From the NCBI RefSeq assembly GCF_018327705.1, contig NZ_BNEM01000002.1, positions 3,286,001-3,350,000 of the forward strand: a DNA stretch of 64,000 bases. The letters are read 5' to 3'. A program made the translations under genes and the position numbers. The stretch is from Catellatospora sp. TT07R-123. GTDB lineage: Bacteria > Actinomycetota > Actinomycetes > Mycobacteriales > Micromonosporaceae. Of this stretch, positions 1 through 64,000 are shown piece by piece (the first letter of the stretch is position 1; the number at the start of each line of letters is the position of its first letter). Below the pieces are notes generated by a model, which searched no databases, was not told the DNA's origin, and saw only the letters and a list, made by a program, of their open reading frames with translations.

Positions 1-866
1 TCGGCGGCGCGCTCGATGGTGGCGGCGTGCTCCCGCAGCACCGGCTCGACCCTGCCCGTCACCGCGTCGACCTTGTCGGCGAGCTGCCGCCCGCCCGCCG
101 CCGCCCGCGCCGCCCCGTCGGCCAGCTGCGCCGACCCGGCCTCCAGCGTGGCCAGCCCGTTGGCCAGTTCCCGCGACCCGGACTCGGCCTGTGCCAGCCC
201 GTCGGCGAGCGTGCCCGCCCCCGCCGCCGCGGTGCCCGCGCCACCCGCGAGCGCGTCCGCACCGTCGTGTGCCTGTCCGGCCCCGGTCGCGAGCTGCCCG
301 GCGCCGTCGGCCGCATCGCCCAGCGCCGTCTTCAGATCGGCGAACCCGACCAGCATCCCGTCGAAGTACTTCGACGCGGCCGACTCGGCCGCCGCCGCCC
401 GGATCTCGCTGAACGCGCTGCGCGCCAGCATGCCGGAGATGTAGTTGACCGCGTCGTCGCTGACCACGGTGAGCTGCCCGGCGTGCGGCGCGGCCGCCGG
501 GTCGGGCCCGGTGACCAGGGCGGTGGAGAAGCCGGCCGGGATGCGCAGGATCAGCTGGTACGCCCCGTCGCGCATGCCGCGCTCGGCGGCCGCCTCGTCG
601 ACGCGCTGCCAGCCGAACACCTGCCGCTGCGACAGCTCGTCGGCCAGGTCTCGCCCGGCGTGCACCTCGTTGCCGTCGGGGTCGGCGGCGGGGCGGTCCT
701 CCAGCACCAGCGCGACCGGGATGCGGTGCATGTTGCCGTACGGGTCCCAGAACGCCCACAGGTACAGGGCCCCGTACAGCAGCGGGACCAGGGTCAGCAC
801 CGCCAGGGCGGCCCGGGTCATCCGGTGCCGCCGGAACCGGCGCAGCTCCAACCGTCCGAGGCTCAC
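1..866 (-). CDS. YhgE/Pip-type membrane protein (partial, C-terminus outside window)
   Basis: An open minus-strand frame starts at a GTG (866) preceded by a GGAG-type ribosome site and runs off the left edge, leaving about 288 residues. The N-terminus is basic and followed by one hydrophobic segment near residues 20-38 (LVPLLYGALYLWAFWDP), then an extracytoplasmic part with the YhgE/Pip hallmark of naming 'valv-ED' and a long Ala/Gly stretch rich in GA-x-x-LADG-type heptads, as in the MMPL/Pip infection-protein family. The remaining transmembrane helices would lie outside the window. It follows the ABC ATPase by 37 nt on the same strand, the usual pairing for this family, whose substrate is unknown. 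Family assignment is good; the function is not known. Confidence 0.8.
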   Translation of the reverse strand, partial: MSLGRLELRRFRRHRMTRAALAVLTLVPLLYGALYLWAFWDPYGNMHRIPVALVLEDRPAADPDGNEVHAGRDLADELSQRQVFGWQRVDEAAAERGMRDGAYQLILRIPAGFSTALVTGPDPAAAPHAGQLTVVSDDAVNYISGMLARSAFSEIRAAAAESAASKYFDGMLVGFADLKTALGDAADGAGQLATGAGQAHDGADALAGGAGTAAAGAGTLADGLAQAESGSRELANGLATLEAGSAQLADGAARAAAGGRQLADKVDAVTGRVEPVLREHAATIERAA

Positions 867-903
867 GGCTTCTCCTCACTCCACGCGTGCATTCCGTATC
901 CGC

Positions 904-1686
904 TCACTGCTTCACCTCGACGTTCGTGACCGCGCGCAGGCTGGGCAGCAGCGGCGGCAGCAGCCGGGCCACCGCGACCACCGCGCACCCGGTCGCGGCC
1001 AGCTCACCGAGCAGCTCGGCCGACTCGGCCGGGGTCAGCCCGACGTCGATGTCGTCGACGAGCAGCACGTCCGGCTCCTCCAGCAGCGCCAGCGCCAGCA
1101 TCAGCCGGTGCCGCTCCACCGGCGCCAGCTCCCGCACCAGCCGCCCGTCCCCGGCCCACCGCTCAACGGCCCCGTCCCACCCGACCGCGCCCACCGGCCC
1201 GGGTCCGCCCGTTGATCCACCGAGTTGCCGGGCAATCGGGCGTATCTTGGCCGCGCTTTCGCCCGATTGCCCGGCAACTCGGCTGGGGTTGTGGGGGGCG
1301 CGGGGGTTGCGGGGGCGGCGGAGCAGGCGGGGGCGGTGGATGCCGCGGCGGGGGTGGCCGAGCAGGCGGCGGCGCTCGGCGACGTGCTCGGCGGCGGTGA
1401 GGGCGGGGTCGGGATCGTTCACGCCGGGGACCAGGGCGAACGCCGTACGCCCCGATGCCTCGCGGCTGCCCGCGCCGGTCTGGAACCGGTCGCCCAGCGC
1501 CAGCAGTGCGCTGGTGCGCCCGCCTCCCGCCGGGCCGGTCAGCGCGATCAGCTCGCCCGGCCGCACCGCCAGGTCCAGGTCCCGGAACACCCACCCGCGC
1601 CGGGTACGCAGCCCCAGCCCGCGTGCCCGCAGCACGGTCCGATCCTCGTCCGGCTCGTCGAGCGGGGTCTCCGCCTCGGTGGCCAC
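904..1686 (-). CDS. Degenerate ABC-type ATP-binding protein with an in-frame palindromic insertion
   Basis: About 260 residues. The nucleotide-binding core is recognisable but divergent. The P-loop reads GPAGGGRTS (Arg replaces the usual Lys), Walker B is LLVDDID (Asp where the catalytic Glu is expected), and the LSGGQ signature is replaced by a region around APVERHR. Such eroded ATPases commonly accompany YhgE/Pip proteins, and a YhgE/Pip gene follows here. GTG at 1686 is preferred because GGAGG lies 5-6 nt upstream; GTG at 1698 is the alternative. Residues about 115-165 form an Arg/Pro/Gly-rich linker with no counterpart in ABC proteins. It includes a translated copy of a dispersed inverted repeat (1220-1282). 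It is unclear whether the protein still hydrolyses ATP. Confidence 0.8.
   Translation of the reverse strand: MATEAETPLDEPDEDRTVLRARGLGLRTRRGWVFRDLDLAVRPGELIALTGPAGGGRTSALLALGDRFQTGAGSREASGRTAFALVPGVNDPDPALTAAEHVAERRRLLGHPRRGIHRPRLLRRPRNPRAPHNPSRVAGQSGESAAKIRPIARQLGGSTGGPGPVGAVGWDGAVERWAGDGRLVRELAPVERHRLMLALALLEEPDVLLVDDIDVGLTPAESAELLGELAATGCAVVAVARLLPPLLPSLRAVTNVEVKQ
1220..1282. repeat. Family-1 palindromic element, copy 1 (inside the ABC ATPase gene)
   Basis: Perfect 22-bp arms (1220-1241 and 1261-1282) around a 19-nt loop. The arm core GTTGCCGGGCAATCGGGC recurs with its complement at 10944-11002. It lies in frame inside the ATPase gene and encodes about 21 residues containing RVAGQSG and RPIARQLG. 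Confidence 0.9.
1285..1400 (+). other. G-rich tract next to palindromic element
   Basis: The plus strand carries repeated runs of three to six G (for example GTGGGGGGCGCGGGGG) right after the palindrome. On the minus strand this encodes the Arg/Pro-rich linker of the ATPase. It could form a G-quadruplex, or be slipped, low-complexity coding DNA. No other feature is seen. Confidence 0.4.
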
Positions 1687-1701
1687 AGCCGCCTCCACTT
1701 A

Positions 1702-1723
1702 TTGAACTGACCGGTCAGTTCAA
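1702..1723. promoter_or_regulatory. TetR-type operator palindrome
   Basis: A perfect 22-bp palindrome with half-site TTGAACTGACC, centred on GACCGGTC. It lies just upstream of the ABC ATPase start and between it and the divergent acetyltransferase. The TGAACNGACCGGTC form is typical of operators of TetR regulators that control YhgE/ABC efflux-like operons. The regulator gene is not in this window and may lie beyond the truncated membrane gene. Confidence 0.7.
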
Positions 1724-1807
1724 AAACATACTCACATCGGATCGGGCCGGAAAGTGAGGGTGAGCCGTTTCACGGACTACGATTCAGCGGTGATCTCGGC
1801 AGATCCC

Positions 1808-2245
1808 ATGATCTTCAGAACCGCGTCGTTTCACGACCTGGACGGCGCGACCCTCTACCGGCTGCTCAAACTGCGCGTGGACGTGTTCGTCGTGGAACAG
1901 GAGTGCGCGTACCCGGAACTCGACGGGCGCGACCTGGAACCGGGCGCCCGCCACCTGTGGTACGAGGTGGACCGGCGGCCCGTGGCATACCTGCGCATGC
2001 TTGCCGACACCGAACAGGGCGCGCAGGTGTACCGGATCGGGCGGGTGGTGACCGCCCCCGAGGCGCGCGGCGTCGGCCTGGCCGGGCAGCTGCTGACGGC
2101 GGCGCTGGCCGCGATCGGCGAGCACCCCGTGGTGCTGGACGCGCAGTCGCACCTGGTCGACTTCTACGCCAAGTACGGCTTCGCCCCGACGGGCCCCGAA
2201 TACCTGGAGGACGGCATCCCGCACGTCCCCATGCGCCGCGGCTGA
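1808..2245 (+). CDS. GNAT family N-acetyltransferase (ElaA-like)
   Basis: The ElaA-type GNAT fold is recognisable: an N-terminal strand-helix with LRVDVFVVEQECAYPELD, then the acetyl-CoA binding signature RVVTAPEARGVGLAGQLL and the C-terminal FYAKYGFAPTGPEYLEDGI, which closely matches ElaA proteins. These use acetyl-CoA, but the acceptor is unknown. ATG at 1808 gives 145 residues and starts where ElaA proteins start. In-frame GTG codons at 1754, 1760 and 1790 would add up to 18 residues, and a GGAAAG run upstream of 1760 makes that start possible. It is divergent from the ABC/YhgE operon and shares its intergenic operator. Confidence 0.88.
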   Translation: MIFRTASFHDLDGATLYRLLKLRVDVFVVEQECAYPELDGRDLEPGARHLWYEVDRRPVAYLRMLADTEQGAQVYRIGRVVTAPEARGVGLAGQLLTAALAAIGEHPVVLDAQSHLVDFYAKYGFAPTGPEYLEDGIPHVPMRRG

Positions 2246-2302
2246 CCCACCCAGCACCAGCACCGCAACGGGGCGGGACCGGCGCGGGGCGCCGGACTTA
2301 GC

Positions 2303-2367
2303 ATTGACGCTGGCCTATCTAGAGGACCGGTTCGGAGAATCCGTCCTCCAGATAGGCCAGCGTCAAT
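2303..2367. terminator. Long inverted repeat between convergent genes
   Basis: Arms of 25 bp (2303-2327 and 2343-2367) with one mismatch and a 15-nt loop. The arm begins ATTGACGCTGGCCTATCT. It sits between the acetyltransferase (+) and LacI-1 (-), so a bidirectional terminator is likely. A U-rich tail is missing, and the unusually long, AT-containing stem may mark another dispersed element. Confidence 0.6.
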
Positions 2368-2411
2368 TAAAAACGGGGTGCCGGGGTGGGGTGCCGGCCG
2401 GTCGTGTGGGG

Positions 2412-3404
2412 TCAGGAGGCGACGACCGCCGTGGAACCGCGGACGACCAGCTCGGTGTCGAACAGGTACTCGTCCGGGGTCACCTCTCCCCCGTCGACCT
2501 GCGCCACCAGCATCGCCACCGCCGCCTGCCCCATCGCGCCGATCGGCTGGCGCACCGTGGTCAGCGGCGGGTCGGTGCACGCCATGAACAGCGAGTCGTC
2601 ATACCCGACCACCGAGACGTCCGTGGGCACGCTGAGCCCGAGCCGCCGCGCCGCCCGGATCGCCCCGAGGGCGAACACGTCGGAGGCGCAGATCAGCCCG
2701 GTCACGCCGTCCTTGAACAGGCGCACGGCCGCGGCCTGCGCCGCCTCCATCGAGTAGATGGTGCGCGAGACCGCCGGGTCCTCCTGCCGGGTGCGGGCCT
2801 TGAACGCGGCCAGCTTGCGTGCCGACGGCACGTGGTCGGCCGGGCCGAGCAGCAGCCCGATGCGGGTGTGCCCGAGCGAGGACAGGTGGCTGTACGCCTG
2901 GTCCACCGCGATCGCGTCGTCGGCGGTCACGATCGGGAAGCCGAGCCCGTCGATGGCCGCGTTGACCAGCACCACGGGCAGGCCGCGCTGGCGCAGCCGG
3001 TGGTAGTGGTCGTGCTCGGCGTCGGCCTGGGCGTACAGGCCGCCGGCGAAGATCACGCCGGACACCTGCTGTTCCAGCATGATGTCGACGTACGCGGACT
3101 CGGCCACGCCCTCCTCGGTGCGGGTGCACAGCACCGGCGTGAAGCCGCGCTGGGCCAGTGCCCCCGCGACGATCTCGGCGAACGCCGGGAAGATCGGGTT
3201 GGAAAGTTCGGGCAGCACGAGGCCGACCAGCCGGGCGCGTTCGCCCCGCAGCTTGGTCGGCCGCTCGTAGCCGAGCACGTCAAGCGCGGTCAGGACGGCC
3301 GTCCGGGTCGCCTCGGAGATTCCGGGCTTGCCGTTGAGCACGCGGCTGACCGTCGCCTCGCTCACCCCCACGTACTTCGCCACTTCGGCGAGTCTGCGCG
3401 TCAC
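2412..3404 (-). CDS. LacI family transcriptional regulator 1
   Basis: A 330-residue LacI/GalR repressor. The N-terminal helix-turn-helix (LAEVAKYVGVSEATVSRVLN, residues 4-23) and hinge (LGYERPTKLRGERA) are followed by the periplasmic-binding-protein-like sensor domain (LVGLVLPELSNPIFPAFAE; VVGYDDSLFMACTDPPLTTV). The GTG start lies inside a 29-bp palindrome that looks like its own operator. It lies 27 nt downstream of the GH87 gene and is strongly similar along its whole length to the regulator at 11036-12094. The first residues are identical and the DNA of the recognition-helix region is nearly identical. It is likely a sugar-responsive repressor of the alpha-glucan genes. The effector is unknown. 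Confidence 0.93.
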   Translation of the reverse strand: MTRRLAEVAKYVGVSEATVSRVLNGKPGISEATRTAVLTALDVLGYERPTKLRGERARLVGLVLPELSNPIFPAFAEIVAGALAQRGFTPVLCTRTEEGVAESAYVDIMLEQQVSGVIFAGGLYAQADAEHDHYHRLRQRGLPVVLVNAAIDGLGFPIVTADDAIAVDQAYSHLSSLGHTRIGLLLGPADHVPSARKLAAFKARTRQEDPAVSRTIYSMEAAQAAAVRLFKDGVTGLICASDVFALGAIRAARRLGLSVPTDVSVVGYDDSLFMACTDPPLTTVRQPIGAMGQAAVAMLVAQVDGGEVTPDEYLFDTELVVRGSTAVVAS

Positions 3405-3428
3405 GCCGGTTACTGTAACCGGCGTGAC
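3400..3428. promoter_or_regulatory. LacI-1 autoregulatory operator
   Basis: Arms of 13 bp (half-site GTCACGCCGGTTA) around CTG, with core GGTTACTGTAACC. It overlaps the GTG start of LacI-1 and fills the gap to the GH87 stop codon. The position suits autorepression by a LacI-type dimer. Confidence 0.65.
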
Positions 3429-3431
3429 GAG

Positions 3432-5222
3432 TCACGCGTGCCGGGCGAACCGGTAAACCGGCTCGGGCAGGGGTCCGCAGTACGTGTCCTCCAGTCCGGT
3501 GCTGTCACTGGCCGTCAGGGTGAAGGCGATCCCGTCGGGGCAGGTGTAGAGGCCCGCCTTGCCGGGTGTCACCACCTTGACCTGCGAGATCTTGGCCTCA
3601 CCCATGGACAGCAGCGCCACCCCGAAGGTGCCGGGGCTGTCGACCAGCAGCTTGTCGACGGTCACGCCCCGGATCGTCGAGGCGAAGAACATGAGCCCGC
3701 CGTACGTGCTGTCGAGCAGCTCGTTGTCGGTGATCCGGATGTCGGCGTCGATCGGGCCGTCCTTGGCGTAGAGCCATACCGCCGCGATCTGGGCCTGGAG
3801 TCCCTCGAAGCGGCCGCCGGCCCGCAGGGTGGTGTTGCGCGTCAGCGTGGTGGTGCCGGACAGGAAGACCGTGCCGCCGAACCGGTTGGCCACGTGCAGG
3901 CCGCCGCCCTCGACCAGGGTGTCGGCCACGACGTTGTCGCTGACCGTGTTGTCGTGCCCGCCGTAGATCGCGATGCCGTTGGCCAGCATCGGCAGCAGCA
4001 CCGTGTTGAACCGGATCGTGTTGTGGTGGTCGGGGAACTCGTCGGCCCAGGTCGCGATGCCGTCGTCGCCGGTGTTGCGGATGACGTTGTGCTCGATGAC
4101 GGTGTTGCTGACGCCCCGGTGCAGGTTGATGCCGTCGGCGGTCTGGTCGTAGATCCGGTTGCCGCTGATGGTGAGGCCGTCGAACGGCCCGTCCAGCCAC
4201 ATGCCGACCTTGGTGTGCTGGATCCACAGGTTCTGCACCTTGGAGCCGCCGCCCAGGGCGCCGCCGACGCCGTTGACCTGCGCGTTGTCGTCGCGCTCGC
4301 CGGTCTCACCGATGATCGAGAAGTCGCTGAGGGCGACCCCCCTGCTCGGCTTGGGCGCGTAGTTCCCGTAGAGGCCGACGTCCTTGCCGTGCAGCACGCT
4401 GTGCCACATGCCCGCGCCGCTCAGGGTCACCTGGTCGACGATCAGGTGCTGGTTGACCTGGAACGTGCCCGGCGGCAGCCATACCGGCCGCTTCTTGGCC
4501 TTTCCTTCGGCCAGGGCGGCGGTGATCGCGGGGGCCGAGTCGGCCTTGCCGGTCGGGTCGGCCCCGAAGTCGACCACGTCGAGGGCGCCGTCGGGCTTGG
4601 CCGCCGGGGGCGCCACCTGCTCGAAGTCGGCCAGATCGATCGTGTACGAAGCAGCCGTGTCGGCCGCGTCCTTGGTGATCCGGACCTTCGCCCCCGCCGG
4701 GATCTCCCTGTCGAACAGGGTGCGCGCGTGGTCGTAGAAGTGGTGGCCGGAGCCGTCGGCCGGGTTGTTCGTGAACGGGAACCCGCCGTAGAACCAGCCG
4801 TACCGGGAGGTCACCGGCAGGTCGAGGGTGTCGGCGCCGTCGACGTGCACCGAGAGGGTCGCGTCGGCGCCCGCGCCGTCGGCCGAGTCCGGGACGCTGT
4901 AGCGCAGGGTGAGCGCGTTCGCGGGCTTGGCCAGGGTGAACTCGACGTAGTCGCCGGTCGCGGACAGGGTGACGGCCTGCCGCCCGGACGCCTCGGCGGC
5001 CAGCGTCTTCGCGGTCCGGTCCGGCCCGACCAGCTTGCCCTGGTAGGCGGCGGCCTCGGCCTCGTACTCGGTGAACGGGACGGTGGCGCCGCGGCCGGTG
5101 ATCGCGAACGGCGACAGCGCGGGCGGGGGCGGCGGGGCGGGCTTCGGCTCGTCCGCCGAGCACCCCGCCGCGGTGGCGCCGAGGAGCAGCAGGGCCGCCA
5201 GCGCCGAAATCCGGGTCCGCAT
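3432..5222 (-). CDS. Secreted GH87-like alpha-1,3-glucanase (mycodextranase) lipoprotein
   Basis: 596 residues. A lipoprotein signal with lipobox TAAGC (Cys21) is followed by a Pro-rich linker. Next is a CBM-like jelly-roll domain starting FTEYEAEAAAYQGKLVGPDR, typical of GH87 proteins. From about residue 210 there is a right-handed beta-helix with the pectate-lyase-3 entry motif VVDFGADPTGKADSAPAI. Segments such as LWIQHTKVGMWLDGPFDG, the Asp in YDQTADG and the Asp pair in NTGDDGIATWADE match, from memory, the GH87 core and its catalytic acids. It would cut alpha-1,3-glucan (nigeran, fungal wall glucan) outside the cell. It is downstream of the importer and alpha-glucosidase genes, so it probably feeds oligosaccharides to them. 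A GH55-type specificity is less likely. Confidence 0.78.
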   Translation of the reverse strand: MRTRISALAALLLLGATAAGCSADEPKPAPPPPPALSPFAITGRGATVPFTEYEAEAAAYQGKLVGPDRTAKTLAAEASGRQAVTLSATGDYVEFTLAKPANALTLRYSVPDSADGAGADATLSVHVDGADTLDLPVTSRYGWFYGGFPFTNNPADGSGHHFYDHARTLFDREIPAGAKVRITKDAADTAASYTIDLADFEQVAPPAAKPDGALDVVDFGADPTGKADSAPAITAALAEGKAKKRPVWLPPGTFQVNQHLIVDQVTLSGAGMWHSVLHGKDVGLYGNYAPKPSRGVALSDFSIIGETGERDDNAQVNGVGGALGGGSKVQNLWIQHTKVGMWLDGPFDGLTISGNRIYDQTADGINLHRGVSNTVIEHNVIRNTGDDGIATWADEFPDHHNTIRFNTVLLPMLANGIAIYGGHDNTVSDNVVADTLVEGGGLHVANRFGGTVFLSGTTTLTRNTTLRAGGRFEGLQAQIAAVWLYAKDGPIDADIRITDNELLDSTYGGLMFFASTIRGVTVDKLLVDSPGTFGVALLSMGEAKISQVKVVTPGKAGLYTCPDGIAFTLTASDSTGLEDTYCGPLPEPVYRFARHA

Positions 5223-5261
5223 GTTCTCCGCCCTCCCGAGCAGCTCAGATCAAAGACGTCA

Positions 5262-5340
5262 GGAAGGGCACCTTCTCCATCAGATCCCGAGCAGAGTTGC
5301 TGCTCGTCTGGCTGACGCCAGTCGACGAAGGTGCCCTTCC
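5262..5340. repeat. Long-loop inverted repeat between GH13 and GH87 genes
   Basis: Perfect 14-bp arms GGAAGGGCACCTTC (5262-5275) and its complement (5327-5340) enclose 51 nt that contain a smaller GAGCA/TGCTC hairpin. It may be a terminator or RNA-stability element within the alpha-glucan operon, or a member of a third dispersed family. No second copy was found in this window. Confidence 0.55.
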
Positions 5341-5388
5341 CTGTTGCAAGGCCGGTGGGGAGGGCCGCTCACCCTCCCCACCGGGGTC

Positions 5389-7014
5389 TCAGGGGCGCAG
5401 CCAGACGGTGGTGTCCGGCGGCAGGTTGTCGCCGTCGAGGTCGCCGCTGGCGACCAGGACCGCGCTGTGGGCGGGCAGCTTGGCCGACTCGGTGGACAGG
5501 TTCGCCACGCAGATCACGTCGGGGTTGCCGGGGCGGCTGAAGGCCAGCACCTGCGGGGCGCTGTCGAGCCAGGACATCGGGCCGTCGCCGAGCGCGGGCT
5601 CGGCGTGGCGGGTGTGCAGCGCCTTGCGGTACAGCTCCAGCATCGAGGCCGGGTCACCGGTCTGCGCCTGGGCGGTGTACGCCTTCCACGCCGCGGGCTG
5701 CGGCAGCCACGGCTCGGTGGCCGCGTCGTCGGGGCTGAAGCCGAACGGCGCCTCGTCGCCGGACCAGGGCAGCGGCACCCGGCAGCCGTCCCGGCCCGGG
5801 TCGACCCCGCCGGTGCGGTGCCACATCGGGTCCTGCTTGAGCGCGTCCGGGATGTCCTCGACCTCCCACAGGCCGAGCTCCTCGCCCTGGTAGAGGTAGG
5901 ACGAGCCGGGCAGGGCCAGCGAGAGCAGGATCGCGGCGCGGGCGCGGCGGGTGCCGAGCTCCAGGTCGAACGGCGTGCCGAAGTCGCGGCCCTTGAAGCT
6001 GAACGAGGTGTCCTCGCGGCCGTACCGGCTGATGTGCCGGGTGACGTCGTGGTTGGACAGCACCCAGGTCGCCGGGGCCTGCACGGGCGCGTGCGAGCTC
6101 AGCGTCTCGTCGATGACCTCGCGCAGCTTGTCGGCGTCCCACGGGGCGCACAGGTAGTTCAGGTTGAACGCCGTGTGCATCTCGTCCGGGCGCAGGTAGT
6201 TGGTGAAGCGCTGCACGTCGGGCATCCACACCTCGCCGATCAGCGCGCGGCCGCCGTACTCCTCGGCGATCCGGCGCCAGGCCCGGTAGACCTCGTGGAC
6301 GTCGTCGCGGTCCTCGAACGGGTGCTTGTCGACCGTGCCCACCTCGGGCAGGGTCGCGTCCTTGGTCAGCAGCGCCGCCGAGTCGATCCGGATGCCGTCG
6401 GCACCCCGGTCGAACCAGAACCGCAGCACGTCCTCGAACTCCTGCCGCACGTCCGGGTGGTCCCAGTTGAAGTCGGGCTGGGCGCCGTCGAACAGGTGCA
6501 GGTACCACTCGCCGGGGGTGCCGTCCGGCTCGGTCACCCGGGTCCAGGTGCCGCCGCCGAAGTTCGACGTCCAGTTGGTGGGGGGCAGCTCGCCGTGCTC
6601 GCCCTTGCCGGGCCGGAACCAGAACCGCTCGCGCTCCGGCGAGCCGGGCCCGGCGGCCAGGGCCGCCTGGAACCACGGGGTCTGGTCGGAGCAGTGGTTG
6701 GGCACGACGTCGACGATGACCCGGATGCCCAGCGCGTGCGCCTCGGCGATCAGCTGCTCGGCCTCGGCCAGCGAGCCGAACAGCGGATCGATCTCGCGGT
6801 AGTCGGTGACGTCGTAGCCGCCGTCTGCCTGCGGCGAGACATACCAGGGGTTGAACCAGATGGCGTCGATCCCCAGGTCCTTCAGATACGGAAGGCGCGC
6901 CCGGACTCCGGCCAGGTCACCCACGCCGTCGCCGTTGCCGTCGGCGAAGCTGCGGACATAGACCTGGTAGATGGCGGCGTCGCGCCACCATGCGCGAGTG
7001 TCTGGCTGAGACAC
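5389..7014 (-). CDS. GH13 alpha-glucosidase (cytoplasmic)
   Basis: 541 residues, with no signal peptide. A (beta/alpha)8 amylase fold is clear from WRDAAIYQVYVRSFADGNGDG and the four GH13 regions: DVVPNH (102-107), GIRIDSAA with nucleophile Asp211, LIGEVW with acid/base Glu261, and LSNHD with Asp323. The overall form, including the YHLFDGAQPDFNWDHPDV-like segment, is that of oligo-1,6-/alpha-glucosidases acting on short imported alpha-glucosides. The GTG at 7014 begins directly before the conserved N-terminus. An upstream GTG/ATG at 7095 would add 27 Arg-rich residues without support. It follows the MalG-type permease by 90 nt and should hydrolyse the imported oligosaccharides. Confidence 0.92.
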   Translation of the reverse strand: MSQPDTRAWWRDAAIYQVYVRSFADGNGDGVGDLAGVRARLPYLKDLGIDAIWFNPWYVSPQADGGYDVTDYREIDPLFGSLAEAEQLIAEAHALGIRVIVDVVPNHCSDQTPWFQAALAAGPGSPERERFWFRPGKGEHGELPPTNWTSNFGGGTWTRVTEPDGTPGEWYLHLFDGAQPDFNWDHPDVRQEFEDVLRFWFDRGADGIRIDSAALLTKDATLPEVGTVDKHPFEDRDDVHEVYRAWRRIAEEYGGRALIGEVWMPDVQRFTNYLRPDEMHTAFNLNYLCAPWDADKLREVIDETLSSHAPVQAPATWVLSNHDVTRHISRYGREDTSFSFKGRDFGTPFDLELGTRRARAAILLSLALPGSSYLYQGEELGLWEVEDIPDALKQDPMWHRTGGVDPGRDGCRVPLPWSGDEAPFGFSPDDAATEPWLPQPAAWKAYTAQAQTGDPASMLELYRKALHTRHAEPALGDGPMSWLDSAPQVLAFSRPGNPDVICVANLSTESAKLPAHSAVLVASGDLDGDNLPPDTTVWLRP

Positions 7015-7104
7015 AGGAGCCTGCTTTCTTGTGCGGGTAGTGCGAACGGGGTCAAGCGGCCTTGCGAGAACCACGCGCGCTGTCCGGATGGACAATGCCT
7101 GGGT

Positions 7105-7992
7105 TCAACCCTTGAGACTGCCTGCCTGCAGGCCGCCGAGGATGCTGCGCTGGAACACCATGAACACGACGATCATCGGGATGCTGGCGATGACCAGGCC
7201 GGCGAGCATCTCGGTGAGCGGCACCTGGTTGGTGGCCGACAGGCGGCTCAGCGCCACGCTCAACGTCTGCGCATCCGGGTCCTGCAGCACCAGCAGCGGC
7301 CACAGGAAGTCCTTCCACATGCCGATCACGGCGAAGATGGAGACCACCGCGAGCACCGGCCGCGACAGCGGCAGGACGATGTGCCACAGCACCCGCACCC
7401 GGCCGGCACCGTCCATCGACGCCGAGTCGAGCAGGTCGTTGGGGATCTGGTCGAAGAACCGCTTGAGCACGTAGATGTTGAACGCGTTGGCCGCGCCCGG
7501 CAGCCACAGCGCCCACGGCGAGTTCAGCAGGTTCCAGCCGAAGATCGGGACGTCGGTGACGGTCAGGTATGCCGGGACCAGCAGCGCCGCGGCGGGCAGC
7601 ATCAGGCTGGCGAGCATGCCGCCGAGGATGAGCTTGCCGCCGACCGGCTTCAGCTTCGACAGCGCGTACGCCGCGGTCACGTCGACCAGCAGCTGCACGA
7701 ACCAGCCGCCGATCGAGTAGTACAGCGTGTTCAGGAAGAAGTGCGCGATGTTGAGCTGGTCCCAGGCGAGCTTGTAGGTGTCCCAGTGCCACGACTCCGG
7801 GATGAAGGTCGGCGTCGGGCGCACCAGCTCGGCCGGGTGCTTCACCGCGCCGGTGACCATCCAGTAGAAGGGGAAGAAGAACACCACCACAAAGGTGATC
7901 ATCAGTACGGTGAGGACCGTGTAGTAGATCACCTTGTTGCGCCGCCGGTTGAGGTCGGTGCCGGAGATCAGGGTCCGGGTGTCGGAGGTCAT
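7105..7992 (-). CDS. Carbohydrate ABC transporter permease (MalG-type)
   Basis: 295 residues with six predicted membrane helices, the first at about residues 25-45 (TVLMITFVVVFFFPFYWMV). The EAA loop of the inner-membrane component is seen in the SMDGAGRVRVLWHIVLPLSRP segment. The protein ends QAGSLKG, as MalG proteins often do. ATG at 7992 has a GAGGGA ribosome site and follows the MalF-type gene by 11 nt. It pairs with MalF and the lipoprotein encoded upstream as an oligosaccharide importer. No ATPase gene is present, so a shared MsiK-type ATPase elsewhere is likely, as in streptomycetes. Confidence 0.95.
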   Translation of the reverse strand: MTSDTRTLISGTDLNRRRNKVIYYTVLTVLMITFVVVFFFPFYWMVTGAVKHPAELVRPTPTFIPESWHWDTYKLAWDQLNIAHFFLNTLYYSIGGWFVQLLVDVTAAYALSKLKPVGGKLILGGMLASLMLPAAALLVPAYLTVTDVPIFGWNLLNSPWALWLPGAANAFNIYVLKRFFDQIPNDLLDSASMDGAGRVRVLWHIVLPLSRPVLAVVSIFAVIGMWKDFLWPLLVLQDPDAQTLSVALSRLSATNQVPLTEMLAGLVIASIPMIVVFMVFQRSILGGLQAGSLKG

Positions 7993-8003
7993 CGCGGGCT
8001 CCC

Positions 8004-8951
8004 TCAGTCCTGGTCGCGCGTGACGCGCAGGTAGACGGCGGAGAAGACGCCCAGCACGATGAAGAGCAGCACGCTCATCGCGGCGGCCAGGCCGAAGTCG
8101 TTGTTGACGGTGAAGGCGTACCGGTAGATCAGCACCATCACGGTGATGGTGTCCGGGTTCGTGGTGCCGGTGAGCTGGTAGGGCTCGATGAACACCTGCA
8201 TGGTGGCCACGATCTGGAGCAGCAGCAGCACCAGCATGATGAAGCGCATCTGCGGGATGGTGATGTGCCGCAGCCGCTGCCAGACGCTGGCGCCCTCCAG
8301 CTCGGCGGCCTCGTACAGCTCGCCGGGGATGTTCTGCAGCGCGGCCAGGTACATGATGGTGGCGCCGCCCATGTTGGCCCACGTGGAGACCAGCACCAGC
8401 GAGATCATCGACATCTTGGGCGACTGGGTCCAGTCCGACGTCGGCAGGTGCAGGAAGCTCAGCACGGTGTTGAACAGGCCGTTGCCCGGGTCGTAGAAGA
8501 ACTTCCACAGCAGCACCACCACGATCGGCGGCAGCATCACCGGCAGGTAGATCGCGATCCGGAAGAAGCCCTTGAAGTGCCGGATCTCGTTGAGGATCAC
8601 CGCGATGGCGAACGGCACCAGGTAGCCCAGGATCAGCGCCAGGACGGTGAACTTGAGGGTGTTCCACCACGCCGTGTAGAACAGCGGGTCGTCGAAGATC
8701 GCCTTGAAGTTGTCGAACCCGACCCAGATCGGGTCGGTGACGAAGTTCACCTGCTGGAAGCTCAGGATGACACCGCGCACCAGCGGATACCAGGAGAAGA
8801 GCGCGAAGCACGCGATGCCCGCGGCCATGAACGCGTAGCCGAGAACGTTGTCTCCGACTTTGCGGCGCAGCTTGTCGCGCCGTGACGCGGGACTCGCGCC
8901 ACCGGAGTACGGCGTGCGCGCCTTCGGCCGCTCGCTCGTCATAACCGCCAT
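8004..8951 (-). CDS. Carbohydrate ABC transporter permease (MalF-type)
   Basis: 315 residues with six helices, starting with a cytoplasmic basic tail and the first helix at about 38-58 (GYAFMAAGIACFALFSWYPL). The EAA motif lies in AAELEGASVWQRLRHITIPQ. It is of the MalF/UgpA short type, without the large periplasmic loop of E. coli MalF. It lies between the binding-protein gene and MalG in the usual order. A GC-rich hairpin separates it from the upstream lipoprotein gene, which would leave the permeases less expressed than the binding protein. Confidence 0.95.
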   Translation of the reverse strand: MAVMTSERPKARTPYSGGASPASRRDKLRRKVGDNVLGYAFMAAGIACFALFSWYPLVRGVILSFQQVNFVTDPIWVGFDNFKAIFDDPLFYTAWWNTLKFTVLALILGYLVPFAIAVILNEIRHFKGFFRIAIYLPVMLPPIVVVLLWKFFYDPGNGLFNTVLSFLHLPTSDWTQSPKMSMISLVLVSTWANMGGATIMYLAALQNIPGELYEAAELEGASVWQRLRHITIPQMRFIMLVLLLLQIVATMQVFIEPYQLTGTTNPDTITVMVLIYRYAFTVNNDFGLAAAMSVLLFIVLGVFSAVYLRVTRDQD

Positions 8952-8988
8952 CGCAGGTGACCTTCCTTGGGGTACCAGTCAGTCGAGT

Positions 8989-9015
8989 GGGCCGCCGGCG
9001 CGAGGCCGGCGGCCC
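8989..9015 (-). terminator. Intercistronic hairpin between binding-protein and MalF genes
   Basis: Perfect 11-bp arms (GGGCCGCCGGC) with a 5-nt loop and no U tract. It is downstream of the sugar-binding lipoprotein gene. Hairpins here commonly protect the binding-protein message or reduce read-through to the permeases. Confidence 0.6.
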
Positions 9016-9028
9016 ATCGGGTGTTGCT

Positions 9029-10381
9029 TTACTTGACCGCGGCCAGAATCGTGTTGACCTGCTTCTCCGCGTCGGCGAGCAGGGCGGCGATGTCCGCGTT
9101 CTTGTCGGTCAGCACCTTCAGCATCGCCGTGTCGAGCACCGCGTAGATCTGCTGAGCCTGCGGCGGCTCGAGCTTCAGCGGGATGCTCGCGGTGGCGCTC
9201 ACGAACGGGGCGTAGTTCTCCGTCGGGACGTTGGCCAGCGACTTGGAGGAAGCGGCCTGCTTCTCCGCGGCGGCACCGGTCCAGATCAGCGGCTCGGGCA
9301 GGCCGACCGGCTGCTTGGCGTCAGCGGCGGTCTTGTTCTGCTGCTCGATCCGGTCCGGGTTCGTGTAGCGGAAGGTCAGCCACTTCAGGCCGGCCCGGAT
9401 CTTCTCCGGGGTCGCCTTGGCGTTGAACATGAAGCCCTCGCCACCGGCCAGGGTGCCGGCACCGCCGGGGACCGGGCCCAGGCCGTACTCCTTGAAGTCA
9501 CCCTTGAACTGGTTGACGATCGTGGGGATGTTGTCGCTGGTCGCGACGTACATGCCCAGCTTGCCCGACGCCATCATCTGGAGCAGGTCAGCCCACTCGA
9601 GCTGCTGACGGGCGCCCATGGTGTTGTCGGTCCAGCGCATGTCCTTCAGCTGCTGCAGGACCTGCTTGCCCTTGTCGCTGTTGAAGGCGGCCTTCCAGGT
9701 GTCGCCGTCCTTGACCGCGATGTCCCCGCCGAGCGAGTAGATCTCGGCGGTGAAGTGCCAGCCACCGGTGTTGCTCTTGCTGTAGTCGCCGTAGCCGACC
9801 GTGCCGCCACCCAGCGCCGCGATCTTCTGGGCCGCGGTGCGGACCTCTTCCCAGGTCTTCGGCGGGCTGTTCGGGTCGAGACCGGCCTTGGTGAACAGCG
9901 TCCGGTTGTACAGCAGACCCATCGAGTAGTTCTTCGTCGGGATGCCGTAGACCTTGCCGTCCGCGCCCGAGTAGACCTTCATCAGGTCGGGGCGCAGCTG
10001 CGCGATCGCCGGGAACTCACCGGTGTACGCGGAGATGTCCGCGACCTGGCGCTTGGCGATCAGGTTGCCCGGGTCGGTGAAGTACGTGTAGAAGACGTCC
10101 TCCAGCTGGCCGCCGGCCAGCTTGGTGGCGAACGTCTGGGGGTCCATGAACCCCTCTTTGGCGTCGATCTTGATGTTCGCGTTGGCCGCTTCGAAGGCCT
10201 TCACGTCGTCGAGGAACGACTTGCGGTTCACCGGGTCCGACTCCGGCGGGAGGCCGTTGACCGTGATGGTCACCGGACCGCTGGGCTTCTCCGGCTCCTT
10301 CTCGGAGCAGGCAGCCGGGAGCACGGCCACGCTGGCGGTAAGCAGCAGGCCAACCGCCTTGCTGAACCTTCTTCTGTCCAT
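9029..10381 (-). CDS. Extracellular solute-binding lipoprotein (sugar ABC transporter, family 1)
   Basis: 450 residues. It begins MDRRRFSKAVGLLLTA and has a lipobox LPAAC (Cys25), so it is exported and anchored to the outer face of the membrane. The mature part has the two-lobed family-1 fold, with typical segments ITVNGLPPESDPVNRKSF, YGIPTKNYSMGLLYNRTLF and FMFNAKATPEKIRAGLKWL. ATG at 10381 is preceded by AAGGAAGG; an upstream ATG at 10411 has no ribosome site. It is the first gene of the importer and glucosidase operon, so its ligand is probably an alpha-gluco-oligosaccharide. The ligand is inferred from context only. Confidence 0.92.
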   Translation of the reverse strand: MDRRRFSKAVGLLLTASVAVLPAACSEKEPEKPSGPVTITVNGLPPESDPVNRKSFLDDVKAFEAANANIKIDAKEGFMDPQTFATKLAGGQLEDVFYTYFTDPGNLIAKRQVADISAYTGEFPAIAQLRPDLMKVYSGADGKVYGIPTKNYSMGLLYNRTLFTKAGLDPNSPPKTWEEVRTAAQKIAALGGGTVGYGDYSKSNTGGWHFTAEIYSLGGDIAVKDGDTWKAAFNSDKGKQVLQQLKDMRWTDNTMGARQQLEWADLLQMMASGKLGMYVATSDNIPTIVNQFKGDFKEYGLGPVPGGAGTLAGGEGFMFNAKATPEKIRAGLKWLTFRYTNPDRIEQQNKTAADAKQPVGLPEPLIWTGAAAEKQAASSKSLANVPTENYAPFVSATASIPLKLEPPQAQQIYAVLDTAMLKVLTDKNADIAALLADAEKQVNTILAAVK

Positions 10382-10592
10382 AGGATTGGAGGTCCTTCCT
10401 TGCGGAGGCATGCGGGGCGGTCACCCTGGACAAGTTCCGCCCCGCATGGGGGTTCTTCCATTCAGTTCGGGCAAAGCACCGGACCGCTGCCGCGCGGTGT
10501 ACACGCTGACGGCCCCGATTTCGTCTTTGTTTCCGTGCCGTCGCCCCGGGGTTTCCCCCGATGACGATGGTGAGCAGCGTAGGCCGCGAGTA

Positions 10593-10621
10593 CGCAAGAA
10601 GTCTATAGTCCTTTGCAAGAA
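10593..10621. promoter_or_regulatory. Candidate LacI half-sites upstream of the importer operon
   Basis: GCAAGAA occurs twice (CGCAAGAA 10593-10600, TGCAAGAA 10614-10621), 21 bp apart, about 215-240 bp upstream of the binding-protein start. CGCAAG and TGCAA also occur at the LacI-2 start (12109-12135). A shared LacI site is suggested but not proven. Confidence 0.35.
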
Positions 10622-10853
10622 CGTAATGATCGACTATTCCGTCCCAGCTCACAGCAGCGCAAGGCAGGAACGCAAGACCGGCAGGACGCGTACGGCCAGC
10701 CGTCGGGCCACGCCTCGGGAGGGCTCACCAGAGGACACCTGACCTGCTGAAACGGTTTTGTGGGGCCAGGCCCTGCGCAACGTTGCACCGGCTCGGGGGA
10801 AACCGCGCGGCAACACAACGTTCGTCCGTCGAGTTCTTGAACCCGGAAACAGT

Positions 10854-10891
10854 GCAGCCGCCGGACGTTCCGTCGAACGTCCGGCGGCTGC
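10854..10891. terminator. Strong hairpin downstream of LacI-2
   Basis: Perfect 17-bp arms with a CGTC tetraloop. The arm GCAGCCGCCGGACGTTC is extremely stable. It is about 145 nt past the LacI-2 stop codon, with no U tract. Termination or insulation of the downstream operon is likely. Confidence 0.6.
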
Positions 10892-10943
10892 GGAGGCGGC
10901 GCCCACCGGTCACGCCGCCAGGCCTGCACGGCCCAGACCACGC

Positions 10944-11002
10944 AAGTTGCCGGGCAATCGGGCGCACCTGGGCGCTTCATACGCCCGATTGCCCGGCAAC
11001 TT
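10944..11002. repeat. Family-1 palindromic element, copy 2
   Basis: Perfect 21-bp arms (10944-10964, 10982-11002) with a 17-nt loop. The arm core GTTGCCGGGCAATCGGGC is the same as in copy 1 at 1220-1282, but the loop differs. It lies just past the LacI-2 stop codon. Confidence 0.9.
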
Positions 11003-11035
11003 CGGTGGTCTTGAGGGGCCGGCCGGTCGGCGAGG

Positions 11036-12094
11036 TCAGAGGGTGCGGGCGGTCTGGGCGGGGACGGGGCGCGACGGCACGGCCGCACCTGAACCGGTCG
11101 AGCCGCGCACCACCAGCTCGGTCTCGAACAGCAGCTCGTCGGCGGGCACGGTGTTGCCCGCGATCTCGCTGATGAGCAGGGCGACGGCGGCCTGCCCCAT
11201 CGACTCGATCGGCTGGCGCACCGTGGTCAGCGGCGGGTCCGTGCAGGCCATGACGGACGAGTCGTCGTACCCGACGATGGAGACGTCGCCGGGCACGCTC
11301 TTGCCGAGCCGGCGCACGCCGCGCACCGCGCCCAGCGCGAGCACGTCGCTGGCGCACACCAGGCCGGTCACGCCGCGGCCGATCAGCCGCGCCGCGGCCG
11401 CGTGGCCGCCCTCCATCGAGAAGATGGTGCGCTCGATGAGGTCCTCGGGGTCGATGCCCACGGGCGGCCCGTCGAGGGCCAGGCGGGTCAGGAACGCCTG
11501 GTGCTTGCGTGAGGAGGGCACGTGGTCGGGCGGGCCGAGGATCAGCCCGATCCGCTCGTGGCCCAGGGAGGCCAGGTGGTTGTAGGCCTGCTCGACCGCG
11601 ACGGCGTCGTCGGCGGAGACCCGGGGGAAGCCCAGATCCTCGATACCGGCGTTGACCAGTATCGCGGGCAGGCCCCGGTCGAGCAGGCGGCGGTAGTGCT
11701 CGTGCTCGGCATCGGCCTGGGCGTAGTTGCCGCCCGCGAAGATCACGCCGGACACCTGCTGTTCCAGCAGCATGTCGACGTAGTCCGACTCGGCCACGCC
11801 GTCGGCCGTGCGGGTGCACAGCACGGGGGTGAACCCCCGTTTGGCCAGTGCCCCGGCCACGACCTCGGCGAACGCGGGGAAGATCGGGTTCTGAAGTTCG
11901 GGCAGGACCAGCCCGACCAGACGCGCCCGCTCCCCGCGCAACTTGGTGGGGCGCTCGTAACCGAGCACGTCCAGGGCGGTGAGAACGGCCGTCCGGGTGG
12001 CCTCGGAGATGCCCGGCCGCCCGTTGAGCACCCTGCTCACGGTGGCCGTGCTCACCCCCACGTACTTCGCCACTTCGGCGAGTCTGCGCGTCAT
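11036..12094 (-). CDS. LacI family transcriptional regulator 2
   Basis: 352 residues, a close paralogue of the regulator at 2412-3404. The helix-turn-helix is the same apart from one residue in YVGVSTATVSRVLNGR. The sensor domain aligns without large gaps, with a short extra loop near GPPVGIDPEDLIE and a longer Ala/Arg-rich C-terminus. ATG at 12094 matches the start of its paralogue; 12124 would add ten residues. It is upstream of the alpha-glucan operon and likely represses it. The near-identical recognition helix predicts overlapping operators, while differences in the sensor domain may mean different inducers. Confidence 0.93.
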   Translation of the reverse strand: MTRRLAEVAKYVGVSTATVSRVLNGRPGISEATRTAVLTALDVLGYERPTKLRGERARLVGLVLPELQNPIFPAFAEVVAGALAKRGFTPVLCTRTADGVAESDYVDMLLEQQVSGVIFAGGNYAQADAEHEHYRRLLDRGLPAILVNAGIEDLGFPRVSADDAVAVEQAYNHLASLGHERIGLILGPPDHVPSSRKHQAFLTRLALDGPPVGIDPEDLIERTIFSMEGGHAAAARLIGRGVTGLVCASDVLALGAVRGVRRLGKSVPGDVSIVGYDDSSVMACTDPPLTTVRQPIESMGQAAVALLISEIAGNTVPADELLFETELVVRGSTGSGAAVPSRPVPAQTARTL

Positions 12095-12118
12095 GGTACG
12101 CAAGTGTAGAGCACAATC

Positions 12119-12135
12119 GTGCAAATGAGTTGCAC
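12119..12135. promoter_or_regulatory. Candidate LacI-2 operator
   Basis: The inverted repeat GTGCAA-N5-TTGCAC lies 25 nt upstream of the LacI-2 start. TTGCA half-sites are common for LacI/GalR proteins. The core differs from that at LacI-1 (GGTTACTGTAACC). Confidence 0.5.
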
Positions 12136-12221
12136 GGGTTGGCTGACGTTTTGCAGACCAAACGCATGACCCACCGCAAGCGGTTACGGCAACGTGATAT
12201 GTGGTATTTTCCTCCGCCTTA

Positions 12222-12923
12222 TCAGGGCAACGCGGAGACGATCTCCTCCATCGAGCGCCGCCGCCCGGTGTAGAACGGCACCTCCTCGCGCACGTGACGG
12301 CGCGCCGACGAGGCCCGCAGGTCGCGCATCAGGTCGACGATGCGGTGCAGCTCGTCGGCCTCGAACGCGAGCATCCACTCGTAGTCGCCCAGTGCGAACG
12401 AGGCCACCGTGTTGGCCCGCACGTCCGGGTAGCCGCGCGCCATCCGCCCGTGCTCGGCCAGCATCTCGCGCCGCTCCTCGTCCGGCAGCAGATACCACTC
12501 GTACGACCGCACGAACGGATACACGCAGACGTAGCCGCGGGCCTCCTCGCCGGCCAGGAACGCCGGGATGTGGCTCTTGTTGAACTCCGCCGGGCGGTGC
12601 AGCGCCATCTGCGACCAGACCGGCGTCAGGCACTTGCCCAGCGCGGTGCGCCGGAACCGGCCGTAGGCGTCCTGCAGCGCGTCGGAGGAGGCCGAGTGCC
12701 ACCAGATCATGATGTCGGCGTCGGCGCGCAGCCCGGCCACGTCGTACACGCCGCGGATGGTGACGTCCTTCTCCGCGAGCTGCCCGAAGAGCTGGTCGAC
12801 CTCCCCGGCGACCTCGGAGCGGATCGACGGCAGCGGGCCGGTGGCCCGGAACACCGACCACATGGTGTACCGGATGGTGTCGTTGAGCTCGCGCAGCCGG
12901 GAGGCGTTGGTCTGTTCGGTCAT
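12222..12923 (-). CDS. hemQ: Coproheme decarboxylase HemQ (ChdC)
   Basis: 233 residues of the chlorite-dismutase fold. HemQ converts coproheme to protoheme with peroxide in Gram-positive bacteria. Typical segments are [31 protein letters not shown], the catalytic-Tyr region [12 protein letters not shown][17 protein letters not shown], and [27 protein letters not shown]. The ATG at 12923 overlaps the hemY stop (TAATG), with GAGGA just upstream, so the two are translationally coupled. An in-frame ATG at 12932 is less likely. With hemE and hemY it forms the coproporphyrin-dependent heme branch. A ferrochelatase gene is not in the window. Confidence 0.96.
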
Positions 12924-14320
12924 TATTCCCATCCTCGTAGCAGCAGGTCGGCGGCCAGCTCGGCCGAGTTGACGCAGGCGGGGATGCCCACGCCGTCGAA
13001 GGCGGCGCCCACCAGCACCAGCGGCAGCTCGGCCAGCGCCTCACGCGCGTTCGCCACCCGCTCGACATGGCCGGGGGCGTACTGCGGCAGCGCCCCGCCC
13101 CAGCGGGTGACCGTCGCGGCCGCCGGTTCGGGCAGCGAGGTGCCGAGCACCGCCGACAGGTCGGCGCGCACCGTGGCGACGATCTCCGCGTCGGGGCGCT
13201 GCAGGACCGCGTGGTCGCCGTGGCGGCCGACGCTGGCGCGCAGCAGCACCGAGCCGTCAGACCGGCGGTGGTGCTCCCACTTGGTGCTGAAGAACGTCGC
13301 GGCCTTGATGGTCAGCCCCTGGTCGGCCGGGACCAGGAAGCCGCTGAGCGCGGGCAGGTCGACGCCGGGCAGGGTCAGCGTGACCAGCCCGACGTTGGCG
13401 TATTCCAGCACCCCGAGGTGCTCGGCGGCCTCCGGCGCGGTCGGCGCCAGCAGGCGCGCGGCGGGACGGGCGGGCACGGCGAGCACCACCGCGTCGGCGT
13501 CCAGCCGCCACGGGCGGGCGGCGCGCGGGGCGTCGTCGGTGGCCGCGCCGACGGTCAGGGTCCAGCCGTCGGCGGTGCGGACCAGCTCGCGTACCGGCAT
13601 GCCGAGGTGGATCTCGACGCCGCGCCGCTCCAGCTCGGCGCGGGCCGCCTGGACCAGCGTGCCGAGGCCGCCGCGCAGCGTGCCGAAGACCGGCGTGCCG
13701 GGCTGGTGCGCCCGGCTGGTCCCGGCGGCCCGCTGCACGGCCGCGCGCAGGGTGTGCTCGCGGCCGAGGAAGCGGTGCAGCGCGGGCATGGTGGCCGCCA
13801 GCGAGAGGCCGTCGGCGCTGCCGGCGTACACGCCGCCCAGCAGCGGGTCGACCAGGTGGGTGACCACCTCGTCGCCCAGCCGCTCGCGCACCACGTCGCC
13901 CACGGCGCGGTCCTCGCGCGGGGCCAGCACCGGCGCGCCCCGGTCGACGTCGCCCTGGCTCAGGGTGGCCACGCCGACCAGGTCGGTGTCCGGGCCCGGC
14001 ACGCCCATCACGGTGCCGGTGGGCAGCGGGCGCAGTGCTCCGGCCACCCACAGCCCGGCGCCGCCCGCGATCGGGTGCTCCAGCAGGTGCTCCAGCTTCA
14101 GGGCCGAGACCAGGCGCATCGCGCCGCTCGGGCCCCAGGCCGGGTCGCGCATCAGGAACTGCTCGGCGCCCAGTTCCACGCCGTCGGCGCGGGTGTGCAG
14201 CTTGCCGCCCAGACGGTCGGCCTGCTCCACGATCGTGACCGCGACGCCCGACTCGGACAGCCGTAGCGCGGCGGCCAGGCCCGAGATGCCCCCGCCGATT
14301 ACTGCCACGTGGCGGGTCAT
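12923..14320 (-). CDS. hemY: Coproporphyrinogen III oxidase, HemY/CgoX type
   Basis: 465 residues, an FAD-dependent amine-oxidase-fold protein. The dinucleotide site [18 protein letters not shown] starts at residue 6, followed by [20 protein letters not shown]. The C-terminal FAD motif is [20 protein letters not shown]. It oxidises coproporphyrinogen III to coproporphyrin III in Gram-positive bacteria; older annotation calls it protoporphyrinogen oxidase (HemG). ATG at 14320 overlaps the hemE stop codon by four bases (ATGA). An upstream in-frame start would only add Arg/Gly-rich shadow sequence. It is coupled to hemQ downstream. Confidence 0.95.
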
Positions 14321-15378
14321 CGCTTGCTGACCTCGTGCACCAGCTCGACCACGCGGGTGAGCACGGTCGGGTCGGTCTCCGGCAGCACGCCGTGGCCGAG
14401 GTTGAAGACGTGGCCCGGCGCGGCGCCGCCCTCGTCGAGCACCCGGCGCACCTCGCGCTCGATCACCTCCCACGGCGCGAACAGCACCGCGGGGTCGAGG
14501 TTGCCCTGCACCGGCTTGCCGGGCAGCTGCCGGGCGGCCGTGTCCAGCGGGGTGCGCCAGTCGACGCCGACGACGTCGGCGCCCGCCTCGGCCATCGCGG
14601 GCAGCAGCAGGCCGGTCCCGACGCCGAAGTGGATCCGCGGGATGCCCGCGTCGGCCAGCCCCGACAGCACCTGCTGCGAGTGCGGCAGGACGTACTGGCG
14701 GTAGTCGGCCTCCGAGAGGGCGCCGACCCAGGAGTCGAACAGCTGGACCGCGGCGACCCCGGCGTCAATCTGCACCTTGAGGAAGGTGAGCGTGATCTCG
14801 GCGAGGCGGGCGAGCAGGGCGTGCCACAGCTCGGGGTCGCCGTACATCAGGGCCTTGGTCTTGGTGTGGTTGCGCGACGGGCCGCCCTCGACCAGGTAGC
14901 TGGCCAGCGTGAACGGGGCGCCCGCGAAGCCGATCAGCGGGGTGGCCTTCAGCTCGCGCAGCAGCAGGGCGACGGCGTCGCCGACGTACGACACGGCGCC
15001 GGGGTCGAGCGGTCGCACCCGGTCCAGGTCGGCCATCGTGCGCACCGGTTCGGCCACGACCGGGCCGGTGCCGGCGACGATGTCGAGGTCGACCCCGGCG
15101 GCGTCCAGCGGCACCATGATGTCGCTGAACAGGATCGCCGCGTCGACGCCGTGGCGGCGGACCGGTTGCATGGTGATCTCGGTGACCAGGTCGGGGCGGC
15201 GGCACGATTCGAGCATGCGCACGCCGGCCCGCAGTTCGCGGTATTCGGGCAGGGACCGGCCCGCCTGCCGCATGAACCACACGGGGGTATGCGGCACGGC
15301 CTGCCCCCGGCAGGCGCGTACGAATGTCGATCCGGCCAAGGTGAGGCGGTTGAGGCCGCCCGTGGCTGCAGTGTTCAT
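14317..15378 (-). CDS. hemE: Uroporphyrinogen decarboxylase
   Basis: 353 residues of the (beta/alpha)8 uroporphyrinogen-III decarboxylase family, giving coproporphyrinogen III. The signature [19 protein letters not shown] carries the substrate-binding Arg pair. The second signature is [17 protein letters not shown], followed by [20 protein letters not shown] and the C-terminal [15 protein letters not shown] at 15378 or 15387 both lack a clear ribosome site. It is first in the hemE-hemY-hemQ operon and divergent from the DUF3000 gene. Confidence 0.97.
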
Positions 15379-15479
15379 CGTCGCCATCGTGCCACTGGAC
15401 GAGGGGTGTCCGCCGCATGGGTAGTGCGGATGTGAGCCGTATCGGCGCGGCGTGCCACCACACGGAGGCGCGGGCGCCC

Positions 15480-15485
15480 TAGGGT
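15480..15485 (+). promoter_or_regulatory. Probable leaderless -10 box of the DUF3000 gene
   Basis: TAGGGT ends 6 nt before the ATG at 15492, and no ribosome site is present. This spacing is typical of leaderless actinobacterial transcripts. The RNase D gene looks similar, with TACGGT at 18411-18416 before ATG 18424. No clear -35 box is seen in either case. Confidence 0.4.
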
Positions 15486-15491
15486 ACGGCT

Positions 15492-16055
15492 ATGGCGCTG
15501 ACGACCGTACTCCCCGAGACGTTCACGCGCGCCGTCACCGCGCTGCGCTCGGTCCACCCCCGTGACGAGATCTCCCTGGAAGAGGTGCCCGCCCCCGGCA
15601 AGCTCGCGCCGTACGCGTTCGCGCTGGGCGCGTCGGTGCTCCGCCGGGGCGAGGAGGTCACCACGGGGCGGCTGATCCTGCTGCACGACCCGGCCGGGCA
15701 CGACGCCTGGCAGGGCGACACCCGGCTGGTCACGTACGTCACCGCGGAGTTGGAACCCGAGCTGGCCACCGACCCGCTGCTGCCCCAGGTGGGCTGGAGC
15801 TGGCTGGTGGACGCGCTCGACGCGCACACCTCCGGCTACGCCGCGATCGGCGGCACCGTGACGCAGACCATCTCCAGCCGGTTCGGCGCGCTGGCCGCCG
15901 ACGGTCCGCCCACCACCGACCTGGAGCTGCGGGCGTCCTGGACGCCGCTGGACCTCGATCTGGAGGGCCACGTGACCGCTTGGTGCACGGCGCTGGCCTC
16001 CACCGCGGGCCTGCCGCCGGTCGGCGTCTCGGCCCTGCCGCTGCGACGCAACTAG
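15492..16055 (+). CDS. DUF3000 family protein
   Basis: 187 residues, cytoplasmic, with no signal or membrane segment. It belongs to the actinobacterial DUF3000 family, typically found between hemE and the RNase D gene (Rv2680 in M. tuberculosis). Its function is unknown. Conserved-looking blocks are ALRSVHPRDEISLEEVPAPG, QVGWSWLVDALDAH and GTVTQTISSRFG. It is divergent from hemE and converges with a membrane-protein gene across a hairpin. Confidence 0.9.
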   Translation: MALTTVLPETFTRAVTALRSVHPRDEISLEEVPAPGKLAPYAFALGASVLRRGEEVTTGRLILLHDPAGHDAWQGDTRLVTYVTAELEPELATDPLLPQVGWSWLVDALDAHTSGYAAIGGTVTQTISSRFGALAADGPPTTDLELRASWTPLDLDLEGHVTAWCTALASTAGLPPVGVSALPLRRN

Positions 16056-16071
16056 CCGGACGACAGCGAGA

Positions 16072-16112
16072 AGCCGAAGGGCGGCCGGATCACTCCGGGC
16101 CGCCCTTCGGCT
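16072..16112. terminator. Bidirectional hairpin terminator
   Basis: Perfect 15-bp arms (AGCCGAAGGGCGGCC) with an 11-nt loop between the convergent DUF3000 gene and the membrane coiled-coil gene. Confidence 0.75.
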
Positions 16113-16137
16113 CGTCCGGCCTACGGCCGGGACGGGA

Positions 16138-16962
16138 TCAGAGGTACGCCTTGCAGGCCTTGTCGACGGCCTTGCCCTTGGCCTGGGTCGGGCCGCTGAA
16201 GAACGCGTCCAGCTTGTCCAGGCAGTTGGTCATCGCCTTGTTCTCGTTCTGCACGCCCTCAAGGTCCTGCTTGGCCTTGCTCAGGTCGTCCTTGACCGAC
16301 GACAGCTGGCGGTTGGCCGAGTCGAGCGCGCTCTCCTTCTGCTGGAGCGACTTGTCGCGCTCGGCGACCTGCTGGGTCAGCGTGGTCCGGGTCGAGGTCA
16401 GGTCGTTGGACTTGAGCACGAACAGGGTCGTCATCACGCCGGTGGCCAGCACCAGCACGCCGGTGAGGATGCTGAGGACCAGCACGGCCTTGGACTTCTT
16501 GGGCGCGGCCGGGACCGGCGCCACGAAGCCGGGGTAGCCCGAGGTCGGGTACGCCGAGACCGGCATCGCCGAGACCGGGTAGGAGTCGGCGGCCGGGTAC
16601 TGCTGCGGCGCGGCCTGGTACTGCTGCGGCGCGGCCGGGGCGTAGCCCGCCTGGTACGCGTCGGCGGCGGGCGCGGCCTGCGGCAGCACCGCGGTGGCCA
16701 TGGCGGTCGTGGCCTCGGCGGCGGGCGCGGCGACCGGCGCCGGGGTGGCGACCGGCGCGGCGACGGGAGCCGGGGCGTAGACGGGCGCCGGGGTGGCGAC
16801 CGGCGCGGCCGGAGCCGGGGTGTAGACCGGAGCCGGGTCGGCCGCCGGGGTCGGGGTGGCGACCGGGACGGGCTGCGTCGCCTCGGGCGCGACGGGCGCG
16901 GGCGCGTACGCCTGCGGCTCGGACGCACCGGCGGGGGCCGCGGCCTGCTCGGGGTTGGTCAT
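16138..16962 (-). CDS. Membrane protein with Pro/Ala-rich tail and coiled coil
   Basis: 274 residues of unknown function. Residues 1-155 are disordered, Pro/Ala-rich and full of APV/APA repeats plus QQY and YP units. One membrane helix spans about 158-183. It is followed by a coiled coil (about 190-255, with DSANRQLSSVKDDLSKAKQD) and a C-terminus with two Cys (NCLDKLDAFF, DKACKAYL). The tail is probably cytoplasmic and the coiled coil outside. ATG at 16962 has a good GGAGGAG site. It lies 53 nt downstream of the HtrA-like gene, which has the same tail-helix-coil design, so the two may work together. The rest of the long open frame upstream is out-of-frame shadow. Confidence 0.85.
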   Translation of the reverse strand: MTNPEQAAAPAGASEPQAYAPAPVAPEATQPVPVATPTPAADPAPVYTPAPAAPVATPAPVYAPAPVAAPVATPAPVAAPAAEATTAMATAVLPQAAPAADAYQAGYAPAAPQQYQAAPQQYPAADSYPVSAMPVSAYPTSGYPGFVAPVPAAPKKSKAVLVLSILTGVLVLATGVMTTLFVLKSNDLTSTRTTLTQQVAERDKSLQQKESALDSANRQLSSVKDDLSKAKQDLEGVQNENKAMTNCLDKLDAFFSGPTQAKGKAVDKACKAYL

Positions 16963-17015
16963 GTGGTGCTCTCCTCCGTGATGGGGTGTTGCATGGGCTG
17001 CCGGAACACTTCCGG

Positions 17016-18158
17016 TCAGCACACCTTGAACTGCTTGCAGGCATCGGCGATCGGGATCGCCAGGCCGAGCCCTTCCGCGCCGGTGTACTTGGCGACGGCG
17101 ATGCCGACGACCTGGCTGCTGCCGTTGATCACTGGGCCGCCGGAGTTGCCGGGGTTGATGGCGGCGTCGAACTGGATCATCGGACCGGCCTCGTCCTCGT
17201 CCTCGCGCAGCGCGCTGACGACTCCCGTGGTCACCGTGTCGGTGAGGCCGAGCGGTGCGCCCACGACCACGATCTGCTGACCGGGCCGTACGGTCTCGGT
17301 GGCCACGGTCAGACCGGTGAACTTCGCCGTGGTCTGCAGGTGGGCCACATCCCGGAGCTTGTTCACGGCGAGGATCTTCGCGTCGAAGCGCTGGCCGTCG
17401 CGAGTGATTTTCACCGTGCGGCCGCCCTGGTTCCAGACCTGCGCGACGACGTGGAAGTTGGTGAACAGGTTGGTGCCGCCACCGGCCGCGGCGGGGCCGA
17501 CGGCGAAGGCGGTGCCGGTGTAGTCCCCGGCCTCGACCCGGAACACGCTGGGCAGCACCGCCGCGGCGACGTGCTCGGCGTCGAACGCCTCGCCCGCCTT
17601 CTTCTCCAGCGCGCCGATCCGGGTGTCCGCCGCCTGCTGCGCCTGGGCCGCGGCCTGCCGGTCGGCGTCGAGGCGCGAGCGCAGGCCGTCCAGGTCGGAC
17701 GACAGCCCCGCGATGGTGACCGACTGCCAGACCACGGTCGCGACCAGCAGCACCGTCAGGATCGACGTGAGCACGTCCCAGCGCGCCAGGCGGCGCAGGC
17801 CGCCCCGGCTTCGCGGCGGCGCGGGCGGCATCGGCACCGCGGGCGGGGCCGGGATCGCCGACGGGACCGGGATCGGGACCGCGTGCGGGACGCCGCCCGG
17901 CGCTGCGGTCAGCGGCCGGGGCGGAAAAGGTCCGAGCGGTTGAGTCGGCACCGCACCGTACGGCTGAGGCTGGGCCGGGATCGGCTGAGCCGGCACCGGC
18001 ACCGGCTGGGCCGGGGCCGGGTGGCCGGAACCGGGCGGCATCGGCACCTGCGGCATCCGCTGATCGACCGGCGCCGCTTGGACAGGCACCGCGACCTGCG
18101 GGTGAACCGGGACAGTGGCCGGCGCGACCGGCGCCGCGGGCTCGGGGCCCGTAGTCAT
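17016..18158 (-). CDS. Membrane-anchored HtrA-like trypsin-fold serine protease
   Basis: 380 residues. The N-terminal 125 residues are Pro/Ala-rich and disordered, then comes one membrane helix (about 128-151) and a short coiled coil (152-192). The C-terminal S1C/trypsin-like domain has His236 (FTNFHVVA), Asp270 (NKLRDVAHL) and Ser339 (INPGNSGGP), so the triad is complete. There is no PDZ domain, unlike classic HtrA/DegP. The ATG at 18158 has a perfect GGAGGAAAG site; longer frames upstream are unsupported. The protease domain should face outward and may handle envelope proteins. It is likely co-transcribed with the gene at 16138-16962. Confidence 0.9.
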   Translation of the reverse strand: MTTGPEPAAPVAPATVPVHPQVAVPVQAAPVDQRMPQVPMPPGSGHPAPAQPVPVPAQPIPAQPQPYGAVPTQPLGPFPPRPLTAAPGGVPHAVPIPVPSAIPAPPAVPMPPAPPRSRGGLRRLARWDVLTSILTVLLVATVVWQSVTIAGLSSDLDGLRSRLDADRQAAAQAQQAADTRIGALEKKAGEAFDAEHVAAAVLPSVFRVEAGDYTGTAFAVGPAAAGGGTNLFTNFHVVAQVWNQGGRTVKITRDGQRFDAKILAVNKLRDVAHLQTTAKFTGLTVATETVRPGQQIVVVGAPLGLTDTVTTGVVSALREDEDEAGPMIQFDAAINPGNSGGPVINGSSQVVGIAVAKYTGAEGLGLAIPIADACKQFKVC

Positions 18159-18423
18159 CTTTCCTCCCCGTGCCGGTGCTGACGTGATCACCGGGCGCCC
18201 GCACCGTACACGGCCTGCGCACGTCCAGCAGCCCCGCCGAAGGGCGGAGTCACTGAACCGGTCGAGGCGGCGAATCGGCCGTTCCGCTACCCGGGCAACT
18301 CGGTTGATCAGGCACAGATGAGGTGAATTAACCGGGGGAAGTTTCATTTTTGGCCGGATCGTTACGACGCGCCACGGGACCGGGTGCGGCGACGACCCCT
18401 GCCATGCACGTACGGTGTGATCC

Positions 18424-19797
18424 ATGACCGACGAGGACGCACTGCTGCGCCGTCGGACCCGCCACCGCACGGGCGACGGCACGCCGGACGCAGCCACGCA
18501 AGGCACCACGCATGGCGACGGCCCGACGCTGCTGACCGAACCCGCAGGCGGCACCCCCGCCCCGGTGGAGACGGCGGAGGGGCTGGCCGAGGTGCTGGCC
18601 CGGTTCGCCGCCGGGACGGGCCCGGTTGCCGTGGACGCCGAGCGCGCCTCCGGCTTCCGCTACAGCCAGCGGGCCTACCTGGTGCAGATCCGCCGCCGCG
18701 GCGCGGGCACGGCGCTGATCGACCCGGTGCCGCTGGGCGACCTGTCCGCGCTGGACGAGGTCCTCGCCGACGCCGAATGGGTGCTGCACGCCGCGAGCCA
18801 GGACCTGCCGTGCCTGGCCGAGCTGGGCCTGCGCCCGCGCCGACTGTTCGACACCGAGCTCGCCGCCCGGCTGGCCGACTTCGAGCGGGTCGGCCTGGCC
18901 GCCCTCACCGAGCAGCTGCTGGGCCGGACGCTGGAGAAGCACCACTCGGCGGCGGACTGGTCCACCCGCCCGCTGCCGCAGGACTGGCTGACCTACGCCG
19001 CGCTCGACGTGGAGCTGCTGGTCGAGCTGCGCGACGCGCTGGAGGCCGAGCTGGCCCGGCAGGGCAAGACGGCCTGGGCCGGCCAGGAGTTCGCCGCGCT
19101 GGTCGCCAACGGGGCCCGGCCGCCCAAGCCGCGGGTCGACCCGTGGCGGCGTACCTCGGGCATGCACCGCGTGCGCGGCGCGCGGGCGCAGTCGCGGGTG
19201 CGGGCGCTCTGGTATGCCCGCGACGCCATCGCCACCCGCCGGGACACCGCCCCGGGCCGGGTGCTGCCCGACGCTGCGATCGTGGCCGCCGCCGAGATGA
19301 ACCCCAAGAGCGAGCGGGAGCTGCTGCTGCTGCCCGGCTTCGGCGGCCGCTCGGTGCGCCGCCTGGCCGCAACCTGGCTGGACGCGCTGGAGGAGGCGCG
19401 CAACCTGCCCGACGACGCCCTGCCCACGTCACCGCAGTTCGAGGGGCCGCCCCCGCCGCACCGCTGGGCCGACAAGGACCCGGTGGCGGCGGCCCGGCTG
19501 GCCCGGTGCCGCGAGGTGGTGACCAAGACCGCCGAGCAGCACCACCTGCCGCCGGAGAACCTGATCACCCCGGACTTCGTGCGCCGCCTGGCGTGGGAGC
19601 CGCCCGCCGCCGACGAGGCGGCCGTGGCCGCGGTGCTCGCCGGGTTCGGCGCCCGGCAGTGGCAGTGCGACCTGCTCGCCGCGGAGCTGGCTCAGGCGCT
19701 GGTCGAGCCGGAGCCGACCGAGCCGACCGAGTTGGCCGAGGCCGCCGACGACTCCGGGGACACCGGGGACACCGGGGCGGAGCCGGCGGCGGGCTGA
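18424..19797 (+). CDS. rnd: Ribonuclease D (DEDDy exonuclease with HRDC domain)
   Basis: 457 residues. A 3'-5' exoribonuclease domain carries the DEDDy motifs Asp71-x-Glu73 (AVDAERASGFRYS), Asp127 (HAASQDLPCL) and Tyr191/Asp195 (YAALDVELL). Two HRDC-like helical regions follow, with the second around residues 335-425. The N-terminus is about 50 residues longer than needed for the fold. The C-terminus ends in an acidic, Glu/Asp-Thr-rich tail that overlaps the convergent membrane-protein gene by 106 bp. It processes stable RNA 3' ends in the cytoplasm. It lies next to DUF3000 and hem genes, as in mycobacteria, and probably has a leaderless start. Confidence 0.92.
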   Translation: MTDEDALLRRRTRHRTGDGTPDAATQGTTHGDGPTLLTEPAGGTPAPVETAEGLAEVLARFAAGTGPVAVDAERASGFRYSQRAYLVQIRRRGAGTALIDPVPLGDLSALDEVLADAEWVLHAASQDLPCLAELGLRPRRLFDTELAARLADFERVGLAALTEQLLGRTLEKHHSAADWSTRPLPQDWLTYAALDVELLVELRDALEAELARQGKTAWAGQEFAALVANGARPPKPRVDPWRRTSGMHRVRGARAQSRVRALWYARDAIATRRDTAPGRVLPDAAIVAAAEMNPKSERELLLLPGFGGRSVRRLAATWLDALEEARNLPDDALPTSPQFEGPPPPHRWADKDPVAAARLARCREVVTKTAEQHHLPPENLITPDFVRRLAWEPPAADEAAVAAVLAGFGARQWQCDLLAAELAQALVEPEPTEPTELAEAADDSGDTGDTGAEPAAG

Positions 19798-20726
19798 ACC
19801 CGGCCGCGCCCGGCCCGGATCGCGTACGCCAGCAGATACGCCCCGAACAGCGGGTACAGGTACGGGGTGAGCTCGACGACGTCGGCGACCTGGGTGACCT
19901 CCCAGTCGCCGGGGCCGGGCAGCCCGTGCATCCCGCCGCTGTACATCGTGAACAGCCACAGCGGCGCCCAGATCCGGTTCACCCCGTCGTAGCCGCCCGG
20001 CCCGCCGTCGACGGAGAGGTACTCGTACGGCCCGGTGTGGGCGAACACGGTGATCGCGATCGCGACGTCGGCGACCAGCAGGGCGCCCAGCACCCCGACC
20101 CACCATGCGGCGGCGGTCCGGCCCCGGGCGGCCAGCCGGCCGGCCACCCCGAGCACGCCGACCATGCCCGCACCCCACCACAACAGCTCCGGCACGACCC
20201 GGTCCAGCTTGTTCGCGCTGCCCAGCAGGTAGATGACGAACGCGGCCGTCAGCAGGCACGGCAGGACCGCCGCGACGGCCAGGCGCACCGGGCCCCGCAG
20301 CGCGGTGCGGGCGCCCAGCCGGGTCGCCCCGAGCCCCAGCAACAGCGCGAGCCCGCCGATGGTGGCAGCGACGAACGGATCCAGGCTGGAGCCGGTCAGC
20401 TCCTGCAACCGCAGCACCCCGGCGACCGTGTTCGCGCCGAGCAGCCCGACGGCGCCGAGCACGACGCACAGCAGCGGCGCCAGCAGGACGGTGGCGGCGG
20501 TGACCCAGAAACGCCTGGTCATGAGGCTCCGATCGATGAGCGGGTCGGCGGCGGGGCGGGAGACGGCGAGGCTGAGGGCGTACGCCACGATGCGTGCGGA
20601 CCTGCCCTCGGCGGCCAGCACGTGCAGCTCGGCGAGCCATTCGCGGTGCAGGTCGTCGCGCAGCCCGGCGGGCCAGCGGCGTGCCGCGAACGCGAGCAGG
20701 GCGGCGCCCAGCCGCCGGGCGATCAT
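19692..20726 (-). CDS. Polytopic membrane protein, partner of PadR
   Basis: 344 residues, function unknown. A cytoplasmic head (RDDLHREWLAELHVLAAEGR) resembles the permease-prefix region often encoded next to PadR regulators. About seven hydrophobic segments follow (for example VTAATVLLAPLLCVVLGAV and LAVAAVLPCLLTAAFVIYLL). The Ser-rich C-terminus overlaps the end of the RNase D gene on the other strand. ATG 20726 overlaps the PadR stop by four bases, so it is coupled to and controlled with PadR. It may be a membrane-stress or transport component. Confidence 0.8.
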   Translation of the reverse strand: MIARRLGAALLAFAARRWPAGLRDDLHREWLAELHVLAAEGRSARIVAYALSLAVSRPAADPLIDRSLMTRRFWVTAATVLLAPLLCVVLGAVGLLGANTVAGVLRLQELTGSSLDPFVAATIGGLALLLGLGATRLGARTALRGPVRLAVAAVLPCLLTAAFVIYLLGSANKLDRVVPELLWWGAGMVGVLGVAGRLAARGRTAAAWWVGVLGALLVADVAIAITVFAHTGPYEYLSVDGGPGGYDGVNRIWAPLWLFTMYSGGMHGLPGPGDWEVTQVADVVELTPYLYPLFGAYLLAYAIRAGRGRVQPAAGSAPVSPVSPESSAASANSVGSVGSGSTSA

Positions 20727-21046
20727 GCGCGCCCCGGTTCGGTGCGCGGCCGCAGCGGCGCGGTCGGCCGGGTCGCGGCGTGCAGTTCGGCCAGCGCCTG
20801 CCGGGCCTCGGTCACGCCCAGCGGGGTGAGCCGGTAGTAGCGGCGCGCCGGCCGCCCCTGCACCACCGGGTCGATCTGCTCCCACTCGGCCGCGAGCCAG
20901 CCGGCCCCGGTCAGCCGCTGGAGGATCGGGTACAGCGTGCCGCTGGGCAGGCCGGTGAGGTTCATCAGGTCGAGGCCGTAGCGCTCGGCTTCGGGCTCGG
21001 CCAGCAGCGCTGCCAGCACTCTGGCCACCGGCACGGTGATCCGCAT
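20723..21046 (-). CDS. PadR family transcriptional regulator
   Basis: 107 residues. Winged helix-turn-helix of the PadR type: VARVLAALLAEPEAERYGLD, LMNLTGLPSGTLYPILQRL and a beta wing with GRPARRYYRLTPLG, then a C-terminal dimer helix. ATG at 21046. It forms an operon with the membrane protein behind it. Direct repeats upstream are the probable operator. PadR proteins usually repress the neighbouring membrane gene and themselves. The inducer is unknown. Confidence 0.93.
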   Translation of the reverse strand: MRITVPVARVLAALLAEPEAERYGLDLMNLTGLPSGTLYPILQRLTGAGWLAAEWEQIDPVVQGRPARRYYRLTPLGVTEARQALAELHAATRPTAPLRPRTEPGRA

Positions 21047-21069
21047 GCGCGGCAGTCTATGCCGCTGCC

Positions 21070-21102
21070 CTACATAGGGCAAGATCCGTTTTCTACATAG
21101 GG
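21070..21102. promoter_or_regulatory. PadR operator/promoter direct repeats
   Basis: CTACATAGGG occurs twice (21070-21079, 21093-21102), 23 bp apart, upstream of padR. On the minus strand it reads CCCTATGTAG. The first copy is also flanked by GCCCT/AGGGC arms. This fits a PadR site and may overlap a TATGTA-like -10 box. Confidence 0.55.
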
Positions 21103-21214
21103 TCGGACACGTGACCGGCCGCCGATTGTGAGCCAGACCATAGCGGGTCGCTACCGTCCGATAGTTACCCACGAGTAGCATCCGGATCGGCTCCCTACTG
21201 CAAGGAGGCAGACC

Positions 21215-22411
21215 GTGCCCCGTGAAGTCCGCGACGTCGTCTTCGTCGACGGCGTACGCACCCCGTTCGGCAAGGCGAACGGAGGCATCTACGCCAACAC
21301 CCGCGCCGACGACCTGGTCGTGCGCTGCATCCGCGAGCTCCTGCGCCGCAACCCCCAGCTGCCGCCGGAGCGCGTCGACGAGGTGGCCATCGCCGCCACC
21401 ACCCAGATCGGCGACCAGGGCCTGACCATCGGCCGCACCGCCGCACTGCTGGCGGGCCTGCCCAAGACGGTCCCCGGGTACGCGATCGACCGCATGTGCG
21501 CCGGTGCGATGACCGCGGTCACCACGGTCGCCTCGGGCATCGCGGTGGGCGCGTACGACGTGGCCATCGCGGGCGGGGTCGAGCACATGGGCCGCCACCC
21601 GATGGGCGAGGGCGTCGACCCGAACCCGCGCTTCCTCGCCGAGAAGATCGTCGACCCGTCCGCCCTGGTCATGGGCGCGACCGCGGAGAACCTGCACGAC
21701 CGGTACCCGCAGCTGACCAAGGAGCGGGCCGACACGTTCGGCCTGCACAGCCAGCGCAAGACCGCCGCCGCGTACGCCGCGGGCAAGCTCCAGGGCGACC
21801 TGGTCACCGTCGCCACCCGCGACCCCGAGGCAGGCTGGGGCCTGGCCTCGGTCGACGAGGCGCCGCGCGAGACCAGCATGGAGAAGCTGGCCGGGCTGAA
21901 GACCCCGTTCCGCCCGCACGGCAAGGTCACCGCGGGCAACGCGGCCGGTCTCAACGACGGCGCCACGAGCTGCCTGCTCGCCGCCGAGGACGTGGCCCGC
22001 GAGCTGGGCCTGCCGATCGGCATGCGGCTGGTCTCCTTCGGCTTCGTCGGCGTCGAGCCCGAGGTCATGGGCGTCGGCCCGATCCCGTCGACCGAGCGGG
22101 CGCTGCGGCTGGCCGGGCTGACCATCGCCGACATCGGCCTGTTCGAGCTGAACGAGGCGTTCGCGGTGCAGGTGCTGGCGTTCCTGGACCACTTCGGCAT
22201 CGCCGACGACGACCCGCGGGTCAACCCGTGGGGCGGCGCGATCGCCGTCGGCCACCCGCTGGCCTCTTCGGGCGTACGGCTGATGACCCAGCTGTCGCGC
22301 CAGTTCGCCGAGCACCCCGAGGTGCGCTACGGCCTGACCGCCATGTGCATCGGCATCGGCATGGGCGGCACCGTGATCTGGGAGAACCCGAACTACCAGG
22401 GGGACAAGTGA
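21215..22411 (+). CDS. fadA: Acetyl-CoA acyltransferase (3-ketoacyl-CoA thiolase)
   Basis: 398 residues. It catalyses the last step of beta-oxidation, cleaving 3-ketoacyl-CoA with CoA. Thiolase motifs are complete: nucleophile Cys95 in DRMCAGAMT, NEAFA near 313, His347 in GGAIAVGHPLASSG, and Cys378 in AMCIGIGMGG. GTG at 21215 is preceded by AAGGAGG. The stop overlaps the fadB start (GTGA). Upstream, TTACCCACGAGTAG near 21165-21178 resembles actinobacterial fatty-acid regulator half-sites, though no regulator gene is adjacent. It works with FadB as a beta-oxidation complex. Confidence 0.96.
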   Translation: MPREVRDVVFVDGVRTPFGKANGGIYANTRADDLVVRCIRELLRRNPQLPPERVDEVAIAATTQIGDQGLTIGRTAALLAGLPKTVPGYAIDRMCAGAMTAVTTVASGIAVGAYDVAIAGGVEHMGRHPMGEGVDPNPRFLAEKIVDPSALVMGATAENLHDRYPQLTKERADTFGLHSQRKTAAAYAAGKLQGDLVTVATRDPEAGWGLASVDEAPRETSMEKLAGLKTPFRPHGKVTAGNAAGLNDGATSCLLAAEDVARELGLPIGMRLVSFGFVGVEPEVMGVGPIPSTERALRLAGLTIADIGLFELNEAFAVQVLAFLDHFGIADDDPRVNPWGGAIAVGHPLASSGVRLMTQLSRQFAEHPEVRYGLTAMCIGIGMGGTVIWENPNYQGDK

Positions 22412-24435
22412 GCGAGATCGTCACGCAGGCCAAGCTGCGGCTGGTCGCCGTACCCGGGCTGGACCGGCCCGCGGCGGTCATCACGCTCGACAACGGCCTG
22501 GACCACACCAAGCCCAACACCTTCGGGCCCGGCGGCCTGACCTCGCTGTCGCAGGCGATCGACGAGGCGCAGGCGGCGAACCCGTCCTTCATCGCCGTCA
22601 CCGGCAAGCCGTACATCTTCTGCGTCGGCGCCGACCTGACCGGCTTCGCCTCGCTGACCTCGCGCGACCAGGTCGTCGAGATCGGCCGCCTCGGCCACGC
22701 CACCTTCGCCAAGCTGCGCGAGAGCAGCGTGCCCACGTTCGCGTTCGTCAACGGCGCGGCCATGGGCGGCGGCCTGGAGGTGGCCCTGCACTGCCACTAC
22801 CGGACCCTGTCGTCCGGCGCGGCCGCGCTGGCGCTGCCCGAGGTGTCGCTGGGCCTCATCCCCGGCTGGGGCGGCTCGCAGCTGCTGCCGAACATCATCG
22901 GCGTCGTCCCGGCCGCCCAGGTCGTGGTGCAGAACCCGCTGATGCAGAACAAGATGCTCAAGCCCGCGCAGGCCGCCGAGCTGGGCGTGGCCGACGTGCT
23001 GCTGGAGCCCGCCGACTTCCTGGAGCGCTCGCTGGAGTGGGCCGCGGGCGTCGTCAACGGCACGATCACCGTGGACCGGCCCGAGGTCGACCGCTCGGAG
23101 ATGTGGGACGCCGTCATCGGCTTCGCGCGCACCGAGCTGGACAAGCGGCTGCACGGGGCCGTCCCGTCCGCCAGCCGCGCGCTGGACCTGCTGCTGCTGG
23201 CCAAGAACGGCGTCACCGCCGAGGGCATCGAGGCCGAGATCCAGGCCCTGGCCGACCTCGCGGTCACGCCGGAGCTGCGCAGCGGCCTGTACGCGTTCGA
23301 CCTGGTGCAGCGGCGGGCCAAGCGACCGGCCGGGGCGCCGGACAAGTCGCTGGCCCGCAGCGTCACCAAGGTCGGCATCGTCGGCGCGGGCCTGATGGCC
23401 TCGCAGCTGGCGCTGCTGTTCGCCAAGCGCCTGGAGGTGCCGGTGGTCCTCACCGACCTCGACTCCACGCGGGTGGACAAGGGCGTCGGCTACGTGCACG
23501 CCGAGCTGGACAAGGCCGTGGCCAAGGGCCGCATGTCCGCGGGCAAGGCCGCCAAGCTGCGCGGCCTGGTCAGCGGCTCGGTCGACAAGTCCGTCTTCGC
23601 CGACGCCGACTTCGTCATCGAGGCCGTGTTCGAGGAGCTGTCGGTCAAGAAGAAGGTCTGGGCCGAGCTGGAGACCATCGTCAAGCCCGAGGCGGTGCTG
23701 GCCACCAACACCTCGTCGCTGTCGGTCACCGAGATGGCCGCCGAGCTGGCCCACCCCGAGCGGGTGGTCGGCTTCCACTTCTTCAACCCGGTCGCGCTGA
23801 TGCCGCTGCTGGAGATCGTGCGCGGCGAGCGCACCGACGACGCGGCGCTGGCCACAGCGTTCGCCGTCGGCCGGACGCTGAAGAAGAGCTGCGTACTGGT
23901 CAAGGACGCTCCCGCGTTCGTGGTCAACCGGGTGCTGACCCGCCTGTTCGGCGAGATCTGGAACGCCGTCGACGCGGGCACCCCGCTGAAGACCGCCGAC
24001 CGGGCGCTGGACCCGCTGGGCCTGCCGATGCGGCCGCTGGCGCTGCTCCAGCTCGTCGGCCCGGCCGTGGCCGCGCACGTCGGCGGGACGCTGCACCACG
24101 CGTTCCCGGACCGGTTCCCGGCCAGCGCGAGCCTGGCCGCGATCGCCGCCTCCGGCGTGCCGCTGATGGTCGACGACCGGCTCAACCCGGAGGTCGAAGG
24201 CCTGCTGGTGCAGGGCGACAGCCCGCTCACCGGCGAGCAGGTCCGCGAGCGGGCGCTGGCGGCGCTGGCGCAGGAGATCCGGCTGATGCTGGACGAGGGT
24301 GTGGTGGCCGAGGCCGCCGACATCGACCTGTGCATGATCATGGGCGCGGGCTGGCCGTTCCACCTGGGCGGCATCACGCCGTACCTGGACCGCTCCGGCG
24401 TCTCCCGCGCCGTCACCGGCCGTACCTTCGCCTGA
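22408..24435 (+). CDS. fadB: Fatty-acid oxidation complex: enoyl-CoA hydratase / 3-hydroxyacyl-CoA dehydrogenase
   Basis: 675 residues, two enzymes in one chain. The N-terminal crotonase domain (about 1-200) has the oxyanion region VNGAAMGGGLEVALHC and the catalytic-Glu segment LPEVSLGLIPGWGGSQ. The C-terminal 3-hydroxyacyl-CoA dehydrogenase starts at about residue 320 with the NAD site VGIVGAGLMASQLA, in which Ala replaces the usual Gly of GxGxMG. It continues with NTSSLSVTEMA, the catalytic-His segment GFHFFNPVALMPLLEIV, and the dimer domain. GTG 22408 overlaps the fadA stop. It converts trans-2-enoyl-CoA to 3-ketoacyl-CoA for FadA. Confidence 0.96.
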   Translation: MSEIVTQAKLRLVAVPGLDRPAAVITLDNGLDHTKPNTFGPGGLTSLSQAIDEAQAANPSFIAVTGKPYIFCVGADLTGFASLTSRDQVVEIGRLGHATFAKLRESSVPTFAFVNGAAMGGGLEVALHCHYRTLSSGAAALALPEVSLGLIPGWGGSQLLPNIIGVVPAAQVVVQNPLMQNKMLKPAQAAELGVADVLLEPADFLERSLEWAAGVVNGTITVDRPEVDRSEMWDAVIGFARTELDKRLHGAVPSASRALDLLLLAKNGVTAEGIEAEIQALADLAVTPELRSGLYAFDLVQRRAKRPAGAPDKSLARSVTKVGIVGAGLMASQLALLFAKRLEVPVVLTDLDSTRVDKGVGYVHAELDKAVAKGRMSAGKAAKLRGLVSGSVDKSVFADADFVIEAVFEELSVKKKVWAELETIVKPEAVLATNTSSLSVTEMAAELAHPERVVGFHFFNPVALMPLLEIVRGERTDDAALATAFAVGRTLKKSCVLVKDAPAFVVNRVLTRLFGEIWNAVDAGTPLKTADRALDPLGLPMRPLALLQLVGPAVAAHVGGTLHHAFPDRFPASASLAAIAASGVPLMVDDRLNPEVEGLLVQGDSPLTGEQVRERALAALAQEIRLMLDEGVVAEAADIDLCMIMGAGWPFHLGGITPYLDRSGVSRAVTGRTFA

Positions 24436-24448
24436 CCTCGCGCTAGGG

Positions 24449-24513
24449 ATGATCGCCGCCTGCGGTCGGAAGACGAGGTCTCAGACCACGTTCCGACCGC
24501 AGGCGGCGATCAT
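24449..24513. repeat. Family-2 palindromic element, copy A
   Basis: Perfect 23-bp arms (24449-24471, 24491-24513) with a 19-nt loop, between fadB (+) and the GH64 gene (-). The arm core is ATGATCGCCGCCTGCGGTC. It probably also terminates both convergent transcripts. Related copies are at 26585, 27148 and 43501. Confidence 0.9.
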
Positions 24514-24558
24514 GCTGTCACCAGCCGACGGCGGCGATCACGCTGTCACCAGCCCACG
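24503..24558. repeat. 28-bp tandem duplication at the GH64 3' end
   Basis: 24503-24530 and 24531-24558 match at 26 of 28 positions. Each unit holds GCGGCGATCA and CTGTCACCAGCC, which on the minus strand read V-G-W-stop. The second unit is the true end of the GH64 gene and the first overlaps the palindrome arm. Confidence 0.85.
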
Positions 24559-25448
24559 GCGATGAGCATGTACTGCGGGTTGTCGAGGGCGATGAAGCTG
24601 GACTGGTTGGCCACGTCGTCGTAGGGGAAGCCGTAGGCCTTGTCGCCGACGGCGTGGTTGTGCCAGAACCGGGCGTAGTAGTTGGCCGGGGCCGCCTGGT
24701 AGAACCGGCTCACGTCGCCCCACTGCGCCTGCGGGAGCTGCGCGACGTGGCGGTTGAGCGCGCCGCACAGGGCGGCGTTGGACGCGAGCGGTCCGGCGCA
24801 GCCGAAGACGTCGCTGGTGGAGACGTTGTAGCCCAGCGACGAGGTGTAGTTCTTGAAGTAGTTCTGGTACTGGCCGCCCGGCGCGAACGCGGCGGACCTG
24901 CTCGGCGCGATGATCCGGTACGGCGCCTGCGCCAGGTGCTTGAACTGCGCGGGCATCGCGTCGGCGAACTCCTGGAACGTGGCGTCGCGCCCCTGCGCGA
25001 AGACCGCCTGGGTCTCCCCCACCGTCGACTCCTTGCCGCCCTTGGTGTGCACGCGCAGGGCGAGCTTGAGCCCGAACCCGTCCACCCGGGTCGTGTTGAC
25101 GCCGATCCACGCGGCCGTGGTGTTGAGCTCGATGAAGTCGGAGTACTGGCTGTCCGGTGAGCCGAGGTGGAAGTACATCCGCGCGGCCGAGATCACCGGG
25201 ACGTCGACGTACTGCTTCTCGGCGATCGAGTGGGTCTGGCCGTTGAAGGTCCAGAAGACCTTGCTGTCCGGGTACTGGCCGTTGGTGCGGTTGAGCACCT
25301 TGAACGTCATGACGTGGCTCGACACCGGGATCCCCGCGGTGGGGCCCCAGAAGTCGTCTGCCGCGACGGCCTGCGGGGCGGACAGGAGCGCGCCGGCGGC
25401 GGTGGCCGCGGCGCAGGCGAGGGCGGCGAGGCGGGTCAGACGGGTCAT
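24546..25448 (-). CDS. Secreted GH64 beta-1,3-glucanase
   Basis: 300 residues. A signal peptide with Ala-X-Ala cleavage near residue 30 (SAPQAVAADD) precedes a GH64/thaumatin-like fold. Family-typical segments are KVFWTFNGQTHSIAEKQYVD, ARMYFHLGSPDSQYSDFIEL (with an acidic residue expected in the active cleft) and the C-terminal NAALCGALNRHVAQ and ANYYARFWHNHAVGDKAYGF. GH64 enzymes release laminaripentaose-type products from beta-1,3-glucan. ATG 25448 lies 7 nt after the GH16 stop, so both are made from one message. It has no carbohydrate-binding module. Its last codons are tandemly duplicated next to a palindromic element. Confidence 0.87.
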   Translation of the reverse strand: MTRLTRLAALACAAATAAGALLSAPQAVAADDFWGPTAGIPVSSHVMTFKVLNRTNGQYPDSKVFWTFNGQTHSIAEKQYVDVPVISAARMYFHLGSPDSQYSDFIELNTTAAWIGVNTTRVDGFGLKLALRVHTKGGKESTVGETQAVFAQGRDATFQEFADAMPAQFKHLAQAPYRIIAPSRSAAFAPGGQYQNYFKNYTSSLGYNVSTSDVFGCAGPLASNAALCGALNRHVAQLPQAQWGDVSRFYQAAPANYYARFWHNHAVGDKAYGFPYDDVANQSSFIALDNPQYMLIAVGW

Positions 25449-25455
25449 CGCGGAC

Positions 25456-26376
25456 CTACTTCCGGTAGACGGCGACATAGTCGATCTTCATGGCGTGGCC
25501 GCCCTCGGTGGCGGCGTTGGGACCGCCGCCGAAGGCGTCGGGGAAGCCGCCGCCGATGGCCAGGTCGAGGATGATGAAGAACGGGTGGTCGACCGCGTTG
25601 GACCAGGTCGCGGCGGGCACCTGGTTGGCGTTCACGGTGAAGTAGTTGACGCCGTCGCGATACCAGCGGATCTGCTCCGGACTGACCGACCGGTCGATCT
25701 GGACCGCGTACGTGTGGTAGCCCGTCTGGCAGCCGTTGCACGCGCGCTCGCCGCTGCCGATGCCGGTGGACTCGTTGCACGGGCCGCCCGGGTTGGTGCC
25801 GCAGTGCAGCGTGCCGAAGACGGAGCTGCGGCCGTTGACGTCCTCCATGATGTCGACCTCGCCGGAGGTCGGCCACGGCACGCCGTTGCGCAGCGGGGCG
25901 CCGAGCATCCAGAATGCCGGCCAGTATCCGGCGCCGTTGGCCGTGGTCACGTCCGGCTGCCAGATCGCGGCCTTGACCAGCAGGATCCCGTTCGGCCCGG
26001 CGCCGAAGGTCGCCTTCGTCTCGATCCGGCCGGAGGTCCAGCCGTCGCGCGGGGCGGTGCCCGCGTGCTTCGCCTTGAGCACGAGGTGGCCGTTGCCGTC
26101 GCGGTAGACGTTCTGCGTGCTGCTGGTCATGGTCTCGATCTCGCCGGTGCCGAAGCTGCTGCCCGGACCGGTGTCGTAGATCCACTCACCGGTGTCGACG
26201 CCGGTGTTGGCCGGGCCGTTGAAATCGGTGCTCCAGATCTCGGTGAAGCCCGCGGGCGGCGCCGGGACCGCCGCACCGGCCGCGCTGCTCGGCACCACGG
26301 CCCCCACGGTCAGCAGGCTGACGACGGCCGTAGCCCTCGCCAGCCTTCGGAGCAGTGGCGATGCCTGCACTGACAT
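25456..26376 (-). CDS. Secreted GH16 endo-beta-1,3-glucanase
   Basis: 306 residues. The signal peptide (about 1-35) ends in an Ala-rich region. The beta-jelly-roll domain holds the GH16 catalytic motif GEVDIMEDVNG, with Glu173 as nucleophile, Asp175, and Glu178 as acid/base; the inserted Met of EIDIME is the laminarinase form. Other family segments are GYWPAFWMLG, TYAVQIDRSVSPEQIRWY and the C-terminal MKIDYVAVYRK. ATG 26376 has GGGAGA upstream. It is first in an operon with GH64. The secreted pair should degrade fungal or plant beta-1,3-glucan. Confidence 0.92.
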   Translation of the reverse strand: MSVQASPLLRRLARATAVVSLLTVGAVVPSSAAGAAVPAPPAGFTEIWSTDFNGPANTGVDTGEWIYDTGPGSSFGTGEIETMTSSTQNVYRDGNGHLVLKAKHAGTAPRDGWTSGRIETKATFGAGPNGILLVKAAIWQPDVTTANGAGYWPAFWMLGAPLRNGVPWPTSGEVDIMEDVNGRSSVFGTLHCGTNPGGPCNESTGIGSGERACNGCQTGYHTYAVQIDRSVSPEQIRWYRDGVNYFTVNANQVPAATWSNAVDHPFFIILDLAIGGGFPDAFGGGPNAATEGGHAMKIDYVAVYRK

Positions 26377-26448
26377 GATCGTCTCCCACATCCTGAATGG
26401 CCGGCTCCGCCCGCCGTCGCCGCACAGCAGGGCCGAAATTCCATCCAC

Positions 26449-26477
26449 GATATGAGAGCTAGATAGGCATACGTCAA
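26449..26477 (-). promoter_or_regulatory. Probable promoter of the GH16-GH64 operon
   Basis: On the minus strand TTGACG (26477-26472) and CATATC (26454-26449) are separated by 17 bp, about 70 nt upstream of the GH16 ATG, in an AT-rich island. The spacer contains TAGCTCTC, which with GAGAGCTA on the plus strand could be a regulator site. Confidence 0.45.
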
Positions 26478-26584
26478 TATTTTACAGGTAAGAGTTCTGC
26501 AAGAAATCGATTACCGCGCCTGGCCATGCTAACCCGCAGCGCCGCAGGCGGCCACGGCCCGCCCGCACGGATGCCGTCCCGGCG

Positions 26585-26649
26585 ATGATCGCCGTCTGCG
26601 GTCAGAAGGCAGCCTTCAAGCCGTTCTTAGTACCGCAAACGGCGATCAT
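26585..26649. repeat. Family-2 palindromic element, copy B
   Basis: Arms ATGATCGCCGTCTGCGGTC... (26585-26607) and 26627-26649 pair with about four mismatches around a 19-nt loop, the same geometry as copy A. It lies between the GH16 promoter and the PIN gene's 3' end. Confidence 0.8.
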
Positions 26650-26727
26650 CACCGCCTGATCGCGGTCAGCGAGCCCGGCCAGCGGGCAGCGCGGCGGCGA
26701 TGACGGTGGCCACCGCGCTCATTTCAG

Positions 26728-27168
26728 CTAGGCGACGGAGCCGCGCGGCACGACCCAGCGGGTCCGAGCGCCGACGGCCGCGCAGATACGCTCGTAGTCG
26801 CTGTCGTAGTGCAGGACCACGGCCTCGTGCGCGGCGGCGGTCGCGGCGACGAACAGGTCCACGACCGAGGTGCGGTGCTGTCCCTCGGCTGCCAGCTTCG
26901 CCTGCGCGGCCAGGGCCTTCTCCTCGACGAGATCGTCGCCGTTCAGCATGATCGTGGCGTCGAGCAGCGCGCGCAGCTGCCGGTACTCCGCACCGTTGCG
27001 CGCGCTGTAGCAGACCTCGGCGGTCAGCAGCGCACAGGTGCCGAGCTCCCCCGACCTGGTGAGGTCGGTGATCGCCTCGGCCACGGACGGCAGCGTGCGG
27101 CGGGCCCACACGGACGTGTCGACCAGATAGATCGGAAACGGACAGAAGCGGCCGCAGGCCGCGATCAT
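26728..27168 (-). CDS. Orphan PIN-domain ribonuclease (VapC-like toxin)
   Basis: 146 residues of the PIN fold with all acidic residues visible: Asp17 (LVDTSVW), Glu51 (TAEVCY), Asp104 (VVDLFVAATA) and Asp122/124 (YDSDYERI). VapC proteins cleave tRNA or rRNA. A VapB antitoxin gene should sit just upstream on the minus strand, but only family-2 repeat DNA is there. The first codons (MIAACGR) are themselves repeat sequence (27148-27168), so the natural start, normally a Met right before YLVDTS, is gone. The gene may be a truncated remnant or be translated from the repeat-supplied ATG. A GTG in DTSVW is an unlikely alternative start. Confidence 0.75.
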   Translation of the reverse strand: MIAACGRFCPFPIYLVDTSVWARRTLPSVAEAITDLTRSGELGTCALLTAEVCYSARNGAEYRQLRALLDATIMLNGDDLVEEKALAAQAKLAAEGQHRTSVVDLFVAATAAAHEAVVLHYDSDYERICAAVGARTRWVVPRGSVA

Positions 27169-27239
27169 GCGCGGATGATCGCGGCCTGCGGTCGAAACGT
27201 GCGGTGGCTGGCGAGGTTCTGACCGCAGACGGCGATCAT
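27148..27239. repeat. Family-2 palindromic element, compound copy C
   Basis: Three half-units: 27148-27168, 27175-27195 and 27221-27239. The first two form a tight hairpin with a 6-nt loop (GCGCGG) and one mismatch. The second and third form the usual long-loop pair. The core is ATGATCGCGGCCTGCGGTC. It overlaps the start of the PIN gene and lies just downstream of nothing but the VOC gene's 3' end. Confidence 0.8.
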
Positions 27240-27260
27240 CGCGTCCAGCCGGACCCCCGC

Positions 27261-27653
27261 TCAGGCGGGCGCGGTGGCCCGTTCCGCCGCGGAGCGTTCG
27301 ACGCAGAACTCGTTGCCCTCCGGGTCGGCCAGGACGACCCAGCCGGTGCCGTCAGGGTTGCGGAAGTCGCCGAGCATGGCCGCGCCGACGCCGAGCAGCC
27401 GCTCGACCTCCTCGTCGCGGGTGCGGTCGTCGGGCTGGACGTCGAGGTGGAGCCGGTTCTTCACCGCCTTGCCCTCGGGCACGACGATGAACAGCAGGTC
27501 GGGGCTGTCGTCCTCGGTGGACATCAGCATCGCCGCCGGTTCGTCCGGGCGGTCGTCGGGGTGGTGCGGGTAGCCGGTGACGTCGCTCCAGAAGCTCGCC
27601 AGTCGGTACGGGTCGACGCAGTCCACGGTGATGTGCCGGATGCGGGATGTCAT
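27261..27653 (-). CDS. VOC (glyoxalase/bleomycin-resistance) family protein
   Basis: 130 residues forming two beta-alpha-beta-beta-beta modules: RIRHITVDCVDPYRLASFW with VTGYPHHPD, and RLHLDVQPDD with WVVLADPEGNEFCVERS. Metal-ligand type residues His (RHITVD), His (NRLHLD) and Glu (NEFCVE) are in the expected places. ATG 27653 overlaps the sensor-kinase stop by four bases, so it is the last gene of the two-component operon. Its substrate is unknown. Confidence 0.9.
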   Translation of the reverse strand: MTSRIRHITVDCVDPYRLASFWSDVTGYPHHPDDRPDEPAAMLMSTEDDSPDLLFIVVPEGKAVKNRLHLDVQPDDRTRDEEVERLLGVGAAMLGDFRNPDGTGWVVLADPEGNEFCVERSAAERATAPA

Positions 27654-28813
27654 TGCGCTGATGCTAGGGGCAGCGCGATGGTGACCTCCATCCCGCCGCC
27701 CTTCAGCGCCACCGCGCCGACGGTGCCGCCGTGCGCCTGGCACACGGCCCGCACGATGGACAGCCCCAGGCCGGACCCTCGGGCCCCGGTGCGCTCGCGG
27801 CCGCCCCGCCGGAACGGCTCGAACAGCCCGGCCACGTCGGCCTGGTCGACCTCGAACCCGGTGTTGCCGACCATGAGCCGGGCGTATTCGCCGTCGACGC
27901 TGCTGCTGACCCAGATCCGGCCGCCGAGGTGGTTGTAGCGGACGGCGTTCTCGATCAGGTTGCCGGCGAGGCGGTCGAGCAGGCTCGGATCGCCGATGAC
28001 CGGGGCCGGGCCCAGGTCGGTGCTGACGTTGATCTTGATGCGCTGCACCTCGCGGTCCATCGCCGAAAGCGCTCCGCGCACACCCATGCCCAGATCGAGC
28101 GGTTCGGCGCGCAGGCCGGTGCGGCCCTCGCTGCGGGCCAGCATGAGCAGCGCGTCGACCAGCGCGTTGGCGCGTTCGGACGCGTCGCGGACCACGTTGG
28201 CCATCCGCTTGAGCTCGGCGGTGTCCACCCCGGGGTCGGACATCGTCACGTCGATCTCGGTGCGCATCACCGCCAGCGGCGTACGCAGCTCGTGCGACGC
28301 GTTGGCGACGAACCGCTGCTGCGCCGTGAACGCGGCCCCGAGCCGGTCCAGCATCTCGTCGAACGTGTCGGCGAGCTCGGCCACCTCGTCGTCGGCACCG
28401 GCGTAGTTGATGCGCTGGTCCATGGTCTCGCCGCCGAGTTTCTGCGCGGTCGCGGTGACCCGGTGCAGCGGGCGCAGCGCGCGGCCGACCACGGCGTACG
28501 CCCCGAGCACGCCGACCACGGTGATGGCCAGGATCGCCGCGGCCCCCTTGGCGAACAGCTCGATCTGCGCCGTGGCCAGCAGCGAGTCCTGCCACTGCTG
28601 CGCCTCCATCACCTGGCCGTCGGCCAGGGTGACCGTGGTGCCCGGGGGCAGCGAGTCGGCCGGGTTGAGCAGGTCGGCCATGACCAGCCAGGTCATCAGC
28701 AGCAGCAGCGCGCCCGCACCGGCCAGCAGCACCGCGTTGAGCAGGGTCAGCCGCAGCCGCAGCGTGGGGCGCAGCCGTCGCCGGGGCCGCACCCGCTGGG
28801 CACGCTGCCGCAT
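27650..28813 (-). CDS. Two-component sensor histidine kinase
   Basis: 387 residues. Two membrane helices (about 23-45 and 85-108) flank a short extracellular loop of about 40 residues. A HAMP region (RALRPLHRVTATAQKLGGE) leads to the H box FVANASHELRTPLAVMRTE with the phosphorylated His, then N box GNLIENAVRYN, G1 region and G2 box GARGSGLGLSIV. It is an OmpR-class kinase. ATG 28813 overlaps the regulator stop (TGATG). The short sensor loop suggests sensing through the membrane or a partner; the tandem propeller proteins encoded upstream are candidates. Confidence 0.95.
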   Translation of the reverse strand: MRQRAQRVRPRRRLRPTLRLRLTLLNAVLLAGAGALLLLMTWLVMADLLNPADSLPPGTTVTLADGQVMEAQQWQDSLLATAQIELFAKGAAAILAITVVGVLGAYAVVGRALRPLHRVTATAQKLGGETMDQRINYAGADDEVAELADTFDEMLDRLGAAFTAQQRFVANASHELRTPLAVMRTEIDVTMSDPGVDTAELKRMANVVRDASERANALVDALLMLARSEGRTGLRAEPLDLGMGVRGALSAMDREVQRIKINVSTDLGPAPVIGDPSLLDRLAGNLIENAVRYNHLGGRIWVSSSVDGEYARLMVGNTGFEVDQADVAGLFEPFRRGGRERTGARGSGLGLSIVRAVCQAHGGTVGAVALKGGGMEVTIALPLASAQ

Positions 28814-29493
28814 CACGCCTCCGGCTCCTGCCCCGCCAGCGGGATCCGGTAGCCGGCCCCGACCAGCGTCTCGATCAGCGCCGGGGTGCCGATCTTCATC
28901 CGCAGCGTGCGCATGGTCACCCGCACGATGGTGGTGAACGGGTCGGTGTTGGCGTCCCAGACCCGCTCCAGCAGCTCCTCGGTGGAGACGACCCCGCCGC
29001 GTGCCCGCAGCAGCTCCTCCAGCACGCCGAACTCCTTGTTGGTCAGGTCGATCAGCGTCCCGGCCCGGGTCACGGTGCGCTTGGCGGGGTCGAGCTCCAG
29101 GTCGGCGGCGCGCAGCACCGGCGGGGTGACCGGCGTCGCCCGGCGGCCCAGCGCGTGCACCCGCGCCACCAGCTCGTCGAAGGCGAACGGTTTGGGCAGG
29201 TAGTCGTCGGCGCCCAGGCGCAGGCCCTCGACCCGCTCCGCGACGCTGCCGCTGGCGGTCAGCATCAGCACCCGGGTCAGCTGCCCCGAGCCGACGAGCG
29301 CGGCGCAGAGCTGGTCGCCGTGCATGCCCGGCAGGTCCCGGTCCAGCACCACCACGTCGTACCGGGTGACGAAGGCCATCTCGTGGCCGGTGCTGCCGTC
29401 GTACGCCACGTCGACGGCCAGGCCCTGCCGCCGCAGCCCGCGCGCGATCGCGTCGGCCAGATGCCGCTCGTCCTCCACCACCAGCACCCGCAC
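28813..29493 (-). CDS. OmpR-type response regulator
   Basis: 226 residues. The receiver domain has the acidic pair in VVEDERHLAD, phosphoacceptor Asp51 (DVVVLDRDLPG), a Thr in MLTASGS and Lys101 (DYLPKPFAF). The C-terminal winged helix has LTNKEFGVLEELLRARGGVV and TIVRVTMRTLRMKIG, ending at the wing GAGYRIPL. GTG 29493 has GGGGAG 8-9 nt upstream; GTG 29502 is too close to it. It is coupled to the kinase gene. Its targets may include the neighbouring propeller genes, but no operator repeat was recognised. Confidence 0.95.
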   Translation of the reverse strand: MRVLVVEDERHLADAIARGLRRQGLAVDVAYDGSTGHEMAFVTRYDVVVLDRDLPGMHGDQLCAALVGSGQLTRVLMLTASGSVAERVEGLRLGADDYLPKPFAFDELVARVHALGRRATPVTPPVLRAADLELDPAKRTVTRAGTLIDLTNKEFGVLEELLRARGGVVSTEELLERVWDANTDPFTTIVRVTMRTLRMKIGTPALIETLVGAGYRIPLAGQEPEA

Positions 29494-29585
29494 GCCCAGC
29501 ACTCCCCTTTCGACGTCCCCGTCGCCAACGAAGATAGAGGGCCGCCGCCAGGACGTGAAATCCTGCCACGTTTCGGTGGGACGGA

Positions 29586-30878
29586 TCAGGGCAGGTAGCG
29601 GTACACGTCGAGGCCGCCGAGCAGGGCACGGCAGGCCACGGTGCCCTGGGTCAGCCAGCACCGGTCCAGGGTCGGGCCGCCCGTGCCGAGCACCCGCACC
29701 GGGGCGGGGTGCGCCGGGTCGAAGGTGCCGAACCAGGTGCGCCGGGCCTGCTGGTTCGACAGCACCAGCAGGCTGCCGTCGTATCCGACGACCTGCCAGT
29801 CGCGCAGGCGCATCAGCACCTCGCCGGTGCGCGAGTCGCGCAGCAGGCTGTAGCCGGGGGTGTCGTGCAGGCCCGCGTTGAGCACCCCGGGCGCGGCCGG
29901 GAAGAAGCCGTCCATGCGGCCGTACCAGCGGACCTCGCCGGTGGCGGAGTCGAGCAGCCAGAGCAGGTCGCCGTCGTTGACGCAGACCGACGGGCGGCAG
30001 TCGGAGACGTACACCGAGCTGCGGGGGGCGGGGTTGGGCACGTTCCAGCCCGGTTCCAGGCCGGGCAGGCTCAGCGAGGTGATCCGGCGCACGTCGTCGT
30101 ACTCGTACGACACCAGCAGCCGCCCGTCGGCCTGCTGCACCGCCCCGGTGCCCGCGGGCAGCTCCCGCTCCGCCTGGACCGTCCCGTCGACGCCGATCAG
30201 CCGCACCCGGCGTGGCGGGACCGTGTCGACCAGCACGAACCCGGCGATCCGGCCGCCCACCTCGTACAGGCTCCAGTCCTGGCCGGTGGTGTAGGAGACC
30301 CGCCACAGCTCACGGCCGGTGCGGATGTCGCGGCTGACGAACCAGTCGGCTTTCGGATCGACGCCCACCATCAGCGTCACCGGCTGGCCGCCGTCGACCC
30401 GGGTGCCCACCGCGATCGACCGGTCCTGCCAGTAGAGCGCCCCGGTCCGCCGATCCACCGCGTACGTCGACCACGCCTGCTCGGCCGACGAACCGTCGAT
30501 CACCGAGACCAGCAGCACCCCGTCGGCGGCCCAGGCGGCGTACACCTCGGGCGAGCCGCCCGTCAGCGGCACCCGCCAGCGCTGGCTGCCGTCGCCGGTG
30601 TCCACGGCGACCAGGTCGCGGGTGCCGTCGTCGCGGCGGCGGGCCAGCAGCAGCAGGTCGTCGACGAGCGCGACCGAGCCCACGACGGCGTCCTGAACGT
30701 GCACCGGCCCCCGCAGCGGGCCGGGCGGCACCCGTTCGGCGCTCACCCCGGCGACCAGCAGAGCCAGGCAGACGGCCAGGCCGGTCCAGCGGCGCTGCCA
30801 CCGCGACAGGCGCGGCGCGCCCGGCGGGTCGTCGTCGGCGGGCGCGTGCTCCTCGCCGAGGTCGATGAGAGCGGTCAT
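29586..30878 (-). CDS. Membrane-anchored PQQ-like beta-propeller protein 1
   Basis: 430 residues. A cytoplasmic tail starting TALIDLGEEHAP leads to one membrane helix (about 40-58, LAVCLALLVAGVSA) and an extracytoplasmic propeller of PQQ-like repeats (DTGDGSQRWRVPL, DRRTGALYWQD, DIRTGRELWRVSY, DSATGEVRWYGRM). The two Cys pairs shared by all five paralogues are present: DCRPSVC and the C-terminal RCW-x6-AC, followed by YRYLP. ATG 30878 has AGGAGGT. It is the most divergent and most downstream of the array and is 219 nt from copy 2. The blades are probably structural or sensory, since no PQQ ligand residues were identified. Confidence 0.85.
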   Translation of the reverse strand: MTALIDLGEEHAPADDDPPGAPRLSRWQRRWTGLAVCLALLVAGVSAERVPPGPLRGPVHVQDAVVGSVALVDDLLLLARRRDDGTRDLVAVDTGDGSQRWRVPLTGGSPEVYAAWAADGVLLVSVIDGSSAEQAWSTYAVDRRTGALYWQDRSIAVGTRVDGGQPVTLMVGVDPKADWFVSRDIRTGRELWRVSYTTGQDWSLYEVGGRIAGFVLVDTVPPRRVRLIGVDGTVQAERELPAGTGAVQQADGRLLVSYEYDDVRRITSLSLPGLEPGWNVPNPAPRSSVYVSDCRPSVCVNDGDLLWLLDSATGEVRWYGRMDGFFPAAPGVLNAGLHDTPGYSLLRDSRTGEVLMRLRDWQVVGYDGSLLVLSNQQARRTWFGTFDPAHPAPVRVLGTGGPTLDRCWLTQGTVACRALLGGLDVYRYLP

Positions 30879-31097
30879 CGCGACCTCCTGCCTGCCGGCG
30901 GCAGCCGGCCAACGCCACGGCGCGATCCGGGCCACCAGCGGCGGTGCGCGACGCCGGCGGACCGGACAGGTACTGAACACCGTCGCACACCGGACGGCGG
31001 TTCGGCCAGTGCCGGAATTGCGCGGTCGGCGACGCTGCCGTCCGATCTGGACCCGGCGACGCTACCAGCACAGGTGCGACGGCGGCGGCAGGCGGCG

Positions 31098-32468
31098 TCA
31101 GCGGCCGCCCGGCGTGCCGATCCGCCAGAGTGCCAGGTGGTTGCCACCGAAGACACAGGCCAGCCTGGATGCGCGGTAGAAGCAGCGCTGAGCCCGGCGC
31201 GGCAGCACGCCCAGCACCCGCACGCCGCCCTCGACGATCCTGGCCACCTGCACGGTCTGGCCGACGTCGCGCAGGAGCACGTAGTCCCCGCTGCCGTCCT
31301 CGGCGCCGAGCACCAGCCAGCCGTCGAGGTCCACCAGCGGGCGGCCCGTGTCCGGGTCCGCCAGGTACACGGCGTCGACCCCGCGCATGTTGGAGGTGCC
31401 CGAGACGTCCAGCACGACGAACCCGTCCCCGGTCGGCAGCAGCGCCTGGTCCGGGCCGGTGCGCCAGCGGTCGGCGCCCGTCGCCGGGTCCGTCACGAGC
31501 ATCCGGAACTCGCCCTCGGTCCCGTCCGACTGGCTGACGCACCGGTACCGCCCGCACGGAACCGCGTACGAACCCTGGGGCAGCGCCTTGAGTGTGACCA
31601 GGTCGTACTCGAACTGCTGGATGGTGACGTCGGGCGCGGCCGGTTCGCGGACCGGCGGCATCGACCCCAGCTGGACCGAGTCCTGGAACGAGTACAGGAA
31701 CACCGGCCGCCCCGGCGGGAACCCGGCCTGCCCCCGGCGCACCACGTGCCCGTCGTGCACGTCGTGGACCGCGACCTCGCCCTGGGCCGTGGCGGTGAGG
31801 ACCACGCCCCGCTCGGAGTTGACCGCCGCGAACGGCGTCCCCCGCAGCGTCCACAGCGTCCGGCCGGTGCGCAGGTCGTAGCCGGTCACCTCGTCGGCCC
31901 GGCGGTCCGGCGCGCCCGGCGCCGGGGTGGCGGGGTCGAACCAGTCGCCGTAGACGGCGACCTGCACACCCACGCCGTCGACCGGATACACCTGCCGCGG
32001 GGCCGACCACAGCGGCGCCCCGGTCTCCCGGTCGAACACGCTGGTCACCCCCGTGTCGCTCACCGCCAGCACCACCCCGGCCGCCGCCGTCGCGAAGCCC
32101 TGGCCGGGCACGGGCGTGGCGTAGGGCGTGCTCCAGCGCAGCGCGCCGTCGGCGGACGCGTACGCCGTCAGGGACGTCGTGCCCAGCACCAGCAGCAGAT
32201 CGCCCGAGTGCTGCACGGCCTCCGAGCCGGTGTACTGCGACACCCCCGGCAGCTCGAAAGCGGCCAGCTCGGCGATGTCGCGCACCGGCGCCGCCGAGGC
32301 GCCCAGCACTGCCGCGAGCGCCAGCGCCACCGCATACCCGGCGCGTCTGCGCAGGTCCCGCAGCGGCGGCAGCGGCGGGCTGCCCGGGTCCTCGGCCGGC
32401 AGCGCCCAGTCGTCGCTCAGGTCGATCATCTCGGTCCTGTCGCCCAGGCTGGTCGGCATCGTCCGCAT
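31098..32468 (-). CDS. Membrane-anchored PQQ-like beta-propeller protein 2
   Basis: 456 residues. Cytoplasmic motif MIDLSDDW, the Pro-rich EDPGSPPLPPLRDLRR, one membrane helix (about 44-62), then propeller repeats (YASADGALRWSTPY, FDRETGAPLWSAP, YDLRTGRTLWTLRGTPFA, DPATGADRWRTG). The mid-protein Cys pair is PCGRYRC and the C-terminal pair is RCFYRASRLAC followed by LWRI. The start ATG overlaps the stop of copy 3 (TGATG). It is closest to copy 3, with which it shares the Pro-rich segment exactly, so a recent duplication or gene conversion is likely. Confidence 0.87.
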   Translation of the reverse strand: MRTMPTSLGDRTEMIDLSDDWALPAEDPGSPPLPPLRDLRRRAGYAVALALAAVLGASAAPVRDIAELAAFELPGVSQYTGSEAVQHSGDLLLVLGTTSLTAYASADGALRWSTPYATPVPGQGFATAAAGVVLAVSDTGVTSVFDRETGAPLWSAPRQVYPVDGVGVQVAVYGDWFDPATPAPGAPDRRADEVTGYDLRTGRTLWTLRGTPFAAVNSERGVVLTATAQGEVAVHDVHDGHVVRRGQAGFPPGRPVFLYSFQDSVQLGSMPPVREPAAPDVTIQQFEYDLVTLKALPQGSYAVPCGRYRCVSQSDGTEGEFRMLVTDPATGADRWRTGPDQALLPTGDGFVVLDVSGTSNMRGVDAVYLADPDTGRPLVDLDGWLVLGAEDGSGDYVLLRDVGQTVQVARIVEGGVRVLGVLPRRAQRCFYRASRLACVFGGNHLALWRIGTPGGR

Positions 32469-33820
32469 CACTCTCCGACTCGCCAGAACGCGAGATGGTT
32501 GCCGCCGTAGACGCAGCTCAGGCTACCCGGCACGTAGAAGCACCGCTGGATCTCGTGCCGCAGCGAGCCCAGCACCCGGACCTCGCCGTCCACGATCCGG
32601 GCGACCTGGGCCGTCCTGCCGACCTGGCGCAGCAGCACGTAGTCCTGTGTCGCGCGGCCGGTCCCGTCCGCCATCGGGACCAGGATCAGCCAGCCGGTCA
32701 GGTCCAGCAGCGTGCGACCGGTGGCCGGGTCGGCCAGCCGGACCGCGGCGGCGCCGAAGTCGCCGATCGGCGACTGGTTGGGGTCGATGGTGACGAACCC
32801 GTCCGCGACCGCCACCAGCCCCAGGTTCTGCTCGACCTGCCAGCGGGTCGCGCCCGTGGCCGGGTCCGTGACCGAGACCTGGAAGTCCCCGCCGTCCTTG
32901 CCGAATCTGTTGACGCACCGGAAGGCCCCGCACGGGTAGGGATAGCTGTTGTGCACGGCGGCGTCCACCGGCCGGGCACGCAGCGTCGTCAGGTCGTACT
33001 CGGCGTCGACGGGTTCCTTTCCCGGCACGACCGCGTTCAGCTGGAGCAGGTCCCCGTACGTGTTGACGTACACCGGCTGCCCCGCGGGCCACGTCACCTC
33101 GCCCCGGCGCAGCAGCCGCCCGTCGCCTACGTCGTAGAACGCGACCGCGCCGTCGTTCGTGATCGTCAGCACCTGCCGCTGCTCGGCGTTGACGGTGGCG
33201 AACGGGGTGCCCCGCAGCTCCCACAGCACCCGGCCGGTGCGCAGCTCGTAGCCCCGGACCAGGTCGGACTCCCGTTTCGGCTGGTCCGCCGGGGCGATGC
33301 TCGGGTCGTACCCGGAGGTGTAGTCGACGATCTGGACGCCCACGTCGCCGAGGGCGTACACGCTGGCCTCCGTCGTCCAGAGCTGCGCGCCGGTCTGCTC
33401 GTCGAACACCGTGGTGGCCGCCGCCTGGTTTCCGGACAGGGCCACCACCACCCCGTTCCCGGCCGTCGCATAGCCCTGGCTGGGATCGGAGCTCGGGAAG
33501 GGCACGCGCCAGCGCAGGGTGCCGTCGGTCATCCGGTACGCGGTCAGGGTCTGGCCGCCGCGCGACAGCAGCAGGTCGCCCACGACCTGCGCGGGAGAGA
33601 TGTCGCTGCCCACGTTCGCCACTCCCGCGAGCTCGAACGTCGCCAGCTCGGCGACCTGCCGCACCGGTGCCGCCGAGGCGGCCGGCGCGGCCGCCAGCAG
33701 CAGGGCCAGCGCGAACCCGGCGGGCCTGCGCAGCTCCCGCAGCGGCGGCAGCGGCGGGCTGCCCGGGTCCTCGGGCGCCTGTGCCCAGTCCTCGCGCAGG
33801 TCGATCGTCTCGGTCGGCAT
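32468..33820 (-). CDS. Membrane-anchored PQQ-like beta-propeller protein 3
   Basis: 450 residues. TETIDLREDW, then EDPGSPPLPPLRELRR, one membrane helix (FALALLLAAAPAAS) and propeller repeats (YRMTDGTLRWRVPF, FDEQTGAQLWTTE, YELRTGRVLWELRGTPFA, DPATGATRWQVE). Cys pairs PCGAFRC and RCFYVPGSLSC, ending FWRVGE. Start ATG 33820 (GAGGCGG just upstream) or GTG 33832. The DNA around the start is almost the same as at copy 2. It is translationally coupled to copy 2. Confidence 0.87.
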   Translation of the reverse strand: MPTETIDLREDWAQAPEDPGSPPLPPLRELRRPAGFALALLLAAAPAASAAPVRQVAELATFELAGVANVGSDISPAQVVGDLLLSRGGQTLTAYRMTDGTLRWRVPFPSSDPSQGYATAGNGVVVALSGNQAAATTVFDEQTGAQLWTTEASVYALGDVGVQIVDYTSGYDPSIAPADQPKRESDLVRGYELRTGRVLWELRGTPFATVNAEQRQVLTITNDGAVAFYDVGDGRLLRRGEVTWPAGQPVYVNTYGDLLQLNAVVPGKEPVDAEYDLTTLRARPVDAAVHNSYPYPCGAFRCVNRFGKDGGDFQVSVTDPATGATRWQVEQNLGLVAVADGFVTIDPNQSPIGDFGAAAVRLADPATGRTLLDLTGWLILVPMADGTGRATQDYVLLRQVGRTAQVARIVDGEVRVLGSLRHEIQRCFYVPGSLSCVYGGNHLAFWRVGE

Positions 33821-33884
33821 CGTCCGCCTCACTGTCCGAGGTGCCGGAGCTCCGCCGGCCCGGTCTGTCCAACATGGTCTTCCA

Positions 33885-35204
33885 TCAGTCCTCGACCCGC
33901 CAGATGCCCAGGCGGTCGCGGTCGTACAGGCAGCTGAGCCGGCCGGGCCGGTAGGCGCACCACCGCACGCGGTACGGCAGCTCGCCGAGCACCGTGACGG
34001 CGCCGCCGTCGATCCGCGCCACCTGGGTGGCGTGGCCGACCTCCCGCAGCAGCAGGACCCGGCCGTCCTGATCGTATGACGACGACAGCACGTCCCAGCC
34101 GCGCAGATCCTGCATCCTGCGGCCGCTGGCCTGGTCCACGAGGTCCCTGGCGGCGGAGCCGAGCCGACCGGGCAGGGAACGCAGGTCGACGGTGACGAAC
34201 CCGCCGCCGACGGGCACCGGGTTCACGTTCGGGTCGAACCGGTAGCTCACCGCGGCGGTGGCCGGGTCCTGGATGCTGATCCGGAAGCCGCCGCCCTCCG
34301 CCTCCGTCACGCACTGCACCTGCCCGCACCGGTAGACGTTCGGCATGGTCACGGCTGCGGGACTGCTGACGGGGCCGAGCGGCCGCAGCGTGGCCGGGTC
34401 GTAGCCGAGCTGCCTGACCATGCCGTCGGCGCCGACCGACGACAGCTCGATCCGATCGGGGTCCGCCGCGACGTCCGCCGGTGTCCCGGGCGGGAACGCG
34501 AGCTCACCCGTACGCACCGCCCGCCCGTCCCGGACCGCGTGGACCGTGAAGACACCCGAGGGGTCGACGGACCACACCTCGCCCCGCACGGAGTCGAGCG
34601 CGGCGAACGGCGCCCCGGGCACCCGCCACAGCAGCCTGCCGGTGCGCAGGTCGTGGCCGGTCGCCTCCTCCGCGGCGTTCGGTTCGGCGCCGCTGACAGC
34701 CCTGCCGTCACCATCGACGACCAGCGGGTCGCTGCTCACGACGACCCCCAGGCCGCCGACGACGGCGGGCGGGTGCGGCGCCTGCCACAGCAGCGCGCCC
34801 GTCGCCCGGTCCCGTACGTCGGTCGCGGTGCCGACCTCCGACACCAGCAGCACGCCGTCGCGGACGTCGAACTGCGCCGCGCCGGGCACCGAGGAGCGGT
34901 ACGGCACCTGCCAGAGCCGGGTGCCGTCGCCGGGCGAGAACGCCGCCAGCGTGTCGGCACCCTGCGCGACCAGCAGATCGTCCAGGACGACCGCCCTCGA
35001 CTCGGACCGCGTCACGCCGGAGATCCGGTAGTCGCCCAGGGCGGCCACCCGGCGCTGCGGCAGTGCCGCCGCGGCCGTCGTGCCGGTCAGCACCAGCGCC
35101 AGTGCCAGCAGGACCGGCCTGCGGTAGCGCAGCAGCGGCGTGCCCTCGGGCTCGGGCCGCGGCGCCGACCAGTGCTCGCCGAGCTCGATGACGTCGACGT
35201 TCAC
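33885..35204 (-). CDS. Membrane-anchored PQQ-like beta-propeller protein 4
   Basis: 439 residues. It starts VNVDVIELGEHWSAP and has one membrane helix (about 31-50, VLLALALVLTGTTAAAA). Repeats include FSPGDGTRLWQVPY, RDRATGALLWQAP and DLRTGRLLWRVPGAPFA. Cys pairs RCGQVQC and WCAYRPGRLSC, ending IWRVED. GTG 35204 overlaps the stop codon of copy 5 by four bases (GTGA), with GGAGG upstream. An upstream start near 35495 would be out-of-frame shadow of copy 5. Confidence 0.87.
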   Translation of the reverse strand: MNVDVIELGEHWSAPRPEPEGTPLLRYRRPVLLALALVLTGTTAAAALPQRRVAALGDYRISGVTRSESRAVVLDDLLVAQGADTLAAFSPGDGTRLWQVPYRSSVPGAAQFDVRDGVLLVSEVGTATDVRDRATGALLWQAPHPPAVVGGLGVVVSSDPLVVDGDGRAVSGAEPNAAEEATGHDLRTGRLLWRVPGAPFAALDSVRGEVWSVDPSGVFTVHAVRDGRAVRTGELAFPPGTPADVAADPDRIELSSVGADGMVRQLGYDPATLRPLGPVSSPAAVTMPNVYRCGQVQCVTEAEGGGFRISIQDPATAAVSYRFDPNVNPVPVGGGFVTVDLRSLPGRLGSAARDLVDQASGRRMQDLRGWDVLSSSYDQDGRVLLLREVGHATQVARIDGGAVTVLGELPYRVRWCAYRPGRLSCLYDRDRLGIWRVED

Positions 35205-36535
35205 CGGGGACCCGCCTCCACTCGCCAGATGCCGAACCGGTCGTCGTTGGTGCTGCAGGCCAGCGCCTGCGGGGTGGAGACGCACAGCTTCAGCTCGTAC
35301 GGGATCTCGCCCACCGGCCGCAGCTCCCCGCCGCGCCGCAGCTGCCCCAGGTACGACGAGTCGGTGGCCCGGCCCGGCCGGACCAGGTAGGAGACGAAGC
35401 CGGTGCCGTCCGATACGGCGTACCAGTCCTGGTAGGCCGGACGGACGCCGCCGGTGGCCGCGTCGAACGTGCCCTCGACGCGGGGGCCGGTCCACAGCGA
35501 GGAGAAGCCCACCGCCAGCGGGCCGGCGGCGCTGGGCATGAACCCCCGGTCATTGGCCGCGAGCGTGACGATGGGCCGGCCGGTGACCGCGTCGAGCATC
35601 CAGTAGCGGGCACCCCCCGGCCGCGTGTTCACCGCGCAGGTGATGCCGCCGCCGCAGTCGGTCAGGCTGGTCCAGCGGGGACCGGCCGCCGAGGGCTGGA
35701 GCGTGGCCCGGGAGAACCACAGTTCGAGGCGGGGCGGCGGCGGGTCGGCGAGGCCGTCGTCCTGGCTGACCACCCCGACGACGTCGTCGCCGTAGGTCAG
35801 GCTGACCGGCCGCCCCGGGGGCACGCTGATCCGGGCCGACCGCCGGACCGTGCCGTCGGCCAGGTCGTGCTCGACGAGGTCGCCCTCGGGCGACAGCCGC
35901 CACAGCGTCGCGGCCCCGGCGTCGACGGCGTCCGCCACCGACGGGGGCAGGCGCCAGAGCAGGCGGTAGTCGCGCGCGTCGTGCACCTCCAGCTCCTGGG
36001 TGCCGTCGGCGTGCCAGCGGTAGCTCAGCAGCCACCGCCCCGCGACCGGCTGCGGAGCCCCGACGGCGAACCAGCGGGGCTTGCCGGTGTGCGCGTCGTA
36101 CGCGGTGGTCTCGATGGGCGGCTGCTGGTCCCGGTCGGCCGGGACGCCGCTGGCGCGGCTGACGACCACCAGGTCGGCGATGCTGAAGAAGCCGTAGATC
36201 TCCCGGCCGACCGGAGCCTGCCAGCGCATCGCGCCGGTGGCCAAGTCCCAGCCGGTGATCACCTCGCGGCTCTGCACCGCCACGGTGTCCGACCCGACCA
36301 GCGTGATGGCCGAGACGACCGCCTGGCGCAGCGCGAGTTGGTGCAGCCCCGCGCCCTGCGGCCGGGCCGCGGCCGCGGCCCCGGTCAGCACCGCCAGCAC
36401 CGCGGCGCCGAGCGCGGTCCGCCGGCGCCAGCCCAGGCCGGGCTTGGCGGGCAGGATCACCTCGTCCTCGTCGCTCCAGCCGTCGCCGAGGTCGATCACG
36501 CCGGTCGCCCGGCCGCCCGCACCCTGCCCCTGCAT
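35201..36535 (-). CDS. Membrane-anchored PQQ-like beta-propeller protein 5
   Basis: 444 residues, first gene of the array. GVIDLGDGWSDEDE, one membrane helix (about 41-60, ALGAAVLAVLTGAAAAA), then repeats WDLATGAMRWQAPVG, YDAHTGKPRWFAVG and FDAATGGVRPAY. Cys pairs DCGGGITC and LCVSTPQALAC, ending IWRVEAGPR. ATG at 36535. It is preceded by the hairpin that ends dxs transcription, so the array likely has its own promoter in 36536-36607, though none was recognised. Confidence 0.86.
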   Translation of the reverse strand: MQGQGAGGRATGVIDLGDGWSDEDEVILPAKPGLGWRRRTALGAAVLAVLTGAAAAARPQGAGLHQLALRQAVVSAITLVGSDTVAVQSREVITGWDLATGAMRWQAPVGREIYGFFSIADLVVVSRASGVPADRDQQPPIETTAYDAHTGKPRWFAVGAPQPVAGRWLLSYRWHADGTQELEVHDARDYRLLWRLPPSVADAVDAGAATLWRLSPEGDLVEHDLADGTVRRSARISVPPGRPVSLTYGDDVVGVVSQDDGLADPPPPRLELWFSRATLQPSAAGPRWTSLTDCGGGITCAVNTRPGGARYWMLDAVTGRPIVTLAANDRGFMPSAAGPLAVGFSSLWTGPRVEGTFDAATGGVRPAYQDWYAVSDGTGFVSYLVRPGRATDSSYLGQLRRGGELRPVGEIPYELKLCVSTPQALACSTNDDRFGIWRVEAGPR

Positions 36536-36607
36536 CTGCCCCGCACCGCCTCACGATGTGTTCGCGTGAGGGAACGCCTCGGCCCGCGCGATCGGTTGCC
36601 GCGCCCT

Positions 36608-36649
36608 GAACGCCGCAGGGCCGCCCGGTCGGGCGGCCCTGCGGCGTTC
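36608..36649. terminator. Terminator after dxs
   Basis: Perfect 19-bp arms (GAACGCCGCAGGGCCGCCC) with a GGTC loop, 20 nt past the dxs stop codon. No U tract, as usual in this GC-rich DNA. Confidence 0.8.
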
Positions 36650-36668
36650 ATCCTGGGTCTTGCCTGGG

Positions 36669-38606
36669 TCAGCCGCGCACCGCGCTGCTCAGCGGCTGCT
36701 CGGCCGGGGCGGTGACCGCCGCGGCCCACTTGGTGACCTTCTCGGTGATCTCGGGCGCGGTCAGGCCGATCTCGGTCAGGATCTCGGCGCGGGTGCCGTG
36801 GTCGATCCACTGCGACGGCACGCCGAGGTCGCGGACGGGCACGTCGAGCTCGTTGTCGCGCAGCAGCTTGGACACCGCGTCGCCGACACCGCCCGCCCGT
36901 ACGCCGTCCTCGATGGTGACCACGATCTTGTGTTCGCGGGCCAGTCCGACGATCTCGACCGGCACCGGCCGCACCCAGCGCGGGTCGACCACGGTCACGC
37001 CGTAGCCGCGCTCGGCGAGCCTGCCCGCCACCTGCACGGCCAGGTGCGCGAACGCGCCCACGGCCACCAGCAGCACGTCGCGGCGGTCGGTCTCGGCCAG
37101 CACGTCCACGCCGCCCAGGCCGTCGCTGCCGCCGAGGCGGCGCAGCGCGGGCAGCGCGGCGGGCACCGAGCCAGTCGGGAACCGGACGATGGTCGGGCCG
37201 TCGTTGATGTCGACGGCCTCGCGCAGCTCCTCGCGCAGCGTCTCGGCGTCGCGCGGCGCCGCCACCCGCAGGCCCGGGACCACGCCGAACACCGCCATGT
37301 CCCAGATGCCGTAGTGGCTGGGGCCGTCGGGGCCGGTGATGCCCGCCCGGTCGAGCACGAACGTCACCGGCAGCCGGTGCAGGGCCACGTCGAGCAGCAC
37401 CTGGTCGAAGGCCCGGTTGAGGAACGTGGCGTACACGGCGACGACCGGGTGCAGCCCGGCCAGGGCCAGGCCGGCCGCCGACGTGGTGGCGTGCTGCTCG
37501 GCGATGCCGACGTCGAAGGCGCGCCGCGGGAACGCGGCGGCGAGCTTGTCGATGCCGGTCGACTCGGGCATCGCGGCGGTGATGCCGACGACGTCGGGCC
37601 GCTGCGCGGCGATGGTGACCAGCTCGTCGCCGAAGACGCTGGTCCACTTCAGGCTCGGGGCGGCCAGCAGGCGGCCGGTGAGCGGGTCGAACGCGCCGGG
37701 CGAGTGCAGGTGGTCGGCCTCGTCGTCCAGGGCCGGCTGGTAGCCGTAGCCCTTGGCGGTGACCGCGTGCACGATGACCGGGCCGCTGAACCGCTTCGCC
37801 CGCGCCAGCGCCGACTCCAGCGCCACCTGGTCGTGCCCGTCGACCGGGCCGATGTACTTCAGGCCCAGGTCCTCGAACATCGCCTGCGGGGCGACGGCGT
37901 CCTTGATGCCCTTCTTGACCGCGTGCAGGGCGTCGAACAGCGGCTTGCCGACCAGCGGGGTCTTCTCCAGCGCGTCCTTGACCAGGTCGAGGACCTTCTC
38001 GTAGCCCGGGTTGAGGCGCAGCGTGGCCAGGTGGTCGGCCAGGCCGCCGATGGTCGGGGCGTACGAGCGCCCGTTGTCGTTCACGATGATCACGAGCGGG
38101 TTCTCGGTGGCGGCGATGTTGTTCAGCGCCTCCCAGCACATGCCGCCCGTGAGCGCCCCGTCGCCGACGACGGCGACCACGTGGCGCTTCTCACCGCGCA
38201 GCGCGTACGCCTTGGCGATGCCGTCGGCGTAGGAGAGGGCGGTCGAGGCGTGGCAGTTCTCGACGAGGTCGTGCTCGCTCTCGGCCTGGCTCGGGTAGCC
38301 GGTGAGGCCGCCGCGCTGGCGCAGCAGGTCGAACCCGTCCTGGCGGCCGGTGACGATCTTGTGCACGTACGCCTGGTGGCCGGTGTCGAACACGAACCGG
38401 TCCACCGGGGAGTCGAACACCCGGTGCATCGCGAGGGTGAGCTCGACCACACCCAGGTTCGGGCCGAGGTGGCCGCCGGTGCGCGCCACCTTGGCGATCA
38501 GGAAGTCCCGGATCTCCGCCGCCAGGCCCGCCAGCTGCTCCGGGGTCAGGGCCTTGAGGTCCTGCGGCCCCTGCACCGTGCTCAACAGGCTCGTGCGCTC
38601 GTTCAC
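36669..38606 (-). CDS. dxs: 1-deoxy-D-xylulose-5-phosphate synthase
   Basis: 645 residues. It condenses pyruvate and glyceraldehyde-3-phosphate, the first step of the MEP isoprenoid pathway, using thiamine diphosphate. The TPP site is [19 protein letters not shown] followed by [10 protein letters not shown], and the conserved His is in TGHQAYVHK. The central Glu/His regions are [18 protein letters not shown] and [13 protein letters not shown], with the C-terminal transketolase domain VRPVPVE. ATG 38606. It is transcribed towards the propeller array but separated from it by a strong hairpin. Its place follows the mycobacterial order (Rv2682c). Confidence 0.97.
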
Positions 38607-38742
38607 ACCGCCACCTCAATCCGCTCGCTCATGGTGTGGGAAGTCTATCGGCAGGCCGCACCGGGTCTCACCGGCTCGGGTACCCCCTCCACCGAACCTT
38701 CACTCCTGAGTGGGCCGGTCGAAGTCTAGGGGCCCCGCGGGG

Positions 38743-38770
38743 GCCGCCCCCGGCGACACGGCCGGGCGGC
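38743..38770 (-). terminator. GC-rich hairpin after the methyltransferase gene
   Basis: GCCGCCC-CCGGC pairs with GCCGG-GCGGC around a 6-nt loop with a small bulge, just past the stop codon at 38783. A second small stem lies at about 38732-38746. Confidence 0.45.
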
Positions 38771-38782
38771 GGCCTCCTGCGG

Positions 38783-40000
38783 TCACGGGACCAGCAGCGC
38801 CACGCACTCCACGTGGTGGGTCTGCGGGAAGCAGTCGAAGGCGCGCAGCTCCTTCAGCTGCCAGCCCGCCTCCCGGAAGGTGCGCACGTCGCGGGCGAAC
38901 GCCGCGGGGTCGCAGGCGACGTACGCCACCGCGCGGGGCGCCGCGGCGACCAGCCCGCGGACCACGGCGGCACCGGCGCCCTTGCGCGGCGGGTCCAGCA
39001 CGACGACGTCGGGCCGGGGCAGCCGCTGCTGCGGTCGGCGGTCCTGGTGCAGGGCCTTCTCCACCGGCGCGGCGACCACGCTCACCGGACGCCCGGCCAG
39101 GTTCGCGCGGGCGGCGGCGGCCCCCTCGCGGGCCGCCTCGACCAGGGTCACGTGGCCGGTGACGCCCACTCGGTCGGCCAGCCCGGCGGCGAACAGGCCC
39201 GCACCGCCGTACAGGTCCCAGGCGTGCTCGCCGGGGGCCGGGGCCAGCAGGTCCAGCACCGCCTGGACCAGCGTGTCGGCGGCGGCCGGGTGCACCTGCC
39301 AGAACCCGTCGGCCGAGATGGCGAAGTCGTGCCCGGCCGCCCGCTCGGTGATCTGCTGCGGCGGGTGCTGCACCGGCTGGGCGCCGCCGTCGGCCGGGCG
39401 CACCACGTCGATCTCGGCGGTGTCCGGCCAGCGGCGCGACAGCACGTCCAGCGCCTGGATGTCGGGGTGCGCGATGCGGCAGCGGTCGATCGCCACCACC
39501 TCGTTGGAGCGGTGCTTGAGCAGCCCCGCCCGCCCGGCCGCGTCGACGTGGTAGCTCACCCGGGTGCGCCAGCCCTCGTCGCCGCCCGGCAGCTGCGCCA
39601 CCGTCACGTCCAGCGCCTCGATCTCCTCGGCGGCCAGGCCGCCCAGGCGCGCGAGCTGCTCGCGCACGACCGCGGCCTTCCACTCCAGCTGGGCGGGCCG
39701 GGCGACGTGCTGGAGGTCGCAGCCGCCGCAGCCGTCGGCATGGGCGTACGGGCAGCGCGGGGTGATCCGGTCGGCCGAGGCCTCCAGCACCGTCACCGCC
39801 TCGGCGCGCAGGTTCTTCTTGTGCACCTCGGTGATCTCGGCCACCACGCGCTCGCCGGGCAGGGCGTGCCGGACGAAGATCACCTGTCCGGCGTGCCGGG
39901 CCACGCAGTGGCCGCCGTGCGCGATCGGCCCGACGGTCACCTCGACCCGGTCGCCCTCGTACAGCTGCTCGGCCGGGGCGGTCAGAGCGGTCTCAGTCAT
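38783..40000 (-). CDS. TrmA/RlmD-family RNA (uracil-5-)methyltransferase with TRAM domain
   Basis: 405 residues. An N-terminal TRAM RNA-binding domain (RVEVTVGPIAHGGHCVARH, about 15-70) is followed by a Cys cluster CPYAHADGCGGCDLQH, which supplies Cys ligands of an Fe-S cluster together with an upstream Cys. The C-terminal Rossmann methyltransferase has the SAM-binding DLYGGAGLFAAGLA, LDPPRKGAG, and the catalytic Cys in YVACDPAAFARD. It should methylate U in rRNA or tRNA; the target is unknown. It follows the APC permease gene with an eight-base overlap. The homologue in M. tuberculosis is Rv2689c. Confidence 0.92.
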   Translation of the reverse strand: MTETALTAPAEQLYEGDRVEVTVGPIAHGGHCVARHAGQVIFVRHALPGERVVAEITEVHKKNLRAEAVTVLEASADRITPRCPYAHADGCGGCDLQHVARPAQLEWKAAVVREQLARLGGLAAEEIEALDVTVAQLPGGDEGWRTRVSYHVDAAGRAGLLKHRSNEVVAIDRCRIAHPDIQALDVLSRRWPDTAEIDVVRPADGGAQPVQHPPQQITERAAGHDFAISADGFWQVHPAAADTLVQAVLDLLAPAPGEHAWDLYGGAGLFAAGLADRVGVTGHVTLVEAAREGAAAARANLAGRPVSVVAAPVEKALHQDRRPQQRLPRPDVVVLDPPRKGAGAAVVRGLVAAAPRAVAYVACDPAAFARDVRTFREAGWQLKELRAFDCFPQTHHVECVALLVP

Positions 40001-42014
40001 GCGTCTTCACGTATCCATCCTCCCCCGGACGGGGGCCGCGGGCGGGGGTGCGCGCCAGGCTGCGGTCGAGCCGGTCGAGGTTGGTGGCGCTGGTCGAGTC
40101 GAGCTGCCAGGGCACGCTGACGACCATGACGCCCGACTCGTACAGCAGCCGGCCCTTGATCCGCAGCGCGGACTGGTTGTGCAGCAGGTGCTCCCACCAG
40201 CGGCCGACGACGTACTCGGGGATGAAGACGGTGACCACGTCGCGCGGCGACTCGCGGCGCAGCGACTTGACATAGTCAATGATGGGCCGCGAGATCTCCC
40301 GGTACGGCGAGTCGACCACGGTCAGCGGGACGCTGATGCCGCGCCGGTCCCACTCTGCCTGGATGGCCCGGGTGTCGGCGGTGTCGACGTTGACCGTCAG
40401 CGCGGTCAGCGTGTCCGGCCGGGTCGCCTTGGCGTACGCCAGCGCCCGCATCGTCGGCAGGTGGACCTTGCTGACCAGCACCACCGCGTGGTTGCGGGCG
40501 GGCAGCACCGGCCGCTCCTCCGAGGGCACGAGCTCCCGGGCGACCGTGTCGTAGTGCTTGCGGATCGCCAGCATCACCGCGTAGATCACCGCCATCGCCG
40601 CCAGCGAGATCCAGGCGCCGTGGGTGAACTTCGTCAGCAGCACCAGGATCAGCACGAAGCCGGTCATGACCGCACCGAAGCCGTTGATCGCCTTGGAGCG
40701 GTTCATCCGCCGCCGCGCCACCGGGTCGCGCTCGGTGCGCAGCAGCCGGTTCCAGTGCCGCAGCATGCCGATCTGCGACAGCGTGAACGACACGAACACG
40801 CCCACGATGTAGAGCTGGATCAGCCGCGTCGTCTGCGCCTGGAACGCGACCACCAGCACCGCCGCGAAGGCGGCCAGGAACATGATGCCGTTGGAGAAGG
40901 CCAGCCGGTCGCCGCGGGTGTGCAGCTGGCGCGGCAGGTAGCGGTCCTGCGCCAGGATCGAGCCCAGCACCGGGAAGCCGTTGAAGGCGGTGTTGGCCGC
41001 CAGCACCAGGATCAGCGCGGTCACCGCGATGACCAGGTAGAAGCCGGGCGGGAAGTGGTTGAAGACCACCTCGGCGAGCTGCGCGATGACGGTCGGCTGC
41101 TTGTAGTTGGCGGTCGCGCCGACGATCTGGTCCTTGGGGCTCTCGACGTACTGCAAGCCGGTCATCAGGCTCAGCGCCACGATGCCGAGCATCATCGCGA
41201 TCGAGATGGTGCCCAACAGCAGCAGCGTGGTGGCGGCGTTCTTGCTCTTGGGCGCCTTGAACGCGGGCACGCCGTTGGAGATCGCCTCGACGCCGGTGAG
41301 GGCGGCGCAGCCGGAGGAGAACGCCCGTACCAGCAGGAACGCGAAGGCGAAGCTGGTCGCGACGCTCATGCCGTGCTCGGGCAGGATGGTCAGGCCGGCG
41401 CTGGACGCCTTCAGGTCCTGGCCCAGCACCAGGATGCGGAACAGGCCCCAGCCGACCAGCCCGACGATGGAGAACATGAACAGGTAGGTCGGGATCGCGA
41501 AGAGCAGCCCCGACTCCTTGAGTCCGCGCAGGTTGAGCGCGGCCAGGACGGCGATCAGCACCACCGCCGTGATCACCTTGTGCTGGCCGATCAACGGGAT
41601 CGCGTCGCCGAGGCTGTCCACGCCGGACGAGATCGACACCGCCACGGTGAGCACGTAGTCGACCAGCAGCGCGCTGGCCACGCCCAGACCCGCCTTCGGG
41701 CCGAGGTTGACCGTGGCGACCTCGTAGTCGCCACCGCCGGACGGATACGCGTGCACGTTCTGGCGGTAGCTCGCGACCACGGTGAGCATCACCACCACGA
41801 CCGCCAGCGCCACCCAGGGGGAGTACGCGTAGGCGGCGGCACCCGCCACCGACAGGGTCAGCAGGATCTCGCCGGGCGCGTAGGCGACGCTGGACAGCGC
41901 GTCCGAGGCGAAGATCGGCAGAGCGATGCGCTTGGGCAGCAGCGTGTGCTGCAGCCGGTCGGACCGGAAGGGCCTGCCGAGCAGCAGACGCTTCAGCAGG
42001 GAGGTAGGGCTCGC
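39993..42014 (-). CDS. APC-superfamily permease, KimA-like potassium transporter
   Basis: 673 residues. It begins with RPFRSDRLQHTLLPKRIALP, a lead-in typical of the KimA/KUP-like group, then FASDALSSVAYAPGEILLTL and about 12 helices to residue about 480. A soluble C-terminal domain of about 180 residues follows (VLVSKVHLPTMRALAYAKAT, VVTVFIPEYVVGRWWEHLLH), as in KimA. GTG 42014 is used because it fits the family start; GTG 42059 would add 15 basic residues. It is divergent from two TrkA-type nucleotide-binding proteins. From this context it imports K+. Annotation as an amino-acid permease would be less likely. Confidence 0.88.
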   Translation of the reverse strand, partial: ASPTSLLKRLLLGRPFRSDRLQHTLLPKRIALPIFASDALSSVAYAPGEILLTLSVAGAAAYAYSPWVALAVVVVMLTVVASYRQNVHAYPSGGGDYEVATVNLGPKAGLGVASALLVDYVLTVAVSISSGVDSLGDAIPLIGQHKVITAVVLIAVLAALNLRGLKESGLLFAIPTYLFMFSIVGLVGWGLFRILVLGQDLKASSAGLTILPEHGMSVATSFAFAFLLVRAFSSGCAALTGVEAISNGVPAFKAPKSKNAATTLLLLGTISIAMMLGIVALSLMTGLQYVESPKDQIVGATANYKQPTVIAQLAEVVFNHFPPGFYLVIAVTALILVLAANTAFNGFPVLGSILAQDRYLPRQLHTRGDRLAFSNGIMFLAAFAAVLVVAFQAQTTRLIQLYIVGVFVSFTLSQIGMLRHWNRLLRTERDPVARRRMNRSKAINGFGAVMTGFVLILVLLTKFTHGAWISLAAMAVIYAVMLAIRKHYDTVARELVPSEERPVLPARNHAVVLVSKVHLPTMRALAYAKATRPDTLTALTVNVDTADTRAIQAEWDRRGISVPLTVVDSPYREISRPIIDYVKSLRRESPRDVVTVFIPEYVVGRWWEHLLHNQSALRIKGRLLYESGVMVVSVPWQLDSTSATNLDRLDRSLARTPARGPRPGEDGYVKTHD

Positions 42015-42125
42015 CACAGGAGGGAGCCTACGGCGCGCCCGCCTTTCCCGCCGTGGCACTCTGATGTCGCGCGAGTACTCCGGTCATGGGAGGCTGGGGG
42101 CGAAGCAGGCTCGAAAGGCGGCGAC

Positions 42126-42788
42126 GTGCACGTTGTGATCATGGGATGCGGCCGGGTCGGTTCGACACTGGCGCACAGCCTGGAGGCGCGCGGGCACTCG
42201 GTCTCGATCATCGATCAGGACGCCGACGCGTTCCGGCGCCTGTCCCCCGACTTCGCCGGCACCACCGTCACCGGCGTCGGCTTCGACCGCGAGGTGCTCG
42301 TCCAGGCCGGCGTAGAGCGGGCCGACGCCTTCGCGGCCGTGTCCAGCGGCGACAACTCCAACATCATCTCCGCCCGGCTGGCCCGGGAGACCTTCGGCGT
42401 GCAGCGCGTGGTCGCCCGCATCTACGACCAGCGCCGCGCCGAGGTATACGAGCGGCTGGGCATCCCCACCGTCGCGACCGTGCGCTGGACCGCCGACCGG
42501 ATCGTGCGCCACCTCGTGCCCGAGGGCGCGACCGAGCTGTACCGCGACCCCACCAGCACCGTGGCGATCATCGAGACGCCGATCAACCCGGCCTGGGTCG
42601 GCCACCCCCTGCGGGAGCTGGAGGAGGCCACCGGCACCCGAACCGCCTTCCTGATGCGGTTCGGGCTGGGCGTGCTGACCACCGACTCGACCGTGCTGCA
42701 GGATGGCGACCAGGTGTTCATGCTGGTCACCGACGAGATCGCGGGCACGGTCAGCAAGATCGCCGCCGCCCCGCCGGCCGCCGCTTAA
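42126..42788 (+). CDS. TrkA-type potassium uptake regulatory protein 1
   Basis: 220 residues, cytoplasmic. The N-terminal TrkA-N/RCK Rossmann domain has VIMGCGRVGSTLAHSLEARG and the acidic ribose-binding end of strand 2 (SIIDQDADAF). The C-terminal TrkA-C domain is about 140-215 (AIIETPINPAWVGHPLRELE). GTG 42126 has AAGGCGG upstream. It is followed 6-12 nt later by a second TrkA protein, as in mycobacterial ceoB-ceoC (Rv2691-Rv2692), and is divergent from the K+ permease. It probably binds NAD(H) or a nucleotide to gate it. Confidence 0.93.
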   Translation: MHVVIMGCGRVGSTLAHSLEARGHSVSIIDQDADAFRRLSPDFAGTTVTGVGFDREVLVQAGVERADAFAAVSSGDNSNIISARLARETFGVQRVVARIYDQRRAEVYERLGIPTVATVRWTADRIVRHLVPEGATELYRDPTSTVAIIETPINPAWVGHPLRELEEATGTRTAFLMRFGLGVLTTDSTVLQDGDQVFMLVTDEIAGTVSKIAAAPPAAA

Positions 42789-42800
42789 AGGAGCATGACC

Positions 42801-43493
42801 ATGCGTGTCGCCATCGCCGGTGCCGGCAACGTCGGGCGCTCCATCGCCCAGGAACTGATCGAGAACGGCCACCAGGTCATGCTCCTGGAGCGCCAGCCCC
42901 GGATGCTGCGCCCCGAGCGGGTGCCCGCCGCCGAGTGGGTGCTCGCCGACGCGTGCGAGCTGTCCAGCCTCCAGGAGGTCAACCTGGCCGCCTGCGACGT
43001 GGTCGTGGCCGCCACCGGTGACGACAAGGTCAACCTGGTCGTGTCGCTGCTGGCCAAGACCGAGTTCGCGGTGCCGCGCGTGGTCGCCCGGGTCAACCGC
43101 GCCGAGAACGAGTGGCTGTTCACCGAGCAGTGGGGCGTCGACGTCTCCGTCAGCAAGCCGCGCCTGATGGCGGCGCTGGTCGAGGAGGCGGTGACCGTAG
43201 GCGACCTGGTCCGGCTGATGACCTTCCGGCAGGGCGAGGCGAACCTCGTCGAGATCACCCTGCCGCAGGACGCGCCGCACGTGGGCCAGCCGATCCGCGA
43301 CATCCCGCTGCCGCACGACAGCGCCCTGGTCGCCATCGTGCGCGGCCGCCGGGTGCTCACGCCCAGCCCCGACGACCCGGTCGAGGCCGGTGACGAGCTG
43401 GTGTTCGTGTGCACGGTCGAGGTCGAGGAGCAGGTGCGCTCGGTCATGCTCGGCGCCGACAGCGTCGAACGCACCCGCTCCCGCCGCCGCTGA
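42801..43493 (+). CDS. TrkA-type potassium uptake regulatory protein 2
   Basis: 230 residues. RCK domain with VAIAGAGNVGRSIAQELIENG and LLERQPRMLRPERV, then a TrkA-C domain (about 140-220, LVEITLPQDAPHVGQPIRDI). ATG 42801 sits 8 nt after AAGGAG; ATG 42795 is two codons earlier and too close to that site. It forms an operon with TrkA 1, probably as a hetero-oligomeric ring. Arg-rich C-terminus (ERTRSRRR). Confidence 0.93.
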   Translation: MRVAIAGAGNVGRSIAQELIENGHQVMLLERQPRMLRPERVPAAEWVLADACELSSLQEVNLAACDVVVAATGDDKVNLVVSLLAKTEFAVPRVVARVNRAENEWLFTEQWGVDVSVSKPRLMAALVEEAVTVGDLVRLMTFRQGEANLVEITLPQDAPHVGQPIRDIPLPHDSALVAIVRGRRVLTPSPDDPVEAGDELVFVCTVEVEEQVRSVMLGADSVERTRSRRR

Positions 43494-43500
43494 CCCCCTT

Positions 43501-43563
43501 GATCGCCGTCTTCGGCCAGGATGTGTGCCCCGAGGCTTCCATCTGACCGGAAGCGGCGATCAT
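43501..43563. repeat. Family-2 palindromic element, divergent copy D
   Basis: GATCGCCGTCTTCGGCCAGG (43501-43520) faces CTGACCGGAAGCGGCGATCAT (43543-43563), with several mismatches and a longer loop. Same orientation and spacing logic as copies A-C, between convergent genes. Confidence 0.6.
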
Positions 43564-43583
43564 CGCGCCGCCCGAGACGAACA

Positions 43584-43616
43584 ACGGGCCCGACGCCGGA
43601 AGCGGCGCGGGCCCGT
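43584..43616. terminator. Bidirectional hairpin between TrkA 2 and DUF3159 genes
   Basis: ACGGGCCCG plus CGCCG pair with CGGCG plus CGGGCCCGT, with one bulged A and a GAAG loop, between convergent genes. Confidence 0.7.
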
Positions 43617-43630
43617 AGTCGGGGAAAGGG

Positions 43631-44341
43631 TCAGGCGGGCTGGGCGGCCTGGTCGCGGCGGACGCGGCGGACGGCCCAGATGCTGATCGCCAGCAGCAGC
43701 GCGTACGGCGGGTAGCCCAGCACGATGCGGGCCACGCCCAGCGCCGTCGCCTGGTCGGCCACGTAGAGCGCGCTCTGCACCGCCGCCTTGAGCAGGTAGA
43801 TCGCCGCCCACAGCCCGGTCAGCCAGCCGAACGTGCGGACCATCCGCTGGTCCTGGCGCCAGTCGCTGAGGCCGCCGTTGGCCACCACCGTCCAGATCCA
43901 GCCGACCAGCGGCTGCCGGACCGTGATCGAGACGAGCATCGCCACGCCGTACGCCACGCTCAGCAGGATGCCGGGCAGGTAGAAGTCGCGGGCGTCGCCG
44001 GAGTTCCAGGCCAGCCAGGCGCCGATGCCGATGCCGAACAGGCCGTTGATCGCGTGCCGGATCGGCCGCCGCTGGGCGAGCCGGACCACCGCGATGCTCA
44101 GGGCCGTCGCCACGGCCGCGCCGACCGCCCACTTCAGCGCCCGCTGGTCGCCGTGCTCCGCGGGCCACTTCAGCCCCAGCAGCACGTTGGCCAGCACGAA
44201 CACGACCACCGGGATGCTGGACTCGAACAGGCCCCGCCAGCCGCCGAGCTGCTGGGACATCTGCACCGCGAACGGAGGAAGCTGCTCCTCCTCCTGCTCG
44301 TCGACGCCGACGTCGGCCCGGCTCAGATTCCGCTCGCTCAT
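43631..44341 (-). CDS. DUF3159 integral membrane protein
   Basis: 236 residues with about six membrane helices after an acidic cytoplasmic N-terminus (VDEQEEEQLP). Family-typical segments are GGWRGLFESSIPVVVFVLAN and GIGAWLAWNSGDARDFYLPG. DUF3159 proteins (Rv2693c in M. tuberculosis) are unstudied in detail. ATG 44341 overlaps the OB-fold gene stop by four bases (ATGA), so the two are coupled and perhaps work together at the membrane. Confidence 0.92.
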   Translation of the reverse strand: MSERNLSRADVGVDEQEEEQLPPFAVQMSQQLGGWRGLFESSIPVVVFVLANVLLGLKWPAEHGDQRALKWAVGAAVATALSIAVVRLAQRRPIRHAINGLFGIGIGAWLAWNSGDARDFYLPGILLSVAYGVAMLVSITVRQPLVGWIWTVVANGGLSDWRQDQRMVRTFGWLTGLWAAIYLLKAAVQSALYVADQATALGVARIVLGYPPYALLLAISIWAVRRVRRDQAAQPA

Positions 44342-44727
44342 GCCGCCGCTTCCAACTCGTAGTACGGGTTGTAGATGACCTTGCGTCCGTCGCGCACCGC
44401 GACCCGGCCTCGCACCTGGAGGCCCCGGCCGGGCTCGATGCCGTTGATGTGCCGGCGGCCCAGGAAGACCAGCGTGATCAGGTCCGTGCCGTCGTAGAGG
44501 TCGGCCTCCAGCGTCGGCAGGTTGGTGCGGGGGGTGTACACGACGGTGCGCAGGCGGCCGGTGAGGTTGACCAGGTCGCCGCGGTGCACGGTGTCGGCGC
44601 AGACGCAGCCGGCCCGCTCGCTGTCGCGACGCAGCTCCTCGGACTCCAACTCCTGGTCGGAGGCGGTGAGGCGGTGGAGCATCCCTCGCAGGCCGCGCGG
44701 ACGTTGTCGTGGTTCGTCGGTCGACAT
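44338..44727 (-). CDS. OB-fold nucleic-acid-binding protein
   Basis: 129 residues. A helical start (RGMLHRLTASDQELESEELR) is followed by an OB-fold (GDLVNLTGRLRTVVYTPRTN, EADLYDGTDLITLVFLGRR, RGLQVRGRVAVRDGRKVIY). The strand order matches the tRNA_anti/OB domain of the actinobacterial family exemplified by Rv2694c. It probably binds RNA or single-stranded DNA; no catalytic site is seen. Confidence 0.88.
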   Translation of the reverse strand: MSTDEPRQRPRGLRGMLHRLTASDQELESEELRRDSERAGCVCADTVHRGDLVNLTGRLRTVVYTPRTNLPTLEADLYDGTDLITLVFLGRRHINGIEPGRGLQVRGRVAVRDGRKVIYNPYYELEAAA

Positions 44728-44845
44728 GACCTGGTCTCATTCCCTCCCCGCCGGGTGGGTGGCCCGGCGGATTCGTACCAACCAGCCTACTTCGCGGCGG
44801 GGGCCCGACCGGCGAGCCCCGCAGCAGCGTACGCCGGAAGGCGCG

Positions 44846-44889
44846 ACACCGCTCGGTGCGCCGCGTGATCGGCGGCGCACCGAGGGTGT
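44846..44889 (-). terminator. Terminator of the dut-DUF3710 operon
   Basis: Arms ACACC-CTCGGTGCGCCGC (44846-44864) and GCGGCGCACCGAG-GGTGT (44872-44889) pair over 18 bp with one bulged base and a 7-nt loop, 20 nt past the DUF3710 stop codon. Confidence 0.75.
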
Positions 44890-44908
44890 GATGTTCGTCC
44901 GGCGCCGG

Positions 44909-45883
44909 TCAGTCGCGGCGCGGGCGCGGGGAGGGCTTGCGCCGCGGCGCGTCGCCGCTGGACGCGGCGCCCGGGGCGGGCTGGCCCGCGGGCGCGATGG
45001 AGCCGAACGGGGTCGGCGCGGGCGGCGGCGGGACGCGGCCGGGCACCAGCCCGGAGCGGGCCGCCTCGAACCGGGCCTGCGCCTCGGCCAGGCGCGCCTG
45101 CTCCTGCCGGGCCTGCTCGAAAGCCTCCTCGTCCGGGGCGGGCTGCCCCGACTGCGCGGCCTGGGCGGCGGCGGCCTGCTGGGCCAGGTGCGGCGGCAGC
45201 CGCAGCGGCAGCGCCTCGCGGACCGGGCGGGCCTGCTCGTCGCGGAACACCACCAGCCCCGTCAGGCACTGCAGCAGCGGTCCGGCCTGGTCCAGGTCGA
45301 CCGCGGCCGGGCCCTGGAACACGGCCCGGACCATCCAGCGCGGCCCGTCGACACCGACGAACCGCAGGTCGTTGAAGCCGTCGGGGGTACGGATGCGAGC
45401 CCGCAGCTCGACCCCCCAGTCGCCGCGGCTCTCCTCGGCCCCGACGCCGTCGGCGAACAGGGAGCGCCGGATCTCCTCGCGCACCTCGTCCCAGATGCCC
45501 TCGGTGCGCGGCGCGGCGAACACGCCGAGCTGGAGCGCGCTGGGCCCGTGCACGAGCGCGATCTGGCCGATGGAGCCCTGCTCACCGGCCTGCACCCGGA
45601 TCTCGACCCCGTCGATCGCGGGCACCTGGAGGCTGCCCAGGTCCAGCCGGGGCGCATCGGGCACGTCGTCGTACTGGTCGTACGGGCCGTCGTCGCCGAA
45701 GATCGAGCCACGGGACGGGGAGTCGGCGGCCGGGGCGCCGCTGCGCGCCTTCGGCCCGTCGGGCTGATAGTCCTCGCCGAGCAGCGCGGCGCGCCGGGCG
45801 GCGCGGGCGTCCTCGAAACGCGGCGCCTCCTCGGCCTTGGCGTGCCGGCCGCCAGCGGCCGCACGTCGTCGCGAGAAGATCAC
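44909..45883 (-). CDS. DUF3710 family protein
   Basis: 324 residues, cytoplasmic. A low-complexity, acidic N-terminus leads to the DUF3710 core (about 80-215: SLQVPAIDGVEIRVQAGEQG, EGIWDEVREEIRRSLFADG, WMVRAVFQGPAAVD). A Gln/Ala-rich helix (DEEAFEQARQEQARLAEAQ) and a Pro-rich, basic tail follow. Function is unknown. It is 9 nt downstream of dut, the conserved arrangement in actinobacteria (Rv2696c-Rv2697c). Confidence 0.92.
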   Translation of the reverse strand: MIFSRRRAAAGGRHAKAEEAPRFEDARAARRAALLGEDYQPDGPKARSGAPAADSPSRGSIFGDDGPYDQYDDVPDAPRLDLGSLQVPAIDGVEIRVQAGEQGSIGQIALVHGPSALQLGVFAAPRTEGIWDEVREEIRRSLFADGVGAEESRGDWGVELRARIRTPDGFNDLRFVGVDGPRWMVRAVFQGPAAVDLDQAGPLLQCLTGLVVFRDEQARPVREALPLRLPPHLAQQAAAAQAAQSGQPAPDEEAFEQARQEQARLAEAQARFEAARSGLVPGRVPPPPAPTPFGSIAPAGQPAPGAASSGDAPRRKPSPRPRRD

Positions 45884-45892
45884 TGTTCCTCC

Positions 45893-46363
45893 TCAGTTCC
45901 CGGTCGAACCGTGCCCGCCGGTCCCCCGTTCGGAGTCCGGCAGCTCGGCGACGTCGTGGAAGTGTGCCCGCTCCACCCGCTGCACGACAAGTTGCGCGAT
46001 GCGGTCCCCTCGCACGATCTTCGCCTCGTTCGCCCGGTCGTGGTTGATCAGGTTCACCAGGATCTCGCCCCGGTAGCCCGAGTCGACGGTGCCGGGCGCG
46101 TTGAGCACGGTCACTCCCAGTCTGGCGGCCAGACCCGAGCGCGGGTGCACCAGTCCCACGAATCCGTGCGGGATGGCCACCGCCACCCCGGTCCGCACCA
46201 GGCGGCGCTCGCCCGGGGCGATCACGGCGTCCTCGGCCGCGTGCAGGTCGGCGCCGGCGTCACCCGGGTGGGCGTACGACGGGAGCGGCACCTGCGGGTC
46301 GAGCCTGCGGATCGGGATCACGACAGGCTCGCCCGGGGCAGCGGGCATCGCGGTCGGGTACAA
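45893..46363 (-). CDS. dut: dUTP diphosphatase
   Basis: 156 residues, a trimeric dUTPase that hydrolyses dUTP to dUMP and keeps uracil out of DNA. All five motifs are present: AGADLHA; HPRSGLA; the uracil-binding segment [15 protein letters not shown] with the catalytic Asp; RGDRIAQLV; and the Gly-rich C-terminal arm [10 protein letters not shown]. The GTG/ATG at 46363 adds a short N-terminal extension, with Met6 as an alternative start. It is divergent from DUF3093. Confidence 0.96.
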
Positions 46364-46475
46364 CGGTCAAACCTCCGGGGGGAGTCCTCGCGACGCCGCT
46401 CCGACCAGGGAGCTGCGTCTCTTCACGTCCATCCTGCCGCGTCGGGCCGGCCCGCGGGGACCTACCCTCGGTGCT

Positions 46476-46997
46476 GTGACACAACCAGGCGGCATGGCAT
46501 CCTCAGGCACAACGGCGACGGGGGTCGGCGCGGCACGGCCTGCGGCACGGCACACCGAGCGGCTGACGGTGCCGCTGTGGATGTGGCCGGTCGCGGTGCT
46601 GGTGGCGGGCGTGCTCGCCGCCGAGATCGGGCTGGGCGCCCCGGGCCTGCGCACCTGGATGCCGTACGCGGTGCTGCTGCCGCTGGCGCTGGCCGGGCTG
46701 TGGCGGCTGGGCCGCATCCGGGTCGCGGTGACCGGGGACGAGTTCCAGGTCGACGACGCCCGGCTGCCGCTGCGGGCGGTCTCCCGGGCCATCGCGCTGG
46801 ACGGCGCGACCCGCCGCGAGCTGCTCGGCCCCAGCGCCGACCCGCTCGCCTTCGTCGTGCAGCGGCCCTGGATCGCCGAGGCGGTCCAGGTGGTCCTGGA
46901 CGACCCCGACGACATCACGCCCTACTGGGTGGTCAGCACCCGCCGTCCCGACGCGCTGGCCCGCGCCCTCAACGAGGCGGCGGCCGCCGCCCGCTAG
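46476..46997 (+). CDS. DUF3093 membrane protein
   Basis: 173 residues. Two membrane helices (about 38-56 and 64-82) follow a Thr/Ala-rich N-terminus. The cytoplasmic C-terminus has RVAVTGDEFQVDDARLPL and WVVSTRRPDALARALNEA, as in the DUF3093 family (Rv2698). GTG 46476 or ATG 46494. It converges with the gene at 46994-47842 with a four-base overlap. Function unknown. Confidence 0.88.
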   Translation: MTQPGGMASSGTTATGVGAARPAARHTERLTVPLWMWPVAVLVAGVLAAEIGLGAPGLRTWMPYAVLLPLALAGLWRLGRIRVAVTGDEFQVDDARLPLRAVSRAIALDGATRRELLGPSADPLAFVVQRPWIAEAVQVVLDDPDDITPYWVVSTRRPDALARALNEAAAAAR

Positions 46998-47842
46998 GCG
47001 GACGGCAGCTGCGGCGGCTGCTGCTGCTGGCCGCCGCGGCGCAGGCGCAGGTCCCGGCGCAGGTCGTCACCGAGCCTGCGGGTGGCCTTGCGGTTGAGGT
47101 AGCTGGCCACGGCCGCGCCCGTGAACAGCGGCCCGAGCGTGGTCAGGTTGCGCCCGAACCGCTTGAGGACCATGTCGCGCAGCTGCTTGCGGGTCGCCGT
47201 GCCGAGCACGATCGCGGTCGCCCCGGCGGGCACCATCGGGTTGATGCCGCGATGGCTGGCCCATGCCTGGAGCAGGCTGATCGCGCGCTGCCCGCCGCCG
47301 CCCACCACCGGGTGGCCGTACACCTCGTGCAGCTCGCCGATGAGCTTGAGCTCGATCCCGACCACGGCGACGGTCTCGGTCGCCAGCAGGACCGGCGTGC
47401 TGAGCAGCGTCGGCGGCGCCGCCCACTCCACGGCGGCCACACCGCCGCCGACCGCCCCGATGCCCGCGGCCGACCGCGCCGCGTTGCGGATCAGCCGCTC
47501 CGCCAGGGCCTCGTCGTCGAGGCCGGGGTAGTGCCGCCGCAGGGTCTCCAGGTCCCGGATCGGGATGTGCGGGGCGATGTCGCCCACCGCCTCGGTGATC
47601 CAGTTGATCGCCTTACGCGGCATGAAGACCTCTTTGACGCCGCGCTCCTTCAGGCCGACCAGTAGTCGGCCCAGCAGTTTGCGGCGTCCGGCGGTGTCCA
47701 GCTCGTTCTCGGCGAGCCCGGCCACCGCCACGGCCAGCGCGTCCGGCCGGGCACCCGTGCCCTCAGGCTGGCTGCCGGCAGAAACCGCAGTGCCCGACGG
47801 GGACGGATCGTCGGGCACCGGTTCTTGGTGGCTGGTGGTCAT
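46994..47842 (-). CDS. Hypothetical protein with hydrophobic core
   Basis: 282 residues, family not recognised with certainty. A disordered N-terminus (1-45) precedes a helical domain (KLLGRLLVGLKERGVKEVF) and hydrophobic stretches around IGAVGGGVAAVEWAAPPTLL and VLLATETVAVVGIELKLIGE, followed by HEVYGHPV. The basic C-terminus is Gln/Pro-rich. It may be peripheral or embedded in the membrane. ATG 47842 has a GGAGGG-type site. It lacks a close counterpart in the mycobacterial block. Confidence 0.8.
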   Translation of the reverse strand: MTTSHQEPVPDDPSPSGTAVSAGSQPEGTGARPDALAVAVAGLAENELDTAGRRKLLGRLLVGLKERGVKEVFMPRKAINWITEAVGDIAPHIPIRDLETLRRHYPGLDDEALAERLIRNAARSAAGIGAVGGGVAAVEWAAPPTLLSTPVLLATETVAVVGIELKLIGELHEVYGHPVVGGGGQRAISLLQAWASHRGINPMVPAGATAIVLGTATRKQLRDMVLKRFGRNLTTLGPLFTGAAVASYLNRKATRRLGDDLRRDLRLRRGGQQQQPPQLPSA

Positions 47843-48015
47843 GGCGCGCCCTCCTGTCAGCTGAGACGGCGCCGGCGGCCACAGGGCCACAGGCAACGGG
47901 GGCCCGGCGACTCGTCCGGCACGCCGCGTATCCCGGCGGCGTGCCCTCCGATCCGTGCCCCCTGATGTTCTGCGCCATCTCACCCCATCGCGTCAAGCCC
48001 CGCAGGACCTGAGCG

Positions 48016-48312
48016 TCAGGCGCACTCCCTGCAGATGGGCTCGCCGTTGCGCTCACCGGCCAGCTGGCTGCGGTGGTGGACGAGGAAGCAGCGCGAGCAG
48101 CGGAACTCGTCGGCCTGCATGGGCACGACCTTCACGGTCAGCTCCTCGTCGGCGAGGTCGCCGCCGGGAAGCTCGAACGCCTCCGCGAGGTCGACTTCAT
48201 CCACATCCACGCTGCCCGACTGTGAATCGACTCGCCGAGCCTTGAGCTCCTCAAGGCTGTCCTCGCCGAGATCGGCCTCGTCACGGCGCGGGGCGTCGTA
48301 GTCGGTGGCCAT
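48016..48312 (-). CDS. DUF4193 zinc-ribbon protein
   Basis: 98 residues. An acidic N-terminal two thirds (DEADLGEDSLEELKARR) leads to a C-terminal zinc ribbon with Cys pairs FRCSRCFLVHHRSQLA and PICRECA. This matches the DUF4193 family next to dut in actinobacteria (Rv2699c). It may contact RNA polymerase or ribosomes, but no function is established to my knowledge. ATG 48312 with GGGAG upstream. Confidence 0.93.
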   Translation of the reverse strand: MATDYDAPRRDEADLGEDSLEELKARRVDSQSGSVDVDEVDLAEAFELPGGDLADEELTVKVVPMQADEFRCSRCFLVHHRSQLAGERNGEPICRECA

Positions 48313-48656
48313 CGATTGTCACACTCCCAATCAGTGTTGTTGCCGTCGGCGTACGTCGACGTATCCGTGTTCCCAACGAGCGCGGTACTCTAGCGCGCCC
48401 GTGTGGGATTTGTACGCTCTCGCACGCGAAGTTGTTCCCGATGTGACTGAGCCGACAGCCGACTTCGACCGTTGGTTCAGGCGTCACAAAGGTAGGGGTA
48501 GCCGGTCGCCGATCACTGTCGGCGCGCCGGGAACGTCCGGCCAATTCCGGCCGTCTGTCGGGTCGCGGCCCCTACCGGGCCGGTCAACCGATAACCTCTG
48601 GCCCATGCCGTCAATTGTGGCGGCTGACCGACTCCAGCTCACGGGGAGCGCACGAG
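48313..48656. other. Divergent intergenic region
   Basis: 344 bases between DUF4193 (-) and the LytR_C gene (+), without a supported gene. TAGAGT on the minus strand (about 48389-48394) and GATAACCT on the plus strand (about 48590-48597) are possible -10 boxes. No clear -35 box, RNA gene or repeat is seen. Confidence 0.5.
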
Positions 48657-49193
48657 ATGCAAATGGCAAGAATTCGGGCGATCGCCATCGTCAGCACGCT
48701 GGCGCTCATCGCCCTCGTTCTGGCGGTGGTCACACTCACCCGTGACACCCAGAGTGAGCCCCCCGCGGTCCAGCGCTGCCCCGACGGGTACGTACCCGCC
48801 AACATCAAGCTGCCGCAGGCCGAGAGCGACGTGAACATCAACGTCTTCAACGCCACGAACACTCCCAATCTCGCCTCCAATGTCGCGGCGGACTTCACGA
48901 ACCGCAAGTTCAAGGTCAAGAAGGTAGCCGACGAGAAGAAGAAGCTCGCCGACACCGTCGCCGTGCTGCGCTACGGCCCGAAGGCCGTCGGAGCCGCCCA
49001 GTTGCTGCGGGCGTACTTCCTGAACAACACGGACAACCAGTTCGACATCCACCGTGAGGACGACATCGTTGACGTGGTCATCGGTGGCGGATACCGCCAG
49101 CTTGCCACGCCGACGGAGATGCGGCAGGCAGTGGCCCAGCTGGGCAACCCGGAAGCGCCGGACGGCACCTGCGCCAACCCGGACGAGAAGTGA
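48657..49193 (+). CDS. LytR_C domain envelope protein (Cei-like)
   Basis: 178 residues. One N-terminal membrane helix (about 6-28, IRAIAIVSTLALIALVLAVV) is followed by an extracytoplasmic LytR_C domain (INVFNATNTPNLASNVAADF, KVKKVADEKKKLADTVAVLR, VVIGGGYRQL). ATG 48657 has GGGGAG upstream; the longer frame from 48615 is not supported. In M. tuberculosis the homologous position holds Rv2700 (Cei), needed for envelope integrity. It converges with the inositol-phosphatase gene. Confidence 0.9.
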   Translation: MQMARIRAIAIVSTLALIALVLAVVTLTRDTQSEPPAVQRCPDGYVPANIKLPQAESDVNINVFNATNTPNLASNVAADFTNRKFKVKKVADEKKKLADTVAVLRYGPKAVGAAQLLRAYFLNNTDNQFDIHREDDIVDVVIGGGYRQLATPTEMRQAVAQLGNPEAPDGTCANPDEK

Positions 49194-49210
49194 GCTGAGC
49201 GACACGTGGC

Positions 49211-49251
49211 GGCGGGCCCCGGCGACCGGTGACGGTCGACCGGGGCCCGCC
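49211..49251. terminator. Bidirectional terminator hairpin
   Basis: 12-bp arms (GGCGGGCCCCGG) enclose a further CGACC/GGTCG stem, giving a long GC-rich hairpin between the convergent LytR_C and inositol-phosphatase genes. Confidence 0.75.
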
Positions 49252-49264
49252 CCGTTTCGCCGCC

Positions 49265-50062
49265 CTACGGCCCGCTGTCGGCCGCCAGCTCCACCAGCAG
49301 GTCGTGCAGCGGCCCGTGCAGGGCCGGGGGTGCGGCGAGCACCATGTCCGGCCCGGCCGCCCGGCCCGACAGCCCGGTGACCAGCAGGCCCGCCTCCCGG
49401 GCGATCAGGCCGCCGGCGGCCAGGTCCCACTCCGCCAGGCCCTTCTCGTAGTACGCGTCGAGCTGGCCGTCGGCCGCCGCGCACAGGTCCAGCGAGGCGG
49501 CGCCCAGCCGGCGGATGTCGCGGACCCGCGGCAGCAGCTCGGCCACGACCGCCGCCTGGTAGGCGCGCCGCTCCCGGGCGTACGCGAAACCGGTCCCCAC
49601 CAGCGCGACCGGCAGCTCGGTCGCCGCCGACCCGCCCAGCCGCCGCCCCTGGTGCCACGCCCCGCGGCCGCGCGCGGCGGTCCAGACCTGCCCGGTGGCC
49701 GCGTTGTGCACCACCCCGGCGACGACCTCGCCGTCCACCTCAGCCGCGATCGACACCGCGTACTGGGGCAGTCCGTAGAGGTAGTTGACCGTGCCGTCGA
49801 TCGGGTCCACGATCCATCGCACGCCCCCGGCCGAAACGGACGCGCCGCCGAACTCCTCACCGAGTACTGTGTCACCTGGGCGTCGCGCCGCCAGTGCGGC
49901 GACCACCTGTTGCTCGACCGCCCGGTCGGCGGCCGTGACCACGTCGGTGATGGTCGATTTCGTGCCCACCTGCGTGATGGCCTCGGACCGCATCCGGACG
50001 GCCGTGACGGCCGCGTCCGCGGCCACCTGTACGGCGATGTCCAGCAGTTCTTCCTCGTTCAT
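49265..50062 (-). CDS. suhB: Inositol monophosphatase family protein (SuhB-like)
   Basis: 265 residues of the Li+-sensitive phosphatase fold. Metal-binding motifs are complete: GEEFGG (first Glu), WIVDPIDGTVNYLYGLP (DPIDGT), and the second half EWDLAAGGLIAREAG. It would dephosphorylate inositol-1-phosphate or a related sugar phosphate. ATG 50062 follows GAGAGGA; 50140 would add 26 residues. In M. tuberculosis the same place holds suhB (Rv2701c) followed by ppgK and sigA. Here ppgK is missing and hrdB is next, divergently. Confidence 0.92.
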   Translation of the reverse strand: MNEEELLDIAVQVAADAAVTAVRMRSEAITQVGTKSTITDVVTAADRAVEQQVVAALAARRPGDTVLGEEFGGASVSAGGVRWIVDPIDGTVNYLYGLPQYAVSIAAEVDGEVVAGVVHNAATGQVWTAARGRGAWHQGRRLGGSAATELPVALVGTGFAYARERRAYQAAVVAELLPRVRDIRRLGAASLDLCAAADGQLDAYYEKGLAEWDLAAGGLIAREAGLLVTGLSGRAAGPDMVLAAPPALHGPLHDLLVELAADSGP

Positions 50063-50164
50063 GACCGTCCTCTCAAGCATTCGGTGCCATCCTGCCAAGC
50101 GGTCCCGAGGGGCCCGCAGGATGTCATTCGGCGTGCGCAACGAGATGATCGCCGAGTACGGCGC

Positions 50165-50170
50165 TACAAT
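50165..50170 (+). promoter_or_regulatory. Possible -10 box of hrdB
   Basis: TACAAT, about 130 nt upstream of the hrdB GTG. No good -35 box at the usual distance, so the call rests on the -10 sequence alone. Confidence 0.3.
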
Positions 50171-50301
50171 TCACGCCTGCCACGTGCCGACAGCGCGGGG
50201 CGCATCCACACATCACACTGGCTGACCCCACCGGGACGCGATCCGCGCCTCCGGCGGTCGGCCGCAGACTCTGCTCGATCCTCGCCTCCGGAAGGTCGTC
50301 C

Positions 50302-52020
<1,719 letters not shown>

Positions 52021-52412
52021 GTCATATCGCCCGTCAGTGGTCGCGTAGCGGACACCAAATAACCCAATTCGGTCATTTGGTGTCCACCGAACGTACAGAA
52101 CCGGTCACCTTGCGTACAGATACGCGTAGGCCCATGGTTTCTGTTCGACGCGGATGCGTTGACGTGGCACTCTGGGGGGACGGCACACTGTCCAGGAGGC
52201 GCTCATCACCCCGATGGCCGCCTGACCAGGTAGGCTCCACCGCCCACCGGATGTGACCCCGGTCCCCCCGAGGCCCTTCCGGGAAGGCCCCCGACGCGAT
52301 CGGCGTTGAGGTCTTCGTGGGTAACGAGCTGAATGACAATGGCGGGTTCAGCAACGCTGGACTCTCCGGCACGATGGATGTCAACATCGGTGACGACCAG
52401 AGGAGGAAGGCG
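52021..52412. other. Intergenic region between hrdB and the zinc-ribbon gene
   Basis: 392 bases without a supported gene. It contains the hrdB terminator (52050-52085), a TTGACG box at 52159-52164 with only weak -10 candidates, and an AGGAGG followed by a three-codon open frame (ATG-GCC-GCC-TGA, 52213-52224). Confidence 0.55.
52050..52085 (+). terminator. hrdB terminator hairpin
   Basis: Perfect 11-bp arms GGACACCAAAT and complement with a 14-nt loop, 30 nt past the hrdB stop codon. It is AT-richer than most hairpins in the window. Confidence 0.7.
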
Positions 52413-52646
52413 ATGACCCAGACCCTCACGCCGCCGCCGGAAACGGCGGCTGCCCCAGCCGCCGATGAACGGTGCGACCGCTGCAACGCGGCGGGCAAAT
52501 TGCGGGTGAAGCTGGCCGGTGGGGGCGAGCTGGTGTTCTGCGGACACCACGCCAACAAGTTCGCCGAGGACCTTGTCAAGATTGCCGTGGACGTGGCGGC
52601 CGACCCCGAGTTCACGTGGCGGGGCGCCGACATGATGGCGAAGTAA
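52413..52646 (+). CDS. Small zinc-ribbon protein (DUF7455-like)
   Basis: 77 residues. A Pro/Ala-rich start is followed by RCDRCNAAGKLRVKLAGGG and LVFCGHHANKFAEDL, a Cys-x2-Cys...Cys-x-x-His metal site as in the small protein commonly encoded beside the primary sigma factor in actinobacteria. ATG 52413 has a perfect AGGAGGAAGG; the longer frame from 52317 is not supported. Function unknown. It may bind RNA polymerase or RNA. Confidence 0.88.
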   Translation: MTQTLTPPPETAAAPAADERCDRCNAAGKLRVKLAGGGELVFCGHHANKFAEDLVKIAVDVAADPEFTWRGADMMAK

Positions 52647-52660
52647 CAACCAGGCTTGCC

Positions 52661-52693
52661 AAAAGAGGTGCCGCACCCAGCGGCACCTCTTTT
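52661..52693. terminator. Bidirectional intrinsic terminator
   Basis: Perfect 13-bp stem AAAAGAGGTGCCG / CGGCACCTCTTTT with a 7-nt loop and a U run on both strands. It is the most classical terminator in the window, between the zinc-ribbon and helicase genes. Confidence 0.92.
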
Positions 52694-52705
52694 GTGTGTT
52701 CCGGG

Positions 52706-54427
52706 CTAGAAGCTCTGGATCGTGGCGATGCGCTCTTCGAGCTGTTCGATGGTGGCCTGGGCGCTGGGCGGGCCGCCGCACTTGGTGCGCAGCTCTGAGT
52801 GGATCTTTCCGTGCGGCAGGCCGGTGCGGTGATGGTGCGCCGCGACCAGGGCGTTGAGCTGGCGGCGCAGGTGGATGCGGCGCTCGGCGGCGGACATGTC
52901 CCGGACCGGCTCACGCTCGGCCTGAGCGGGCGCCTGGGCGCGGTTGCGGCGGATCGTCGCCGCCTGTTCCGCCTGGCGCTTGGTCAGCAGCGCGGACACC
53001 TGGTCGGCGCTGAGCAGGCCCGGCAGGCCCAGGAAGTCCTCCTCCTCGGGGGTGCCCGCCTGGGCGGGCAGCCCGAACGTCGCCCCGTCGAAGATCACCT
53101 GGTCCAGCTCGGCGGTCGCGGACAGCGCCTCGAACTTCTTGGTCAGCTCGCCGCTGGCCTGCTCGGACTCGTTCGCCCGGGCCAGCAGCTCGTCGTCGAG
53201 GCCGTCCTCCTTGACCTTGGGGCCGCCGAGCACGTGGTCGCGCGCCAGCTCCATCTCGCTGGCCAGGCCCAGCAGCTGCGGCACGCTGGGCAGGAAGACG
53301 CTCGCGGTCTCCCCGGGACGCCGCGCCCGCACGAACCGGCCGATGGCCTGCGCGAAGTAGAGCGGGGTGGAGGCGCTGGTGGCGTAGACCCCGACGGCCA
53401 GGCGCGGGATGTCGACGCCCTCGGACACCATCCGGACCGCGACCATCCAGCGCTGCTGCGACCGGGCGAACTCGCCGATCTTCGCCGAGGCGCCCACGTC
53501 GTCGGAGAGGACCACCACGGCCTTCTCGCCGCTGACAGCCTCCAGCAGCTTCGCGTACGCCCGTGCCGTCTGCTGATCGGAGGCGATGACCAGACCGCCC
53601 GCGTCGCCGATGCCGCCCTCGCGCAGCACCTGGAGCCGCGCATCGGCCGCCCGCAGCACCTGCGGCATCCAGTCGCCGCCCGGGTCCAGCGCGGTGCGCC
53701 AGGCCTGCGCGACGAGGTCCTGCGTCAGCGGCTCGCCCAGCCGCACCGCGAGCTCGTCGCCCGCGCTGGTGCGCCACCGGGTCTCCCCCGAGTACGCCAG
53801 GAAGATGACCGGGCGCACGACGCCGTCGGCCAGCGCGTCGGAGTAGCCGTACACGGAGTCGGCGCGGGAGCGCTGCACCTCCCCCACGCTCTCGTACGTC
53901 ACGAACGGGATCGGGTTCTCGTCGGAGCGGAACGGCGTCCCGGTCAGCATCAGGCGCCGCACCGCGGGCTCGAACGCCGACTTCACGCCGTCGCCCCAGC
54001 TGCGCGAGTCGCCGGCGTGATGGATCTCATCCAGGATGACCAGCGTCTTGCGGGTCAGGGTCCGCCGCAGGTGCACGTGCGGAGCCATGCCCACCTGGGC
54101 GTACGTCACCACGACGCCGTGGAAGTCGGCGCCGCTGTACACGTCGGCGTTGCGGAAGGCGCAGTCGAGCTGGATGCCCACCCGGGCTCCCGCCTGCGCC
54201 CACTGGAGCTTCAGGTGCTCGGTCGGTGCGACGACCGTCACCGCGTCGACGGTCCCGTCGGCCAGCAGCTCGGCCGCGATGCGCAGCGCGAACGTGGTCT
54301 TGCCGGCGCCGGGCGTGGCCACCGCGAGGTAATCGGGCGAACGCCGGCGCAGGTACTCGACCAGTGCCTTGCGCTGCCAGGCGCGCAGCGCCGGGAACGA
54401 CTCGGGTACAGGGCGGGGCGGCGCCAC
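52706..54427 (-). CDS. Superfamily 2 DEAD/DEAH-type helicase
   Basis: 573 residues. The first RecA-like domain has a Q-like region (FPALRAWQRKALVEYL), Walker A ATPGAGKTTFALRIA, motif Ia VVAPTEHLKLQWAQ, DEIH box (VILDEIHHAG) and motif III LTGTPFR. The second domain has motif V VSEGVDIPRLAVGVY and motif VI QAIGRFVRAR. The C-terminal 160 residues are charged and not assigned. It resembles XPB/UvrB-like helicases of actinobacteria found next to sigA. GTG 54427 sits 7 nt after AGGAGG; 54529 would add an unsupported Arg-rich extension. It acts on DNA or RNA; the exact substrate is unknown. Confidence 0.92.
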   Translation of the reverse strand: MAPPRPVPESFPALRAWQRKALVEYLRRRSPDYLAVATPGAGKTTFALRIAAELLADGTVDAVTVVAPTEHLKLQWAQAGARVGIQLDCAFRNADVYSGADFHGVVVTYAQVGMAPHVHLRRTLTRKTLVILDEIHHAGDSRSWGDGVKSAFEPAVRRLMLTGTPFRSDENPIPFVTYESVGEVQRSRADSVYGYSDALADGVVRPVIFLAYSGETRWRTSAGDELAVRLGEPLTQDLVAQAWRTALDPGGDWMPQVLRAADARLQVLREGGIGDAGGLVIASDQQTARAYAKLLEAVSGEKAVVVLSDDVGASAKIGEFARSQQRWMVAVRMVSEGVDIPRLAVGVYATSASTPLYFAQAIGRFVRARRPGETASVFLPSVPQLLGLASEMELARDHVLGGPKVKEDGLDDELLARANESEQASGELTKKFEALSATAELDQVIFDGATFGLPAQAGTPEEEDFLGLPGLLSADQVSALLTKRQAEQAATIRRNRAQAPAQAEREPVRDMSAAERRIHLRRQLNALVAAHHHRTGLPHGKIHSELRTKCGGPPSAQATIEQLEERIATIQSF

Positions 54428-54595
54428 GCGACAGCCTCCTGGGGCTCGGGATCGAAAGTCGCACACGGCCGGTCGCGGCGTCCGCTCGCGGCACGCCGTG
54501 CGACTGGCCATGGTTCGGCCCCCGGGCACGACCCCAGCCGTCCGGGTGGGACGGCGGCGACGCCACGAGGGCTGCGGATGGAGTCTATCGGCTAG

Positions 54596-55252
54596 TCACG
54601 GCGCGCCGGTGCGGCCGCCGGGTGTCGCTCCCGCGTTCAGCCTCGGGCGCGGCGCCGACCAGTGCCGGTACAGCGCCGTGATCCGCACCACGAACACCAG
54701 CAGCGCGGCGGCGGTGTACGTGGCCGCGTTGCCCCAGCCGCTGCGGGCCAGGCCCGCCACCACGATCGCGCCCAGCAGCGACGCCACGGCGTAGATCTCG
54801 CGGCGCAGCACCACCGGGATCTCGCCCAGCAGCAGGTCGCGGATCAGGCCGCCGCCGATGCCGGTGAGCATGCCCAGCAGGCACGCCCCGAACGCGGGCA
54901 CCCCGGCGTCGAGGGCCTTGAGGGTGCTGGTGACGGTGAACAGGCCCAGCCCGGCCGCGTCGAGGCCGTACACGGTGCGGCGCAGCCGGTCCAGGTGCGG
55001 GTGCAGCCAGAACACGGCCAGCGAGGCGGTGATCGCGGTGGCCGGGTAGAGCCAGTTCGCGAACGCCAGCGGCGGCACCTGGTTGATGACCAGGTCTCGC
55101 AGGATCCCGCCGCCGAGAGCGGCCACGAAGCCGACGAAGACCACGCCGAAGATGTCCAGCCGCTTGCCGACCGCGGCCGAGCCGCCCGACGCGGCGAAGA
55201 CGGCCACCCCGGTCAGATCGCCGACCAGCAGCGCCACCGACGTACTCTCCAC
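54596..55252 (-). CDS. TRIC-like cation channel family protein (UPF0126)
   Basis: 218 residues with seven predicted helices arranged as two repeats. Each repeat carries the family signature: GVVFVGFVAALGGGILRDLV and GACLLGMLTGIGGGLIRDLL (Gly-Gly-Gly-x-x-Arg-Asp). Prokaryotic TRIC proteins form K+/cation channels. The N-terminal frame starts at GTG 55252. It follows rbsK across a short gap on the same strand. Confidence 0.92.
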   Translation of the reverse strand: MESTSVALLVGDLTGVAVFAASGGSAAVGKRLDIFGVVFVGFVAALGGGILRDLVINQVPPLAFANWLYPATAITASLAVFWLHPHLDRLRRTVYGLDAAGLGLFTVTSTLKALDAGVPAFGACLLGMLTGIGGGLIRDLLLGEIPVVLRREIYAVASLLGAIVVAGLARSGWGNAATYTAAALLVFVVRITALYRHWSAPRPRLNAGATPGGRTGAP

Positions 55253-55279
55253 CGCCGCAGGCTACTGCACCCGCCCGGG

Positions 55280-56194
55280 TCAACCCGTGACGTAGGTCGC
55301 CGTGTAGAGGGTGGTGATCTCGGCGACGGTGGGCAGGGACGGGGAGGCGCCGCGCCGGCGGGCGCAGCAGGCACCGGCGGCGCAGGCCCAGCGCAGCGCG
55401 TCGAGCACCGGGCGCCCCTCGGCCAGGGCGACGGCCAGGGCTCCGGTGAAGGCGTCCCCGGCGGCGGTGGAGTCGACGGCCTCGACCCGCGGCGCGGGCA
55501 CCTGGAGCCGTACCCCCGTGCGGTCGGCGTAGGCCGCACCGGCCGCGCCCAGGGTGAGCACCACCCGCGGGACCGCCGCCAGCAGCCGCTCCAGCAGCTC
55601 GCCGGGGCTGCCGTCGGCACCGGCCAGCGCCGCGGCCTCGCCCCGGTTGACCACCAGCACGTCCACCGCGTCGAGCAGGCCGTCCGGGAGCGGGCGCACG
55701 GGGGCCGCGTTGAGGATGGTGAGGATCCCGCCGCCACGGCCCGCGCGCAGCGCCTGGGCCACCGCCTCGGGCGGGATCTCCAGCTGGCAGACGACCGCGT
55801 CGCCGCCCGCGACCAGGGCCAGGTCGGCCTCGTCCAGCGCGGTGAGCTGAGCGTTCGCGCCGGGGGCGACGACGATGATGTTCTCGGCGGCGGCGTCGAC
55901 GGCGATCAGGGCCACGCCTGACGGGCCGTCCACGCGGCGCAGGCCGTCCAGGTCCACCCCGGCGGCGGCGAGGCTGCCGCGCAGTTCGTCACCGAAGGCG
56001 TCGCGCCCGACGGCGCCGATGAAGTGGCACCGCGCACCGGCGCGGGCGGCGGCGACGGCCTGGTTGGCGCCCTTGCCGCCGGGAACGCTGAGGAAGTCGG
56101 TGCCCAGCACCGTCTCGCCGGGGCGCGGGAGCGTGGCCGTACTGACCACGAGGTCCATGTTCGCGCTGCCCACGACGACCACGTCGGCGGTCAC
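55280..56194 (-). CDS. rbsK: Ribokinase
   Basis: 304 residues of the PfkB sugar-kinase family. The N-terminal ribokinase signature is VVVGSANMDLVV and PGGKGANQAVAAARAG. The C-terminal PfkB motif with the catalytic Asp is VDSTAAGDAFTGALAVAL. It phosphorylates ribose, or a closely related sugar, with ATP. GTG 56194 is best supported (GGGAG 5-8 nt upstream); 56275 would add an Arg-rich tail. Deoxyribokinase activity cannot be excluded. Confidence 0.9.
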   Translation of the reverse strand: MTADVVVVGSANMDLVVSTATLPRPGETVLGTDFLSVPGGKGANQAVAAARAGARCHFIGAVGRDAFGDELRGSLAAAGVDLDGLRRVDGPSGVALIAVDAAAENIIVVAPGANAQLTALDEADLALVAGGDAVVCQLEIPPEAVAQALRAGRGGGILTILNAAPVRPLPDGLLDAVDVLVVNRGEAAALAGADGSPGELLERLLAAVPRVVLTLGAAGAAYADRTGVRLQVPAPRVEAVDSTAAGDAFTGALAVALAEGRPVLDALRWACAAGACCARRRGASPSLPTVAEITTLYTATYVTG

Positions 56195-56290
56195 GGCCAC
56201 TCCCGTCGGCGGCGCCGCACGCGCCGCGACCTCGGGCCAGCGAACCCCCCGTGTGTGCCGGCGGGACACCGGCACGGTCTCACCAGCACG

Positions 56291-56536
56291 TCACTCGGAG
56301 AGGGTCTCGTATATCTCGCGGCACTCGGGACAGACGGGGAAGCGGTTGGGGTCGCGGCTGGGCACCCAGACCTTGCCGCACAGGGCCCGGACCGGGGTTC
56401 CCTCGACCATCGCCTGGAGGAGTTTGTCCTTCGGCGCGTAGTGCGACAGGCGCTCGTGATCGCCCTCGTCCAACCGGTAGTCGGTGGCGACGCGCTCATC
56501 AAGTGTGGTGCTGGGAGTAGTCACTGGTGTGGTCAC
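56291..56536 (-). CDS. DUF3039 family protein
   Basis: 81 residues. HYAPKDKLLQAMVEGTPVRA is followed by a Cys-containing module ALCGKVWVPSRDPNRFPVCP-x-CREIYE, which looks like a zinc ribbon with three or four ligands. DUF3039 proteins are confined to actinobacteria and are uncharacterised. ATG 56536. It is divergent from psuG. Confidence 0.93.
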   Translation of the reverse strand: MTTPVTTPSTTLDERVATDYRLDEGDHERLSHYAPKDKLLQAMVEGTPVRALCGKVWVPSRDPNRFPVCPECREIYETLSE

Positions 56537-56646
56537 CCGAACATTGTCTCAGGTGAGCGGCGCGAGTCCCAGTCTGATATCCCCGCCGGGCCGGTGACCG
56601 GCGCCGGAGCGCGACCGGAACCGGGCCGCGTCGATCGGGTAGCGTC

Positions 56647-57570
56647 ATGATCGTGACTGAGCTGAGCATCAACCTCGGCGCGGAGGTGAAGGCGGCCCTG
56701 GCGACCGGGCAGCCCGTCGTCGCGCTGGAGAGCACCATCGTCTCGCACGGGCTGCCCCGGCCCGACAACCTGCGCGTGGCCCGCGAGATCGAGCAGATCG
56801 TCCGCGACAACGGCGCCGTGCCCGCCACCATCGGCATGGTGGGCGGCCGGATCGTCGTCGGCATCGACGACGAGTCGCTGACCCGCCTGGCCGTGGGCGA
56901 GAACGTGGCGAAGCTCTCCGTCCGGGATCTGGCCATCGCCGCGGCGCTGGGCGCCGACGGGGCCACCACCGTGGCCAGCACCAGCGCGATCGCGGCGGCC
57001 GCCGGGATCGGCGTCTTCGCCACCGGCGGGCTCGGCGGCGTACACCGGGAGGCGGCGCAGACGTTCGACGAGTCGGCCGACCTGACCACGCTGTCGGAGA
57101 CGCCCATCGTGGTGGTCTGCGCCGGGGTCAAGTCGATCCTCGACGTGGGCGCGACCCTGGAGCGGCTGGAGACCCTCGGCGTCGGCGTGGCGGGCTACCA
57201 GACCGACCGCTTCCCCGGCTTCTTCATCCGGGACAGCGGGTTCGGCGTCGACTGGCGGGTCGACTCCCCGGAGCAGGTCGCGCTGGCCATGCGCGCCCAG
57301 CGGGACCAGGGCGTGCACCGCGGCGCGATCGTGGTGGCCAACCCGCTGCCGCTGGACGAGCAGCTCGACCCCGCCCTGCACGACCGGGTCCTGGCCGAGG
57401 GCCTGGCCATCGTCGAGCGCGACAGCGTCACCGGCAAGCAGGTGACGCCGGTGCTGCTGTCGCACTTCCACTCGGCCACGCACGGAGAGAGCCTGGCGGT
57501 CAACGTACGGATCATCCTGCGCAACGCGGCCCTGGCCGCCCAGATCGCGGTCGCGGCGGCGAACCGGTGA
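56647..57570 (+). CDS. psuG: Pseudouridine-5'-phosphate glycosidase
   Basis: 307 residues. It reversibly cleaves pseudouridine-5'-phosphate to uracil and ribose-5-phosphate. Family motifs are PVVALESTIVSHGLPRPDN, GVFATGGLGGVHREAAQTFD (with catalytic residues), VVCAGVKSILDVGATLE and LVLETLGVG-x-GYQTDRFPGFF. ATG 56647, with GTG 56656 also possible. It overlaps psuK (GTGA), so the two make a complete pseudouridine breakdown pathway. Confidence 0.95.
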   Translation: MIVTELSINLGAEVKAALATGQPVVALESTIVSHGLPRPDNLRVAREIEQIVRDNGAVPATIGMVGGRIVVGIDDESLTRLAVGENVAKLSVRDLAIAAALGADGATTVASTSAIAAAAGIGVFATGGLGGVHREAAQTFDESADLTTLSETPIVVVCAGVKSILDVGATLERLETLGVGVAGYQTDRFPGFFIRDSGFGVDWRVDSPEQVALAMRAQRDQGVHRGAIVVANPLPLDEQLDPALHDRVLAEGLAIVERDSVTGKQVTPVLLSHFHSATHGESLAVNVRIILRNAALAAQIAVAAANR

Positions 57571-58475
57571 TCCTCACCGTCGGCGACCTGGTCACCGACG
57601 TCCTGGCGGTGCTGCGGGCGCCGCTGGCGCCCGGCTCCGACACCCCGGCCACCGTGCACGTGGCCGGGGGCGGCCAGGCCGCCAACACCGCCGCCTGGCT
57701 GGCCGCGATCGGCGCGCCGGTGACCTTCGTGGGCGCCGTCGGCGACGACCAGGCCGGGCGCGACCGGCTCGCCGAACTGCACCAGGCGGGCGTACGCACG
57801 CAGGTCAGCGTCCGCCCCGGGGCGTCCACCGGCAGCATCGTGGTGCTCACCCACGGCGGCGAGCGCACCTTCATCAGCGACCGGGGCGCGAACCTGCTGC
57901 TCGCCTCGACCGACGTCGACGCGGCGATCGAGCGGGGCGGCCAGCTGCTGCACCTGTCCGGGTACACGCTGCTGGACCAGCCGTCCCGCCCGGCCGGGCG
58001 CCGGGCGCTGGCCGCCGCCCGGGCGGCGGGGCTGCGTACCAGCGTGGACGCGGCCTCGGCGGCGCCGCTGCACGCGGTCACCACGGAGCTGATCGACGAC
58101 GGGCCGACCGGGCACCCGTTCCTGGACTGGATCCGCGGGGTCGACCTGCTGCTGGCCAACGCCGACGAGGCGACCGCGCTGGCCGGGCCGGGCCTGCCCG
58201 CCGACCAGGCCATGGCGCTGTCGTACGCGATCGGCGGTCAGGTCGTCGTCAAGCTCGGGCCGTACGGGGCGCTGTGGGCGGGACCGGCGGGGGTCGTGCA
58301 CCTGCCGACCGAACCGGCGCCGATGGTCGACGCGACCGGCGCGGGCGACGCGTTCGCGGCCGGGCTGCTGCACGCCTGGATGTCCGGCGCCGACCCCGTG
58401 CAGTGCCTCCAGGCCGCCTGCCACCTCGGCGCCCAGGCGATCGGCCTGGTCGGCGCCCGCCCACCGCTGCCCTGA
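57567..58475 (+). CDS. psuK: PfkB-family kinase, probable pseudouridine kinase
   Basis: 302 residues of the ribokinase fold. N-terminal GGGQAANTAAWLAAIGAPV and FVGAVGDDQAG; the C-terminal PfkB motif is VDATGAGDAFAAGLLHAW with the catalytic Asp. The GTG start at 57567 overlaps the psuG stop codon. It is named from coupling to psuG, since PsuK supplies PsuG's substrate. It differs clearly from the ribokinase at 55280. Confidence 0.85.
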   Translation: MILTVGDLVTDVLAVLRAPLAPGSDTPATVHVAGGGQAANTAAWLAAIGAPVTFVGAVGDDQAGRDRLAELHQAGVRTQVSVRPGASTGSIVVLTHGGERTFISDRGANLLLASTDVDAAIERGGQLLHLSGYTLLDQPSRPAGRRALAAARAAGLRTSVDAASAAPLHAVTTELIDDGPTGHPFLDWIRGVDLLLANADEATALAGPGLPADQAMALSYAIGGQVVVKLGPYGALWAGPAGVVHLPTEPAPMVDATGAGDAFAAGLLHAWMSGADPVQCLQAACHLGAQAIGLVGARPPLP

Positions 58476-58564
58476 TCCCCGCTGCCCTGATCGCCGCCCC
58501 GGGGCGGCAGGGACGGGCCGGCAGGAGCAGGATGGAGGGGGAAGCTCGGAGCAGGGAGGCGCGC

Positions 58565-58936
58565 GTGAAGCGGCAGGAGAACCAGCCGGTGCTGATCACG
58601 GATGCGGCGCCCAGCCAGGACGAGGAGCTCAAGTTCCGCGAGCGGCGCTACATCGCGATGATGCTGCTGCGCGCCGCCTGCCTGATCCTCGCGGGCGTGC
58701 TGGCCATCGTCCACGCACCGCTGCTGTGGCTGTGGCTGCCGCTGTGCGGCGTGGGCATGGTGCTGCTGCCCTGGTTGGCGGTGCTCCTGGCCAACGACCG
58801 GGCGCCCAAGGAGGAGCACCGGTTCAAGCGCTACCGCCGCCAGACGCTGCCCCCGAACGCCCTGCCCAGCAAGCCTGCGGGCGAGACGTTCGAGGGCGAG
58901 ACGCTGGACGGCGTGACCGTCGACGACCAGCGGTAG
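58565..58936 (+). CDS. DUF3099 membrane protein
   Basis: 123 residues with two membrane helices (about 32-53 and 56-76, AACLILAGVLAIVHAPLLWL) flanked by QPVLITDAAPSQDEEL at the N-terminus and an acidic C-terminus. DUF3099 is an actinobacterial family of unknown function. GTG 58565 has GGGAGG. ATG 58532, with AGGAG, is an equally good start and would add 11 residues. Confidence 0.87.
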   Translation: MKRQENQPVLITDAAPSQDEELKFRERRYIAMMLLRAACLILAGVLAIVHAPLLWLWLPLCGVGMVLLPWLAVLLANDRAPKEEHRFKRYRRQTLPPNALPSKPAGETFEGETLDGVTVDDQR

Positions 58937-58939
58937 CGG

Positions 58940-59674
58940 CTAGCCCAGCCGGACGCGTACCCGCCGGTTGGCCTTGCCCTTGCTCTCCACCTTGACCACC
59001 TGGAGCTTGCCGATCTGCGACGTCGAGGCCACGTGGGTGCCGCCGTCGGCCTGCACGTCCAGCCCGACGATGTCGACGATGCGGATCTCCTGCTCGTCGG
59101 CCGGGATCAGGTTCGACTGGGTGCGGATGATGTCCGGCAGCGCCAGCGCCTCCTCGCGGCCCAGCACCCGGGTCACCACCTGCCGGTCCGCGCCCACCTC
59201 GGCGTTGACCAGCTCCTCCAGCCGGGCCTTGAAGTCGCCCGGCACCTCGGGCAGGTTGAAGTCCATCCGGGCCTCGCCCGGCTCCATGTTCCCGCCGGTG
59301 ACCAGCGCCCCGAAGTCGCGGAACACCACCCCGCACAGCACGTGCAGGCCCGAGTGGGTGCGCATCAGCAGGCTGCGGCGGGTGTCCTCGACCGCTCCGG
59401 CGACGGCCGTGCCCGCGGGCGGCACCGGGTCGCCTTCCTCGGGGATCAGCCACAGGTCGTCGCCCTTGCGGGTGCCCGCGATCCGGGTCTGCACGCCCTG
59501 CCACAGCAGCACGCCGTGGTCCGGCGGCTGGCCCCCGCCGCCCGGGTAGAACGCGGAGCGGTCGAGCACGATCCCCTGCTCGGGGTCGCTGTACACGACG
59601 GTGCAGGTCCACTCGCGCAGGGTGGGATCGGCCAGGTCGAGGCGCTCGGTGCGCCCGTGGTGTGTGACGCCCAT
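58940..59674 (-). CDS. AlaX-type alanyl-tRNA editing protein
   Basis: 244 residues. It matches the editing half of AlaRS: DRSAFYPGGGGQPPDHGVLL, the first metal motif His107-x3-His111 (RTHSGLHVL), and SGRIDFN-like RMDFN. In the second motif the usual Cys is Asp210 (QADGGTHVAST, His214). AlaX proteins remove Ser or Gly from tRNA-Ala. The changed ligand is seen in other actinobacterial homologues, from memory, and need not abolish activity. ATG 59674 lies 11 nt after the NRPS stop, so it may be co-transcribed. Confidence 0.9.
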   Translation of the reverse strand: MGVTHHGRTERLDLADPTLREWTCTVVYSDPEQGIVLDRSAFYPGGGGQPPDHGVLLWQGVQTRIAGTRKGDDLWLIPEEGDPVPPAGTAVAGAVEDTRRSLLMRTHSGLHVLCGVVFRDFGALVTGGNMEPGEARMDFNLPEVPGDFKARLEELVNAEVGADRQVVTRVLGREEALALPDIIRTQSNLIPADEQEIRIVDIVGLDVQADGGTHVASTSQIGKLQVVKVESKGKANRRVRVRLG

Positions 59675-59685
59675 GACCGCGCAGT

Positions 59686-62600
59686 CTATCCCCGTTCCCG
59701 GTGGGCGGGTTCGACGTTGCGGGCCTCGACGGTGCCGTCGGCGAGGATGTGCAGCAGCACCTCCTGCGTCTCGGGCCGGGGCTTGGCCGCCTTCGCCCTG
59801 CGGCCGGGCCGCCCCACCGACTTGGCGACGGCGGGCCGCGGCGACCTGCCGCCGCGGCGGTCGGCCCGGCGCGCCCTGGGCCGCACCGCGACGGTGAGCC
59901 AGCACTGCTGGTCGTCGTTTCCCCACTGCTCCTGGTGGAACCAGCACTTCGCCCCGGTCGCCCCCGGCACCAGCACCTCGGGCGGGTCCAGGCGGGTGTC
60001 GAGGCCGTCCAGGCGGTCCAGGTCGGCGGTGCCGGCGCAGCGGGCGTACGCCTCCTTGAGCGTCCACATGCGCAGGAAGCGCTCCGGGCGCTGCTCGGCG
60101 TCGGTCTGCGCGAGCCGGGTCTGCTCGTCGGCGGACAGCAGCGGCCAGGGCAGCGCGTCCGGCGTGCGCTCGGCGGTGCCCAGGTCGACGCCGACGTCGT
60201 ACGACTCCGACACCGCGATCGCCAGCAGCGTGGGCGTCTGGGCGAAACTCAGGTCGATCCCGCTGACCGGCCCGAACACCGCGAGCTTGCCGAAGCCGCT
60301 GCGTCCCAGCACCCAGTCGCGCGGGGCGACCTCGCCGTGCCACTCGATCGACAGGATCATGCGGATCAGCGCCCGGGTCACCACGTACGCGCTGCGCCGC
60401 TCGCCGGAGCGCAGGGTCGCCGCCTCCGCGATCTCGTCGGCGCTGAGGAACTGGGCCAGCTCGCCCTGGCGGCGGTGGCACTCCTGGGCCCGGAACAGCG
60501 ACAGCGCCAGCTCGGCGGCCTGCCCGCGCCGCTGGGCCGGGGTGGCGCGCAGCTCGGCCAGCAGCAGCCGGGCGGCGGCACGCGACCCGCTGCGCGGACC
60601 GGCCGGTGCGGTCGCGGCGACGGTCACGCCGACGGCCTCGGCGGCGGGTTCGGCGGCGGACCCGGCGGCCTCGGCCGCGAGTTCGGCCGCGAGTTCGTCG
60701 GCCAGCTGCGCCGCGAGCTCGCACACCGACGGCGCGGGCAGCTCCACCCGGACCTGGTGGGCCGGGTTGCCGTCCCATACCTGCCCGGCCGGGATCTGCT
60801 CGCCCTTCATCAGGAACGAGTGCGGCCCGAGCACCCCGCCGTCGTCGATGCGTACGCCGTAGTGGACGAACGCGCCGACGCCGAGGGTGCAGCCGGAGCC
60901 GACCTCGCTGGGCTCGGAGCGGAAGATCCCGTCCTCCTGCGAGTGGCACTGGATCACGCTGGTGGCGTTGAGGGTGGCCTCGTCGCCGATGCTGACCAGC
61001 GTCTTCTCCGGGATGTAGCAGCCGTCGTCGAACAGCCGCCGGCCGACCCGCACGCCCAGCGCCCGCCAGATCATGCCCCGGAACGGCGTGCCCGCGAACG
61101 GCACGGCCGCCTCCAGCTTCCACAGCCGCTCGTGCCACCAGTAGTACGGGTCGTAGATGGAGCAGCGCATCGGCCGCAGCCGCCGGAACCGGCCCACCGC
61201 GCGCTCGACCAGCACCGTGAACGCCGTGTGGTAGACCAGCCCGGCCACCCCGGCGGCGGGCAGCACCGACAGCCCCCAGTCCGACAGCAGGTCCAGGCTC
61301 GCCAGGGTGAGCAGGAACGCGCCGTACGCGTAGACCAGCCCGACCAGCAGGTAGAGCCCGATGGTGGCCAGGTTGTAGCGGTTCTTGGCGCGCAGCCGCC
61401 GCGCCAGCTCGGCGCCGGTGGGCCGGTCGCCGGGCTCGCGGGCCGTCCCGCGCGGGATCTCGAACGACGGCGACCCGAGCAGGCCGGTGCCGGTGTGCTG
61501 CGGTCCGGTGACCGGCACCGCCGTCTTGGTGCCGAACAGGCAGTCCTCGCCCACGGTCGCCTGCGGCGGGTAGGCCAGGTTGTTGCCGAGGAAGCTGCGC
61601 GGCGGCACCGCGGTGCGCGACAGCCGGAACGAGGTCGCCGACACGTCGCTGTTGATCAGCGAGAGCCCGTCGGAGACCATGGTCCCGGGGCCCACGCTGC
61701 ACAGGTACGGCGAGTCGTGCTTGAGCTCGTTGCCGAAGTTCGAGCCGGTCTGCACCACCCGGCCCAGGTCGTAGCCCAGCCAGCGCAGGTAGTGCACGAT
61801 GTACGAGCTGTCGCCGAACAGCCGCATGAAGTACGCCGAGTTGCTCCACCGGCCGACCGCGACCTGCAACCAGTGGTGGATGCCGTAGAGCCGGTAGACC
61901 CGGCCGGGCTTCAGGAACAGGTTGAACAGCCGGGGCACGGTCAGGATCACGGCCAGCGCGAGCAGGGCGCCGCCGAGGTACAGGATCGCGGTGATGATCG
62001 CGACGTCGCGGTAGTAGTACCCCCGCGTGATCGTCAGGTCCGCCGCGCCCAGCATCCGGGTCAGCACCGGCACCCGGGTCAGCAGCACGACCAGGAAGCC
62101 CCAGGCCAGCGGGCCGGTGAGCAGCAGCAGGTTGAGCAGTTTCAGCGTGCAGTACACGGTCTTGCGCACCGGCCCGATCCGCATCGGCGGCACGGTCGGC
62201 AGGTCGCCGCCCGCGCGCTGGGCCGGGCTGCCCTGCCAGTACTCCCCCGCCGGGACCTCCTGCGCCGCGTGCAGCGACGAGGCGTGCCCGAGCCGGGCGC
62301 CGTCGCCGATGCGGGTGTCGATGTCGAGCACCGCCTGCTCGCCGACGACCGCCCCGGCGCCGATGCCGACGGGCCCGGTCTGGATCAGGCCGGCGTGCGC
62401 GCGGTACCCGCTGAACTGGACGTCCTTGCGCACGACCGCGCCCGCGCCGATGGTGAGCAGGTCGGTGCAGACCGGCACGGTGGTGGACATGACGACCGCG
62501 CCGGGGCCGATCTTCGCGCCGAGCAGCCGCAGGTAGACGTTGTAGAGCGGGGTGCCCGCGAAGCCGGTCAGCGGGTTGCCGCGCACCGCGGCGCGCCCGA

Positions 62601-64000
62601 GCCAGAACCGCAGGTAGCCCAGGCCCCACACGGGCACCTCGCGGGCCTTCCAGCGGCCGATGAGCAGCCACTTCAGCCCGATCGGCAGCGCGCAGCCGAC
62701 CACGAAGGCGGCGGCGGTGAACGCGGCGCAGCGCAGGTACAGTTCCACCCAGCCGGTGGCGGCCGAGGTGAACAGGTAGCCCGCGACCAGCAGCACGGCT
62801 CCCAGATAGGCACCCGCGACCATGAGCAGCACCTGCGCGGCGCCGGTCAGCACGTAGCGGGCGGTGGCGGCGCGCTGCGCGGTGCGCGGCACGGCCCGCG
62901 CGGGCACCGGCCGCGCCACCGGCGTCCCGGCGGGCACGTCGGCCGGGGCGGGCCCGGCGGCGGCGGCCAGCGCCCGTACGGTCGGATGCAGGTAGACCTC
63001 GCGCATCGACACCGGCGGCAGGTCGCCCCGCGCCCGCACCTTCGCGCAGAACCTCGCCATCAGCAGCGAGTCGGCGCCGAGCTCGTCGAAGAAGTGGCTG
63101 TCCACCCCGACCCGGTCGACGCGTACGGTCTCGGCGAGCAGTTCGGCCAGGCCGCGCTCGACCGGCCCGACCGGCTCGGTGGTGGTCTGCGGTCCGGTGA
63201 GGCTGCGGTCGCCGCTCGGCGGCGGCAGGGCCTTGCGGTCGGCCTTGTCGCTGGGCAGCATCGGGATCGCGTCGAGCTGCTCCAGGTACGCCGGGATCAT
63301 GTAGCCGGGCAGCCGGTCGCGCAGCCGCGCGTAGACGAGCCTGCGGTCCAGCTCCGGGGTGTCGGCGCGCAGGCTGTAGTAGCCGACCAGCTCCACCGCG
63401 CCGGGTTCGGGCTCGTGCGTGGCCACCACGGCGGCGGCGATGCCCGGCACCTGGAGCAGCACCGACTCGATCTCGGTCAGCTCGATCCGGTAGCCCCGGA
63501 CCTTGACCTGGGTGTCGATGCGCCCGTGGTATTCGATCTCGCCGTCGGCGTTGACCCGGCCCAGGTCGCCGGTGCGGTAGATGCGGCCGGACGGGTTGTG
63601 GTCCAGCTCCAGGAAGTCGGGGATGAAGGCGCGCGCGGTGAGGTCGTCGCGGTTGACGTACCCGGCGGCCAGCCCGACGCCGGTGATGCCGATCTCGCCG
63701 TACTCGCCCGGGGGCAGGGCGCGCGGGGAGTCCGGGTCGAGGATCACCGCCGCGTACGTCGGCAGCGGCAGCCCCAGCGTGATCGGCTTGTCGGGGTGCA
63801 CCACGGACCAGGTCGCGGTGACGGTGGCCTCCGTCGGGCCGTACACGTTGAGGAAGCGTCTGCCCGGCCGGTGCCAGCGGGTGACCAGGTCCTGCGGGCA
63901 CGCCTCGCCGGAGACCAGCAGGAAGCGCAGCCGGGGCAGGTCGGCGTCCAGGGTGGCCAGCAGCGTCGGCACGCAGCACATCGCGGTGACCTCGCGGCCG
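59686..64000 (-). CDS. Pls/PosA-like membrane NRPS with C-terminal PPTase-like domain (partial, N-terminus outside window)
   Basis: At least 1437 residues, open at the right edge. Numbering from Met at 63981: an adenylation domain (up to about 240) with NVYGPTEATVTATW, GRIYRTGDLG and GRIDTQVKVRGYRIELTEIE; a carrier domain with phosphopantetheine Ser about 304 (ELGADSLLMA); then a TIGR02353-type region with about six membrane helices alternating with three left-handed beta-helix acyltransferase-like parts (about 490-575, 720-830, 960-1080). From about 1195 there is an Sfp-like domain with GRSGFGKL, DLSFAQ, GVDLG (about 1263) and RMWTLKEAYARC (about 1303). Sfp's SHS and the Glu of the metal motif are not conserved. 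The product is unknown. Confidence 0.88.
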   Translation of the reverse strand, partial: GREVTAMCCVPTLLATLDADLPRLRFLLVSGEACPQDLVTRWHRPGRRFLNVYGPTEATVTATWSVVHPDKPITLGLPLPTYAAVILDPDSPRALPPGEYGEIGITGVGLAAGYVNRDDLTARAFIPDFLELDHNPSGRIYRTGDLGRVNADGEIEYHGRIDTQVKVRGYRIELTEIESVLLQVPGIAAAVVATHEPEPGAVELVGYYSLRADTPELDRRLVYARLRDRLPGYMIPAYLEQLDAIPMLPSDKADRKALPPPSGDRSLTGPQTTTEPVGPVERGLAELLAETVRVDRVGVDSHFFDELGADSLLMARFCAKVRARGDLPPVSMREVYLHPTVRALAAAAGPAPADVPAGTPVARPVPARAVPRTAQRAATARYVLTGAAQVLLMVAGAYLGAVLLVAGYLFTSAATGWVELYLRCAAFTAAAFVVGCALPIGLKWLLIGRWKAREVPVWGLGYLRFWLGRAAVRGNPLTGFAGTPLYNVYLRLLGAKIGPGAVVMSTTVPVCTDLLTIGAGAVVRKDVQFSGYRAHAGLIQTGPVGIGAGAVVGEQAVLDIDTRIGDGARLGHASSLHAAQEVPAGEYWQGSPAQRAGGDLPTVPPMRIGPVRKTVYCTLKLLNLLLLTGPLAWGFLVVLLTRVPVLTRMLGAADLTITRGYYYRDVAIITAILYLGGALLALAVILTVPRLFNLFLKPGRVYRLYGIHHWLQVAVGRWSNSAYFMRLFGDSSYIVHYLRWLGYDLGRVVQTGSNFGNELKHDSPYLCSVGPGTMVSDGLSLINSDVSATSFRLSRTAVPPRSFLGNNLAYPPQATVGEDCLFGTKTAVPVTGPQHTGTGLLGSPSFEIPRGTAREPGDRPTGAELARRLRAKNRYNLATIGLYLLVGLVYAYGAFLLTLASLDLLSDWGLSVLPAAGVAGLVYHTAFTVLVERAVGRFRRLRPMRCSIYDPYYWWHERLWKLEAAVPFAGTPFRGMIWRALGVRVGRRLFDDGCYIPEKTLVSIGDEATLNATSVIQCHSQEDGIFRSEPSEVGSGCTLGVGAFVHYGVRIDDGGVLGPHSFLMKGEQIPAGQVWDGNPAHQVRVELPAPSVCELAAQLADELAAELAAEAAGSAAEPAAEAVGVTVAATAPAGPRSGSRAAARLLLAELRATPAQRRGQAAELALSLFRAQECHRRQGELAQFLSADEIAEAATLRSGERRSAYVVTRALIRMILSIEWHGEVAPRDWVLGRSGFGKLAVFGPVSGIDLSFAQTPTLLAIAVSESYDVGVDLGTAERTPDALPWPLLSADEQTRLAQTDAEQRPERFLRMWTLKEAYARCAGTADLDRLDGLDTRLDPPEVLVPGATGAKCWFHQEQWGNDDQQCWLTVAVRPRARRADRRGGRSPRPAVAKSVGRPGRRAKAAKPRPETQEVLLHILADGTVEARNVEPAHRERG

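Follow-up and report, generated by a model that had tools for sequence, protein, structure and literature searches.

A Micromonosporaceae family of predicted propeller proteins with a conserved tail motif and four conserved cysteines, encoded in tandem beside a two-component pair

The five tandem genes that lie between dxs and a response regulator/histidine kinase (RR/HK) pair in Catellatospora sp. TT07R-123 form a real and uncharacterised array whose protein family is marked throughout by an I-[DE]-L tail motif and by four cysteines. The proteins are predicted to carry nine-bladed propellers and are probably anchored in the membrane by a single helix, and we infer, tentatively, that they act as an accessory, LpqB-like sensor or scaffold of the envelope and bind the kinase or a partner of the tail, this being the best of the readings weighed below. 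The genes were analysed in a window of 64,000 nucleotides, the whole stretch of DNA, which had first been described in a sequence-only reading. A literature search, with most subscription journals outside its coverage, showed no published description of the array among the papers listed.

The five genes were confirmed as same-strand paralogues with one plan, as the sequence-only reading had proposed, and their positions are given in Table 1. They are transcribed in the order A to E, from 36535 down to 29586, and encode proteins of 430-457 residues in which a short tail is followed by one hydrophobic helix and then by repeats of the PQQ_2/BamB type. The overlaps of a few bases noticed earlier were found between A and B and between C and D, the other gaps being 52 bp (B-C), 219 bp (D-E) and 83 bp (E to the RR gene). 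The hairpin between dxs and the array (-54.2 kcal/mol, z -6.6) is a probable transcription boundary; the scan found no T-run terminator there. Downstream of the locus, a secreted family-16 glycoside-hydrolase-like gene (PF00722) is located at 25456-26448 (-) and a small gene, PIN-domain-like by eye, at 26728-27168 (-), the latter with a homologue that occupies the corresponding position at three further loci (cluster c25).

Table 1. Array genes and flanking features in the window.
Feature	Position	Strand	Length (aa)	Remarks
Propeller copy A	35201..36535	-	444	first of the array, adjoins dxs
Propeller copy B	33885..35204	-	439	4-bp overlap with A
Propeller copy C	32468..33832	-	454	modelled; nine predicted blades by strand count
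Propeller copy D	31098..32471	-	457	4-bp overlap with C
Propeller copy E	29586..30878	-	430	last, adjoins the regulator gene; modelled; nine predicted blades by strand count
OmpR-type response regulator (RR)	28813..29502	-	229	conserved neighbour
Histidine kinase (HK)	27650..28813	-	387	two membrane segments predicted; short, cysteine-free outer loop
20-bp perfect hairpin after dxs, no T run	36607..36650	-		probable transcription boundary before the array

Pairwise identities among the copies range from 23 to 55%, D and C being the closest pair. These two copies share, as had been pointed out, a Pro-rich segment, EDPGSPPLPPLR, and DNA similarity, in a block of 199 nt with 83% identity. The recent expansion of the array that had been deduced from them is nevertheless unsupported, because C and D are just 55% identical overall and the best matches in a close relative, whose dxs and RR are 96 and 98% identical, reach 49-50%. 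At the level used, a profile search of the genome itself returned five members in total.

The profile of the five copies matched 144 of 200 sampled Micromonosporaceae genomes. Full-length members were found in this family of soil bacteria alone: samples of 121 genomes from the order and 148 from the class contained none outside it, and partial matches, covering no more than some 150 of 448 positions, occurred there in 5 and 6 genomes, respectively. One scan for viral relatives of the propellers was also negative. The dxs locus was recovered from 103 genomes and RR was found in 94 of them; between both genes there are one to six same-strand propeller genes in 80 loci and none in 14, the arrays consisting of one (23 loci), two (21), three (23), four (8), five (3) or six (2) copies. 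Among the genomes drawn by the dxs search (90 of the 119 with a dxs match, chosen to spread genera, a share that is no census), propellers were present in 67 of 81, with 26 of the 35 genera represented having them. In a set of named genomes, corresponding to the best 80 of 319 RR matches and partly shared with the dxs-locus set, propellers stand upstream of RR/HK in 71 of the 74 loci with at least 3 kb of upstream sequence. Thus, the arrangement seen in the window, with the two-component genes following the array on the same strand, is conserved. Where dxs is further off, at 7-9 kb in some genera, a propeller still adjoins RR, so that it is the regulator pair to which the array is lastingly linked.

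A single operon with the two-component genes is not the rule, however. The distance from the last copy to RR is at most 300 bp in 59 of 80 loci of the dxs-locus set and in 28 of 71 of the named set, but larger in the remaining 21 and 43, and in the distant loci inspected a gene on the opposite strand separates both, which was Peptidase_C39_2 in the one tested; therefore, co-transcription with RR/HK is not general. The same inspection discarded a missed divergent propeller as the content of the gaps of about 1.4 kb before RR. A secreted Peptidase_C39_2 on the opposite strand between array and RR was seen in many Catellatospora and Micromonospora-like loci (L044:6025-7311; cluster c9, 10 loci), and it also evolves fast, with dN/dS up to 0.65. 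In some genera, up to three membrane proteins of about 650 residues are encoded between dxs and the propellers (L068:3345-9190, L117:10595-16557), for which no Pfam or NCBIfam match above cut-off was obtained. Copies located elsewhere in the genomes are single or few and have unrelated neighbours (10 loci inspected), which speaks in part against a dedicated system. Nevertheless, a picture of scattered single genes with unrelated neighbours and an unconserved signature fails as a whole, because the place beside RR/HK is kept in 80 of 94 and 71 of 74 loci and the signature is conserved beyond this genome.

Family features were counted in 225 distinct full-length proteins from 121 loci, comprising the window, 40 loci picked for holding matches and 80 taken beside dxs; most relatives share 19-28% identity with copy C. 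The I-[DE]-L motif was detected by script in 220 of the 225 proteins, followed in 217 of these by G, D or S; of three proteins missed by the script, two have VIDLG on inspection and the third gave no clear reading. It sits at a median of 21 residues before the helix, and in close pairs the tail motif is 97% identical compared to 62-70% elsewhere in the protein. When the 12,019 stop-to-stop ORFs of the collected loci were searched, I-[DE]-L-G plus a hydrophobic helix was found in 172 family ORFs and in no others, and rearranged control motifs yielded 0-9. The longer signature described previously, [IV]-[DE]-L-x3-[WH], fits the five copies as I-[DE]-L-x3-[WH], but only its first half extends to the family, the x3-[WH] part being local (W is there in 34 of 222 tails).

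The four cysteines are kept in 224, 224, 224 and 223 of the 225 proteins (301, 306, 431 and 440 in copy C numbering), where they stand beside repeat tryptophans, and 154 proteins have exactly four cysteines in the region examined. Both cysteine signatures of the sequence-only reading were present in the five copies: the mid-protein C-x4/5-C pair holds as described, whereas the strict spacing of C-x8-C-x9-[WY]R is a local trait shared by 87 of 225 relatives. Before residue 293 no cysteine was found in copies A to D; copy E has C37, inside the helix and preceded by LAV.

AlphaFold models were obtained for copies C and E (pLDDT 87.6 and 90.6, respectively). The model of E has 36 strands and that of C has 35 plus one of two residues, and from the strand order in these predicted models the propeller is predicted to consist of nine four-stranded blades. 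Each cysteine pair falls on adjacent hairpin strands, as disulphide staples would, although the bonds themselves are a prediction. With respect to domain families, PF13360 (PQQ_2) scored 34.6 (E), 46.5 (D), 49.8 (C) and 27.6 bits (B), these four reaching the gathering cut-off of 27.6, and 24.1 bits in copy A, below it; 77 of 79 aligned family members matched at E <= 0.001. The BamB equivalog TIGR03300 gave 8.5 to 29.3 bits for the five copies, far below its cut-off of 285.2. The likeness to BamB is thus one of repeat type: BamB has eight blades, compared to nine predicted here, and the proteins of the array differ from it also in their tail plus helix and in their four fixed cysteines.

The structural match lists were led by solved nine-bladed propellers (eIF2A, eIF3b and the designed Cake9), which matched better than the eight-bladed BamB, and the best matches are protein-interaction propellers. 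Their nine-bladed status is taken from the title of 4nox and from the accessible text of PMC4125824 and PMC12506977; in the literature found, as far as its accessible text goes, nine-bladed propellers are eukaryotic and designed proteins. The resemblance of copies C and E to eIF2A, eIF3b and WRAP73, which are among the best structural matches, lies in the nine blades, as these are eukaryotic, cytoplasmic proteins of the WD40 type with 6-10% sequence identity. A lower-ranked match was Rv3035/MMAR_1667, an actinobacterial extracytoplasmic propeller like those studied here but, according to the parts of the literature available, not encoded in a tandem array with a kinase pair.

The RR is 62-63% identical to Streptomyces CutR, and CutRS is a related RR/HK pair, whose kinase CutS senses through two outer cysteines according to the accessible part of PMC12802291. 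Orthology to CutRS was rejected on two grounds. A CutR-like query (L179, from a presumed Streptomyces genome) matched two other regulators of the genome better (70 and 68%) than RR (62%), so that there is no reciprocal best hit, and the cysteines are missing from the outer loop of window-type kinases. The kinase of the window has none, and a cysteine between the helix starts was found in 1 of 90 loci, there inside a helix (3 loci skipped), whereas ten Streptomyces-like kinases have two outer cysteines, 18-21 residues apart; from the published CutS cysteine spacing we infer that group g107 is Streptomyces. The length of the kinase helix-loop-helix is identical in 78 of 90 loci, as expected if the loop meets a constant partner. 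Loop and propellers were found together in 77 loci, propellers alone in 1, loop alone in 7 and neither in 5 (Fisher p 1e-4, kinship uncorrected; 25, 1, 6 and 3 by genus), an association that is not proof because relatedness is uncorrected and 3 loci were skipped, by eye one with propellers and two without, all loop-less. RR-adjacent kinases without the outer loop were seen in several genera, most of them also without propellers (L153-L157, L142, L149, L152, L103). A weak match of residues 5-62 of the response regulator to SduA (E 1.9e-05) was taken as chance.

In the Actinoplanes group, the first propeller gene is immediately preceded in 14 of 14 loci by a direct repeat, GTTA-N7-GTTA, which resembles an MtrA-type box and is the single such site in each 20-kb locus. 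This group (g29) is taken as Actinoplanes because Actinoplanes sp. DH11 (L246; dxs 94.6%, RR 96.8%) is its closest named genome. The repeat was absent upstream of 43 other first, 23 single, 28 dispersed, 54 last, 56 middle and 4 other copies, and also upstream of RR (94), dxs (94) and HK (93). With a looser pattern it appeared in 1 of 71 named first-copy upstreams, the one from Actinoplanes. The strict pattern detected no such box before the array of the window or before other arrays outside Actinoplanes. The accessible part of PMC10714768 describes an MtrA binding peak in Actinoplanes before a propeller gene, orf8222 of A. deccanensis, which likely belongs to the same family.

The lasting place beside the RR/HK pair and the MtrA-type box in Actinoplanes argue for an accessory role in envelope signalling. 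In the reading that we tentatively prefer, these Micromonosporaceae proteins would have a cytoplasmic tail with I-[DE]-L-[GDS], one membrane helix and an extracytoplasmic nine-bladed propeller of the PQQ/BamB type held together by two cysteine pairs. The propeller would most likely serve to bind proteins on the external side of the membrane, the common tail would let different copies engage one partner inside the cell, and the array would most likely be an accessory component of envelope-stress or wall-homeostasis signalling, like LpqB with MtrAB. Of this picture, the family, the tail motif, the cysteines, the synteny, the evolutionary rate and the box are computational results, and the fold and the topology are predictions, the fold being well supported by computation. 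LpqB also has a propeller. It is likewise an accessory protein of actinobacteria that stands outside the cytoplasm and whose gene adjoins those of an OmpR-type regulator and kinase, and it modulates the kinase MtrB, as far as the accessible text of PMC5487470 goes. In contrast to LpqB, the proteins described here lack a lipobox, bear a conserved cytoplasmic tail, and are encoded in several tandem copies that precede, rather than follow, a different kinase pair. The 14 loci in which RR/HK have no propellers, the loci in which more than 300 bp separate the last copy from RR, the copies with unrelated neighbours at other loci, the restriction of the box to Actinoplanes and a helix that may be a signal peptide count against an accessory role. 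Of the interpretation proposed in the sequence-only reading, one family with a shared tail, fixed cysteines and a place beside two-component genes stood, and the recent expansion and the general operon did not.

Close behind, although unlikely on its own, comes a pure envelope-assembly scaffold, in which the propellers would hold envelope enzymes or secretion factors, as BamB does in the BAM complex or Rv3035 with FecB and AftB, with RR/HK as a stable neighbour or controller. No conserved enzyme partner was found at the locus, the membrane proteins of about 650 residues are absent at the window, and a scaffold alone leaves the tail motif unexplained.

The helix admits a clearly less probable interpretation, that of an extended signal peptide in which I-[DE]-L would be an export or septum-targeting signal, comparable to YSIRK in Gram-positive cocci, and the helix would be cleaved to yield released or wall-bound propellers. 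A loose test pattern recognised an A-x-A-like stretch, of the kind seen in signal peptides, at the end of 218 of 222 helices, with a proline close by, and the uncharged run has a median of 21 residues. Against this, the helices of the models of C and E, with 21-23 residues, are long for a signal-peptide core, and the A-x-A pattern is easily met in Ala-rich sequences. The membrane anchoring claimed in the sequence-only reading is thus probable but not certain, because of these 218 helices.

The evolutionary rate of the propellers was compared to that of their neighbours by dN/dS, estimated with the Nei-Gojobori method, whose values are approximate at high GC. With respect to C. tritici (L036), identity is 96-98% for dxs, the APC transporter, RR and HK (dN/dS 0.07-0.13) and 85% for a TRAM methyltransferase (0.34), whereas E is 90% identical (0.25), A 71% (0.52), and B, C and D 49-50% (0.89, 1.13 and 0.98), C and D having one common best partner. 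Copy E is conserved among near relatives only, last copies showing a genus-wide median identity of 51%. Over all genera, 89 close propeller pairs gave a median dN/dS of 0.56, compared to medians over all pairs of 0.16 for dxs, 0.09 for RR and 0.17 for HK. In two genera, the values were 0.51 for propellers (26 pairs), 0.20 for other genes (243) and 0.17 for secreted-like ones (18), and 12 of 261 non-propeller pairs reached the propeller median; on reading, these were nine antisense ORFs, one untagged propeller and two C39 peptidase pairs. Propellers therefore evolve about three times faster than neighbouring genes.

Such a rate, and above all that of copies B, C and D, would be expected of diversifying surface recognition, in which the propellers would be a phage receptor, a toxin target or a kin-recognition protein and turnover itself the purpose. 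However, change is diffuse, strands and loops showing mismatches of 24-37% depending on the class, so that hypervariability of one face was rejected, and gene-wide dN/dS is mostly below 1, falling short of whole-gene positive selection. Synonymous change is, besides, hard to measure in GC-rich genes, and PADLOC gave no match at E <= 0.001 for the five proteins. We consider this explanation quite improbable, and read the data as fold, cysteines and tail being kept under loose surface constraint. A PQQ-dependent dehydrogenase or other redox enzyme is very improbable despite the PQQ-type repeats, as PF01011 scored at best 19.9 bits in the five copies (cut-off 26.7) and conservation in the ectodomain is highest at Trp, Gly, Asp and Cys residues of the repeat and hairpins, no conserved cluster of charges being apparent there.

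A more specific form of the accessory reading, attractive by analogy to CutS but speculative and of low probability, is a three-component family in which interchangeable, fast-evolving, cysteine-stapled nine-bladed outer domains would feed one conserved RR/HK pair via the tail. The outer cysteine pairs would then report extracellular redox or misfolding, the propellers supplying the cysteines that the kinase lacks, a duty that the related CutS does with its own. The invariant tail motif and the four cysteines offer targets for point mutation, and the MtrA-type box one for a promoter test. If structure confirms it, a bacterial nine-bladed propeller of the PQQ type would widen the range of a common fold, and, if the accessory reading is true, a receptor-like array in a fixed place would be a further element of envelope signalling in genera such as Micromonospora, Actinoplanes and Catellatospora.
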